In this document: in pieces, positions 1 to 64,000 of the stretch
How positions within the stretch are numbered: the first letter of the stretch is position 1
Layout: each line of letters opens with the position of its first letter
Source of the DNA: Spinacia oleracea
Taxonomy: Eukaryota; Streptophyta; Magnoliopsida; Caryophyllales; Amaranthaceae
Length of the DNA stretch: 64,000 nt
Reading direction: 5' to 3'
Assembly (NCBI RefSeq): GCF_020520425.1
Contig: NC_079492.1
Coordinates: 142,232,361 to 142,296,360, forward strand
Made by a program: the position numbers and the translations under genes
Notes under the pieces: generated by a model
What the model saw: only the letters and a program-made list of their open reading frames with translations
Told to the model about the DNA's origin: nothing
Database searches by the model: none

Positions 1-3000
1 TCCCAGGTCACCCAACGGCTGAAGAAAAAAAAACAAGCTCGTTATTTCACAATGTAAACAAAAAAACAGCTGCAACCTCAAATGCACAAGTAGCGTATCT
101 ATATAATGTTTACATGAATCTAAGTTTATGTATTTCTAACCACTTTATAACCGCTATATAATGTTCATATTGACCTAATTTAGGCCCGCCTCAATCTAAC
201 CCTCTGCAAACCTCGTTAATGGAAGGATCTGTAATAGATTTTGTTGTTGTTAGAATATGCCCTGGTTTAGGGGTTCGGGGGCAACCTAGCTGTATTATGT
301 AATCTGTACTCCTCAAGATCAATAAAACTTTCCTCTCCTGTGTCTGTGTCTGTGGACGTAGCTAAGTAGCTAACACATTGTTAGTGAACCACGTTAAATC
401 TATGTGTTCTTTATTTACGTTATTCATAATCTTTCTTGCTTTCGTTATAACAGTTGTATTGCATTTGAATCAAGCTGTAAAGAAGGTAGCTCCCCTGAAA
501 CCCCGCAGTATTGTCCTCCCATTAATTGGCAAAATTTTATGCATGCAAGGATATGCACATCTATCATGTATACATGCAAGTAAATGCATTATATTGACCA
601 ATATACCTCACTTCCACTTCCTTGGACTGGCGGATTGTACACTTTCCCTGTGCTAGCTGGACCTCTAGTCAGATCACCAAACTCGTTTATAGACCATCCA
701 TGTTTCCCTGATGGCAACCCACTAATATTGGCCTCGATTCTAGTCAATTCCATGTGCGTCTGAGCAAAGCGAACTACTCCGAAGATATCTGGGCCTTTGA
801 ATTCGGCAACAGCCGCAGACACAAGGAAATCTGCTTGAACGACGCTAGGTCAGCATTCCTCTGAATTACGCAGAACAAAAGTACATATATACAGTGCCAG
901 TGATGCTCAAGTAGTTTGTAGGCTATGAACCTCCAATTCATCACATTTGAATGAGCAGAAACAAAAACCACATTGCCATGAAAGATTCTAAACACTGGTT
1001 TTGGAAATAAAAATTGATGTGTGCCTTGCCGCAGACCATAGGCGACCTCTTCAAACCAAATTAATGGGAATTCCAAGCCATTCATGTGCTGGTACAAATC
1101 TTTCCCGAACATGACTATTTGTTACTCATGGCAACTAGCATAGGCGTAGTTGCAGGATCCTAGAAGCCTCATGATGAAGCTCGGAGAGCCCCAGATACCC
1201 CAGCCCCTTGGAGCATTTGGTTACTCTTAATCCGAAGAGAGGAGAGGAGTCATGCTTAAGAGTCACAAATCCTACCCCAGAAACTCTAAAGCACCCTTAT
1301 GCATGAAGGCAACGCTAGTTAATTTACAGCAAAACCCAAAACAGCAAGCTGGTTTCCAAAAGTTTCAGGTTACTTTTTAAATTGGTCGAGACACAAATGA
1401 GAAGCTCATAGTGGCAGATACTTACACTGTTACACAAATCAATAACCGTCTAATAATGGTGGAGAATTGAAAAACGTTCACTCAAATGTGCTTAGTTCAA
1501 GCTACTCTCATGTGATTACTTCAAGAAAACACAGCTCGCCCATGGCATCCCACTCTCCACTCCTCCCTCCTCTCCAAAGAAAACTGATTTTTCAGACGAA
1601 TCAAGAACTTGGGACAATAAATTACATTCATTTAGTTTAATGGCCGCAATAACATATTCAGTGGTATGACTTTGAGAGAAACCAATACATATGCCAAACT
1701 TAATGATGATAACACATATGATGCCATATTTCCAGAACCGGGTCTTATACCAAATTCAATAGATGAAAAGCAGTATAGTTTAATAAACTAGAAAGGAACC
1801 CACAACAAGGAAATTATATAAACCATGAAAAATGGGCCAAACATAGAAGTGAATATTGACTCAAAATGATTGCACTTTTGCCCTCTAAAAACCATTTCCA
1901 AAGACAGGAAACATTTATGGATCTGAAAAGGAATTAGATAAGGAATCCTAAACCAGAAATTTTCGAGCAACTAACCTTCAGGTACACCTTGACCAATCAG
2001 TCGAGCTTTACGGCCAGTTTGCTCCAAAGCAGTTTCCATAGTTATCACGGGCGAAGAACCAAGAATCCTAACAACTTGATTGCTCAAGTCCACTTCAATA
2101 CTCTTCACTCCTGGTACAGTAACGCAAAGAAAAAAACTCAAAATAAATGAAGACGAGGAACTCTGTCGTTCCAAAGCAAACAAACAAACTGCATTTGTTA
2201 TATATGCGCTTATTATTTAGAGTTATTAGCATATTACCTTCTAGAGTCTCTAGTTTACTCTGGACTGCGCTAACACAGCCTTCACACTTCATATCCACCA
2301 TGAACTCTGTCTGTTCCAAAGCAACAAAATGTCATCTTTTCAAGTAATAAGTAAAAATTGTTTTAGGTCAAGATAGCAACACTATGGCAGTAAAGGAAAC
2401 CATTCTTCGGATAAGGATATAATGAAAAGATTGTTTCTGTGACCGGAACAGCAGTACCTAAAAGCATAGACCATGGACTAGTACCTAAAATCATAAACTT
2501 GGATTGCAATAGGGATTTAAAACAATCCGGAAGATAAACCTAAAGCACATATCATAGATACTGATACCACCTAACAGAAAAACAACAACAATTAAGAAAC
2601 TTTAAGCAGAACTCCACACTCCTGAACTGCAGAGATCCCATGCAACGCCTTTTCGTCAAGAAGAACAAAATGGACAGGAATAGGATGCACATACACAATT
2701 ACATAAATATATAAGCTTAGTGGACAAATTAACTATAGGAATTCTAATCCTTTCAATTTCCCCTCTTATTGATCACTACACAAAACCAAAACCTTGCACA
2801 TTTCCCTTTCTACATTCTCCAGAATATAGACTTATCAGAGTCATCACTTGTTACAACAAAATACAAAACACGAGAAAAGTTCCATTTAAGCATAGAATTT
2901 CATGAATTCAAACATTCTCCAGGTCATAACTCTGGCAATTTTCACCTCTTTTTGCGAAAAAGTTCCCCATTTCAATCGGTAAAACACCATTCCCCAATTC

Positions 3001-3506
3001 AATCGGTAAAACATCATTCCCTAATTGGAATTAACACAATAGCTTAACAAATTACATAATTCTCCAATTCAATTGGTGGCAAAACATCATTCAATTCTGC
3101 AATCAATAAGGTGAAAAAGACAACAGAAGCAAAAACTCACCATTAAGTCCGGCAACTTCAAATCTTCCTGCAAATCAGCGACAATCAATCAGGAATTCAG
3201 CATAACATCCTAAAGAGAGAGAAGACGAGAGACAAAATTCAGAAAGAGAGAGACGCGAACTTGAGGAGAAGACTTGGGAATTTCCATTTGAACAGCAGAA
3301 GGCGGAGAGCTGAAGTTCTTTACAAGCCCCAATCTAGTGCCAGCGATGGAGCTCGAAGCTGATTGAGGAGAGAGAAAGCGGAAGTTCAGAGATTTTGAGG
3401 TCGGAGATGAAGAAGAGTGAGAGAGAGACGATGCGACGTAAGCTGCAGGCAGAGCAGTGGCTGCTATGGCGGTTGTTGTTGTAACTATTGACCTCAGAAT
3501 CGTCAT
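1..3506 (-). CDS. CCS: Copper chaperone for superoxide dismutase, 3' end beyond window
   Basis: Delivers copper to, and oxidises the disulfide of, Cu/Zn superoxide dismutase in plastid and cytosol. Exons read on the minus strand: 3261-3506, 3141-3167, 2238-2310, 1976-2110, 607-830 and 1-18, all with GT/AG borders and matching phase. Residues 1-82 are Ser/Thr/Ala-rich and look like a plastid transit peptide. A 9-codon microexon (EDLKLPDLM) leads into the heavy-metal-associated domain with the copper motif MKCEGC (Cys100, Cys103). The SOD-like domain follows (AVAEFKGPDIFGVVRFAQ, then GKHGWSINEFGDLT), and the last visible codons are PLGDLG. About 241 codons are visible; the rest of the SOD-like domain and the C-terminal CxC domain should lie to the left. 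The start is the first Met of the transit peptide. A solo LTR sits in the intron at 19-606. Identity is very secure from motif order. Confidence 0.95.
248..452 (+). mobile_element. Solo LTR, Copia-like family, in CCS intron
   Basis: A 205-bp unit begins TGTTAGAATATGCC and ends GTTATAACA, with a perfect 5-bp target duplication (gttgt at 243-247 and 453-457). A longer relative lies at 53327-53650 in the opposite orientation. No internal retrotransposon region is present, so this is a solo LTR fossil left by recombination. It lies antisense within a CCS intron. The family assignment rests on size, TG...CA ends and 5-bp duplication. Confidence 0.85.
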
Positions 3507-4603
3507 TTCTTTCTGTTTCTTTTTAAGGTACTGTCTAAATATTCAATCCAAGTCTCAAATAGTACCTTATCAAAGTTTAAAGACACCTCTTTGACGTTTG
3601 AAGTAGCTTTATCAAAGTAGTGTTTCTCACGTGGTAAGCAGTTTTACGGAGTGTATCGGATTCAAGTCTCACCATAATAAAGTAAGACGTGTTACATGTA
3701 GTTGGAGACTTGGAGCTAAGCTCTGATAAACTGAGTATGCTTATGAAACTGAGTGTGCTTATGAGTAAATTATTTGATATTCAATTGCTCGATTGGTGTC
3801 GAATTTTAATTAAGCAAATTGATAACTTTTTAATCGAATAGTATTTGCCAAAATAAAACAGACTCACTTACATAAAATATCGATAAAAGTGGCAACACAA
3901 ATTCTTATTTACAAGTGGTGTACGATATATATTGTACATCAGAGTAGAAGTTAATTTAAATGCTTAAAAGTTACCGTTATTTATATGTAAAAGTTATCTA
4001 TTTTTTAGTGATAAAATTATCCTTTTTAGTAAAAGTTATTTCTTCAAAATTACAATAACGTATAAATTTATCATTTAACCTTTTAAAATGTTTTTGTATC
4101 AACTTCTTTTCCTAATATAAAAGTTACAAAAAAAAAACCTAAGTAAAAATTATCCTGGTGTACAATAAGTTTATTGTACTAGTACATATTGAAGCTTTCG
4201 TAATCAATTCATGGTACAAAAAAAATGATTACTTTTAATATATACAGGAAATACCTTGTAGAAAAACACAAAATTTTCATAACGATTAATTAACCAACTG
4301 TTTTCCCTCCCACAAAAAAAAAAAAAAAAAAAAAAAAAGCAGAAAAACTGTTGCAGGCTTACAGCACTGATGTGTACTCTAGAAATATTACAATGTCTGT
4401 ATAATTATACCCGTAGCACATAACCATACATGGCACAAGATTAGTGACTACAAAACAATACTAAGAACACTACAAGGGTAGAAGAGAGGGCCAAAAACAG
4501 AAGCATATGTATAAAAAAGGCTAATTAGTAATTATGTTTCTATTTCTATTCTATAAATTAGTCATAATACTGACACTGGCAGGTCTAAAACAATTGAAGC
4601 TGG
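3507..4603. other. Intergenic: CCS promoter side and 3' flank of the Shg1-like gene
   Basis: Upstream flank of CCS and downstream flank of the next minus-strand gene. It holds one copy of a dispersed repeat (3896-4188) and a run of about 23 A near 4316-4338. I see no coding exon here. The stretch from about 4380 to 4603 is probably the 3' UTR of the Shg1-like gene. Confidence 0.6.
3896..4188 (+). repeat. Dispersed MITE-like repeat, family A
   Basis: Starts CACAAATTCTTATTTACAAG and ends near a GTGTACAATAA / TTATTGTAC stretch. Related copies occur at 10332-10619 (reverse), 30503-31174 (reverse, carrying an insertion) and 48216-49077 (forward, carrying an insertion). The ends are partly palindromic around gtgtacaata. 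No coding capacity. Superfamily not determined. Confidence 0.7.
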
Positions 4604-7600
4604 TTAGCCGAAACCTGGTGGAATATCAGGATCCTCGTCATTGGCATTACAAGTTTGCTTGTGCTTCCCTGTTGAAGGAGGTGGACTGGAATCACCACCT
4701 TTTGTCAGCAATGAACCATTATGCTGGTGAGGTTGCTGCGTCTCAGATTTTGAATCATGATTATTAGTGGCAGAATGATTAGGCAAACAGAAATCTGAGG
4801 CTTCATTATTATGCTCTCCATTAGACATTGTACCATTGCTTTCTCCGGATATCATGACATCACCATTAAACTCATCAGTTCCTCCCGTTACTGGCACTTG
4901 AGCTGACGAAAACATTGATTCACCCTCTGTTGCTTTCTGCTCAGGTTTCAGTAGTTTATCATAGACTGAATGCACTGTTTCTTTTATTTCAGTTTTCATG
5001 CCATCTTCTGATCGGATAATCTCCCATAAACCTTCTGAAATTTGATTCATCGCTTTTTCACTGTATCAAAAGATGAAACATAACCAATTAATTATCACCT
5101 AAATAATTTGGAACTAATCTCTATCCAGCACAAAAGACAAGAACTGTGATAATTGTATGGCATTCACGGCTCGTTTGGTAGCCGGTAATAAATGGTGGGA
5201 ATTGGAATAAAACTAAGTCTTATTTGGCAAGAAAATAACATTCCGGTGTCCATGATAATGAAATTTTGTCTCAATGTTTTTCTTCATAAATTTGCATTCC
5301 CACATACCACTCTCCCAATGGTAATGGATGGTAATGGAATTTTATAAAGAAAAAGAGATTATTTTGAGTGTACTAGCATTACCATGGGAATGGATATTGA
5401 TTTTCCTTACAAATTTACATACAAATTCATTACCATTGACACCATTTATGGCCGGCTACCAAACATGCCGTCAAGGCTATGTTAGAAACTTAGGAACAAA
5501 CAAATCATGACAAGCAACTCTAGCTCTAAATTTGCTAACTGCAGCACCCACTCTCTAAACAAATAAAATCATTAAACAGCTCCAACCAATCTAACCTCTG
5601 GCAATACAAAAAGCTTAGCCTCAGTATAAGAGGTTAAGCGATTTTGTACATGAGAAGTGAAAATGACCTATTGAAGAATTCATAGTGCATTAGCGCTGTT
5701 GGTTTTAAAGTAAAAATATGGATTTGTGAACACAGCAATTCGCCGAATTAGACTTATATCTGCAGAACTGAAGTTTATTCTTTGTAGAACTGATTTTCGC
5801 TTATATTCGTTGAAGTAAACACAATTTTGCAAAAATGTTTGCAAGTTGAGCATAAGTGCATAACCCTGTGGCTCCTCTGTCTATAAATTTGGAAGAATAT
5901 CAAATGGAAACAGGATCCACACAGTACCTATGTGATGCAAAAAACAATCCATCTACTTCGCAAGTGCAGTTCTAGGCTTCTAGTGTAAGGCACAGTTTTG
6001 TTAAAAAAATCATAAATGCCTTTAATAACTACATGAACCCCTGTTTTACTGTTTTAAGTTTATCTAAACTGACAAACTCTATTGATCCTTCTTCCCATTT
6101 GGCCTCTGTATTCATTAAGATGCTTAAGTGTTTAGTTGGTTCCATTTAGAGAAAACAGAACTCATGCAAGGATGGTAAACCACATTTTATTTTTAATGCA
6201 AACCACCACCACCTAGTAAGACCATCAGAAATTGGTAGTTTATACATAGGAGACATTCAACATCTTCAGATTGTTTAAACTCCACTACAGGCCGTCTCTG
6301 GCAATTTGGAGGCCCTGTGCTAAAATACAGATATTGGGCCCCTATAAATTTTTACGGGCAATTATTTAATGTAAAACACGTAATTATTATATTAATATTG
6401 TTTTATTTATACAAAATATAAAGTCAAATTAATAATATGGTATAACGTTTTATATGTGATGGTTTGAGAAAATTGATGTAAAGGTTTGATGGACATGAAA
6501 AAAGAAATTTTTACGGGCAATTATTTAATGTAAAACACGTAATTATTATATTAATATTGTTTTATTTATTCAAAATATAAAGTCAAATTAATAATATGGT
6601 ATAACGTTTTATGTGTGATGGTTTGAGAAAATTGATGTAAAGGTTTGATGGACATGAAAAAAGAAATTTTTACGGGCAATTATTTAATGTAAAACACGTA
6701 ATTATTATATTAATATTGTTTTATTTATACAAAATATAAAGTCAAATTAATAATATGGTATAACGTTTTATGTGTGATGGTTTGAGAAAATTGATGTAAA
6801 GGTTTGATGGACATGAAAAAAGAAAATAAAAAAAGGGGGGCATGAGAAGAATCGAACCCTGGTTTTGGCTACTACACTTATAAAAAAGGGGGGCATGAGA
6901 AAAATGCAAGTGTCCTTACCAACTGGGACAAAGATTACTTAATGCATAACAAAGCAGCGGTTAAATATATAATATTTTTACTTGGGGGGTTTAACCAACA
7001 TAATTTCTTTTTGGGGCCCCAAAATTTTGTGGCCCGGTGCTGGAGGTCCGCCCGGACCTCCCTTTAGCCGGCCCTGCTCCACTATATATGAGAAAGACCT
7101 CAAGGGCCGTAAATGTGGTGAAGGGATTGTTGTTTCCTGCTGAATTACCGAGAGACATGAAACGCCTTTCATTCTAGAAGCTTTTGGTACTACAATAATT
7201 GACAACATAATCAATAAAGTCCAAATTTCAGAACCATCAGCCCACAGTCTAATTCTAATGTCTTACACATAAGATGCTGCCACTAATTTAGCTCTATTCG
7301 GAAATCACCTCTTCAAATCCTATGAGCCTGAAGACTAAGTTATATCTACATTATAATAAGGATGAGGCGGGAGTTCAATAGATTATACTGGAGCTTGAAG
7401 GCATACAGTCAAATGCTAGTATGCTACACTGTCCAGGGGACAAAATTTTCCTATTTCACGTTTATAGAAAGCGGGGTTTTCCATTATCAAGATTAAAATA
7501 AAAAATAAATAAATAAGTCAACAAATATCCTACTAGTTTCACAATTAACATATAACACAGAAGATGTTGAAACTCACTGAATCTCATCGTGAATTGCATC

Positions 7601-9536
7601 ACAAAGTTTTCTGGTTTGCATATTTTCTGCACCAGGCTGATTAAGTGCAGTGGACTGCTTAACCACTGAAATAATGTTGTTACGCAAGTCTTCCTGCAGA
7701 AAAAAGAAAATCTCAGAAAAAGCTATATTAACCATCCAGTGAAGTTTAGATAATCGCATTTGAGATTTTCTTGCATCAATAACATGAGTGTATAAGAAAT
7801 TATATGAATATCACAAATAGAAATGTGGAATCCTGCATGAGTCTGACTGCATTAGCTATGTGGATGACTGTGATAAAATCTTATGGTAGATGTGATGGCT
7901 TTTTAAACATAAACTTGACAAATTACAATCAAACCATAAAAGCTAACTTCACTGAATATTACAGCAGAATGCCCACTTTGGAGATCACAATAATGCTTCT
8001 AGAATAGGCATGTGGTGTGCTAACTGTGGGACAATCATCTTCATGAGAATTTTCCTTTTAAAATGAAATTCTATTTAGTTTTACCCCAGATGGAAGGAAC
8101 ACCATGTTTGATCATGTAGTCATGTACTAAAGGTGATAGCCCTGGGAGGACTCGTCTTCAAAAGTATAAGGTGTTCATAACCCTAAAGTAAACTATCTCC
8201 ATATGACTAAAGATATGGGTGGCATAAGAATCATTTGACATCCAAACATATCTAAACTTACAATTACAATTCCAAGGAATCATTGTGTTAAACTCAAAGC
8301 ACAATGAGTATGCCGGTGGTGGAATTGGGGAAATTAGGCCAATCAAGTGTCTTTATTCAAGTGAAGCAAGTCAACTGCCCTTAGATCCAGTAGCTTACTA
8401 AGGCACGTTGATACTGAACCACCTATGATATTCTTCCATTCTAGGTTTGGAGCAAAGCTCTGTATTACTACTGAGCAACAATGACTTCGTCAGCTTCATC
8501 TCACAAGAAAATCGATTTGACACAAGAGTCAAACAAACAAGGGAATGACAAATGTGGCTAGAAATTCTATCGACTACAAAACGTCTCAGTCAATAACGGT
8601 TCACTTTCCACTTAGCTCCATTTGTTTTGAAGGATAACACTTTCCCGGAAAATGATTTTCCCATTTTCCTTTGTTTGTTTTGTTTAGGGTGGAAAAACAA
8701 TTTTCAAAAGGGGGGAAACAACTTTGCCAAGGTGGAATATTTCCTTTTGAAGAAGAAGTAATCCCACATTCTTTCTACTCTCTCCCATTCTTTCCTCTCC
8801 TTCTCCTTCCCCTACCATTATCTTTTTTTTTTATAACTTTTCTGATAAGGAAACAAAGGAAAACTATTTTACAATTGTGTTCTCCCTTGAAAATAATCAT
8901 TTGGAAAATGATTTCCGTTAGAAACAAACGGAGCCTCAAACTAACAAATTCACTCTTGTTTAAGTCATTGATTCATCCCATTCTTAATGCTCACATCTTA
9001 ACAACCACCTCAAATATGACCACACATCAAATTTCATCGACATCGGATTACTAGAATCACAATCAAAGTCCAACCAGTAACAAATAATCACTATAAACAA
9101 GTGGTCATACTAGTAATAATATTCCCCAGTCTCTTTAATATAAACACAATCCTTGCTACTCTTTCAAACCAACATAAAAGGTTATGATTAAATAATGTCC
9201 CCTATAAAATTCAGAATTCACGCCAATCATTTCCGCAAATTCTAAAGGCACTAAATTTAAAAGCAAATTCGTATAATAACAAAATTAAAATCTGCAAAAC
9301 ATATTAGATTCAGTTCAATAGCTCTAATGCTGGGGACAAATTAACCAATAATTCTCGAAACAAAATCAAAATTTAAAATTCTTAGAATCGCAATTGGACA
9401 TAGCCAGATGAAAAGAGAGAAAGAGTACGTTTTGTTTGAGTTGACGGACGATTTTGAGACGAAGACGGTCGAAATCGCCATCATCTTTGAGCTTGGATAT
9501 GACTTCTTCTGCAGTTATCTTGTGATTGCTCCCCAT
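4604..9536 (-). CDS. COMPASS-Shg1 / BOD1-like domain protein
   Basis: Three coding exons: 9429-9536, 7578-7693 and 4604-5060, phases matching, giving 226 residues. Residues about 9-110 form the Shg1 (BOD1-like) helical domain: EEVISKLKDDGDFDRLRLKI, then EDLRNNIISVVKQS, PGAENMQTRKLCDAI and MNQISEGLWEIIRSEDGMK. The remainder is polar, low complexity and ends in DPDIPPGFG. Family knowledge: Shg1 is a subunit of the Set1/COMPASS H3K4 methyltransferase in yeast and BOD1 proteins act with SETD1 and PP2A in animals; the plant role is less clear, so a nuclear chromatin role is inference. The start (MGSNHK) was chosen over a Met 19 codons upstream because the domain begins directly after it. The introns host a Harbinger-like MITE, a hAT element and another MITE. 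Confidence 0.85.
5167..5470. mobile_element. PIF/Harbinger-like MITE
   Basis: 304-bp element with terminal inverted repeats CGGCTCGTTTGGTAGCCGG and (reverse complement of the right end) CGGCATGTTTGGTAGCCGG, flanked by a 3-bp duplication tca (5164-5166, 5471-5473). Interior has inverted ggtaatgg/ccattacc blocks and no coding sequence. It lies in intron 2 of the Shg1-like gene. Confidence 0.8.
6288..7076. mobile_element. Non-autonomous hAT-like element with internal tRNA-like module
   Basis: Ends CAGGCCGTCTCTGG... and ...CCGGCCCTG with an exact 8-bp duplication ctccacta (6280-6287, 7077-7084), the hAT signature. The interior holds a 159-bp tandem triplication (6346-6823) and, on the minus strand, tRNA-like promoter boxes (CCCAGTTGGTAAGG near 6927-6914 and GGGTTCGATTC near 6861-6851). 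A second, reversed copy at about 36490-36726 has the tRNA-like module but lacks the triplication. No transposase. Confidence 0.85.
6346..6823. repeat. 159-bp tandem repeat, three copies
   Basis: The block starting aaatttttacgggcaatt recurs with a spacing of exactly 159 bp (tttacgggca at 6351, 6510 and 6669). The copies differ at only a few bases, so the amplification is recent. It is AT-rich and noncoding, and internal to the hAT element. Confidence 0.95.
8614..8937. mobile_element. MITE with GCTCCRTTTGTTT ends
   Basis: Left end agctccatttgttttgaagg and right end (reverse complement) ggctccgtttgtttctaacgg face each other, and aaaatgattttcc / ggaaaatgatttt blocks pair inside. No clear target duplication found. 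It resembles the 35451-35790 element. It lies in the long first intron of the Shg1-like gene. Confidence 0.6.
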
Positions 9537-11184
9537 TGTTTTTAGGTTTTCTGTCCGAAACTTGCCTTTTTGCTTTGTAGTTTGTACATTCATTTATTTA
9601 ATTACTCAAATCAAATCAAATGAAAAAGGAGTTACTGAAACATTACTTGGAAATTGAGAAACTCGACACCAATCATCCCAATTACTAGTACTCCGTATAT
9701 CTTTGTCATCGAGGAAGTTTCAAGTGGCTTGTAATTGGTACCCGCTGATTTGATATTGATACTAAGATTAGTATGGTATTGCCGTATTGATATACCAATA
9801 CATTGCTAAACAGTACCAAAATAAATTATTTGGGTTATTGATACTGACATATGTTTGTGTTTGTAATAAAAATAATTGTATTTGAGTCACTTGTGTCCAA
9901 ATGGACACAAGCCACTTGAGGTTTAGCAATCCTCCTTTGTCATCCTCCATCAAAAAAAAATCTCTATCATGCTACGTCATCTTTGTTAATTGCTGATAAA
10001 TATTTATGGGCTTTGTTGAGACAGTTAAATAGTAGTTGCCGTATGATCTAAAGTAATAGAATTAATTTTCTAGGAAACTTTATTTTTCACTCTTCTTTTG
10101 GTAAAATCGAGTCTCTATTCACCTCTTAAACAAATTATAAGTCATGTGTAACTAGTTTGTATGACACATTTAAATTGTCCTAATTTTGAGTAAAAAGTAC
10201 AGAGTAGTAAATTATTTCTTATTGATTTAACCTCTCATAATTGTAATATTACATGCATATAAATTTGTGTGATACTTTCACTACAAATTGAGAGACAAAT
10301 ATCCTAAGTTCTTAACAAAAAGTACTGCATGTATAAGGTGTACAATAAATTTATCATACAACGAGTTAACTTTTACTTACTTTTTATATTATAATTTTTT
10401 TTAATGGATAAACATTTTAAAAGGTTACATAATTAATTTTAATACATTATCAGTGATTTGAAGAGATAATTTTTATTGAAGCATACATTTTATGACTAAA
10501 AAAATACTTCGTAGATAACTTTTACATGATACGGGTGAAACTTTTACACATTTTAACTTAACTTTTTACTTTTACTCCTACAATATTTATTGCACACCTA
10601 CTTTAAATAAGAATTTGTGATATCCTAATTGTACTATTACATCCTAATTAAACTATTTCACGAGTATCTTAAATCAACAATTGAATGATCAATGATGTAT
10701 TCCAACAATTTGGCAAATTCTAATTCCTTTTCCTATCTCCAAACCCCTACTATCCCCCACAAAAACTAGTAGGGGGAAGAATAATGATATTTTCCAAAGT
10801 TAGGCAAACTCTAATTCCTGTACAAGTTGATCCTAATCCTACAACCATGTACTATAATAGTTTACAAAAATATGTTACAGCCAGAACAAAGTCGCAACTA
10901 ATTTAAATTCTATGTTCTGGAAACAAGACTCATGGAACTCCTGTATAATGCTATTCTTCGATAATCTTTATCAACGAGCAGCTCCACCAAGCTAGCAGTT
11001 CAGTACCACAAAGATTTTGCAAAATAAACTTCCTTTGACGCCAAAGAAAGAGATACAAGAAGATCAATGACGGAACCTTTTGTGAGAACTGCAACGTTCA
11101 CTGTGACTATATGAACAAAAATACAGAGTACACAATAAGTGACAGCAAAATTCATTTCGTACAGGCAAAGAAAGTTAAAGTAAC
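9537..11184. other. Intergenic between Shg1-like promoter and YTH gene 3' end
   Basis: AT-rich spacer. Contains the short 5' leader and promoter of the minus-strand Shg1-like gene at its left, one family A repeat (10332-10619), and at its right (about 10850-11184) the likely 3' UTR of the YTH gene. No coding exon recognised. Confidence 0.55.
10332..10619 (-). repeat. Dispersed MITE-like repeat, family A, reverse copy
   Basis: Begins with ggtgtacaataaatttatca and ends aaataagaatttgtg, the reverse complement of the start of the copy at 3896. The middle shares the aacttttac and taaacattttaaaaggtt blocks with the other copies. Confidence 0.65.
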
Positions 11185-14100
11185 TTACGAGTCATCGTCA
11201 TCATGTTCTTTACTTGATGAATCTTCTTTTCCACGTGATTTTCTACCGGCCTGAGAGTAGATTACACAAACCGCAGTGAAGAATACCGCCACATAGATAT
11301 GAATACATTCTGATCTGCTAATTAACAACGAAGGCATTTTTGTTTTGGGGCTATATCGAGGAAATCAAACGTTCCATAACTATATCAAAGGATGCACCAC
11401 GAAACAGTAGGGGAGGATAAACCAGCTCAGCAGACCATCACCAATTGCCAAACAATATTACCTAAAAACATCAAAGTAAACGAACTTCCAAATAGAGGAA
11501 TTCTCCCATTTCCTAATTTTTACTCTTGTTCCTCTTCTTTGGTTTTTCATCAGGAATTGGTTATTATTTATTAATTTCCAAAAGCACCATAAAACACAGG
11601 TTAAATGTCACAACATACTGGAACTCACTCCAAAAATGCAAAATCAATACATTAGGCATTCGTCTAACAGGATGGATTACCTGCTTGACGCCTCTAGTAT
11701 GAACCTCCAGATATTCTTCATAAGACTGCAGACACCATTTCCAGATTAGCAACATATATATTGCAATATGACAAATGTAATATTTAAACCATGATAACAT
11801 AAAATAATAGATTAGCATTCACAGAAAAGAAAACCCAGAGCATGTACTGCATGCTCCATCCGGATAGGAGTTACTGTCAGCTGAGGCAGATTACAAACTA
11901 CAAGAGCTCTCGATGACCATAGAGCTGAAGCCATAGCCCATAGCCGAGCTTAAACTCAGTAAGCATGGCGGTAAATCAGCCAATCAAGCTACGCAAGTCC
12001 TCCGTCATCGGAAGTTAAGTGAATCTTTAGTTTGAAGTTTTTAGATAGAAGTTGTTATGCTTTCATCAGCATTCTCTTGCTTGTACGATACTATAAAAGC
12101 TACCGTTGTTAACTTATACGCAGTACAGATTCATTCGAAAAATACTAACAGTTCTCACTTCTCATCTCAAGTTCTTTTGTCTTCTACCTTCTTCTCCTTA
12201 GGTTCTTTGTAATTTTTCATCTTCTTCTCAATCTATCTGCTATACAGCACTAAGCACAGCTCCTGTAACTTCAATCTTTCTTCTACTTTTACACCATTCA
12301 AGACAAAGCTGTCCAAGCTTCCTTAACATCCTCAGTCATAGACTCATAGGCAATCAACCAACACTACAGCTTGGAGGCTGAAGCTCTATCAACCTAGGTT
12401 CCGCGTCATTCTAGCCAGTTTAATTTGAAGGACTTTTACCCCTTTCACAGAGTAACAGGTTAGGTTCTTTTTTGTTTTTTTTTAAGAATTTTTCATTAAC
12501 TAATTATTTTCTTCAGAAATCCGCTAATCAGCAGAAATTTAAAATGTAGCAGAAAAGAATATTGCATACAAGCTTCCTGAACCAAAAAGCTAAGATAGGA
12601 TCTCATACCATTTCAAGAAACTCATCTTCAGAAAGAGTACTACAAATAGGACTCGTTTCACTAGACATCCGCTGGCCATCAACTTGAGAGGAAAATTTAT
12701 GATCAGCTGGTGAGTCTAAATTACTTCCTTTACGGTAGGCTTGCCTAGTCAGTGAACCTTTACTTGCCGTGACAGGTAGACTTTTGGGAGGAAATACACC
12801 AACAGATCCATGGTGTGCTACAAGAGGTGCACTTGTATCGGTATGATATTGATAAAGATAAGATGATGGGTAAATCATGGTTTTTGTGGCCCAGGTCATA
12901 TCCATAGGAGGGGCCATATACCCCTCATCAGGAAAACAATACCCAGACTCCAGACCAGGCCTCCTCAAATGAAATGCATCCCTGAAATAGAAAATCAAAA
13001 CAGATTACAATTACTAAGCATGTCCAGCCTGATTGGCTTTGCAAAACTAAGTACTAAACCTACCAATCCATACCTATCCAGAGTCGGATCCTCTTCAGAT
13101 TCTCTATCAATAAGTTGACAAAGTGCTTCTCCGATTTCGGCAGACAATTCCTGAAAATCATCGAAACAATTACAATAAATCTAAACTCTGTTTGAAGTTA
13201 AGAAAACAAGGGAAGAGATAGTGTAGAAACCTGGCAATCTCTGCTTATTTTGACAGGTTTGTACTCATTCAGTGGATTTTTGAGATGAATAGTCTTATGG
13301 AAGGGCAAATCACTTAAACACAACCATTTGACTCTAAAACTGCGTCCCCATGGGTTATTAGAACCAGCTCCTTGAGTCCACAAATTCTCCCGCCTCCGGC
13401 CAACAGAAGACATCATCTGTGCATACCCTTGGAAGAATCCGCTTGAATTAACACTAAATATCAGAACTACTTTACGACATTTCTGCAAGACAAGGGCTTC
13501 TCGGTAATATACAAAATTGATATAATGCATCAATACAACAAAGGGAAAGCAATCTTACATGAAAAGCTTCTTCCAGTATTGGTTCATTCATGAGTTGGGT
13601 AGCCCAAATTCCTTTTTCAACCGAGAGTTGAATATTTTCATGATTCAAGCTCTTAATTATAAAGTACCTTGTATTGAACGTTTTATCTTCTAAAACCACA
13701 GTTGAGGTGTCCACCGAATCCTTGTGCCCCTTCTCTTCGTTTTTATGACGGTCACTATCCTCATTTCCTCTACAGCTTGAACCCTCTGAGATTAAAATGT
13801 AACCTTGTCTGACATCAGTCCGCATATAGACATAAAATTTTATACATTTACAATGCTGAAGGAAAATATAAAGGGTTAGATGGATAAACTATAACCCACT
13901 TAAAAGTCCTATTGAGCCAATAGAAGACTAACGGCATTTTCATAGCACAAGACCAAAAACGAGTTAAAAAATCAGCCCAGCACATTCAAATGCGATTCAA
14001 TATCAATTACATCATATCTGTATGTACGGACAATTACTAGCACCTGATCTAATAGAGAGGCCAAACTTAGATGGACGCATTGAAAGAATGGGTGATATTC

Positions 14101-17100
14101 CCAGCATAACATGATGAAAAGGTTGTTGATATCGTTATGCAAATGAAGCAACACATCTAAGGTACGTGATAATGAAAATGCTGCAAAAATCAAGGGCTCT
14201 CCTAAACAGTGTTCAATGGAGCTAAGCATTCTAGAACATATCAGATATCACTCAATGTACTAAACAATTCCTCTTCAAAAACACACAAAAAAAGGCAACA
14301 AGAAGATGCAATGTGCCAAAATCAGTATTAGTTGAGCTATCTCCCTTCAGAAAAAATTCGGAGCAGATATAACACTTTGTTGTGCATTCATGCCAAAAGA
14401 CCCAACAACGTAAAAGGAAGTATAGCATGAGAAGAAACCTGATCAGAGTTTACAGAATCAGAGTAATCACTTGCTACTAACTCCTAATTCAACACCTCCA
14501 CCCCCCAGCTTCCTTATCGATTTTGGAAGGGCATTTATTATCCGATAATTCAAGTTCAGATAGCTTTCCGTATTCCTTTCACCTACCTTAGGACAGGAAT
14601 CCTTGCTAGAAAAGGCTGAAGCCTGAAGGCACCAAAAGACGGGAAACAACCAAGAGAAGGGGTGAAAGTAAGTCGATACACTTGTGACCACCACCAATGC
14701 AAGCTTGGTTAAGGCCCATTCGTTAAGTAAACAAACGAGCCTTGACAAAAACATTCACTCTCGCTTAATAAACAAGCATAAATCGAACAACTTGGTATTT
14801 AACTTAGCCTGGTGAGCACCTCATTCGTATTCATCTATTAGCTTGTTCGTGAAAGTTTTCAAATTGATTAAAACTAAGCCGAAATTTGGGGATAAGATGT
14901 TTTTGATGGTCATGAAAAATTATTTTAGTATTTAAATTCTATTTATTGATTTTGAAGTAACCAATCTACCCACAGACTGACAACCTTGGCTACTTAATAC
15001 CTCTACTTGGATTCAGCAATTGATATGGATGTCGAAACCCTTGGACAGACGCAGAAATTAGAAGGCAACGACTACTATGGTGAATTCAATGGCAACTGCT
15101 CTAGATCTCGAGCAGCAACATGTTAAAACACTTAATAAGATTTCTCTTCAAGCAAAGCTAAATCATCTGATTTTCATAAATATCCAAGTTTAATTGTTAA
15201 CCTGCGACTAGTAAAAGGAAGAGTAATCCAACCTGCTTGCAAACCTCAAGATTGAAAAAAAAAGAAAAAAAAAAAAGCCATTTTAGTTATGTTCATGATC
15301 TAATTGCCATGTACTTCGCATTTAGCTATTGAGCCTTAAAGTTTATGTTTTTATCTGGTCACAGAATCAGAAAGAAAGTCTGAATCTTCTACGGAAGCTG
15401 GCTCGAATATTTATGTTTTTTCTGATTCTGGAATATTATTGTTCGGGTACGACCAGACAACTACCTATATCCCATTATATATTCTCTTCTCATTTTTTCG
15501 TTAACTATTGGATCGGGTATTAATTTAGATGTGAAACTTGGGAACTTCATTGGTTATGACATTGATTTTGCACAAGTTCTGAAACAATAATTAATTAACC
15601 AAAATAACCCACTATTATTAACCAAATTAACTAGCACAATTTAGAAGACCAAGGCGGCAAGGCCCCATATTATTATTATTTAAAATACTAATATTAATAA
15701 AATCTCACTTTTGAAACCCTCTACTTTAATTAAGAGTAAAGTTAAATCAGGAGAGTTCCTAAATAAAGCAAGAGTTATAAGAAGGGGTCTTGATCCGCAT
15801 TATTCCTCGCTCTTATAAGCAAACTTTCTCAAGTTCCATCTAGAAGAAAAGACACAAAGTCACTAGCCTAAAAGAAAGACTAGGCTTGAGGCTTCAAGCC
15901 TCAATGTGTAAGTCACTAGCCCTCGTAGTCTACGTTTCTATGTTAGGAATCTTGGGATTGCATACACTAACAAGCAAACTATTTCAAACTTCAAAGTACA
16001 AGAGAGCAAGCTTAGTATTTACAATAATACTTCCTCCGGTTTTTTACTTGCACTACTTTCCTTTTATGGAAGTTGCATATGTTGCACCATTTCCTTTTAT
16101 GGTATGTTTTCACATGCTTTTGGTGTATTCACTCAATAAATACTCACTTTACCCTTACTCACATTTACACCTCCTTATTTTAATATGGGTTACAGTTTGA
16201 CCGGCACAGGGTCTTAGGAGGGTGAGTTGATTTATTAAAATAAGATGAATGTGGGGTAGTGGGTTATTATTTATTGTAACAATTGATAGAGGGTATTATT
16301 TATTATGGGAAAAGAGGATTTGAGTAAGTGTTGAACCATAAGAGGGAGAGAAAAATTAATATAATTGGGAGTGGGGACCATGACATACCAAAAATAAAAA
16401 ATGTAACTCATATTAAATTACGGCTGCTTTTAAAAAGTGTAACTCGTATTAAAATATGGAGGGAGTACCACAGTTACCTAACATTTTCCCTCTCTTTTGT
16501 TTGTTATCATATGGGTAATTTTATGTATACAATTTTTTCTTAGTTTTTGCTCCCCCATATGGTGCAAGTAAAAAAACGGAGGAAGTATATAATTGGGGAT
16601 TTGGTAACGTTGTAGGGTCGGGATTGGTATTTGGCTATTGAGTACATCACATTTAGGCAGGAGAGGAACACGAAAACAGTGAATCTCCTGCACATCATTC
16701 CTATTTTATTAGAAATCCTTATTGGTTCCAGATAGTAGAACATTGAAGTTCGTAACTAGATTCACAATTGATCTATCGGTACAGCTGCCACCAAGTTGTC
16801 AGGGAGACAAATCTGCCAAGGACAATTGAGAGAGCAACAGAGGAAAGAGAAAAGGGTGCCTGTACAGCAGAATTTGAAGTTGTGTCTGGTTTTTGGCATA
16901 TAGTGTTTTCCCATTTTCATTCAAATTAGTATCAAAAAAAAATTCCAGTCTATATAGACCGGAAAATAACTCCACAGTAGGAAGCATCTCCATATACCCA
17001 TCTGCATAATGATACTCATGGGATCAAGTCTATACTTCCAGCCTTCACAAGTGAAGAAAAACCGATGTTTTACTTGAAAGGTTCATGAATAAGGAGATAG

Positions 17101-18105
17101 CAGAACATTTTCTTTACCAGGAAATTTTAGATGGAAAAATGCTGCATTTTCTGCTGCAAGTTCATAGAGATATGTTTTTCAATGGTGGCAGCAGCTACTA
17201 TACATGCAATGGGGACACATGGTTTTAGATATTTATTGATAGTCTTATACACAATGTATCAGTTGAATATTTGATACACATACTGTTTTCAGCTTGCCAA
17301 ATGGATGCTTCCACAAGTCATAAAGAAAAGTAGCATATCAGCTTATACAACGACTAGATAGCTTAATAAGCTAACACGGGACCAGAGTAGAAACATTAAG
17401 CCTACTTGGGAGCCTCATAAAAGGCATCAGGGTGAAGGCCTCGTATTCTATGGTAGTCATCTTCAACTGTGGTATATGAATAACAGAGAGTTCTATATGA
17501 TATGAGTAACTCTTCCGGTTTGCTATCATATTAAATATATGATACACATCATTTCCTCATACTGTCCTAAGCATCAAATCTAAATGAAGAGGACTACTAA
17601 ACACTGTATTGAAAAGAACTCCCAATTCGTTTGCAAATGAGTAACGACTGACATCTGGGAGAGTATATTCGTAAATGGTACTTGTATTAAGCAAATCATA
17701 CTCCCTTAGCCAAGAAAGCATCGATATCAGTTTTTTCTAATGTTCTAAACAAGAAGTATTGTAGAGCAGAACAAAGAGGAATGCTGTACAAAATACAACA
17801 ACTGCAAATACAGGCATACACAAAATTAGGCATCAATTATTTTCAAAGCCGGGGGAGACGAACAACTGAAAAAATTATTAAAAGGAAGAAGGCAACAGCT
17901 ATGGCCTATGAATCATGAGATAATTTTTTCCTTAACCGGCAACAAATATTCTAGTATTTAGCAGAACAATACAGCTTGAATCAAGCAAAAATGGCAAAAA
18001 CGTCTCAGGAAAAGTACCTGGTTCTTCCATATTCCCAACATCATGCTTCTGAGATACAGATGAATCAACAATAGAGACATTTTCCTTCGCAGTGTCAGTG
18101 GACAT
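11185..18105 (-). CDS. YTH-domain m6A reader, plant DC type (ECT12-like)
   Basis: Seven coding exons: 18018-18105, 13559-13785, 13231-13482, 13074-13150, 12609-12981, 11681-11725 and 11185-11250, phases consistent, giving 375 residues. The YTH domain runs from about residue 68 (TRYFIIKSLNHENIQLSVEK) to about 200 and includes GIWATQLMNEPILEEAFH, VVLIFSVNSSGFFQGYAQMM, NNPWGRSFRVKW and YKPVKISRDCQ. Trp90, Trp140 and Trp150 are candidates for the aromatic cage that holds N6-methyladenosine. Family knowledge: YTH proteins bind m6A in RNA and alter processing or stability; this DC clade lacks the long disordered N-terminus of the ECT1-11 group. The C-terminus ends in an acidic tail (EHDDDDS). The closest Arabidopsis relative from memory is At4g11970 (ECT12). 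The first intron is over 4 kb and carries a MITE. The leader is split, with a further exon near 20.2 kb. Confidence 0.88.
11850..12465 (+). mobile_element. Possible LTR-derived fragment in YTH intron
   Basis: The stretch has a TATA-like block (actataaaagctacc near 12091) followed by a long CT-rich leader, a layout typical of LTR promoters, and it interrupts an intron between exons 11681-11725 and 12609-12981. I could not define exact ends or target duplications, so the boundaries are approximate and the family is unassigned. Confidence 0.3.
16028..16587. mobile_element. Stowaway/Mariner-like MITE, composite
   Basis: Terminal inverted repeats TACTTCCTCCGGTTTTTTAC and GTAAAAAAACGGAGGAAGTA bound 560 bp. 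The interior contains further Stowaway-like pieces (gtttgaccggcacagggt near 16195 and atggagggagta near 16456), so at least one related element is nested. No coding sequence. Located in the large first intron of the YTH gene. Confidence 0.8.
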
Positions 18106-18156
18106 GTCCTATATATGTCCGTCCAATCACTTCACAGTTACAACAACGAGCACAAT
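18106..18156 (-). other. 5' UTR part of YTH exon containing the start codon
   Basis: On the minus strand a good acceptor (ctgctgcag) lies just upstream of 18156, and the exon then runs through the initiator at 18105 without another ATG. This supports a spliced leader. Confidence 0.55.
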
Positions 18157-18954
18157 CTGCAGCAGCATAACCCCTTTCAGAGGACAATAAAGCCTATCAC
18201 AATAACAATTAAATCATAATAACTATTAAGAAAGTGAAAATAATTTTATAAGAGGAAGGAAGACTGAAGAGCTTTGCATTGTAACTGGGAATTCGAGGGT
18301 TTTCAAACACTTCTAGCAGGAAACATCAAACATATTGCATTGAGTAACAATTTTAAGTAGATACAAAAATGAGTGATGCAAAGCAGCCTTGCAGAAGTTT
18401 GCATCTAATTATCTAAATATTTGATGCTCTCACGCCTAGCACCTTTCAAAACCAAAATGGTTGGATGTACAATTGGTCACAAGCCCTTGAATCTTGATCA
18501 ATGCAGTCTGTAACGTTAAACTTTTAAATATCCTCCAATGGAAGGAAAATGCAACTGGCTGCATATGCAGTCTATGTTGTTCATGACGTGCTTCGGCGTC
18601 TGAAAGCATGAAGTATTTTAAATGTTCTTAATTTTGGGTTCAGTTTCACATTTCCACATTTTTGTGCTCATGAAAGGATTGAGAAAAAGCTCAATATTGT
18701 TCACTTTCAGCGGACATTCTTCAAGTCCCAATGCAGTATGCACTTGGGAGGCACCCCAATGAATCCACTCTCCCCTATGCTTGTAAAGGCATACAAGCCC
18801 ACACCTAGGCAAATTTTCTAACTTGGATCAAAAGAGGGCCAATACTATGGTTAAAGACACATTAGTTTGTCAAAAAAAAAAATAGGCAAATAATTCAAAT
18901 TGTTTGCCACCTAGTTGTTCGGTCAATTACTAGGTATCATCCCCCTCCTACCCA

Positions 18955-18973
18955 CCCCCCCCCCCCCCCCCCC
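18955..18973. repeat. Poly-C tract
   Basis: An uninterrupted run of 19 C flanked by further C-rich sequence. Likely length-variable and prone to sequencing error. Confidence 0.9.
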
Positions 18974-20188
18974 ACCCCGATAAAAAGTGTTCAAGATGTA
19001 GTGATGTACACTTACACCAATTACTGTGTACTGAAGCCATTTTCAGGAACAACCTCTTAACATAAACACATCTCTCAGCCTCCAACTAACTTTTAAGTAC
19101 TAAGCCATCTGGATAAGTAGTATAACTTTGGAAATGTTGATACTCATGAGATCTTAGTTAATTATAGAGGTAGATTAACATTGTTACATACACAATGAGG
19201 TGCCTTGTAATAGAATGTTGAGTGGACACCTTAATTATGTCAAAAGAATTAAAAATTAACAAATACACCCCTATCGGCCCTATCACTCTGAGCTTTGACT
19301 AATAAAACTTCTTTCCTTCCTCTTCTTCTCTTTCTAGCTGCCCCATAACCCTCCTCTTCTTCCATGTACTTCAGGGCTACCACCGTGCTACTTTCATCAG
19401 CACGCCCACCACCTTGATCAGAGGCTCAAAGCTAAACCTCACCCACCTATGATTCTATCTTCTCTCATCAATCTCTCTTCCATAGTTCCATTTGAGGACA
19501 CACCCACCATTTCTCAAAAACCACGGAAATCTCTGCGTTCTTTTCTCATCCCTATCCCTAGTCCATATGATCTGGTTATTAGTGCCAATGGTAAAGAAAC
19601 GGCAGCTAATAGGAGACGCCAAGGGGTGGTGGCAGGGGAGGAAAATAAAAAGGGAAAGATGACCAAGCCATTGTACGTAAGGAGAGGAAGAAGAAAGGTG
19701 ATGGGGAAGAGGAAAGAAAATTTATCTTCACTTCTTATCATAAGATGTACTTTAATCATCAAAGAATCAATGTAGTCAAATGACTTCAAAACAAAATTAA
19801 TTCACAGACTAAAAAATGAATTTAAGATTTTCACTAACTCACTTACGCAGCCAATCATTTGGAATATTAGAATGACAACCTAATTACCATTAATCAGAAA
19901 AATAACCAGCAGAGATTATCATTAATCAGATTTGCCACAGAATCAGATGATCTGGAATATACTCCATTGAAATTATTACTTATATACGTTATAGGTACTA
20001 GATATTCTCCGAAATGACATGCTTATACATTTGGTGAAAGATTGGATTGATAAGGTATCAAGTAAATCTTAAAAAAAATGTAACCAGATAATCGCAAAAA
20101 CAAAAATAACACGGAAAGTTACTAATGAATTAAATGACTGCAAATCAATGCCCTCAAAAATCAATTACAGAAAAAGTAAGCAGCATAC

Positions 20189-20290
20189 CTTGGAGTAAAA
20201 AGTGCAAAAACCTTCAAATGGTAGATTGGAAATTTGGAGCAAAGGTTTGGTGAGAAAATGATAGATATCGAGATCCAAGTGTACTATTGA
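20189..20290 (-). other. Probable noncoding first exon of the YTH gene
   Basis: Minus-strand sequence ending cactttttactccaag is followed by a donor gtatgctg. No other minus-strand gene starts between here and 18105. Its 5' limit is a guess. Transcript evidence would be needed to confirm it. Confidence 0.4.
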
Positions 20291-20929
20291 AACGTTTACA
20301 GAACGGGAGCCTTATGATTGGCTAGAGATCTAGGGATAACAAGTATCAAACTTTGGATAGTCCGTCCAGCCTAGAATGGTACAAGCCTCCTTTTTCTTTT
20401 TCATTAATTTGGCTCCCTCTTTTCTCTTGTAATCAACCAAATAATGTCTTCTGCATTAAATAAACAAACCCGTGAATATAGTAGCCAAGGTTCTCAATTT
20501 AAATAAGGGGAAATATAAGGAAACTCCAGATACTTTAAACTATGAAGTATGAACAGAGCAAAAATCTAGCTCTTCTATAATTTTTTACTATAGGTTACCA
20601 TGAAAATGCACAAGATATATCCAATTTGCAAAGAAAGATAATCTTGTCAACAAAAGTGGAAGTTAGGGGAAGTTATTTGTTTCCTCATTTTTGGTGTAAA
20701 TGTGTGCTAGATAGTTACTGCAGGGTGTATGGGGAATTGGGGATTTTCTTTAAATTTTTTGGAGAAATAGGATTTCTTTTCCCTAATTTTTTCAAAGAGG
20801 GAGTGCATAGATTTTGAGGTTTTGGAAAGTTGTGGTTAGAAGCTTTAAAACTAAACCTTCTATTATTATACAGGATAGGATTCCATATGCCACCAAGAAA
20901 ATTAAAATTTAACTTTTTGCTTTACATAA

Positions 20930-21241
20930 GAGCATCTCCAATGGTTGTAGCTAGGGACTAGCTTGAAATTTATAAAAGTTTCAAGCTAATAGCTAGACCA
21001 TTAGAGTGAAAATAATAAATTGGCTTGGCCAAGCAAATTAGCTTGTTTAAGCTAATTTGCTTGAAAACTAGCTCCCATAGTTGCCAAATAATTAATTGGC
21101 AAGTGGGACAAGTGGGACTAATCTAAATAACAAGCTAGTTGCTAGCCATTGGAGTACAAATTAGCTAGACAATGAAATAGCTTAAAATCTTATGTGGCAT
21201 AACAAGCTAATTGTCAAATTAGCTTACTATTGGAGATGCTC
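20930..21241. mobile_element. Tourist-like (PIF/Harbinger) MITE
   Basis: 312 bp with ends GAGCATCTCCAATGG and (right, reverse complement) GAGCATCTCCAATAG, flanked by taa on both sides (20927-20929, 21242-21244), the TWA duplication of Harbinger elements. The interior is built from repeated agctaatttgctt / aagctaatt motifs. Confidence 0.85.
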
Positions 21242-21944
21242 TAAGGATTATGGAGTAATATGTAAGATTGGCACAGGAGATGATATAAATGGACAGCAAA
21301 TACCTATAAGTGCACACGTTGTAATATTGTTTGTATATACTCCACAAATGCAAAAAGATTGAATATAGTGGATAGTGGAAGAAAAGTAGAGAGTGAGGAG
21401 ATGATATATGTGAATATTTTTTGGGACGTCCATCAAAAGGCAAGTTTGAACTCTAGTTAGTGACAGAAGGAATAATAAAGCGTAAATCATATGTTCATTC
21501 AGCGTACTCTTTTCTTAATTAGAACCTGCATAAATCTTCAAAAACACTGGTAAGAATATTGGGTTCCAATTGTAATTTTGTTCCAATGATAATACAATCC
21601 ATTAATGTGTATTCGAAATTCAGTAATCCATATTGCATTCTAAGCGACATAAGAGGCCAACAAATTTCCCTTTGTACAAGTAAAGAAGGCTGTCACAGCA
21701 CTACCTAATCAGACTTACTGAAGTACCACGTTAAAATTGATAGGAAAAATTAAACTATGGACCAAGTTTATGGCAGTCAGTGAGCTGTTTGCAATCCTGT
21801 TCTCTCATTGCAGTGCAGCAGAATATTCCTTCATGCACATGAAAAATCTCAAATCTAAACAAGAGACCTATCCATCTTTATCCATATCTTAAAATTTCCC
21901 TACTCAAAGAAGTGCACATAGACATGTTAATATAGGCAACCTTT

Positions 21945-22020
21945 CCCAGACCCTGCCTAAATAATGGGAGCCTTGTGCACTGGGTAGTGGGTACGACCTT
22001 TTAGAGCAAACTACAATAGA
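21945..22020 (+). mobile_element. SINE-like 3' fragment
   Basis: The segment with ccagaccctgcc, gggagccttgtgcactgggta and gacctttt resembles the 3' body of tobacco TS-type plant SINEs as I remember them. The tRNA-like head is absent and the ends are not defined. Confidence 0.4.
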
Positions 22021-22918
22021 TAAGGCAACCCAAGCAGTGCACATAGACATGTTAATATAGGCAACCACCTGTTTCCTAATTTATCACAAAACAAATGGAT
22101 CCTAACTTTAGCTGGGTCAGTAAGATCAAACCAAATGCAACTGCAGACACCTCAAAAGTTTACCACAGACTTCACAATTACCTAGCCACGAGTCTTCGTT
22201 TACCGAAAACTTTGCAATATCTGTATCTCCAATTTTCCAAGTTGGATCAAATCTGATTATCCAATATAAGATATTTCTCTAACAGCTAACTTAAACATTG
22301 AAATTAGTTTTTTTTACGCATTGCAGCAGAATAAGTTTCTTTACATCATAAAATCTTAGCGAAATAGTACAGCATTTTGGTAATTGAACAGGAACAAAAT
22401 CCCATCAATTTCAAGAAAACAAGCTAGTCCAATAGGCCAACACCAATGGTGTAATACTTCATGGTGTAGTCCATCAAGGCTGCTTCAACTATTTGCATCT
22501 TTATCTTCCATATTATTTAGTTCATACTAAGAGTCATAAGACTACATTTTTCTTCAGGTTGACGTTGCTGACCATTACAGTATATCCAACCATGCATCTA
22601 TTTTTTGTTGAATGAGTCTCTAATGAACAAGATTTAAAATTACGATTGCATTGAATGCAATTACATATTTATATGTCAACTTTCGAGCTGAAAAGCTTAG
22701 GACGGCTGTGTCACGCGACGATTCACTACATTCTTTAATTTCCCACGAAAGGTAAAAATGTAATTTAATCCGTTATTTTAAAATAGCAAGTCAGTTGTTG
22801 ACCCTTGGAACAGTTTTCTGTTGGACACGGACTTATCGCAATTGCCAAGTTCGAAGACTCGAACTAAATGCTTGTTTAATTTATATAAGGCACCCAAGGG
22901 TATGAATATATATATATC

Positions 22919-23166
22919 AGATCCCCCTTACCCTACCTCGTTAGAAAAATCAAGGTAATGGGATGGTAGTCAGTTATGACTAAAGAGAGACACATACCAC
23001 AATTACTTTCAGCCAATTTTCTAGTGAGGAAGTCACAATTCTAGATCCCCCTTACCCTGCCTCGTAAGAAAAATCAGGGTAATGGATGATATAGTCAGTT
23101 ATGAGTAAAGAGAGACACACACCACAATTACTCTCATCCTATTTTGTAGTAAGGAAGTCACAATCC
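22919..23166. repeat. 124-bp tandem duplication
   Basis: The blocks agatcccccttaccctacc at 22919 and agatcccccttaccctgcc at 23043 start two units that match closely to aggaagtcacaat at their ends. Two copies only. The C-rich start resembles the end of a plant SINE (compare 51319-51340). Confidence 0.85.
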
Positions 23167-24240
23167 GTACAAACTTTCTAGAAAGACCATGCCTCTTGAA
23201 GGCATTTTGGATCGAGTTTCCAGCATTAAATGATTTTGCCAAGGCAGAGGGTAGAGAAGAATCCAAATATCATTAGACTCCAGGGGAAGCAACCATGCTA
23301 GTTTAATCCTTCATCCACATTCCCGAGTCTCATCCTCAACACTCACTTCCAGCCTTTTTACTGATCTTCATGAATACCACTAAATGATTTCCATCTGTTT
23401 TGCTAGAATTCTAAGATATCCAGCATTGATCCTTCTGGATATATATGTTTCCCGTTAAAATTATTCATACAAAAACCAATTTATTTTATCTTTTACAGTC
23501 AAACTGTGGTCTCCGCTATTGCAATCCCTAAAATATTCAACAACAGACAATGAATATAAATCCATTCACCAAATTAGTTTACAATCTAATTTCCCAAGTT
23601 GTGTCATAAAAAAAGTAGCTGTAACCCCTAAGTGGCCGAAGAGAGTACTCGCAATAGTTTCTTGACTACATATGTCGAATCATATTTCTTTCAACCACCA
23701 AATGGCCAAAAAGAGGCCAATTGAACACTTACAAGTGTATCATACTCCCTCAACCCTCAAACAAACTCTTTATGCTTCTAATTCAACCACTATCCAGAAA
23801 AGAAAACCATAACCTATCCTAAAATAGCAACATCAATGCCATCCTCCCAAGGGTTTCTCTTCGAAACTACACCTTAAAACCTTTCAGCATTAAGAAAAGT
23901 AGCATTTCTTTGAATGAAATTCAAGAAATTCCATTGAAGTTCAAAATCACACAATTCCGTATAATCAAGTGAAATTATAGCTAATTGAACAGAAAATTCC
24001 AATAATGCAAGTAGTTTGGAATCTAATCGAACTCAAACCGCATTCGAATTCGTCTAACAAGATAGTTCAATTACGCAATTACCGCAGAATTAAACAAGGG
24101 AACAAATTCAAAGCAAAATCTACAAAAAGAAAAACTCGAACTACTTACTCTCATCGCATCATGATTGTGAACAAAATTCATGAGCAAATTAAAGGTTAAA
24201 TTACAGAAAGCTAAGTTCAGATGAAAGAGAAGAAGGTTAC

Positions 24241-24345
24241 CTGAGAGGGAAAAAAGGGAGGAGAGGCGTATGTTCAACTGAAATGTTGCAGGTGAGTGAG
24301 TGAGCGAGACTGATGGAGAGAGGGGGAAAGCCAAGAGTCGAAGAG
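24241..24345 (-). other. Candidate noncoding exon or promoter-proximal leader
   Basis: Minus-strand sequence is CT-rich (ccccctctctcc, ctcactcactcacctgc) and ends ccctctcag followed by gtaacc, a plausible donor. It looks like the 5' leader of a minus-strand transcript. The nearest minus-strand coding start is the YTH gene 6 kb away, so it could be an alternative far-upstream first exon or a noncoding RNA. Confidence 0.3.
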
Positions 24346-24483
24346 AAGGTTTTTTCCGAAATGAATTTTACTCGTAGATAAGAGGCGAACAACCCCGAGA
24401 AAGGTTGTAAAGTCATCGAATACCGGTCACGGTAAATTGAAGCAGTTGATTTGGAGTTGTGTTCGAAAAATAGTTATAAATTA

Positions 24484-24752
24484 CCGCACCATCCGTTCTA
24501 AAATTATAGTCTTATTTAATAAGAAAAGTGAAATATAATGTTTAGAAAAATTGAAGGTAGCTAATAGAAAAGTGTAAAACGTGGAATATAGTATGAAAAA
24601 AGTAAAAAGGGTATGTTAAAGTAGAAAAATGTATGGGAAAATGGAAAGCATATGTGAACTTAAGAAAAGTAATGTTCAAATAAGAAGACAGAATTATAAT
24701 TTTAGGACGCCCGAAATAGAAAACATGACTGTTATTTTGGGACAGAGAGAGT
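24484..24752. mobile_element. Degenerate Stowaway/Mariner-like MITE
   Basis: Left part ccatccgttctaaaattatag and right part ctgttattttgggacagagagagta are inverted relatives of each other and of the ctccctccgt family ends. The ends are worn and the exact borders approximate. Confidence 0.55.
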
Positions 24753-25379
24753 AATTTTTAGCCCAAGTGATGTACAGGTATGTATTAACATATACAGAGT
24801 ACTTCATCTGTACTTGTAAAGCATATTAGTATATTACATGCACCCGGGTATACGTCGTACGGTGCAGCCTCTCACATTTTCTCTCCTTACATATAAGGAG
24901 AAAATGTGGTAAGGACCACCAATGAACATAAAAATACTCTTGGGTGCACGGTTCACCCGGATGCACCTAATAATTTTTACTGTATTTGAGTTGACACATT
25001 CTTTTGGGAGATATTTTTTTAGTTGACACGTTATTTTGAAAATGTTCTGTGAGATACATTTCAATTTTACCTCTATTCTTCCTTCACCCTGTCTCAGTCT
25101 CTTCCTAAGTTAGGGGAACCATTGTCTTTAGACTTTCACTTTCACTCTTTAATTCTTGTGTCAAAATGAAGTATTTCATCTAAATAACAACGGGGGAATT
25201 ATTTTACTAGTCATGTATCCATGCGATGCATGTAGCAAAATTGGCAGGAAAAATATCTTTGAAATGAAGATAAAATGATTTTTTGTATTTTTTAAAAAAA
25301 AAGTTCAAGTACAAAAAAAAGGAAAGACAAATAATTTTTTAAAGGCTGTGAATAATAATGTAGGTAAAAACTAGTAACC

Positions 25380-26015
25380 TATTAAACACTAAAAGATATC
25401 TTGAGCGAATATAGGTACTATAAAGCTAACATGCCTTGGCAACAATATTGACGAAACCTTGATATTTTGCTTCTACGCATGACCTGAAAGAGTATGTTGA
25501 GGTTTGGAGAACCAAGAAATAAGGTTATTATCTTATCTCATAGGAATCAACCATATCCCGAAGTTGAATGACATATGTTTAGATAACTGGACAACTATCT
25601 ATCCCAATTAATATACGTGAGTATACAAAACCAATTATATAGAAGCAATATGAAATAATTAAATGTAACTCGGTCCTAAATCGATGGTACCTTGAAAGTA
25701 TCTCAAAATGCGCTTTAGTGGATCAAATATGGCTACGTGCGATCATGCATAAAAATACACACATATTGTACCACATCGGGTATATCAAGACAAATAAAAG
25801 TGAGGTATTGAAGAGCTCCCGCCAAGCCGAGCAAGATCCGAGAATTTTGTACTCGACTCTAACTGAGTGTCAACAAGACTAGTTGCACATGCAATTGCCC
25901 TTTCCTGAAATTATGGGCGCGCATAAAAAAAAGTGTGTATACTTCTGCTGACAAAGAAGCATAAAGGAGTGAATACCTAAAAAGTAATTAAATTACCTTA
26001 ATCAAACATAGGAAA
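25380..26015 (-). mobile_element. Copia-type retrotransposon remnant
   Basis: On the minus strand several blocks recall the reverse transcriptase to RNase H part of Ty1/Copia elements and resemble the clearer remnant at 27150-27540. It is an old, broken fossil without recognisable LTRs nearby. Confidence 0.45.
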
Positions 26016-27149
26016 CTCGGTTCTCATACTTCTCAACTGAGTAATAAATACGGTCTAGACCCAAGAAAAGTCTTAAAATGATATAATCAACATAAAGTAC
26101 TCCGTAGTTGGAAAGTCATGTGATTGTCTTTTTTTTAAAATGTAAACTATAACGTATTGATCGCTTTTGTTGATGAGAATACCCATCCTTTAAAATAAAA
26201 AGTAGCATACCTTTGATTCCAACCATGAGTTGATTATTTGAGAACGTGTAATTAACGCCTTATGAAGTAGACAAATATAATTGGAAGGACGAAGATCAAA
26301 AAATTACGAAAGTTGATGAAATACACACAATATCTTTTAAATCACTATAATGAAAATATTTGTTACGTTTTAATATCTAGTTGACGGATTGAACACTTTC
26401 AAGTTATTATTAAAAATAAAGTATCATCATTGATGAACCTTCATTTGGACTCAAAAATCTTTTATAATTGTTTTTCTTTTACAATGATGAGTCCGACCTT
26501 ATTTATAAAACCATTTTTAAAACGCAAATATCCATTTTTGAAAAGTATATACTTCGTATGTTCCTATATGGAATAGTCTATACCCTATTGGCAATTTCTT
26601 TTAAACAATTCCTGGATCCTAGTACCTATTACCTAGTACTAGCACCTAAACGGAAGGCATTCCATTACTTGCTCGCTCAGCAACTTTGTCGTATCCTATT
26701 AAGTTAAGCCAACCATTAACAAAAACTTAAGCTTGCATTATTGCATATTACTATGCATTGCCAAATTCCATCTACTTCTTATAATTTATTATAAAATTAA
26801 AATTAGAGTATAATATAATACAAAATATAATGTTTGTGTTCATAATTAATTAAATTTTATAGCTTTAGGGTCACTTAGGAGGAGGAAAAGGGCGTGGGAG
26901 GCATTATGCTAATTGCTAAACCATCAACCAACTTAGTTTTTATTTATTTATATGGCAAATGTCCTTTGCCGGGAAGGAATAGAGAGTGACTTGTCATCTT
27001 AGGATCGAGGCAAATATTTGTATTTTCTCAGTTCTTTTTTAGTTGAAATTTTTATAATGGAAGTGTATATACCAGGTTTAATGTATGACTTCCTCCCGCT
27101 AAGATCGTGGAGGTGTGATAAAGGTAAAAATCTCTTATGATATTTGTCT

Positions 27150-27540
27150 ATATCGCGAAGGAACATGCAACACCCTTACCTGACCCAACCCCACTTTTCG
27201 CGAATAAATTGAATGTCCATCTCCACATATTTGGTGCGCTGATGTTGGACGGGGTTGTTGGATAAATAACTAGCAATGACAATATTATAATAGACAATGG
27301 CGGTCAGATGAAGAGGGCAATGTAACTCTAGGAGAAGTTTACGCATCTAACAAGCTTCTGCAACGATTTTTGCAACACCTCGATATTCTGCCTTCGCACT
27401 TTATCTAGAGAGAATAGGTTGACGCTTGGAAGACCAACAACCAGATTGTCACCTAAGAAACAACAATATCCTGAAGTCGAACGACGAGTGTTAGAACACC
27501 CATTCCAATCGATCTGCATCAGAATATCCTAAGGTAAATA
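27150..27540 (-). mobile_element. Copia RNase H fossil
   Basis: Minus-strand reading gives the Copia RNase H hallmarks DWNGCSNTRRSTSGYCCFLGD and, further on, NNPVQHQRTKYVEMD followed by FIREK (family consensus [20 protein letters not shown]). The fragment is broken and isolated from any LTR, so it is ancient. The piece at 25380-26015 may belong to the same insertion. Confidence 0.8.
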
Positions 27541-27885
27541 TTCTAAGATACTTTTTTTTTTTAAGATTATATCCTAAGAGATTTCTATTTCTATCAAATC
27601 ATAATAAAGTCAATTGCGCAATTTCTTTGTCCAAATTTTAGTAACAATTACATCATATTTCAAGTTCCAAATTAAAAAAAAATAATTGATGTGGTGGCTA
27701 ACAAACAATTAAATCATATTTCAGGTGGCTAATGAACAATTACATCATATCATATTTCAAGTAGCTTCAGATAAATATAAAATAATAGATGTAGTGGCTA
27801 ATAAACAATTACATGAATATTTCAGGTTCCAAATACACGAACAAGTTATTCCTGGAAAAGAATAAAGTATAGTAACATTATGGAT

Positions 27886-30020
27886 TAATTAATCATAATT
27901 ATTCACAAGTGTTAATGTCTGTTGCAGTAGACGTAGATCAATAATGCCTCTCCCATCATCAACCTACAGTACAATCAAAATTACCCAAAATATAATCAGA
28001 TACTTTACAACGGCTCAGAAATTAAATACTTCCTCTATTTCTTAATAGTTGCACAATATTAACGGTTCGCACTATTTATTTACTGACTTTAATCAAATTT
28101 ATTAATATAATAACTATTTAGGTCCGGGGATGTCTCGAGTTATTTTGCAAATAACAACTAATTATTATATTTTTTAATGAAATTGTGTTTGTATTTTATT
28201 CACGAGATAATATTCTATGAAGTATTATATTAATATCAATTTTGTAAAAATAACATGTAAAAGTTATAGCTCAATTGGATAATGCTCTAGCGTTGATTAG
28301 GTTAATCTCAATATTTCCTGCTTAACTTTTCCCTAAAAAAACAGGACTAATCTCAATATATATTTTTAAAATATCTAATTTATTTATTAATACATAATTA
28401 AAGATATTGATAGTCGAAAATCAAAGTTTAGTCAGGAAGAAAGTCATTTGACGTGACTGTAACAAGCTAGCAATTAAGTCAAGTTCACCTGAGCTTGTAT
28501 GGTGTGAACCAAATTACTCTGAATTCTTGAAGAAATGCAGTTGATCACATTAAGTCCTTCATTGCTGAGTAAACAGAGCACCTTCGAAAGGCAAAGGGTC
28601 GTCCTTTCGTTGTTATCGTTGTACAATGGTGCACTTGTACTGATAATAACTTCTATGATTCCTTCTTTGCAAGGTTTTACTGTCACCTGCTGATGATTTT
28701 GCTGCTGATTTTGCTGGTTTGAATTCAAATTATGACTACTACTGCTTGAATGTCCACCTGATGATGACGAAGTTGTTCTGAGTAATCCATCTCTTTTATC
28801 GTTTAATCCTTTTATTCCTAGTTGTAGATTGTTTATATGGTTTGTGGTTTCTTCCAAGAGATCTGATATTGATCGTTTTCCCTGCATCGTAATGTACCAA
28901 CATACATCAGAAAATAAAGCGACTTGATTGTTATTTTTAGAAATTTCTAACCTACTGGCTTGACCATTGGAGTTGGAGTTCAAATGAGAAATTAGTTTGG
29001 GCAAGATTATTTACTTGAAAAATATCGGTCAATGAAAGTATTTTAATTAAATTAGATTTAGAATATTGATTAATAAGAATGAGTAAATTAAATATCAAGA
29101 TAATAGCTAAATATTGGGATACCAACTAACGGAAATGAGAGTATTTATTAGCTCAGAGTCATTGTAATTCACCCCATTTGAAAGGATGTGTCAGATAGTC
29201 CGCCTGAGTTTTCTTTCCTTATACAAAAAAGAAGAGAAAGGAGAGTATTTTATTATGCAGCATGACAAACTAATTTACGAACACCCCTTGTTATGATAGA
29301 AAGGTCATGTTTATGATGTTGCAATTAAGTGTTTTCTTTTGAAAACAACCATTGTAACAGAGCAACCACATACAAGGAAGAGTAGGAGAGCTTGATAGAA
29401 AGAATGCAATGAATAGAGAAGGAAAGTAGAGAATTTGATTTAATTACAAGCTCAACAGAGGTTCCACACTAAAACTAATTGACAATAGTGAGAGAAACTC
29501 CTCGAACTTATAAGTTGATATATATTTTCTCTTTTTTTTAAAGGCAACTTATATGTGTATTACTTCAACAGGTAAACGGGAGCAGAGTAGTTGAGTTAAT
29601 TAAATTACTAACCTTGATAGATTCAACAGGCAGTAATGACCGAAGTTCTTGGTAGAGAGATGACATTTCTTGCCTCCGCTTTCGCTCGATTTCCATAGCC
29701 TTCACATTCTTCTTTACGTCCTTACCCTTACCCTTATTCTTATTCTTATTCGGGGCCGGGGCTGGGGCCGGGGCCGGGGCCGGAGCCGAGTTGAACTCAA
29801 CAACATTATGTTGAGATTGTTGTGCTTCCTGAGGAGAAGTATGAAATGAGTTGTTAATCATTAAGGTATTATGATCTTGAGCTTGGTTTATTTCATTTGA
29901 AGCATCATGATTTTGAGGGATTTGTGGAAAAATACTACTAATAAGCTGCATTAGTTCATCATCAAGTATGATTGGATTGAAATCGAAGGGATCGCTCGAA
30001 GTTGGAGGATTGTGATCCAT
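27886..30020 (-). CDS. bHLH transcription factor, bHLH36/118/126-like
   Basis: Three exons: 29613-30020, 28489-28881 and 27886-27963, all phase 0, giving 292 residues. The bHLH domain spans the first intron, which lies at the site usual for this subfamily (SLLPVESIK / GKRSISDLLEETTNHINNLQ). The C-terminal part has the ACT-like region (VKPCKEGIIEVIIS, LCLSKVLCLLSNEGLNVINC, LVHTIQAQ) and a tail exon with LQQTLTLVN. The basic region reads KAMEIERKRR: Glu112 and Arg116 of the E-box contact triad are present but the usual histidine is Ala108. An Ala-Pro repeat precedes Asn-Lys and Gly-Lys repeats at about residues 79-102, encoded by hexanucleotide repeats. Stop choice: reading past the exon 2 donor would end after VNLT. 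It is a paralogue of the gene at 42096-44101, in the opposite orientation. Confidence 0.88.
29721..29790. repeat. Coding hexanucleotide repeats (GGGGCC and CTTATT/CTTACC)
   Basis: The plus strand shows a run of near-perfect GGGGCC units (29751-29786) next to CTTACC and CTTATT units. On the coding minus strand they give (Ala-Pro)n, then Asn-Lys and Gly-Lys repeats. The G-rich strand could form quadruplexes. Length polymorphism is likely. Confidence 0.9.
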
Positions 30021-30134
30021 GGATTAGTACGAGGTTAAGGGTATGTTTAAGGGTTTAAGGAAGTTTTTTTTATTTGGGATTTTGTGTTTAAGGTTTCTTG
30101 AGTATATTGCTAAATCTAGTGTGTTACTAGTTTA

Positions 30135-30143
30135 GTATATATA
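30135..30143 (-). promoter_or_regulatory. Possible TATA box of the minus-strand bHLH gene
   Basis: Minus-strand TATATATAC lies about 115 bp upstream of the initiator at 30020, a normal distance given a leader of about 80 bases. No other element could be assigned. Confidence 0.4.
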
Positions 30144-30502
30144 ATGTACATGTTTAGAATTCAAATAATTGAGGATGGCAATGAATGATGCATGTACAGT
30201 ATCGATCTCATTATAATAATCCTATTATTGGACTTTGGAATATGTTTTGGATGCAAGATTGACAAATTAATCATTTTTTATTGAATTAAGTAAAAAGTTT
30301 GGACTGATTAGGTAATTAACAAAGGTGATAAATCCCCCAAGCCACACTAGCTAATCACTAATAATACACGAATCAACACGATACACCATCATACACTTAT
30401 ATATGTGTGTAAAACTAATGGTTCAAACTAGTATATAAGTTTCACAGGCTTATACGGAGCTAGTACACAACTACACCAGTTGAATGTTTGGTTTTTCAAA
30501 AG

Positions 30503-31174
30503 GTCTTGTGCGCACAAGGTGTACAATAAATTTATTGTACACTAAAATAATTTTTACTCATTCTTTTGTAACTTTAACCTAATCTTGATTAACTTTTACG
30601 AAAATGATAAAGGTCGCAACATGCGACCTTTAAGCCGTGTCACAATGATGACATGGCATGCTTATGTGTCATGATTTAAATTGGAAATTAAAATATTTAA
30701 CTTATATAATCTATTATATACCTTTCAAAAAAAGGTAGGAAAATCTTAATATTCTAATTTGTTTCCTTCTTCACATTGATTACCTTATTTATATATTTTT
30801 ATAGTAAAAATATTAAATTGATAGTAAAAATATTCTATGACGCATAGCCTACGTGGCGCCTATGTGTACCAATTAAACTGCGCCACGTAAGATTGCAACA
30901 ACTAAATGTTGTCGCAACTTGCGACCTTTATCATCACCCTAACTTTTATATTAATAAAAAACATTAATAGATAAACATTTTAAAGGGTTAAATGAATAAT
31001 TTTATACATTATTAGTGATTTTGAAGAAATAAGTTTTACTAAAATGAAAATAAAATTCACTAAAAAAATATAGATAACTTTTACGTATATAAGCTTAACT
31101 TTTAAGTATTTTGAGTTAACTTTTAATTCGGTGTACAATATTCATTGTACAACCCTTGTAAATAAGAATTTGTG
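30503..31174 (-). mobile_element. Family A repeat carrying a nested MULE-type MITE
   Basis: Ends cttgtgcgcacaaggtgtac and aaataagaatttgtg match the other family A copies in reverse. The unit is interrupted by a 341-bp element (30599-30939) with its own target duplication; removing that insertion leaves a repeat of normal length. Confidence 0.75.
30599..30939. mobile_element. MULE-type MITE, family B
   Basis: 341 bp, flanked by a 9-bp duplication taactttta (30590-30598, 30940-30948). Ends cgaaaatgataaaggtcgca and (right, reverse complement) gggtgatgataaaggtcgca. The second copy at 44233-44573 has the same length and its own 9-bp duplication. Noncoding. Confidence 0.88.
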
Positions 31175-32273
31175 TTAGCTTTTTTCAATATCAAGATGCT
31201 TCAAATGAAACAAATACCCTTAGTTGGTCCTAAAATGATAAAATATCAAAGGAGCCGACCAACCTCTTGTAAAATTGGTAAGAAGACTGGAGAGAAAGTT
31301 CGATCTAATAGCAACGTGCGATGGGTGTGTGGTGCGTCCGCAGGGAGGGCGTCAAAATCGCAGCCAGGCATGTATTATGAAACACATGTCATGGGCTTGT
31401 TTGTAATTTCCCAGCCATTTTGAAATTGTTGAATAGTCAACCCCGTTTGCCAATTTGGATCCCATATGGAAAAATTGAGTACCAATTTTGTAATATGAAT
31501 ACCATTTAAAAATATTTAGCACCATTTTTGTGGTATTAATACCACTTTATAAAATTTAGTACAAAACGAGTACCATTTAAGGAAAATGAATTTCATTTAA
31601 AAAAAGTTTAGTACCATTTTTGTAATACCAATACCATTTTTGTAATACCAATACCAACTCAGCAATGCCAAATCACCACCCCGTTTTACAAATTTACAAT
31701 TCCGTTATACATTTCCCCCCAAAAATATTTAACATTTACATTTACCTTTTTATTTGGGGTTGGCATGTTTTTGCAAATACATTGAGGTGTGGGTGGGGGT
31801 TGGCCACACACAATTGAGTTTAGTCAATGGGTTGATTTGGTGTACAACTACATTGATATTTTGACGTTTTTATTTATGTTGATGAATATATGTCATTCTT
31901 GGCGATTCTGTTCTCGTTTATGAAGCAATGTTAATTGCATTTCTTTTTGGATGATGCTTCTCCCTTTAGGTACTTGTCTTCCCACACTTAAAGATAGACA
32001 CGAAAAAATAAACATCCTCACAATATATCACCATTGTTTTAGACATTAAGAGTGTTCTAAATTAATTCTTCGATACACACCGAGAAGTTGGAATCTTCTA
32101 TTACATAACAGCAGGTGGATTACTACGAGTTTACACGTTATAACAGATAATAGGGCAAATTCGACTTTAAGGCAACGAACCTTTATCACACCCGGACATT
32201 TTTCGGACAATCTTGTTCAAGCCCTTATTGATAATAACTTAATAAGTCATACTGCGTACGGAGTATTACGTTA
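31175..32273. other. Spacer with degenerate ATACCATTT-rich stretch
   Basis: No coding exon recognised. Between about 31440 and 31680 the words accattttt, ataccattt and gtaatacc recur irregularly, giving a low-complexity zone. The rest is featureless AT-rich sequence. Confidence 0.5.
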
Positions 32274-32536
32274 TACTTCCTCCGTCTTTTAATACTCGCA
32301 ACATTTGGACTTTTGCCACTATTCATTTAATCTACTTTGACTGTTCGTAGTTTTTTTTATATAAGATAAAACATAGTCATGTGGGATCTTGTTAGATTCG
32401 TCTCAATGTGTATTTTCAAAATATCAACTTTTTATAATTTTTGCATAAAGAGAATTTAAAATATAAATGATCAAAGTTGTGCATCGGCATGCGTGAAACT
32501 AACAAACGTTGCGAATATTAAAAGACGGAAGAAGTA
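32274..32536. mobile_element. Stowaway-like MITE
   Basis: 263 bp between tacttcctccgtcttttaat and attaaaagacggaagaagta, an almost perfect terminal inverted repeat with TA at the borders. Confidence 0.85.
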
Positions 32537-32706
32537 TTATTCTAACAAGTAGCAACGCCTACAAGTAAATAATCATCAAGCAATTAGTAAAAAATTAATT
32601 ATTACTAAACAAGGCACAAGTAAAAGATGAACCTATTAGTTAATTGTTCTTTATAGGTTGATAACCAACTTTAGAATAGTAATCTTTCACTCAAAAAGTT
32701 ACGAAG

Positions 32707-33062
32707 TACTCCCTCCATTTCTAAATAAGTGTTCACTTTGGACATTTATGCGGGATTTAATAAAACTGAATTGTGTGTAAGAGGTAATGATTGAGAATGT
32801 TATTTTTTGGGAATGGAAAAATTAGATAATTGTTTATTGATAAAGTATAAATAAAAGTGGATGTGGTGATTGAAAAGTGGGAAAAGTGTAGAATGTGTAA
32901 GAAAAAGTAATAATGATTTATAGAAAAATGGAAAAAGTGTGTGGAAAAGTGGGAAAAGTGTATAGAAAGTGGGAAAGTTGTATATCCAAAAATGGAAACT
33001 AGACACTTATAAGGGAACGCTATTTATAGGAACTGGACACTTATTTAGGAACGGAGGGAGTA
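32707..33062. mobile_element. Stowaway-like MITE
   Basis: Ends tactccctccatttctaaat and atttaggaacggagggagta pair, and the adjoining aagtgt / acactt blocks extend the inverted repeat. The interior is rich in gaaaaagtg repeats on the plus strand. Noncoding. Confidence 0.85.
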
Positions 33063-33105
33063 TAATGTAAAAAAGTCGGCACCAATGCTAGTGCTATTTA
33101 ATATA

Positions 33106-34109
33106 GGAAAATTTGTAATTATTAATCCAACATTTGCCCGATTTTCTTTAATTAAGCCTATTTATGCGATATTTCTAAATAATCCAACCTTTATGACCCA
33201 ACTACTATGATTAAGCCTAACAAGTTACTAACCTGCTATAGGCGGTATTCACCCTTTCGTGGCATATAACAATTATAATTATAATTTTTATTTTTTTCCC
33301 TTATTTTCTTTAATTGCTATTTTAATTTTCGTTCCTCTCTCCTCGCGATTTTCTGCTTCATCTCTGTACTTCTCTCCATTATTTCTCTTCTACCTCTTCT
33401 CCACCATTGTCGATCCCTCTACGGTCATACCTCTCCATTCGAAGTTCACCAAAAATAATCAGCAATTGCTATGGCTGGGGTAAAGCAATTGCCTGTTGGA
33501 TCTGGATCTTCTTCAAATTCAAGGTTTTTTTTTCTTTCTAAATTTTCAACGTACAAGACCACAATAACCAACATCCCACAACATAAAAAAAAACTATATT
33601 ATTGCAACAACTCGGGTTTTTACGAACTGACCATCAAGGAAGCCCAAAATTCAAAATTTACCAAAAAACGAACAAAAAGGCTAAGGTTTGTAAGTTCACC
33701 TTCAATTGTACGATTTTGGAGACGAAATTTGAATGCGCGTGGATGAAGTCACCTATTTTCACAAGAAAATCGCTGATGATGTCATGAACCAGTACAATTG
33801 TGGTTGAAGCAGCAGTAGTGGAGGAGAGAGGAATTGAAACACGGTACAGAGAAGAGAAGGGTTAAGGGTTTTTTGAAAAAAAATGAAATCCTTGTTTAGG
33901 TGGCAAGTGATGATGACGTGTCCAATATTTTAGGAGGGAAACTAACTTTAGGTTGTCAACGTTTTTAACGTTGACTTTGTAGCAGGTAACCGGTCATCTA
34001 GGCTTAATAATAGTAGTTGGGTCATAAAGGTTGGATTATTTAGAAATATCGCATAGGGCTTAATTAAAGAAAATCGGGTAAAGATTGAATTAATAATTAC
34101 AAATTTTCC
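33106..34109. mobile_element. Mutator-like element with ~135-bp TIRs, possible Pack-MULE
   Basis: About 135-bp terminal inverted repeats begin GGAAAATTTGTAATTATTAA on both sides, and the flanking 9 bases nearly match (tttaatata / tataatata). The internal 0.7 kb is unlike the ends: a CT-rich leader-like stretch, a short open frame from 33471 starting MAGVKQLPVGSGSS, and a short run VDEVTYFHKKIADDVMNQY near 33741. These look like pieces of a host gene, but I do not recognise it. No transposase. Confidence 0.75.
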
Positions 34110-34181
34110 TATAATATAATACAACGTAGTGACTTACATCGTACAAATTAGTCCTGCCATTTGTTTTTTTTGTTGGACTAC

Positions 34182-34334
34182 CCCGTTCACCCTTAGGACT
34201 AATCAGAATACAAGTTTTAGGTAGATAGGTTTCAGATTAGTCTCTTCCCAATTATTGTTACGTTGCGGGAGATCGAACACGAGGTACTCCCTAGCAAGTT
34301 CAGCCCTAATCACCATTAAACCAAACAGACAATA
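34182..34334 (-). mobile_element. Au-like SINE, minus strand
   Basis: Read on the minus strand it starts near gtttggtttaatggtgatta, has a B-box-like gtgttcgatctcc, and ends cctaagggtgaacgggg. It matches the copy at 36341-36497 along its length. tRNA-derived and noncoding. Confidence 0.65.
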
Positions 34335-34498
34335 AATAGTTATGCCATTTATTCACTTGATATATTTCTTCTCTATACGTCTTAATCCATTCCTGAACCC
34401 TTTTTTTCTTCCCTTTTAAACTTTTTTTACAGCAACTATCTGATCCGACCTTTTAATTTTTCATGAGTCCTTACCCCACCATAAGAGTCTAATTAATC

Positions 34499-34751
34499 TA
34501 CTCCCCCGTCCCTTAATATTCGACCTAATGACTTTTTGCACTATTCACATAATTTATTTTGACCCTATTTTATTTCTAGTATATGAAAATAAATATTAGT
34601 ATATAATATATTGTTGGCTTCATCTTAATATATATTATTAATATTTTTATAAGTTTTTATAATATGTAGTTAAAGAAATTAGTGGTCAAAGTTGTGCATT
34701 GACAATCGTGTCTGGTCAAAACAGGTCGAGTATTAAAGGATAGAGGGAGTA
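34499..34751. mobile_element. Stowaway-like MITE
   Basis: 253 bp between tactcccccgtcccttaata and tattaaaggatagagggagta; the adjoining ttcgac / gtcgag also pairs. TA borders. Noncoding. Confidence 0.82.
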
Positions 34752-35450
34752 TAACTCTGTACTAAAACGCATGGCTTCAATAATTCCTTTTGAGCATTCA
34801 GTTTATTTTTGAGTGGATCTTAATTAAAAATTATTAATTGAAAATGTTGATTTTCAATTAAAACAATTAAAAAAAGAGTTGTATTCAGATGCAAAAAAAA
34901 CTTTAGAGAAATATGATCACTTCATAATTTATGCCACAATAAATATTTTAGAAACATTACTATTTCCAAGAAAATTTTATTAGAGGTTGTACAACTCGGT
35001 TAAACAAAAAAAACCATGTGAAGTCAAAGAGGGGAAAAAAATTTGTGTTTTAGTATAATACTCCGTAATATTATTCCATGGTTAGTAGAAATAACATATG
35101 GCATTCCTTGATGTAAAATTTTCCGTCCAAAACCCTTTCCTAAAAAACCTATCTACTTTTTTTTCCTGTCCTACTAGATACCCGTGCTAATGCACTAGCT
35201 TTACGGGGGAGAAACATTTCCGTTAAATACTTCATTAAAAGTGGCCAAATAATATTTTATGATATATGTGCGTGCACGAGACTTAAATTAATTTATTTAA
35301 CTGTCTAAAAACTTTATGCTTAAGGCTAATAACTCGAAATAGGGATCTACAATTACAATAGTAAGAAAAGAAAATGCAAATTACAAACAGGAGATCAGAA
35401 GATTCGAGCTTGTAACATATTGTACACAAGCAATTAATGTTTATCACTAG

Positions 35451-35790
35451 GGCTCCGTTTGGTAGGGCGTAAAACGTTTTCATTGTAAAATGATTTTCCA
35501 TGGAAAACATTTTTCAAGGGAAAACACAATTCCAAACTAGTTTTCCTTTATTTAGTAACTTAAAGGAAAATGGGAGAAGATGGTGAAGATTGAGGGAAAG
35601 AAAGGAGATGAGCTAAGGAGGAAAAAAGAAAAAGTGGTTTCCCTTCCTTTCAAATGGAAAAGAGTTTTACACCTTTGAGGGAGTCATGTAAAATTGTTTT
35701 ACATCCCTCACCCAACCAAACAACGTAAAATGATTAAAAATGGGAAAATCGTTTTTCATGAAAACGTTTTACGCCCTACTAAACGGAGCC
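35451..35790. mobile_element. MITE with GGCTCCGTTTGG ends
   Basis: 340 bp with long terminal inverted repeats (ggctccgtttggtagggcgt and its partner acgccctactaaacggagcc; aaaacgtttt continues the pairing). A tag triplet occurs on both sides. Probably Harbinger- or hAT-related. Nearly the whole element can fold on itself. Confidence 0.82.
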
Positions 35791-36340
35791 TAGATCTGAA
35801 TACCATTGATAGATACTTATTGAGATATAAATTTATTGTTATTATTATTAAAATTGTCCTCGTGATACTTTGTATTTAATTGGTTTCTCAGTTTAAGAGT
35901 TAAATGTTATAAGAATGGGAAGGTTTAAAACGTGGTCGTGCTCGAATACAATAATAATAGTAGATCCTTTCACATTCACTTAATGACATGTTTAAATTGA
36001 TACAAATAATAATGTACGGACTCTTTTTCGAAACGTGAATGTCTCTTTCAAAGTTCAGACCGTGAATGATTATTAATTATTTACTGTAGTAAATAGTTGT
36101 ATGAAAATTAGGGGTCGCCATCTTTGTTGAAAAATAATTGTCATATTCCGTACTGTTCTAATAGAACTAACGCATCTATGGAGGATTGTTGAGAAAGTTT
36201 CTACAATGACATAAAGATAAACAATCCTCACTGCTAATTTACACCAATGACTTCTTAGGTTAGTGGCAAAAATTAAGTGTCGGCATAATATAGGTTACAA
36301 TTTTAAATTCTTTCACCCTTATTTGTATTGTAATTTGTTT

Positions 36341-36497
36341 TGGTGTTAACACCCGGTTCACCCTTAGGGCTAATCCGAATTCGAAGCGAGTTCTGGGTGG
36401 ATAGGTTACAGTCCCCTCCCAATTGTTGTTGCGGGGGATCGAACACGGGTTCTCCCTACCAAGTTCAGCCTCAATCACCACTGAACCAACAGACGGA
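36341..36497 (-). mobile_element. Au-like SINE inserted at a hAT remnant
   Basis: Minus-strand reading: ggttcagtggtgattgaggc, tgaacttggtaggg, then the B-box gtgttcgatccccc, and an end ccctaagggtgaaccgggtg ttaacacc. It abuts the hAT fragment that follows, which suggests insertion into that element. Confidence 0.7.
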
Positions 36498-36726
36498 CCT
36501 ACAGCATCGGGCCACAAAATTTTGAGGCCCCAAAAAGAAATTATGTTGGTTAACCCCCAAAAACAAATGTTATATACTTCGTATATAACAAGTGCTTTAT
36601 TATGCATTATGTAATCTTTGTCCAAGTTGGTAAAGAATCACAAGTGTGATATCCAAGACCGGGGTTCGATTCTTCGCCAATATCTGTATTTAGCACATGA
36701 CCTCCAAATTGCCGGAGACGACCCTG
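36490..36726 (-). mobile_element. hAT-like element, reverse partial copy
   Basis: Reverse complement begins cagggtcgtctccggcaatt and matches the 6288-7076 element through acagatattgg, then jumps straight to the gaatcgaacccc tRNA-like module, so the 159-bp triplication is absent. The other terminus seems cut by the neighbouring SINE. Confidence 0.75.
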
Positions 36727-37689
36727 GTCTGATTCCTCACACACTGAATACAACTTTAGTATTTTACTAGGGAGGCAGGAGGATATTGGGGGTAATTATT
36801 TAATATTACTAGATTAGATCTCGTGCACGCACGGATTTTGATCATTTTTTTCACAAATTATATAACGGATTTTAAATTTATTCATCTAATGTGCATATTT
36901 TAAATGCTAATATGGTAATTTGACCAAAGTATTGAGTGATATAATTTCTATTAATAATATAGCGATTTGACTAAAATATTACCAATTTAGAATAATTATT
37001 ATTACGTCGTATCTATTATTGCCATAGTTTATAGACTAAATTTTATTTCCATCCATAAATAGTTTATAAAAAAAAGAAGTAAAATAAACAGATACACTTT
37101 TTTGGGAAATTGATTTTTGGCGGGAAAAAATCGTACCAGGAATTGACATGTGTCATTCCTGGTGTCTCTTTTAGTATATAGTAAAATAGATGAACATGAA
37201 GCTCTTGCGGACATTAAACTAATAAGAAGGCATTGGTTCGTGCTTGCATGAGTCACGACACGTCTTATCACGTAAAATGGAACACGTGCACGGCAAAAAA
37301 TATTCCCCGATAAGCGCGAAGTTGTGGGCGGTAGGTTGTGCCAAGTGATAACATTTTTGGAAAAAGCATGACAAAGCGCGAAATGATATAGCCAAATACA
37401 TCAATACACATTAAATTGAGTGAAATTAACTTTAGTCATAAAAGTACGACACGAAAGCACGTGGTTTTGGGTCGTGTCTAGCCGACAACATGAAACTAGT
37501 GACTTAGTGAGTTTGGCGTGGGCTTAAACACTTTGGCCCAAGACATGAAGGTTCTGCACGAGGCACAACCCAATAGCCATAACCAACTATAACGCAGCCC
37601 AAACCATTAAAGACTTCTAAATGTAAATCAATTGCAATCTTCAAAGTTAAAGTTTCAGTTTTAGGCCCAAAGTTGTGGAACAAGTCTCA
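36727..37689. other. Spacer upstream of GPN3
   Basis: No coding exon recognised. Includes a gatctcgtgcacgcacgg stretch near 36828 that resembles a common plant repeat and a GC-richer promoter-like zone from about 37500 toward the GPN3 leader. Open frames here look random. Confidence 0.45.
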
Positions 37690-38001
37690 ATTGGGAGTGT
37701 GCTGTGATTACGCAAACCTCTCTTCCATTCCTTCTCTTTAATATCGCCGTTTCGCCGCCGCCGCCGCCGCCCGAGTCCCAAATTCTGTCATCGACTCGCC
37801 GGAGTAAACCACCAGGCGAGTAGGTGACCACCGTTCGTTCACTAACTTCCACATTCGTGTACGAACCTCCAACCACGACAAACAGACGAGTAGATATTGA
37901 AAGCTCGCCGTCGTCGCCGATTGAACGAGAACACTGCTCCGGTACAACGGCGAACGAATCAGTCACTCAACATCTCTAAACCCATTGATTCTCGAATCCA
38001 G
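37690..38001 (+). other. Probable 5' UTR exon of GPN3
   Basis: GC-rich stretch with a gccgccgccgccgccgcc run ends cgaatccag followed by the donor gtacttaa. A matching acceptor (cttgtctag) lies at 39328-39336, 48 bases before the GPN3 start. The 5' limit is approximate. The intron between holds a MITE. Confidence 0.6.
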
Positions 38002-38745
38002 GTACTTAATTTATTTGTCAGTTTCTCAAAATAGTAGTTAGGGTTCTTCACTTAGTCTGTTAGTCATTATTTTATTCCTTGTAAAATTGAATACAAGGTG
38101 TTTGAAAGAGTTGGTCTTACTTTTAAGTTAGTTACATTATTTTGGATTCTGCTTCATTGTTTGTGAAACTAGAATTGTTTTTCGTCTTCGTTTGATATCT
38201 GGTTTAATAATCTGTTTGATAATTAAATCGAAAATGCAGTCTAAATAGATTAATCTGTTTGATAATTGACCCTGAGCTCTGAAAACTTGTTCAAGTAAAT
38301 TATCAATCATTAGCCACAGGCCCAGAGCTTTCCAACACCGATCAATAATGAGTGACATGATCTAAATGTATTTTAGAATTAAGATGCTGGAGTACTAGCA
38401 CAATAGCACTGCCATAGTGCCATTACAGGAGTAATAATTAGCCGTATAGAAGCAGAGGTTGAATGATTGTTTGATTACTTATCTAGAGAGAGATTTGTTT
38501 TTGAATGTTAATATGAATGATAATAGTATAGATAGATATCAAAATATGAAAAGTTGTAGAGAACAATTTGAATTTTAAAGTACTTATTTGGTTGTAGTAT
38601 TGATACTTGTTACTTTTGAGATGAAACTTTTTTTGAATTGTTAAGTTTTTTTATATTTATGCATTGATTATTGGTTGTATGGTGAGCCGTGGCCGATGGT
38701 AACCCATCATCCGTGAAATCATGGATCCGCCACCGTTATTGTTAG

Positions 38746-38997
38746 TACTCCCTATGCCCCTAAAAGATTGCCCCATAGCAATTTTTTTGTCAAACTTTGG
38801 AAGCTTTGACCATGAATTCCATTTCTCATTAGCCCTATAATATAGTCATGTGAGGTCTTGTTAGATTCTTTTCAATATATATTTTTGGATTATCAATTTT
38901 TCTTGTAATTTTTACGCGTGTAGAATTAGAGATACTTACATTTTAAGTCGGGTAGTGGAGACCGTGAAAAGTCAAATGGGACATTAGGGACGGAGTA
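38746..38997. mobile_element. Stowaway-like MITE in GPN3 leader intron
   Basis: Ends tactccctatgcccctaaaa and attagggacggagta are inverted relatives with TA borders, and aagattgcccc / tgggaca continue weakly. Noncoding. Confidence 0.65.
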
Positions 38998-39384
38998 TCA
39001 TTTCATTTGTACGGAGTATTATTTTCCCCCATTGTGTTGTGTTGTCTCATTTTTACTCTTGTTTGAACATCAGGCCATAACTTCTCCTTGTGCTCTTTCT
39101 GTCGCTTATAAGTTATAGACTCCGTGTACTTCAAAACCCTTCTACCTTCAGCTCTGCCTCTTATGAATTGAATTTATTCTAATAAGGGAAAAGGAATTTC
39201 ATCACTACTAGCAATTTCCCCTTGTATTTCATAGAAATTGCATACTTTCTGTGTGTACTTTGTTTCTCATCTTACTCTTTTCGCTTCCATGCTCATGATT
39301 TTATTTAAACTTTTGTGAATTGGGATGCTTGTCTAGGTTTGATCTGGATCTCACTGGTGATAAGAAAACCTGTAAACAATTATA

Positions 39385-40194
39385 ATGGGGTACGCACAAC
39401 TAGTCATTGGTCCTGCAGGAAGTGGGAAGTCAACTTACTGCTCTAGCTTGTACCGACACTGTGAAACCATGCGCCGTACAATTAATATTATAAACCTTGA
39501 CCCTGCTGCCGAAAACTTTGACTATCCCGTTGCTGTTGATATCAGGGAACTTATTAATTTAGAGGATGTTATGGAAGAACTAGGGTTGGGTCCAAATGGG
39601 GGTTTGATTTACTGCATGGAAGAACTTGAAGATAATCTTGATGACTGGCTTACTGAAAAGCTAGATGATTTCTTGGATGATGATTATTTGGTTTTCGACT
39701 GTCCTGGGCAAATTGAACTCTTCTCTCATGTTCCTGTTCTTAAAAACTTTGTGGCACACTTGCAGCGTAAGAATTTCAATGTCTGTGTTGTTTATCTGCT
39801 CGATTCACAGTTCATGACAGATGTTACCAAGTTTATTAGCGGTTGCTTGTCCTCTCTCTCTGCAATGGTACAGCTTGAATTGCCCCATGTTAATATCATG
39901 TCAAAAATGGACCTTGTAAAGAACAAGAAAGATCTTGACGATTTCTTGAACCCCGAGCCACATATGTTACTGTCACAATTGAATCGTCGAATGGCTCCAC
40001 AGTTTGAGAAGTTGAACAAAGCCTTGATTGATCTGGTAGATGAGTACAGTATGGTGAGTTTCATCCCTCTTGACTTAAGGAAAGATGACAGCATACAGTA
40101 TGTGTTGTCACAGATTGATATGAGCATCCAGTATGGAGAAGATGCAGATGTGAAGGTGAAAGATTTTGATATAGATAGCGACGGTGATGAATAG
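39385..40194 (+). CDS. GPN3: GPN-loop GTPase 3
   Basis: Single coding exon of 269 residues, full length for the family. It has the P-loop GPAGSGKST (residues 9-17), the diagnostic GPN triplet (69-71 in LGLGPNGG), the Walker B/G3-like DCPGQIE (105-111), the guanine-specificity motif SKMDL (173-177) and an acidic C-terminus (DFDIDSDGDE). Family knowledge: GPN1 and GPN3 form a cytoplasmic dimer needed to assemble and import RNA polymerase II. The first Met is followed at once by the P-loop strand, so the start is secure. The leader is spliced (37690-38001). Paralogue confusion with GPN2 is unlikely, because the opening MGYAQLVIGPAGSGKST is typical of GPN3. Confidence 0.95.
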   Translation: MGYAQLVIGPAGSGKSTYCSSLYRHCETMRRTINIINLDPAAENFDYPVAVDIRELINLEDVMEELGLGPNGGLIYCMEELEDNLDDWLTEKLDDFLDDDYLVFDCPGQIELFSHVPVLKNFVAHLQRKNFNVCVVYLLDSQFMTDVTKFISGCLSSLSAMVQLELPHVNIMSKMDLVKNKKDLDDFLNPEPHMLLSQLNRRMAPQFEKLNKALIDLVDEYSMVSFIPLDLRKDDSIQYVLSQIDMSIQYGEDADVKVKDFDIDSDGDE

Positions 40195-40572
40195 TTGCAG
40201 CTTTCTCTGTTCTGTTCAGGATGAATGTTGATTCTATCTGCAGTCTCCCAGGTTTCAGTTTTTGCTGTAAAGCTGACTTATTTGTTAAATGGATTTTCCT
40301 ACATGTTTCCATGCCATAACTTTGATGAAAAGAGAAGGATATATCATATTTGTGAGTGCTTCTGAATTATTTGAGTGATATCTGGTTCTCACTTTTGCTT
40401 CAGATCTGACTTATTCAAGTCAGCTGGTAGTACAAGTAGTGTGTAAACTTCCAGAGCTAACAACGTGATATTTTCCAATCACCGCACTTCAGTATTCCTG
40501 TAGTCCTATAACCTACTGTATTGCCTAAACTTGATTGATTCTTTTGTTGTATTCATATAGTCCTATTGCCAC

Positions 40573-40624
40573 CTGTGTGGAGTTCTGGCCCAGTAGGACA
40601 CTTTATCTTACATTCGAAAAAAAG
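40573..40624 (+). mobile_element. SINE 3' fragment
   Basis: tgtggagttctggcccagta followed by ggacactttatcttacattc and an A-run repeats the tail of the full SINE immediately downstream. This suggests two successive insertions or a truncated duplicate. Confidence 0.6.
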
Positions 40625-40626
40625 CC

Positions 40627-40808
40627 ATGTTATGCCCTGGTCTAGTGGAAAAGATTTTACCTTTCAACCAAAAGGTTGAGGGTTCAATCCCTATTAGAGA
40701 TACTTTGCCATCTCTCATTATCAAAGTGTCTAGTCAGCTACCCCGGACTGGGATGACTCTGTGGGGTTCTGATCCGGTAGGACACTTCATCTTACCTTCA
40801 AAAAAACA
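40627..40808 (+). mobile_element. tRNA-derived SINE
   Basis: The 5' part has an A-box-like tggtctagtgg and a B-box ggttcaatccc about 45 bases later; the body follows (agtgtctagtcagctacccc, then gatccggtaggacacttcat) and ends in an A-rich tail. It lies in the 3' flank of GPN3. Confidence 0.75.
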
Positions 40809-42032
40809 GTCTTATGTCAAAAGTTTGAACAACCATATGTATCATACATGCTTTAAGAGCACATATTATCTCCTTAGAACAACCTGAAACCCACAAAATG
40901 GCAATATGACGACTATTTTGTTTTAGCTTAACACAAAATCCAGACAAAACTCAAGTCAAAAGTCAAAACTGAGTACGATTAAGGTTCATTTATGGAAGGA
41001 TAAATTATCACCAAGATTCAGTACATAAAAAGCATATGAATTACCTATCTATCTATACTATATACGTTTCGAATAAAGTTTATGTGACATGTGATGCTTT
41101 TCTTATGATTCATTCAATCAATGTAACCTTCACATACATAAAAAATGTCAATATGTTTTGGATAAGGTTTGAACCCATAACTTTATGTATAATCAATAAA
41201 ACCTTTACCACTAAGACATGACATATTTCATGTTACATTACAAAAGAATAACTAAATACAAAGGTTACTAATGTAGTAATCCGGTGCATTACCAAAAACT
41301 AGTTTCGAAATAAAAGAAGAAAGGTATTGAATTACGAGTTTCAAATCTAGTACTCCATACTACCTTGTGCCATAAAATTAGAATACTGTTTGATATAAGA
41401 GATTTTTCTTTGGCCCGGTCCGATCCGGTCTAATTTTCGGTCCAGATCGGTTTTTGCACAGGCCTAACTGCCAGTGTACCGGATTCATAATAGATGGATA
41501 GATAACTAGCTATAGGAATTTAGACCCTGACAGGGCCTCAGATGCAATAACTATCCAATTAATTATTCTGATGATTCTGAATTTGTGATTTCATGATTGT
41601 GCGAGACTTGTTGTATACCAAAAAAAAGACATTTGTAAAAGTGATTTGAACAAGTTGTATACTCGTATTAGGAAAGAAACCGTGTAAAATACAACCGATT
41701 GATTATACTATGTACATTTATATTATACTTCGTACAAAGTACAATTAAAACTATTATTTTACCGATATGCAAATAGATAAAAAAGAAATAACTTAAACTG
41801 CGGAGTATATCTTATGTGAAATACAACCGGTTATATCCAAATTTATGCATTACTCAAATATTAGGACGTTGGTATCAAATGAAGTCATGCCTTAGATAAG
41901 CAAGGGTCCACTAGGAGACACAAAATCAAATGATCTTGGGTATTGCCATATCCTATTCATTTTTTAAACCTACTTGTATAATCATGATTTCAATTTTCCA
42001 AACTACTTTCCCACTTGGGAAACTTATATTGC
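40809..42032. other. Spacer between GPN3 and the plus-strand bHLH gene
   Basis: No gene recognised. Near 41410-41450 a ggcccggtccgatccggtct stretch resembles end sequences of a common plant repeat but lacks a partner. The last few hundred bases are promoter for the bHLH gene. Confidence 0.5.
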
Positions 42033-42040
42033 TATAAATA
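42033..42040 (+). promoter_or_regulatory. TATA box of the plus-strand bHLH gene
   Basis: TATAAATA at 42033, 63 bp before the initiator, with the expected transcription start near 42065. Both spacing and sequence are canonical for plants. Confidence 0.7.
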
Positions 42041-42095
42041 GAGGGAAATAGAGTGGGATGAAACAAACAAAATTAACTTTCCCTTTTCAATAATA

Positions 42096-44101
42096 ATGTT
42101 TGATCCTTATTGTTCACAAAATAATGAAATATTCTTTAATATTTCTGATTGTGTACCTCCAAATCAACTACTAGGTGATCAAATAATCCCATCATTAGAA
42201 CAACATAATGATCTTGATAATCTCCTTAATCAAATTCCAACTCTTGTCGAAGATCCTAATCGAAGTAAACGACCATTAGCATCAAAGTTAACATCCATTG
42301 ATCATGATCAAGGTAATGATGACTTGAATCCTAATGATATTAAGAAAAGGCAGAAGATTATTCATAGAGAAATTGAGCGAAAACGAAGACTTGAAATGTC
42401 TTCTCTTCATGCATCTTTAAAGTCTCTTCTTCCTCTTGAATGTATTAAGGTGAATACTCTCTTCTCTTTCTTGTTACCTACTCCTCTAACTCAAATTCTC
42501 ATGTCACAAAAAAAAAAACTCTTTTTTCATCTTGTGTTTAATACTTATCGTAGTTTTACAAGATAAAAGGTAATATTGTGTAATACTCTGATACTTATCG
42601 ATGCATAACTTTAAAAGACACTTAACCGAAGGGGAAAAGGAGAAAAGGAGAAAAGGAAGAAGCTAGGTGATATGTGTCTTTAAGGGGGTAGGAGGGATAA
42701 GGATAATTAGTATCCTTAACTAATTGTTATGTGCCATAAAATGACTCTTTACCCCACTAATCTTGTACGTGGCAGGTATAAATGTAACATATTTCGTATG
42801 AGATTTCTCTTAAAAAAAATGAAAAAATAACTTAGCTTCTCATAAAAAAAACATTGTTGCGACATAGTAAGGGTAATATAGTAACATTGTTGTTTTTATT
42901 CGCAAAATATTCCCACGAAAAATGTTAAACAAGATAAAAGGATAAAATAGATGAATTACCCATGATAAGTTCTCTATCCCTGTCCATAGATTGATCAAAT
43001 AAAAAGTTTTGGCATAACAAAAATTGCAAATCATTTTTTTACAGGGGAAACGATCGATGTCGGATCATTTGGGAGAGGCAGAGAAGTACATAAAGCAAAT
43101 GCAACAAAAATTGCAAGTACTGAATGACAAAAGAGATGATCTTAGAAAGGAAATGTCCAATTATAAAAGAATTGAATATGAAAATGATGTTAAAGTGAAT
43201 GTTTTCAAAGGAAGCATAGAGGTGATTGTTTGCACAAAGGAAGATGATGGGTTGCCTCTATCAAAAGTGCTTCAATGTTTAGACCAACAAGGGTTTGATG
43301 TGGTCAACTCTATTTCAAAGAAAGTCAACGCCAATTTTGTTCACTCCGTTCATGCTCAGGTATCAACATATTTTGTAAGGCTTTATTCTCTTCACCTGGT
43401 ATAATCTGATTTTTCTGATTTGGCTAAATAAGCAATAACAATAAGGTGAAAAATATAGAGCCTTACGTACTCCTACTTTAAATCTCTAATAGATTGTCCT
43501 ATAGTTACAGTCTTATTAATTCGACCCGTTACCAAAACAAACATTTTCCTACACAATGAGATTGTTTTGGCACGTGAGTATTGTCTTGGAAAAAATCTAT
43601 CATCCTTACCTCCTAACAGAGGGAAAGGTCTAAATTGTTTTGATTAGTTTGTCCACAAAAATATTCTTTTGATTATAGTGAGACCGTGACACCTGTAATG
43701 TTAGGGTGCTTAATGACTACCTAGTATATTTGAACTTGGAAATAATGAATAATATATCTATAATACTCTAAATAAATATGAAACGACTATAAACGTAATA
43801 ATCAATTTAACTTCAAGATGCGTACGAATTTTTCCTAAATCTTTAACAAACAACAAAACATTAAAATAAGTTTTTCTTAAAATACTCTTCTTTAAATATG
43901 AATTTATTATTTTTATCTTAACATGTAATCAATTAATTTCGAAAATAATTTAATTTGGTAATATGGTTGTGAAAATATGTACTAATTGAGTCATGATTGA
44001 TTTCGTTCATCATACAATATTAATGACAGGTTGGAGATGAGACCAACATCAATATTGCTGTATCAAATCTGAAGAAAATATTAGCTGATATCCGGAGATG
44101 A
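42096..44101 (+). CDS. bHLH transcription factor, bHLH36/118/126-like
   Basis: Exons 42096-42449, 43045-43359 and 44030-44101, all phase 0, giving 246 residues. The basic region HREIERKRR (His90, Glu94, Arg98) keeps the full E-box contact triad. Helix 1 is LEMSSLHASLKSLLPLECIK, and after the intron GKRSMSDHLGEAEKYIKQMQ starts the loop and helix 2. The ACT-like tail has VFKGSIEVIVC, LPLSKVLQCLDQQGFDVVNS and VHSVHAQ; the last exon encodes NLKKILADIRR. Family knowledge: nuclear E-box-binding dimers of this subfamily respond to stress or development; the target here is unknown. It shares intron positions with the gene at 27886-30020, so the two arose by duplication and were separated by rearrangement or intervening genes. 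Confidence 0.9.
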
Positions 44102-44232
44102 AGGTTTTGGAAATCTTAATTAATTTGGTCTTATTCTTAACTTGTTATTTAATGTGAGCTCAATCAATAATGCAATATATCGATTCTGTTCTGTCAGAAG
44201 AAAAATAAATGGATCTGCCGGTTTAATTTTAT

Positions 44233-44573
44233 CGGTGATGATAAGGGTCGTAAGTTGCGACAACATTTAGTTGTTGCAATCTTACGTATCGCAGTTTAAT
44301 TGGTACATATATGCGCCACGTAGACTATCCGTCATCAGAATATTTTACTACCAATTCAATATTTTTACTATGAAAATATGTAAATAATGAAGTCGATATA
44401 AAGAAGGAAACAAATTAGAATATTAAGATTTTCTTACCCTTTTATGAAACATGTATAATAGGTTATGTAAGTTAAATATTTTAGTTTTCAATTTATATCA
44501 TGCCACGTAAATATGCCATGTCATCATTGTGACACGGCTTAAAGGTCGCATGTTGCTACCTTTATCATTTTCG
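44233..44573. mobile_element. MULE-type MITE, family B
   Basis: 341 bp with exact 9-bp target duplication taattttat (44224-44232, 44574-44582). Ends cggtgatgataagggtcgta and (reverse complement of the right end) cgaaaatgataaaggtagca. Same family as 30599-30939 but in reverse orientation. It sits just 3' of the bHLH gene. Confidence 0.9.
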
Positions 44574-45602
44574 TAATTTTATTATTTTTCTTTAGCAATT
44601 GGAAACTCCATAAACAGAATTAATGACAAAAAAAAAAGAAAAACTTTAAGGATTTCAGAATTCACTGACTATTGACAGAAGGGGCAGACAGGGAATCATG
44701 TGGCGATGAGATAATTTTTTTTAACCCAGTAGGTTAACTATCCATATTATGTGGTTACAATTAGGTTAATCACAAAATGAGTCAATAATTCACTCATTAT
44801 TTGAATGTGAGGTGGTTCTAGCAATCTTGGCATAATTCGCTAGCTAACAACCTGGTGGGGAGATGGCTATGGCTATGGCTAACAACCTGGTGGAGAGATG
44901 GCCATAGTCCACCTTCTAAATTGCGCCAAAAATTAGTGCCAGCCCAAATTTAACTTGATTAAAAAAAGTTACTTGCCGATGAATGACAATTTTTATATCC
45001 CTCAATGAGATCTTGACTTAGGGGTAAAGACTGAAAATCCATATACAATAGGTTTGAAATTTAAATCCCCGTCTCTAGACATGTCAAACGGGTCGGATGG
45101 ATCGGTCGGGTTGGGTTGTAAAAAATTATTTTCGGATTGAATCGGGTCGATCCCTTTCGGGTTCGGGTTTACAAATGCTTGTTCAAGACCCAGAACTTTC
45201 GGGTTCCGGTCGACCCAGCGGGTTTTAAAACGCACATTATATTTCATTTAGGTGATAAATATACAAAATATGGGCACAAATTAACAAATTTTCCTACACA
45301 AGTTTATATTTAGTCAAATTATATCATAAAATGACGTATAATCAAAATTAAAATCATATTACACACAACAATAGTAAAAATAACGTGTCTATTATGCTTA
45401 AATTTTCTCATAATCTCATTTATTACAATAAATACAATGATTTTCAATTGGTCGGGTCCAAAACGGGCCCGGTCGAGTTTTCTCCCATTCCTTTCGGGTT
45501 GCTTTGGTTCAGATAAAATCGGATTACGCGTCACAAAATCTTGTTCAGTACCCAATATTTTTGGATCGAGTTCGGGTCAGTTTTCAAGTCGGGTCAATTA
45601 TT
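44574..45602. other. Spacer with GGGTCGGGT-type repeats
   Basis: Contains a short direct duplication around gctaacaacctggtgg (44846 and 44878) and two zones, near 45085-45230 and 45450-45600, of cgggttcgggt / gacccagcggg sequence facing each other across an AT-rich centre. This looks like a decayed element with gggtcgggt ends. No gene recognised. Confidence 0.5.
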
Positions 45603-45859
45603 ATCGGTTTTTTCATGAAATGCCCCTGAGGTTTGCAAAAACGCACCAAATACCCTCGCGTCTTTTGAATCACATAATATACCCCTATTTTTTCATACTG
45701 TTCATGAGATGCACTTGGAGTTAACGGACGTTAGTCCTCCGTTAGCTGCAGTTTACCATTTTGCCCTTAATATATATTTTTCGACCTAAAATCAAAAAAA
45801 AAAAAAAATCTCAAACTTCTCTCCAAACTCTTCCTTCGATTCCCTAACCTCAAACATAT

Positions 45860-46350
45860 CTCCCTTTCCGATTTCCATGGCGAACCCACTTCAATTCTTC
45901 AATTCATTTCACTTTCCCTGGCCTATCTAATCACACCGATTTCCCTTCGAATTCGATTCAACAATTTCCCAATTCATCTCTCAAGTCGATTAAATCGCTC
46001 AAGTTGCACAATTTTTCAATTGTTACTGATTCCGATTTGGGGGTTATTTCCCAGTTCATCACAAATTTGGAGGAGTTGGATGTAAGTAATCCAAAGGATG
46101 ATTACTGCGTTACTGGTGTTTCTGGTGGTGGTGGTGCTGCTTTAGGGATCACTGATGAAGGCGTTGATTTGATTGCTTCGAAGCTCCCTCATCTCAGAAA
46201 AGTTAATTTGTCTAGTAATTACTTCATTTCTGATAAATCTCTTATTAATCTTTCTGAGAAATGCTTAAATTTGGAGGAGATTATAGTAAACAATTGCAAT
46301 TTCGTGACTCAAACTGGGTTTGCTTTGCTTTACAAAATTGCCAGAATTTG
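45860..46350 (+). pseudogene. F-box/LRR protein fragment inside Pack-MULE
   Basis: Encodes several leucine-rich repeats of the F-box/LRR (cysteine-containing) type: NLEELDVSN, GITDEGVDLIASKLPHLRKV, NLSSNYFISDKSLINLSEKC and LEEIIVNNCNFVTQTGFALL. The F-box itself is not visible, and the frame upstream of about 45990 is disrupted by stops. The frame closes at 46349-46351. Most likely a captured and truncated host gene piece rather than a working gene. Confidence 0.7.
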
Positions 46351-46369
46351 AATTCTATATCTGTTCTAG

Positions 46370-47363
46370 GGATGGATTTGGTTTTTTGAGGTTTAGTTCT
46401 GAACATTTCAACCGTATATGGGGATCAGATTCAACAGGGGATAGTGCTGTTGAATTAGATACAGTTCCTGCAATGTATGGAATAGTTCTCAAGTTCTCAT
46501 CCTCAGCTCCATATGGTTCTATACCATCATATCATATCCCATTTCTTCTTGGCGAATCGGCTTTTGAGATCCCCCACAAGAAAGAGTCATTGGACATTGT
46601 CCCAGCTGGAATTCAGTCCAATGAAAAGTCAGTTTCTAGTTCACTTGTTACCATTGAATTGGAACCCCGAGAACCTGTGCCAGGTCTTGTGGATGTTTCC
46701 ATTAACGCGAATGCAGAAAATGGTCAGGTTGTTAATGGGAAGCTTCAGGGGGTCTCAGTTGGCATCGAGGACATGTTTCTCAAGGCTGCTGCCCCAACTG
46801 AGATTCTAGAAGACACAGTTCCAGGATATTACTCCGCCCTTTTTGATGCTTTGTGGGAGGTATGTGGTGCCTCTTCCAGTGCAGGTCGGGAAACATTTTC
46901 ACTAAAAGGAGGTAAGGGGTTTGCAGCAATCCATGGAACACAATCAGTTAAGCTTCTCGAAGTTCCTTCAACCTTAGCAATTCGTGTTGTTGAAAGATAT
47001 TTAGCCCCCTTTGTTGTTGGTGTGATTGGTAGACCTCTGGTGGAGGTTGTGAAGGACGGTGGCTTAATCCAGGATGTGGCATGGATAGATATGTTTTCAG
47101 GTTCTGCTAATGAGAATAACTCGGTTGCGAATTTTGATGGTGGTCCACTATATTTGACATACTTTGAAAATGAAGATGGTAAGATCAACATTGGTAAGAC
47201 AAACATGGGTTGCTTTCTTGTGTTGATATTCCTACCACCCAGGTATCATCTTCTCTTTCGGATGGAAGTTTCTGATATTTCAACATTGGTCCGAATTAGA
47301 ACAGATCACTGGCCTTGTTTAGCCTACATTGATGATTATTTGGAAGCTCTTTTTTCTTTGTAA
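46370..47363 (+). pseudogene. C-terminal fragment of an adaptor-like protein (TASH3-like?) inside Pack-MULE
   Basis: A continuous frame of about 330 codons ends in a natural-looking stop after DDYLEALFSL. Conserved-looking blocks are VPGLVDVSINANAENGQ, GIEDMFLKA, YYSALFDALWEVCG, LKGGKGFAAIHGTQSVKLLE, RYLAPFVVGVIG, NMGCFLVLIFLPPRYHLL and MEVSDISTLVRIRTDHWPC. From memory this resembles the C-terminal region of the plant SH3-domain adaptor subunit TASH3 of the TPLATE (TSET) endocytic complex; the assignment is moderate only. No introns interrupt it. The start is not defined, because the N-terminal part is missing and it abuts the LRR fragment. It may be transcribed, but function is doubtful. Confidence 0.55.
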
Positions 47364-48215
47364 CCGGGGTTAGTCTTTTCTGCTGCTATATACTCATTCC
47401 ATTGAGAAAGGAGTATGTTCTGTTCTCTTTTGTTTGCGTTACAGCAGTTGGTTACATATTTTCTGTTCAAATTCTTTTCCCAGATTGTTTTTTACTTGGG
47501 AAAATATTCTTTTTGCATCAGAAATAAAAAAATGTATATATTCTAGTGTCAATCATTCACCAGCTGCACTTTTGTACAAGAAATTTATACAATCAGTTCT
47601 GAGAGGTGAAATACTTGTATTTTGGTTGTATACTTCTCTGAGAGTATGATGTTAACATGTAATTCTACAATTAGTGTTTAGCTTCTGGCTGTTTGGTTGT
47701 CAGGTGCCTTTTGTTTCGAACTTCAGCTGAGATGTGAGATCATTTGATCAAAATCTAACGAAGGCCCAATATGTTATACTTGTATGTTTTTTGTTAGGAT
47801 TCTGGGTATTGTTCCTTGATTAAGAATCTACAAACTATACAAGCAGCAAGTTTGGATGAAGAAAACATGGTTGTTACGCAACTTTCTTTCTTTTGATAGT
47901 ATAAAACTTACTGGACTAGCCATTTGAATCAAATTCTGCCGTTTAAAAGCAGTTTGGGTATTTCGTGCAAATAAGTTTACAAGTAGGTGTATATTGTGTA
48001 ATACGTTTATAAATAGGTGCATTTGATGAATTATAAACATGACTTAACGGAGGACTAACGGAAGGTCGGCTTAGGGGTATTTGGTGCAAACTAAGGCAAA
48101 AATAGGGGTATATTATGTGATTCAAAAGACGCGAGGGTATTTGGTGCGTTTTTGCAAACCTCAGGGGCATTTCATGAAAAAACCGATTTTTAAAAGGTCT
48201 ACCCGTCTCCCATTT

Positions 48216-49077
48216 CACAAATTCTTATTTACAATGGGTGTACAATAAATATTGTACACCAGAGTAAAAGTTAACTCAAAATGATTAAAAGTTAAGCATA
48301 TACATGTAAAAGTTATCTATTTTTCAGTGATAAATTTTTTCATTTTAGTAAAACTTATTTCTTTAAAATAACTAATAATGTATAAAATTAAGGCAAATTT
48401 GCCAAAAAGGACCTTTTATAACTCAAATTTTGCGAAAAAGGACCTTATATAATTTTTTTTGTGAAAACACACCTTAAAGTAATTTTTTTTGCGAGAAAGG
48501 ACCTAAGGAATGTTTCCGGCATTGACTGAGCTTTTCCGGCCATTAACTTGCACGTGAGCAGCACGTGTGGCTTACGTTGGCTAAAGACAATGATTTTCCT
48601 GACTCTTGAATTTTCAAACTTGATTTTATTTCGGTTTTTCTTTTCAACTTTAGGTTTTAAAGCTTAGAATTTTGGAGGAAAATTGGGTGTGATTAGCAAA
48701 ATAATGCCACACGTGCTTCTCACGTGCAAGTCAATGGCCGGAAAAAACTCAGTCAATGCCGGAAATTTACTCTTGGTTGTCTTTCGCAAAAAAAATTACA
48801 TTAATGTGTGATTTCACAAAAAAAAATTTATATAAGGTCCTTTCTCGCAAAAAAATTTACATTAAGGTGTTATTTCACAAAAAAAAATATATAAGGTCCT
48901 TTCTCGCAAAATTTGGATTATAAAAGGTCTTTTTTAACAAATTTGCCTAAAATTAATCATTTAAGCCTTTAAAATATTTATCTATCAATTTCTTTTTTAC
49001 TAATATAAAAGTTACAAAAAAAGGGTTAAAATTATCTTACTGTACAATAAATTTATTATAGACCTTGTGCGCACAAG
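48216..49077 (+). mobile_element. Family A repeat carrying a nested foldback element
   Basis: Starts cacaaattcttatttacaat and ends gaccttgtgcgcacaag, matching the other family A copies, but is split by a 557-bp insertion (48391-48947). It lies just upstream of the HPR gene, so it may touch its promoter. Confidence 0.75.
48391..48947. mobile_element. Foldback-like element, nearly entire inverted repeat
   Basis: Ends aggcaaatttgccaaaaagg and (reverse complement) ggcaaatttgttaaaaaaga; pairing continues through aaaggacc and the inner ccggcattgactgag / ctcagtcaatgccgg and gcacgtgag / ctcacgtgc blocks to near the centre. The 8-bp taaaatta occurs on both sides (48383-48390, 48948-48955). Probably a MULE- or hAT-type MITE. 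The transcript would form a long hairpin. Confidence 0.8.
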
Positions 49078-49210
49078 AGCTTTTGCACTGCCCCTGTAGA
49101 GTTGCAGTCCAATACGGAGTAACAATTAAAAATAAAAACATCTCTATATCCAAATAATCCAATCATGCAAGTATACAACCTTTGTCACTTACCTATCTCC
49201 AATAAAAAAA

Positions 49211-51237
49211 ATGGCGGAAAATGTTGACGAACACCCTCAACGAAAACCCCTCCTTGTAATCCACCGCATACCTTCCTTCTCTTCCTTATTCCACCACCGC
49301 CTCGCCCCCACTTTCTCCCTCATCGACCCCATCACCTCCGCAGGCGCCGACCGCTCCGCCGCCCTTGCCTTTCTCCGATTACACGGAGGTTCCGCACGTG
49401 CTCTCCTATGCGTGGGACCCTCTCCCTTGAAAAAGGACACCTTAGATTGCCTGCCCTCATTGGAGTGTATCGTCACTTCCTGCGTCGGCGTTGATCACAT
49501 CGATCTATCTGAGTGCCACCGCCGAGGAATCTCCGTCGCCAATGTCGGGGACGCCTTTTCCGATGATGTTGCCGATTGCGCGGTCGGATTGCTGCTTGAT
49601 GTGCTCCGTAAAGTCTCCGCTGCGGACCGCTTTGTTCGGGCCAAGTCCTGGCCCGAACAACCAGTTTTCCCGCTCGGGTCTAGAGTAAGTGGAAATGCCT
49701 TTTCTTTTGACTTCTATGTTTGCTGTTTCATCTGGTAATTTGCTCGCTGATTAGTTTTTTCTGGTAATTTTCCAGTAAACTACGAGTAATAACTTCCCCA
49801 TTTCACTCCGTTTCTTTTTGTCTTTTACATTTTCTTTTCCGGTTGTTTCAAAATGTTGTTTACATTTTCTTTTATATAATCACCTAAATATTATAATATT
49901 CTATTAAAATTTGTGTTTAATGCATATTTTAACCAAATAAATTTATTGATTCATTTAATCAATCACACTTTTCTATTGAGATATTAATTTTTTTCTCATT
50001 TTTTGATAGAGTATAAAACTAATCTTGGGGCTTTAACATCATCTTAAGCTTTTGGTTGATATTTTTCTATATCAAAATTTTGATAAGAGTGAAAACATTA
50101 TAAATAAACGTAATTATCCTTGTTTTAATAAAAAAAATAGAGGAATCTCAATGCACATTAATTAGTCGTTAATAAACGTGCAAAAAGCCAAAACGTAAAG
50201 AACAAAAAGAAACGGAGGGAGTAATATTGATAATAACAATTAACAATGTAATAGGAGTAGCACTGTGTTTTTCTGTGTGGGTGTGTGAATGAACTACTTC
50301 ATCCGTTTCGGAAATATTGACTTTTACTCTTCTAACCATTACTTTGACTCTTAATATCTCAAATCGTGTACAAGTAAAAATTATAAAAAATATAATATTT
50401 AAAAAATATATATCGATACGAATATAGCAGAACTCCATATGAATAAAATTTCCACATTGGCACATTTTAGTTTGACCTGCATTTTCACATTCCAACAAAA
50501 AGGTCCTTAGATTATGCACAATTTAGTTTGGGAAACTTCAAACCTACTAATCTTTATAGATTCTATGCTCTTACAACTCTAAACTGGATATTAGTCAAGT
50601 AGTGATATCTCTGTAATGTGCTTGCCTCATTTACAATAATTTAGATTTATGTCAATTTTAGATAGGTGGAAACATTTTGGGACTAAGGCTTTGTTGTTGT
50701 TGTTGTTGTTAGATAGGTGGAAAGCGAGTAGGCATAGTCGGCCTTGGAAGCATTGGTTCTCTTATTGCAAAGAGACTTACCTCATTTGGTTGCATCATAG
50801 CATACAACTCAAGGCAGAAGAAACCCTCTGTTTCTTTCCCTTACTATGACAATATCCATGACTTAGCACTTAACAGTGACATACTCATCCTCTGTTGCTC
50901 GTTAAACGACCAAACGCACCACATGATCAACAAGGATGTGTTGACCGCGTTAGGGAAGAAAGGAGTAGTCATTAACGTTGGTAGAGGATCATTAATCGAT
51001 GAGAAAGAACTGGTGCGGTTTCTGGTGGAAGGCAAAATCGGAGGAGCTGGTCTCGACGTGTTTGAGAACGAGCCTAATGTTCCTAAAGAACTGTTTGGTT
51101 TAGAGAATGTTGTCCTCTCCCCTCACCAAGCTGTCATCACTCCGGATTCCTTCAAAGCTGCAGAAGACATTTCGGTTGCAAACTTGGAAGCCTTCTTTTC
51201 AAACATGCCCTTAGTTTCTCCTGTAATATGGGAGTAG
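49211..51237 (+). CDS. HPR3: Glyoxylate/hydroxypyruvate reductase, HPR3-like
   Basis: Two exons, 49211-49684 and 50713-51237, phase 0, 332 residues. It belongs to the D-isomer 2-hydroxyacid dehydrogenase family, reducing hydroxypyruvate or glyoxylate with NAD(P)H as a bypass in photorespiration. The dinucleotide motif is GIVGLGSIG (residues 165-173). Catalytic residues: Arg249 (NVGRGSL), Glu278 (ENEP) and His296 (LSPHQAV). CVGVDHIDL in exon 1 is the usual substrate-domain signature. No obvious targeting peptide and no peroxisomal SKL end (it ends VIWE), which fits a cytosolic HPR2/HPR3 type rather than peroxisomal HPR1. Exon 1 is strikingly GC-rich compared with its AT-rich intron. The acceptor zone is duplicated 51 bp upstream (see findings). 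HPR2 is the main alternative name. Confidence 0.9.
49800..50223. mobile_element. Stowaway-like MITE in HPR intron
   Basis: Left cactccgtttctttttgtct and right gaacaaaaagaaacggaggg form a terminal inverted repeat, with ttacatttt / aaaacgtaa adjoining. Borders are approximate. Noncoding and AT-rich inside. Confidence 0.75.
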
Positions 51238-51293
51238 TGTAGGGTTATCATGTTTGTGTACATTTTGTCATTTGATTGTACATTTTGCAATTG

Positions 51294-51390
51294 TAGGGGT
51301 AAGGTTGCGTACGTCTGACCCCCCCTTACCTCGCTTCTTGCAGGAGCCTCTTTGAGGCAATTGGGTAATGATAATGATAATGATATTGTT
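51294..51390 (+). mobile_element. SINE 3' tail in HPR 3' flank
   Basis: aggggtaaggttgcgtacgt, then gacccccccttacctcgc, aggagcctctttgaggcaat and a (gataat)n tail match the 3' end plan of TS-type plant SINEs. The head is missing. It lies within the probable 3' UTR of the HPR gene. Confidence 0.6.
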
Positions 51391-52002
51391 CTATCAAATT
51401 GTATTGCTACAGGTATTAACAGTTAGTTATCTCCCATCTTGTACATTGATTCTTGATCCTGGATCCATAGTTACATTACTTAGACATACTATTTTATGAT
51501 GTTCCGAAAATATTGTAACCTTCTCAAATATTGTATATGGTTCATGATTAAATTTCTTGATCTGCCTTCTACCTAAATTTAAGCTTCTTGAAGAGGATTG
51601 AAATGTGACTCAATTATTCTAATTTGTTGTAAAATCATGTTGATCCTTCATTATGGCGACTGAGACAATGCGACATCTGATTGTGGAGGGTGGTTGCAGA
51701 TTTCTTGCATTTTAATTGCAGTCTGGATAAGTGCATACATAATTTGAAGTAACAGGAAACAGGGAAAAATATGCAACTCTGCCAATTTCTTATTATACAT
51801 AATGCAACAAAATCATAATATACATGACAGTTGTGATTTGAGAAGGGATAAATACTGCTACAACAGTTCTTGAGTTTTATACAAGTAGTCCAGGAAGACC
51901 AGAATGCTAGCATTAGGGAGAGCACTGGAAAAATACAAATTACAAGTGCAAAGCAACATACATGAAATATCTGCCTACAACATACAAATTACTTCAATGT
52001 AT

Positions 52003-53123
52003 TTATCGGAGATGATGCCTGCAAGATAAATTTGAAACAGTTTCAAAATCTCTTGCAGAAATTTTCAGAATAAAAATGGCATAAAACAACTAAATCAGAA
52101 GATGTACTCAAGGGTAACCTTAACGTTTCCTTTGTTCCACGCCTGATTTTGCAGCGAATTGTTGGGAGACCTAACTGTTCATGAGCCTCATATCGGTGGC
52201 AACCAGAGAAACCTGTGGTTAAACAAAAAAAATTACAGTCCTACTTATAAAACAATGATATCTTTAACAAATTATACCAGAAAATGTAAAGTACAATCTC
52301 ATTAGTAACATATAAGGAGCAGAAGTCAAGCCAAAGCACTTGCTACTGACTTACCATAGTACACCCCATCGACCTCCAGAACATCAATCTGCAAAATTTT
52401 AAGACAGATAAAATTCACTTACGTAAACAGTGAAAAAATGATGTCCAGAAAACCGAATCAGTAGAACCAAACACTAAATCACAGAATATATTTCACTCTT
52501 AAGCTCCCTCTATTTCGCGATGCATCAAATTAATCATTCAAATTCGTCATATCAAAGATTTAAACATTCTGCATTCTTATGCAACGTTTGCTCTCATATC
52601 TTTCACTGTCTAGGGAAAGCTGTTACTGAAACAGATGCAGGCTCAACTCTCAAGTGCACTTTTCAGTCGACTGTGTCACAGAGAGCAAGGAAGGGGAAAG
52701 GTTCTTAGTTTCTTACAGTAAAATTATTCAGTGCCGAAACTCATAATGTAATGAATTATCCCATATTGGATGTTATTTAGTCTGGAATATGGAGTACTTA
52801 CAGGGACTTGAAGACCAATCTCCTTAATGCTATCCATGAGTTCATGGACTTTATGCTGATCATTTGCTCTTGTACGCATTAGTGGTCTCCGTATCTTGTT
52901 GAGGGGGAGTTCCAAGACCACTGGCCCAATTTGCTGAGTCGTTGAAGGAGCTCCTGCAACCAGCAATCATCATTTACATCATTACCAGAAAAGAAAAACC
53001 AGTAAACCAAGGAGAGTGTCACTGTGTGAGAAATGAGAATAGGGGGAGCCAGATACCATTAGACGAAGCAGACAGGGAAAAGTTTCTAAGAGTAGCCGGG
53101 CCTCGGAGATAAAAGCTTGCCAT
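52003..53123 (-). CDS. SRX: Sulfiredoxin, chloroplast/mitochondrial
   Basis: Five coding exons: 53057-53123, 52802-52953, 52355-52388, 52119-52212 and 52003-52018, phases consistent, 120 residues. ATP-dependent reduction of the over-oxidised (sulfinic) cysteine of 2-Cys peroxiredoxins. Core motifs: VLELPLNKIRRPLMRTR, NDQHKVHELMDSIKEIGLQV, IDVLEVDGVYYGFSGCHRYE with the catalytic Cys in GCHRYEA, then HEQLGLPTIRCKIRRGTKET and the terminal LRHHLR. The last exon supplies only 16 bases, completing Arg and adding HHLR-stop. A short Ser-rich N-terminus (MASFYLRGPATLRNFSLSAS) fits an organelle targeting peptide. An acceptor (tttgtag) abuts the start codon, and a leader exon lies near 54.4 kb. Convergent with the HPR gene. 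Confidence 0.93.
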
Positions 53124-53326
53124 CTACAAAGACTTCACCGGCCATGAATTTCAAGATTAGAATGCCAGAGAGCCAAATTTGGAAGTAAATTGCAATTTTC
53201 AACCTCCTCTATCTCAATGATCTAGTTGTAAGAATTCATTCCCCCTTTATTTATACCCCATATGGCATATACTATGTACTACGTATTGCACATCAAGATC
53301 CAAAATAAAATGGGGTAATAAACTAA

Positions 53327-53650
53327 TGTTATAACAGAAGTAAGAAAGATAATTAAGAACACAAATAAAGAATACAAAGATTTAACGTGATTCACTAACG
53401 ATGTGTTAGCTACATCCACAAGCAGATGGAGAGCAATTTTTTTATTGATCTTGAAGAGTACAAATTACAAAATACAACTAGGTTATGAACTAAAGAGTTT
53501 ATGTAATACTCTTTGGACAGATACGGAAAAGACCCGAATAATAGGCCCAAATAGATAAAGCTAGTCCAAAATAACAGATATCGTAAAGTGAGATACCCGT
53601 GTTTGGGTTATTTGGAAGGGAACTTAACCGATTCAAGGCATATTCTAACA
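53327..53650 (-). mobile_element. Solo LTR, Copia-like family, in SRX leader intron
   Basis: 324 bp from TGTTATAACA (plus) to TATTCTAACA, with exact 5-bp target duplication actaa (53322-53326, 53651-53655). The reverse complement starts TGTTAGAATATGCC like the copy at 248-452 and shares the aagatcaataaaa and gtagctaacacat blocks. No internal region remains. It is a fossil within the spliced leader of sulfiredoxin. Confidence 0.88.
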
Positions 53651-54392
53651 ACTAAAAATGGTTGTCTTGATGTGCAATAAATGTCTGAAATGAAGTGCCA
53701 AGAAGTCGAAAATGTAGCCTTAATACCATAAATTTCTTGGCTAAGCTAAGAATTCCACAAATTAAAGTAGTGAAGACCATTAATGTCAAATATGGACCTA
53801 AGCCGCACCCATAAGAGAGAGTCCACTTCATAATATCAAAAGAAGTTCCATTTTAAAACCATATTATAAAACCATATGGCAACAGGAAGTAACCCTTTGT
53901 CATATTATTAAGCGAACACTTCTCTTCTTCTATCCATGTGGATACTCACGTGATGTTTAGTGGGTTAGATCTTAATAATTAGAGACTGAGATTACAATCA
54001 TTAAGCCGAAAAAGGCAAAATTGATATACCACATGTGAACCACAAATTCGGATAAGGTCCTAGCTGATCAATGATTTAGACTTACCCAATTACAAATTAG
54101 ATCATCTTTCAACTTAACAAAGTGTAAAATTAAAATTGATGAACAACAAATATAGGCAATCAATAATTTACAAGAATCTAAAACTCATATTGCAAAGATT
54201 TAGCAGAACCCAATTTAGAACCCAATTTAGAACCCAATTTCAACCCCAAATCGATTAAACTACCCATTTAAACATTAATAATAATAATAATAATAAAAAA
54301 ACACTTTGCTAAAGAAATTGAATAGTGTAAATTGCAATAAAAGTATACATAAACAAGTAAGAGAAAAACAATAGCTCAAAGTGGAGTAGTAC

Positions 54393-54465
54393 CTTAGGAA
54401 TTAGGGTGTTGATGAAAGGTCGAAGAAAACTGAAATTTGGGAGCACTTATTGTGGCCCTTTGCGT
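54393..54465 (-). other. Probable noncoding first exon of sulfiredoxin
   Basis: Minus-strand sequence ending caccctaattcctaag is followed by the donor gtactact. The acceptor would be the tttgtag that abuts the start codon at 53123. The 5' limit is approximate. Confidence 0.5.
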
Positions 54466-55274
54466 TTGTGATTTATGAACAAAGGTTGATGGCCGTTTGT
54501 AGTTTTTGATTGTTTGATATGCACCGGCCATCAACGCTTTCCACGTGTCATCATTGTCATTTTTCTAACGAGGATGTAGTTAGATGGCTAGACGTACGTA
54601 GTATGAGTAGGGCCTAGCCGAGGCAATCCGAGTTCTACCTTGTTCGAACTAAATTTGATAAGGATTTTAATTGTTCGAGTTTTGCTCGAGTTTGACCAAG
54701 CTAACTTGCGATTTATTGTTCGAACTTTGTTCGTTAAGCACCCGACTCAGCTCGAGTTTGAGCTCGAACTAAACTAGCTTTATACAAGCTTATTATAAAT
54801 TAACCTGATATTTTTATGTTTAGAATTTATTCTGATCACCTAATTATAAAGTTCATTTTTTCACACTTACCACCTTATACGAAGTAATTTTTATTTCAAA
54901 TTACTACTACTTAACCAAAATTGTTAGTCCATAAGTTTTTCTTAAGTTGGTTAGCGAACATATCAACTTTTTGAAAAGTATCAGGAGATTTTTTGTACGA
55001 CGATTGCATCAGATAGACGTTAACCAATCTTACAAAGACTGATTAAGGAGTGTCGATGTCCCACATCCGATTTATACGTTTATAAGAATCGATTGTTTAG
55101 CTTGTTGAAGATTAAAAATGACGAGATAGTAAAGCTCAAACTTTTTAGGTTAGGAGTTTATGACCAATAAATATTACCCCCACGATCTCAAATTCACATG
55201 TGACACTTAAAATGGAACGGAGGATTTCTGTTATTTAATATTTTTTACATTTATTATTTGCATGGACTCTAATA
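54466..55274. other. Spacer upstream of sulfiredoxin
   Basis: Promoter of SRX at the left, then ttgttcgaac / gctcgagtttgagctcg repeats (about 54640-54780) of a kind common in decayed plant elements. No gene recognised. Confidence 0.45.
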
Positions 55275-55605
55275 TACTCCCTCCATCCTTTAATATTCAC
55301 ACAACTTTTATTTTCAGGTCGTCCCTCAATACTTTCACCGCTTTTATAAATGGAAATATTTTACCAATATTAAATTATTTCTCACACTTACCTACTAACC
55401 CACCTACCCCCTACTCCCTACAAAAAAAATTATTTAAAAATTCATACCCCTCACTCCCCACTCCTCACCTCCAACACATTTTCACTAACTATATTTAAAA
55501 AGTACCCCACTATCAACTATCATCCATTAAATTAATAAATTAATTCAAGTGTCTTAAACTCCGCATCGGTTAAACCGGTGCGAGTATTAAGGGACAGAGC
55601 GAGTA
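55275..55605. mobile_element. Stowaway-like MITE
   Basis: Ends tactccctccatcctttaat and attaagggacagagcgagta pair; TA borders. The inner caccggtt / aaccggtg type blocks and cccactc-rich stretches match the element at 55806-56137 in reverse, so the two are close relatives. Confidence 0.82.
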
Positions 55606-55805
55606 ATATTTAACGATTAATATATAATGTCCAATTTCATATGTGAAAAAGAAATTTGTATTTTGTAATACTTAGACAAATCTAAAAAATCCCACGCAAT
55701 AACTAAAATTTTCATACTTTAAATACATATTCCAAAGGTTAAAGAACTTTAAGCAACAGTATAAGCATACCTAGTAAGTTTGATGCACACATCAAACCGC
55801 TTCCA

Positions 55806-56137
55806 TATTCCCTCCGTCCCGGAATACTCGACCCGGTTTGACCGGCACAGAGTTTGAGGGACTTGAATTAACTTATTTAATTTAATAGTTAGTAGTTGAT
55901 AGTGGGGTATTATTTTAATATAGTTAGTGGGAAATGTGTAAAGGGGTGGGGTTGGGGGAGAGTAAGGGTTGAATTTTTAATTATTTTTTGTATGGAGTAG
56001 GGGGTAGGTGGGTTAATAGGGGTGGAGTGAGAAATAATATAATATTGTTAGAATATTTCCATTTTTAGAAACAGATTAAGTATTAAGGGACGGCCTGATA
56101 AGGAAAACATGTCAAGTATTCCGGGACGGAGGGAGTA
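55806..56137. mobile_element. Stowaway-like MITE
   Basis: Ends tattccctccgtcccggaat and attccgggacggagggagta form a near-perfect inverted repeat. It shares the gtttgaccggcacag block with the composite MITE at 16028-16587. Noncoding. Confidence 0.88.
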
Positions 56138-57103
56138 TTTCACAATTTGTGGGTTTTGTGCACCGATAAATACGGAGTACTAATCAAGGAGTCAAGGTAC
56201 CTACAAATTCACAACTTGTGCACCAATGCATGCCATTGCCAAATCGCCAATCGTATCTCGAACCTGAGACCTACCATACATAAGCTTTTAGTATTAACCG
56301 CTTGTTTAATACCTCATTGATACTCCTTGCCCGTTAGTAGTATATGTATGGAATAAATAAAATAGATAATCCAGTAACATTAATCCTAATAGGCTCATTT
56401 GAGGGGTTTTCTTTAATACTCCTTCGGGTGGGTAACAAAAATGACTACTACATAATAAATAAGTTTGTTGGATCACCTATAATCTTTTGTCAATTGATGA
56501 TAAAACTTTATTGATCTTATATGTGATCAGACTCTCATTCAACGTCAAAATGCCTATTGTTAAACCTAATAAAGTTAATCTAGCACAACTTAACTCAGCC
56601 CATATAATTTTATCAATTTGAGATACAATCATACACCTTTTAAATAGAAGCAACTCAAGATTCGACCTTGAAGAGTTGCCAAGAGTTAACAACCCTCTTC
56701 ACCATCCTCTAATTTCTCCAACTACCATTCCTATAATCATATCAATAACCTCATACCTTGTTAGTTTGATGGCTAGTTAACACATTTCATCACGTCAGGA
56801 CCTATCTTTCACATTTCTAAACTACATTTCACATTTCATCGACCTGCACAACCCACCACGACCCGCACCAATGTACTTCACGACCCATCACGTATTGTAT
56901 CTACGTACTTTATCCAACACAACCCATGACCTGACCCACCATGATTTTCAATTAGATGGGTCGTGTGTCAACTATCCCACCCACAACCCACCAAACTCAC
57001 CCATGACCCATCCAACCAAATACCAAAATCACCAAATACCAAAATAATACAATAAATAAAAACAATAACAAAGAAAGTAGACTTTACAATAACAAAGAAA
57101 TAA
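56138..57103. other. Spacer with degenerate CAACCCACC repeats
   Basis: No gene recognised. From about 56840 to 57010 acccaccacgaccc-type words recur on both strands, probably the worn remains of an element with gggtcgtg ends. Confidence 0.45.
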
Positions 57104-60100
57104 GGGGTCGCTTGATTGGGCATTTTGGAATGGGTTAGAATTGAGTTAAACCCATTCCATCCATTTTATTGTTTGTTTGAGTCTTTTGGAATGGACTCTC
57201 ATACCTAAGGGGTTCTATCTGCATCCCAATTCCTTGGAATCTCATACCCACCTCTTACCCTAAGATTCACATTCCATTCCACCCATCTTCAACCCTAACA
57301 CGAAACAACATATAGGAGAGAGGAGGGTGCAACTGCCCACCATCTTCAACCAGATCACCGGCGACCACCGTCGAAGACCATTACCGGCGACCTTTGATCC
57401 AGCGAGAGAAACAACAACTCACCCAAGATTAACCCACCACTTCGGCTCCAACTACTGTTGCTGTTTAAACCTTTCCTTTGTCCGGCAATGTTAAATTCTT
57501 GCTGGATGTTTTATTTCGATGGATTTTTCAGATGATGAGTAGTTTTTAGACAGAATTATCTCTACGGCTTAAATTGTTGCTAACACTAGGATTTATGATG
57601 GGACAAAATCTCTGTAATTTTTTTTACTCTTAAGTCGCAAGCTTGTAAAATGCGCAAATTTGATGGTACAGGGGGTGTACCGTGATCTAGGTGCACCGGA
57701 AACAAAAAGACATAAAAAACACATAAAATGTGCGTGTTTCATTAAATTCCGGGAACAAAAGAACATTTTCCTTGAACAAAAGAACAATACCCTTGAACAA
57801 AAGAACATTAAAGGCTCTATTCTTTTCAGCTATGTTTTTCGCGTTTTTTATTCGATTTTCTTTCTTCTTGCGATATATATTCTTCTAAATTTTATGTTTT
57901 GAACTCAAATTGTGAAGAGGAGAGAGAAAGTATGAACTAGATTTTCTAAAATGGTTCTTAGAGAGAGAAAGTAGTGACAATTCCCAAAAATTCGTTGATT
58001 TTTCTGCTTCAACATCAAATTAAATCGATTCTTCTTCTTCAAATCTGAATTCTGTAGCTGATAATCAGATTTTGGGAGGTAATTTTTCAATTTTGAAATA
58101 ATAAATTCTATGTTTTGATGATTTTGATTTTGTAATAATCGTGTGTTTGATGATTTTGATTATTTTGATGATTTTGTTTTTGTAATAATCGAGTTTTGAT
58201 GGTTTTGATGATTTTAATGAATCAAATTATGTAACAACACGCTGATTTCGTTGAAATCGCTGATTTTGAAGATTTTGATTATGTAATTATGATTTTTTTT
58301 CCAGAAAAGAACAGTTTACGTATTAAAAGAACATATGCTCGTATTAAAAGAACAGTTTCTTTATGCTCGTATTAAAAGAACAGTTTCATCTATACCTAGT
58401 ATTTAAAAAACAAAATCATATTTGATTAGATGACACGTGTTAAACATTTTATTAGATGACATGTGTCGTCCATGCTTTCCTCCATCAATTTCGTTTTTTA
58501 TTTTATTTTTTCTTTGTTGTTTGATATATTACACAACTCCAGTTGCCTCTTTAACTTCATCTTCCTAATACAACATCAATTAACCAATCTATTCATTCAA
58601 TATTTTCCACTTCATCTTCCTGATTAACACTCAATATTAATACACTATTTAATTTATGTATTATTTCAACTTTCAAAATTTACCTCTATATAAATCATAT
58701 ATTCTCTTTAAAATCACAAGCTCGACAAAATTAGAAGTTAAAAAGATAGATTAAATAACCACTATACAACCGCACGTTATTTAAACGGGCTCAAAAGCTA
58801 GTTATAGTAGAAAAATAGACCATTTGCGTTTCATAATTTGTTCTTTCATTCTATTGTGTTCTTCTGTTTTATTATTTTCAATTTCATTTGCGTTTCATAA
58901 CTTGTTCTTTTTATTTTATTGTGTTATTTTTCTTCTTACTTTTTATTTATCCTTTGTTCTTTTGATTGCGTTCTTTTTCTTGGTTTTATACATGTTAACC
59001 TATTATTTTTTCAGATATATGAATAATGTGCTTGATAATTCATAACACAATGATGAAAATGATGATTCTGAATCATATATTATTGTTGGACAAGGTACTT
59101 GAATTGTTCTTTTAGTCTCTCTATTTGTTCTTTTAGTCTTTTCATTTGTTCTTTTTGTAATATTCTGTTAAAAGAACAAAATAAAAACACGTGCATAGTT
59201 CTCATTATGCACTCTTTAAGAATTTTTCCTTTCTCCTTCTCTGTTATTCTTTGTTTCTACTTCCTATTTTTTCATTTTCTATTTTTCAGCAACTATATAG
59301 ATAATAATTGTACTATTGAATCATAACCATTAGTCATTTTAGAAATACATTTTAGAGAGAGAAATAGGAGAGGATTTATATTCTCTCAACATAAGAGAGA
59401 TTTTTTGAGAGAGAAAGAGTGAGATGGTGAGTGAAAGAGTAAAAAATGTATTTTCTCCTTATTCTCTCTCTAAAATTCCTTCTGAATGTTTCTCCTTTGT
59501 TGAAAATGAGTGAATTAAGAAAAACACTAGTTCAATTTGGCTAGTTTTCAAAGCAAGGGAATATCTGGAGAGCGTGATATTTTCCGAGGATTCAGATCAG
59601 TTTTTGAAGATTTATTAAAATATATTGATGCTCCTGATAAATGTTGATCAAGTGTTTAAGGTACGTTTCCTTGTTCTTTCCTCTAATGTTCTTTTCAAAT
59701 TGTAATGTTCTTTTCACAATTTTACTTTTACTGTGACATCAACATAGTTTGTTCTTTTAAATCAACATAGTTTGTTCTTTTATATCAACGTACATAGATT
59801 GTTAAAAAAAGAACATATAATGGTTTGAAAAGAACACATATAACACTTAAAAAAGAACATAGTCTGATTCATGGTAAAAGAACAAAAATACTTTTTCTTA
59901 AAGTATATATTTAGTTTTAAGTGCATCAAAAAATCGTCGTTTCATCTTTTTTTAAATAGAACATAAAATCGTTTTAATAGAACAAATAACACTTAATAAA
60001 AGAACATAGATCTGATGCGTTGGATAAGACAAAAATACATTTAAATAAAAATATAGATTTAGTTTTAAGTGCATCAAAATATCGTCGTTTTTGTCTTTTT

Positions 60101-61084
60101 AATTAGAACACTAAGTGGTTTGAAAAGAACAAATACAACTAATAAAAGAACATATATTTGTTGTTCAATTCTTTTCGTCCCTTTCATTCTGTTCTTTTGT
60201 TTGATAAGGAAAAAGAAAATATTGTTCTTTTTCATGTGTTTTGTTCTCTTGTTCTTTTTTTTGTTGTCTTTTAAAAAAAAAATTGAGTTTTTGTTATTTA
60301 CTTTTGATTTTGTTCTTTGTGTTTTCTAAAAAAGTTGTTCTTTTTTTAATTATTTTGTGTTCTTTTAATTTTTTTTTAAATTTTTTAAAATATTATCGAT
60401 AATATGTTCTTTTTTGTTTTTCTGTTGCATTTTTCACATGATGTTCTTTTTGTAAAATAGTTGTTCGTTTTATAGTGTATAAAGAGAGAAAATATGTTAT
60501 TTTTAATTTTGTACATTTTCTTTAGTTTTTTAACATTAGTGTTTTTTTCAGCTTTTGGTTAATGTTCTTTTCATTTACTCTATTATGTTCTTTCTGTTTA
60601 GTTTCTTATGTTCTTTTTTGTATTTTTTTGTTTTTTTTGCATTTTCTTTAATGTTTTTGCGTTTTGGTGCAGGTGCACGTAGATCTACGTGCAGGCCCCT
60701 GCACCATCCGCGCGTTGTGCAAAATGGTGGGGGTTGAATGATGAAATTTAGTGGGTATTTTTTCCTTTTTTTAACCTTTTTCAATTTTCTTTTTTCTGTG
60801 TATAAATATCATAGGTTTGTTATGTTTTTTTAAAGATTTAATTTACTTCATATGTAAAACATGTCATTTTTGGATAAATTATACTCGAATTAAAAAATTT
60901 CAATTTTAAATCATTGGGTGTTTTATAATTCATTCTAAAAGTGAACCTAACATTATGAATGGATTTAAAATCCATTCCAAGATTAAACCAAACAACTTTA
61001 AGTTGGTATGAGATTTTGAATCCATACCTCCCTGGTATGAGATTTCTTAACATTCTATTCCAGTTTATTGAACCAAACGACCCC
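57104..61084. mobile_element. Large Harbinger-like non-autonomous element with nested insert
   Basis: Left end ggggtcgcttgattgggcat and right end (reverse complement) ggggtcgtttggttcaataa, with further paired ggaatgg / ccattcc and tctcatacc / ggtatgaga blocks, and taa on both sides (57101-57103, 61085-61087). 3,981 bp in all, but about 3.1 kb belongs to a second element inside. No transposase recognised. The left arm contains a GC-rich ccaccgtcgaagaccattac stretch of unknown origin. Confidence 0.7.
57646..60728. mobile_element. Nested element with arrays of GTTCTTTT motifs
   Basis: Left end aaaatgcgcaaatttgatgg-tacagg and right end (reverse complement) attttgcacaacgcgcggat-ggtgcagg are diverged inverted repeats, continuing as gatctaggtgcacc / gatctacgtgcacc. 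Inside, the octamer GTTCTTTT or its complement occurs more than thirty times: AAAAGAAC in the left part (57755-58385), GTTCTTTT at 58840-59160, both at 59670-60150, and GTTCTTTT at 60190-60620. No protein of known family; open frames here are low-complexity. Superfamily uncertain (Mutator-like is my guess). Confidence 0.55.
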
Positions 61085-61214
61085 TAAATCGTACCTTATG
61101 GTAAAGAGCTTTCCAGGCATTATCATCATTAGCAGCCTTTCGCATAAGTCAATTGTTCATCGAGAGACGACAGAGAAGCTAGGATAATCCAAATAACTGA
61201 GCGCATGAGTAGTA

Positions 61215-61579
61215 ATCTCCGACACCAACATTTCCGTCATCGAAGCGCTTGTCTGCTTCTCCGCCGCCAAAACTAACGTCGGCATTTCACCACCGTTCTC
61301 CGTCACTGGCGTACGATACCGCGCTCAAAACGTTGCCGTTGCAGGAACACTTCTAATTAAAACCACCACTACTAATACCACTAGTATCTTCTGATTCTCT
61401 TTCCTTCTTGGAATTCGGTTGTTTTCCACCACCTTTCAACGACGAAAACACAACGGCGGGAGAAAATCGAACGACGACGACAACAAAAGTAAAGCAAAGT
61501 ACGATTGCGGCGAAAGCTACAATGAAGGAGTACGATGGAAAGAAGGATGATATAATAATCTCCATTCATACGACATTAA
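61215..61579. repeat. 365-bp direct repeat, copy 1
   Basis: From atctccgacaccaacatttc to catacgacattaa, seemingly identical to 62548-62912 at a distance of 1,333 bp. It is GC-richer than its surroundings. The plus strand is open for about 57 codons (SDTNISVIEALVCFSAAKTN..., then VTGVRYRAQNVAVAG) and closes soon after; I do not recognise the protein. Confidence 0.92.
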
Positions 61580-62269
61580 TTATGGGCGCTGTTAAACGAA
61601 TTACAGCGCTTTTAATAAACGCTATTAATGCTACCCCATTTAAAAAGCACTCAATATATAAGCACTGTAGATGCTCAATGTAAACGCCAAATTACTGATT
61701 TGTTTTAATATTAGAATACTGGTTACCATTGTTATTTAAACTTTTTATATGGGATTATTTACTGTCGTTTTTTTTTGTTTAATAATTAATCAACCAACGA
61801 CACCTGCAATTTAAAATTAAAAAAATAGATATTCTAATGCAAGATTCTAAATCCATTAACAACAACATAAAGCCATTTCATTCTCAATTATATCAAATAA
61901 AAACTTCATAGATTTTAACGATGTCTAATACAAATTCTTGTAAACTAGGGGAAAAACTACACATAAAACAAAAAAGATGAACATGACCCGCCCACTGAGT
62001 TCTTGATCACTGAGTTCTCACTTCGTTGATTTGTTCTTGATCACTAGAACATTTTATTGAAATATATACATCTTCACGAATATACATATGATTGTGATAG
62101 CTGATCTCGTTCCATGAATCCAATATCATATTATCCACAATCAATGCCATTCTTTTTAGCGAGAGCACTACAAAATCAATAAGGTCAATTAATCACCAGT
62201 CATTAAAAAATTTATAAAGTAATACATAAATTTATTACACATACCTTTCTATCTGCAAATACTTGGTGC
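61580..62269. other. Spacer between the two repeat copies
   Basis: AT-rich, no recognised gene. Immediately right of copy 1 the words tatgggcgctgttaaacg, acagcgcttttaataaacgc and gctattaatgc suggest a small decayed inverted repeat. Confidence 0.45.
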
Positions 62270-62547
62270 ACAATTTTATTTTATTTTTTGGCAAATAATA
62301 ATAAGCTTTATTTACCAAGTAATCAGAGTATTAACAAACTCTGAAAACACCACCTGTCCACCAGACACAACAACAACAACAAGCTAACCAAAACAAGCTA
62401 GCTAAGGCTAACAGCAACCACTACTGACATCTACACTCAACATTAAACATAATGTTGCTAACAACAGTTTTGACTGGATCAACATGATCCCTAAACACCT
62501 TAAAATTTCTTTGCAACCAGATACAGTAAACTGACTCAATGAAAGCT
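62270..62547 (-). mobile_element. 5'-truncated LINE tail
   Basis: The minus strand reads IESVYCIWLQRNFKVF, the C-terminal end typical of plant L1 LINEs after the reverse transcriptase zinc-binding region, then stops and continues into a 3' UTR ending in an A-rich tail (ccaaaaaataaaataaaatt near 62290-62271). The coding part begins abruptly where repeat copy 2 starts, as expected of a 5'-truncated insertion. Confidence 0.65.
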
Positions 62548-62912
62548 ATCTCCGACACCAACATTTCCGTCATCGAAGCGCTTGTCTGCTTCTCCGCCGC
62601 CAAAACTAACGTCGGCATTTCACCACCGTTCTCCGTCACTGGCGTACGATACCGCGCTCAAAACGTTGCCGTTGCAGGAACACTTCTAATTAAAACCACC
62701 ACTACTAATACCACTAGTATCTTCTGATTCTCTTTCCTTCTTGGAATTCGGTTGTTTTCCACCACCTTTCAACGACGAAAACACAACGGCGGGAGAAAAT
62801 CGAACGACGACGACAACAAAAGTAAAGCAAAGTACGATTGCGGCGAAAGCTACAATGAAGGAGTACGATGGAAAGAAGGATGATATAATAATCTCCATTC
62901 ATACGACATTAA
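62548..62912. repeat. 365-bp direct repeat, copy 2
   Basis: Same sequence as 61215-61579 as far as I can read. Here the left border is the truncated 5' end of the LINE tail. Right of the repeat, aagctccaatgtacatg begins unrelated sequence. Confidence 0.92.
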
Positions 62913-64000
62913 AGCTCCAATGTACATGAAAAAACCCTAGAAATTTTGAAATTAGGGAAAATTTCGTCAATTTTTTGCGACGATTTTAAGTGGAAATGCG
63001 CCAATTTTCCCTCTAACTCGTTTCTTTAAGGTAAAACTGATTGCTAAACGTCGAGTTTTAAATATTGACACATGCATGTCACCTACAGTGAAATCAATCA
63101 ATACCTAGTATTTGAAAAAGAAGACCATTAAAAAAGAAGACACTTAAAATCAATTGTCTATGGCTTTATGGTTACAATTGAATCCTTGATTTAAAATTAA
63201 AAGACACGTCTTTTAATTATAATTTAAACTTGCGTTTTAAATTTGTTTCTTCTTAAAAAATAGAAATAATTCGCCTAATTTATTTTTTAAAAATACTTTC
63301 TTCCCAAAATAAAAACAATAAATATTTATTAAATAAAATATATTTAAATAAATATTTAAAATCAACTCTAATAAAAAAATCACTTAAAAATACTTTAAAA
63401 ATATAATAAATAAATTTATAATTTAATAAAAATACGGGTATTACATAAGTAAATGACTAATAAATGTTTTCCAAAAATAAATCATATCTTGTGGTAATGT
63501 TTATCAAATTTTCTACAATTTATATATTTTGTATGAGTCATCCCTTACACTCAGAAAGTCATAGCAAGAGTGTTTATCTAGCATCAAAAATATATTGACA
63601 AAATTTACTAAAATAGTAACTTAATAATTAGGAACAACACATTTATATTTATAACCAAAACAATAAATTATATATATGATGATAACTTAGACCATATAAT
63701 TATTTACCACATATTTTATATGGTTTCTAACCTAGACTCATAAATATATGATAACTATAACCGTTGTGATTAAATTATATAAAATTTAACATACAACACG
63801 AGTCCTAACATAGACTCAAATTATATTTTAGTACAATGTAATCCGTATGTTATAAAGCTATATCAACATATGTAACTCGGACTTTAAATTTAAATCTCTT
63901 AAAAAATACTCAAAATTTGAAATAAATTTTGTTTCAATTTCAACACCTAAAATTTTATAGAAATCGTGAATTTCTTTCTTTTTATATAACCTAATTTCTC
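62913..64000. other. AT-rich terminal spacer
   Basis: Very AT-rich (long runs of aaatatttaaataaa type). Short possible leader-like stretch at 62930-63010. No coding exon, RNA gene or bounded transposon recognised up to the window end. Confidence 0.5.

What the first reader, a model, noticed from the sequence alone, without database searches (positions are those of the whole stretch)
45603..48187. Young Pack-MULE joins an F-box/LRR piece to a second host gene piece
The inverted ends match almost perfectly over about 88 bp, while the cargo holds an LRR fragment and then an intact ~330-codon frame ending in a natural stop. Two unrelated host genes in the same orientation, side by side, could make a new chimeric transcript. 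The long open frame suggests recent capture or some constraint.
Basis: partly seen in the sequence, partly recalled or inferred. Interest (0 to 1): 0.72.

Follow-up and report, generated by a model that had tools for sequence, protein, structure and literature searches.

The report
Jumping gene that captured genes twice
In what is very probably the spinach genome, a small cut-and-paste transposon that had long carried a piece of one plant gene recently swapped part of its inside for the tail end of a second, unrelated gene and now sits at five places; such gene-carrying transposons are known, but here the before, the donor and the after all survive almost unchanged, which shows how the swap may have been made.

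Summary
Window 45605-48185 is a 2,581-bp non-autonomous element with 88-bp perfect terminal inverted repeats (TIRs), no transposase found, and pieces of two host genes. The supplied genome (894 Mb, six large contigs) fits Spinacia oleracea. Piece 1 is an LRR fragment of an F-box/LRR-like gene (578-codon frame, C6:149.74 Mb, 88%). Piece 2 is the last-exon end plus 3' flank of an AP5B1-type gene (C2:98.25 Mb; 1,482 bp; 3 differences in this copy, 2-4 in its three full sisters). The genome also holds at least 11 elements with the same ends and LRR piece but no AP5B1, and five with it (four full length, one deleted). So the pieces were not captured together: the LRR element was already multicopy, and later about 616 bp of its inside were replaced by AP5B1 DNA across 3-bp and 4-bp microhomologies, which fits template switching during gap repair. 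The long frame is open because capture is recent: 3 of 4 coding changes in the four full copies are nonsynonymous, the LRR frame is broken, and this copy encodes no fusion protein. Known kind (multi-gene Pack-MULE), unusually complete example. Transcription untested.

The parts
45605..48185 (+). whole non-autonomous MULE-type element, 2,581 bp
   Evidence: CGG...CCG termini in all 20 copies examined; 100% inverted arms
45605..45692 (+). left 88-bp terminal inverted repeat
48098..48185 (-). right 88-bp terminal inverted repeat
45597..45604 (.). left target-site copy, degenerate (6 of 8 identical to the right one; 9-bp version 5 of 9)
   Evidence: site colinear with the 12 fetched relatives of the flanking repeat
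48186..48193 (.). right target-site copy, degenerate
45605..46387 (+). acceptor-derived 5' part: TIR, subterminal sequence and LRR piece
45811..46387 (+). LRR fragment of an F-box/LRR-like gene (parent in L023 3505-5241, C6 about 149.7415-149.7432 Mb); frame broken by a 19-bp deletion and, in this lineage, a 1-bp deletion
   Evidence: 88% to parent; K2P 0.084 and indels measured on sister L012; 1-bp deletion
46385..46387 (+). junction 1, 3-bp microhomology (TTT) between acceptor and AP5B1 donor
46385..47866 (+). AP5B1 fragment: last-exon coding part (46386-47363) and 3' flank with AATAAA at 47523; donor C2:98251197-98252678
   Evidence: 1,479 of 1,482 identical to donor in this copy; Pfam PF21590
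47863..47866 (+). junction 2, 4-bp microhomology (AAAC)
47863..48185 (+). acceptor-derived 3' part with right TIR
   Evidence: 99.4-99.7% identical to the 11 LRR-only elements over about positions 2261-2583

Best explanation
A Pack-MULE built by two captures far apart in time. Shown by sequence: an older element family carries an LRR fragment and has multiplied; in one branch, probably close to the element now at C4:164596032, about 616 bp of the interior are gone and 1,482 bp of the AP5B1-type gene of chromosome 2 stand in their place, joined at 3-bp and 4-bp microhomologies; the chimera is now at five places, and one of these copies has a further deletion across a 4-bp overlap. Inferred: the swap happened when a double-strand break or excision gap inside the element was repaired by synthesis that switched to the AP5B1 locus and back (gap repair or fork-stalling template switching), followed by mobilisation by a transposase supplied in trans. 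Most likely it is neutral cargo with no protein of its own; transcription from the TIR into the AP5B1 3' end, and small RNAs against the AP5B1 parent, are possible and untested. Separate odds: identity as a two-gene Pack-MULE 0.96, order of captures 0.95, template-switch repair 0.65, no coding function 0.85.
For: Four full copies plus one deletion derivative, 11 LRR-only elements, one AP5B1 donor (lower bounds). Polarity: the 607-bp segment missing from the chimeras matches in all 11 LRR-only elements (in 3 of them only its last 400 bases) and, at 89-98% in pieces, in three older relatives, so the LRR-only state is ancestral. Base-level junctions; random breakpoints give an overlap of 3 or more in 6.3% and of 4 or more in 2.1% of 200,000 trials. 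The donor locus (9.9 kb fetched) has no hit to the TIR. A 1-bp deletion is found in the four full chimeras and L011, and not in the 10 other LRR-only elements nor in L024-L026 (L010 lacks the site). Perfect 9-bp TSDs in 18 of 20 copies. Donor identity 1,480/1,482 in two copies, 1,479 and 1,478 in the others.
Against: Microhomologies of 3 and 4 bp are short; 3 or more is not rare by itself (6.3%), and the joint chance of about 0.001 assumes that the two ends are independent. End joining of a linear AP5B1 fragment into a broken element would leave similar joints. The lineage link to L011 rests on one base in a short T run, and FastTree put L011 beside the older L024-L026 rather than with the chimeras. 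No autonomous partner was found: of 150 scored transposase hits none lies within 23 kb of 74 listed TIR positions, both lists being partial. The window copy has a degenerate target-site duplication although its sequence is very young.
Confidence: 0.82

Rival explanations
1. Neighbouring-insertion model: two elements flanked the AP5B1 end and were mobilised together as one, carrying the DNA between them.
For: Proposed for Pack-CACTA and extended to other Pack-TYPE elements (PMC8903248, passages).
Against: No TIR within the 6.7 kb before and 1.7 kb after the donor piece. Both junctions lie deep inside the same acceptor element, at places where the 11 sisters are continuous (junction 1 printed for 11; junction 2 printed for 5 and, by adjoining coordinates, for 11), and about 616 bp are replaced, which this model does not predict.
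Confidence: 0.08
2. A broken element captured a linear AP5B1 fragment by microhomology-mediated end joining (ligation, not templated synthesis).
For: 3-bp and 4-bp overlaps at the junctions.
Against: The donor locus still holds the piece, so a free extra copy of a 1.5-kb donor fragment is needed. The product alone cannot exclude it.
Confidence: 0.2
3. The chimera is a functional new gene under constraint.
For: The donor-derived frame (325 codons, a few less in L010) is open in all five copies; AATAAA is included.
Against: Changes against the donor are 3 nonsynonymous and 1 synonymous; LRR frame broken; no in-frame ATG before AP5B1; the piece is the carboxy-terminal part only.
Confidence: 0.08
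4. The window copy is an older insertion whose inside was overwritten by gene conversion from another chimera.
For: Target-site copies differ at 2 of 8 positions, while the copy has only two private base changes and one extra A against the other chimeras.
Against: Flanks are colinear with the empty site of the surrounding repeat, as for a simple insertion; L004 also has an imperfect target site, explainable by a 2-bp indel, so imprecise insertion or local mutation may be simpler.
Confidence: 0.12

Closest known systems
Pack-MULEs of rice and other plants with fragments from two or more genes
   Same: Long TIRs, 9-bp target duplications, no transposase, host-gene fragments. In most Oryza species about 100-300 MULE-derived putative genes (5-10%) draw on at least two parents (PMC4858842, passages).
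   Different: Here the acceptor family, the donor and the product are all present at near identity, so order and breakpoints can be read directly; GC of the captured piece is 40%, whereas the Oryza cargo is described as GC-rich.
Pack-TIRs of animals formed by gap filling or FoSTeST
   Same: Internal part of the element replaced by other DNA, with microhomology (1-36 bp, median 2) at one breakpoint or more in 67.6% of cases; multicopy cases lie far from the parent (PMC8277862, passages).
   Different: Plant MULE; second capture on top of an earlier one.
Pack-TYPE elements explained by mobilised neighbouring insertions
   Same: Non-autonomous DNA elements with host DNA (PMC8903248, passages).
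   Different: No flanking family member seen at the donor; internal replacement instead of fusion.
PM-ZIBP Pack-MULE family of tomato
   Same: Multicopy Pack-MULE family with a gene fragment whose parent is identified (PMC3310237, passages).
   Different: That family has mostly tandem TIRs and one captured gene; here single TIRs and two genes.

Membership tests
Pack-MULE | long terminal inverted repeats | tested here: met
   88 bp, 100%
Pack-MULE | 9-11 bp target-site duplication | tested here: met
   family: perfect 9 bp in 18 of 20 copies; the window copy itself 5 of 9, or 6 of 8, so inconclusive for this copy
Pack-MULE | no transposase inside | tested here: met
   only LRR and AP5B1 domains in the two main frames; the other, shorter frames were not scanned with Pfam
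Pack-MULE | host-gene fragments with parents elsewhere that are not transposons | tested here: met
   LRR parent on C6, AP5B1 donor on C2; no TIR hit in either fetched locus
Pack-MULE | autonomous MULE with matching ends in the genome | tested here: inconclusive
Assignment to MULEs rests on TIR length and 9-bp duplications
Ordinary host gene | one colinear gene across the two pieces | tested here: not met
   parents on different chromosomes
Functional chimeric gene | single open frame across the junction with a start codon | tested here: not met
   different frames, LRR stop at 46349-46351, first AP5B1-frame ATG inside AP5B1
Functional chimeric gene | transcript | not testable with these tools
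   no RNA data at hand

The most novel reading that the evidence does not exclude
This is one of the clearest plant examples in which acceptor element, donor gene and chimeric product can be lined up base for base, showing that an already mobile Pack-MULE can exchange part of its cargo for a gene on another chromosome by template-switching repair and remain mobile; serial capture would then be the family's normal way of evolving, as its mosaic relatives suggest.
Probability: 0.4. Interest if true: 0.6.

Novelty: new member of a known kind. Interest (0 to 1): 0.42.

Why it matters
How MULEs pick up genes is still described as unresolved (PMC8277862, start of abstract; PMC3310237 and PMC13317346, passages). 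A young event with all three players intact helps to tell the models apart: this one shows replacement inside an existing element, short microhomology at both joints, and no family member beside the donor. No report of this spinach element came up: 'Pack-MULE' with 'spinach' gave one paper, on sucrose genes, 'AP5B1' with 'Pack-MULE' none, and the spinach genome paper has no occurrence of 'MULE' or 'Mutator' in its main text. Searches were seen as listings only, apart from the papers named here, and one search listed only off-topic papers. Subscription papers are mostly not held, so this is weak evidence of absence.

Tried and rejected
Single colinear host gene: rejected for this genome. Constraint on the AP5B1 frame: no sign, too few changes for a real dN/dS. 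Pfam on a 94-codon frame of the acceptor segment and on a 184-codon frame of another family member: no family at E <= 0.01. The solved-structure search confirmed AP5B1 only weakly (8yab, E 0.0021). Fusion frame in the deletion copy L010: a 416-codon frame, stop to stop, runs from the LRR piece into AP5B1, but with no ATG before AP5B1 and with the LRR part out of the parental frame after the 19-bp deletion. Tree of the common parts: very short branches and weak support; it did not join L011 to the chimeras, and the one diagnostic deletion was used instead.

Full report
What was checked. The inverted ends are real: 90 nt at 100%, of which the outer AT is flank; the 20 copies examined all read CGGTTTTTTCAT at the start and AAAAACCG at the end (the ends were located by their CGG/CCG letters). 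The element is 45605-48185, 2,581 bp. Its two frames are as described: an LRR piece (Pfam LRR_4 8e-7; closest solved chains F-box/LRR proteins) and a 351-codon frame whose gene-derived part is the carboxy end of AP-5 complex subunit beta-1 (PF21590, 6.9e-11; PF21589, 7e-4, just under its cut-off; solved chain 8yab, E 0.0021).

Host. The supplied genome has 894,210,420 bases in 242 contigs; C1-C6 sum to 879,186,916 bases, 98.3% (lengths, sum). The Monoe-Viroflay spinach assembly is reported at about 894.3 Mb, six pseudomolecules, about 98.3% anchored (PMC8668906, passages). I infer spinach; no marker gene was compared.

Copies. The whole element is present four times (window; C1:116.80 Mb; C6:135.08 Mb; C5:4.90 Mb), the other three at 99.8% to the window copy, and a fifth copy at C6:145.71 Mb lost an internal stretch across a 4-bp AGTT overlap. 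The four differ by 3-4 substitutions pairwise. Eleven further elements (L011-L021) have about the first 785 and last 323 bases at 98.6-99.7% but no AP5B1. Older relatives L024-L026, L028, L080, L022 and L027 share parts. These counts are lower bounds, since the search scores only the best candidates (40 of 2,416).

Parents. The best match of the LRR piece outside the elements is C6:149.74 Mb, a single 578-codon frame, 88% over 608 aligned columns for L011; three other loci match only at 32-39% of residues. On sister L012 the K2P distance to this parent is 0.084 over 582 sites, with a 19-bp deletion and a 6-bp insertion. Pfam finds LRRs but no F-box in it at E <= 0.01. The AP5B1 piece matches C2:98251197-98252678 over 1,482 bp: 2 differences in L002 and L004, 3 in the window copy, 4 in L003, two of them shared by all. 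The piece lies in the last exon (splice acceptor near L009 6208 judged by eye) and runs 503 bp past the stop codon, with AATAAA included and no poly(A) at the joint, which fits a DNA template better than mature mRNA. No TIR of the family was found in the 9.9 kb donor locus. With a borrowed rate of 6.5e-9 per site per year (recalled, not calibrated here) the LRR capture is about 6 million years old and the AP5B1 capture about 0.1 million; only the ratio should be trusted.

Order and mechanism. All 11 LRR-only elements match the segment that the chimeras lack (only the last 400 of 607 bases in three of them), and three older relatives match it at 89-98% in pieces. The LRR-only state is therefore ancestral, and AP5B1 came in by replacement of about 616 bp. 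At junction 1 acceptor, donor and chimera share TTT; at junction 2 they share AAAC. With random breakpoints in L011 and the donor locus, overlaps of 3 or more arise in 6.3% and of 4 or more in 2.1% of 200,000 trials. A 1-bp deletion is present in the four full chimeras and in L011 (C4:164.60 Mb) and absent from the other 10 LRR-only elements and from L024-L026; L010 lacks the site. Replacement inside one element, microhomology at both joints, an unlinked donor without a family member beside it, and later mobility match the gap-filling/FoSTeST description for animal Pack-TIRs (PMC8277862, passages) better than the neighbouring-insertion model (PMC8903248, passages). Ligation of a free fragment cannot be excluded.

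Against the reading. FastTree placed L011 beside L024-L026 (support 0.90), not with the chimeras; branches are near zero length, and my link rests on one base. The window copy's target-site copies agree at 6 of 8 or 5 of 9 positions and L004's at 6 of 9 (a 2-bp indel would restore it), against 9 of 9 in the other 18. The left flank of the window copy is the tail of a high-copy repeat. In the 12 relatives that I fetched (of 39 others listed) that repeat continues ATTTTTGACAG in 12 of 12, followed by NTCTA in 11 of 12; the window's right flank reads ATTTTTAAAAGGTCTA, so insertion into this site is clear, but the target copies differ more than the age of the element predicts. No autonomous element was identified.

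Function. In the window copy the LRR frame stops at 46349-46351, before the junction, and the AP5B1 frame has its first ATG 296 codons from its end. Against the donor, coding changes in the four full copies are S-to-P (all), A-to-T (window), S-to-L and one synonymous (L003): 3 nonsynonymous, 1 synonymous in 978 bases. This is compatible with neutrality and too little for a test. I see no reason to invoke constraint. A TIR-driven transcript ending at the AP5B1 poly(A) site and small RNAs against AP5B1 remain open.

Setting. The element lies about 1.0 kb upstream of the likely ATG (49211) of a 2-hydroxyacid dehydrogenase gene, in keeping with the insertion of MULE cargo at 5' ends of genes that PMC4858842 cites (passages).

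Verdict. A real, young, two-gene Pack-MULE; [quoted passage not shown] Its value is the intact trio of acceptor, donor and product.

Noticed in passing
window 45597-45604 and 48186-48193: Target-site copies of the window insertion differ (6 of 8 alike) although the element is 99.8% identical to its full-length sisters; gene conversion of an older insertion or imprecise insertion could explain it.
   Followed up: partly
L010 (C6:145710917-145713174): A deletion derivative joins the LRR piece and the AP5B1 piece in one 416-codon open frame, stop to stop, without an ATG before AP5B1.
   Followed up: partly
L028, L080, L075, L077: Other members with the same ends are patchworks of further segments, some with weaker matches elsewhere (for example C5:22896179 89%, C5:31395898 80%), suggesting repeated capture in this family.
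   Followed up: partly
L011-L021: Six of 11 LRR-only elements lie on C4, which holds about 21.5% of the anchored DNA (binomial P 0.017, uncorrected).
   Followed up: no
window 48382-48957: Inverted-repeat element with arms of 123 nt, 89% complementary, and nested inner arms, between the Pack-MULE and the next gene.
   Followed up: no
window 29565-30020 (-) and 42042-42563 (+): Two bHLH gene fragments, alike by eye, in one window (the second is just under Pfam's cut-off).
   Followed up: no
window 39376-40194 (+): Single open frame of a PF03029 (GPN-loop type, name recalled) GTPase, 272 codons stop to stop, E 7.6e-85.
   Followed up: no
L009 4314-4751 (-): Frame that looks, by eye, like the zinc-binding end of a reverse transcriptase, lying between likely exons of the AP5B1 donor gene.
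   Followed up: no
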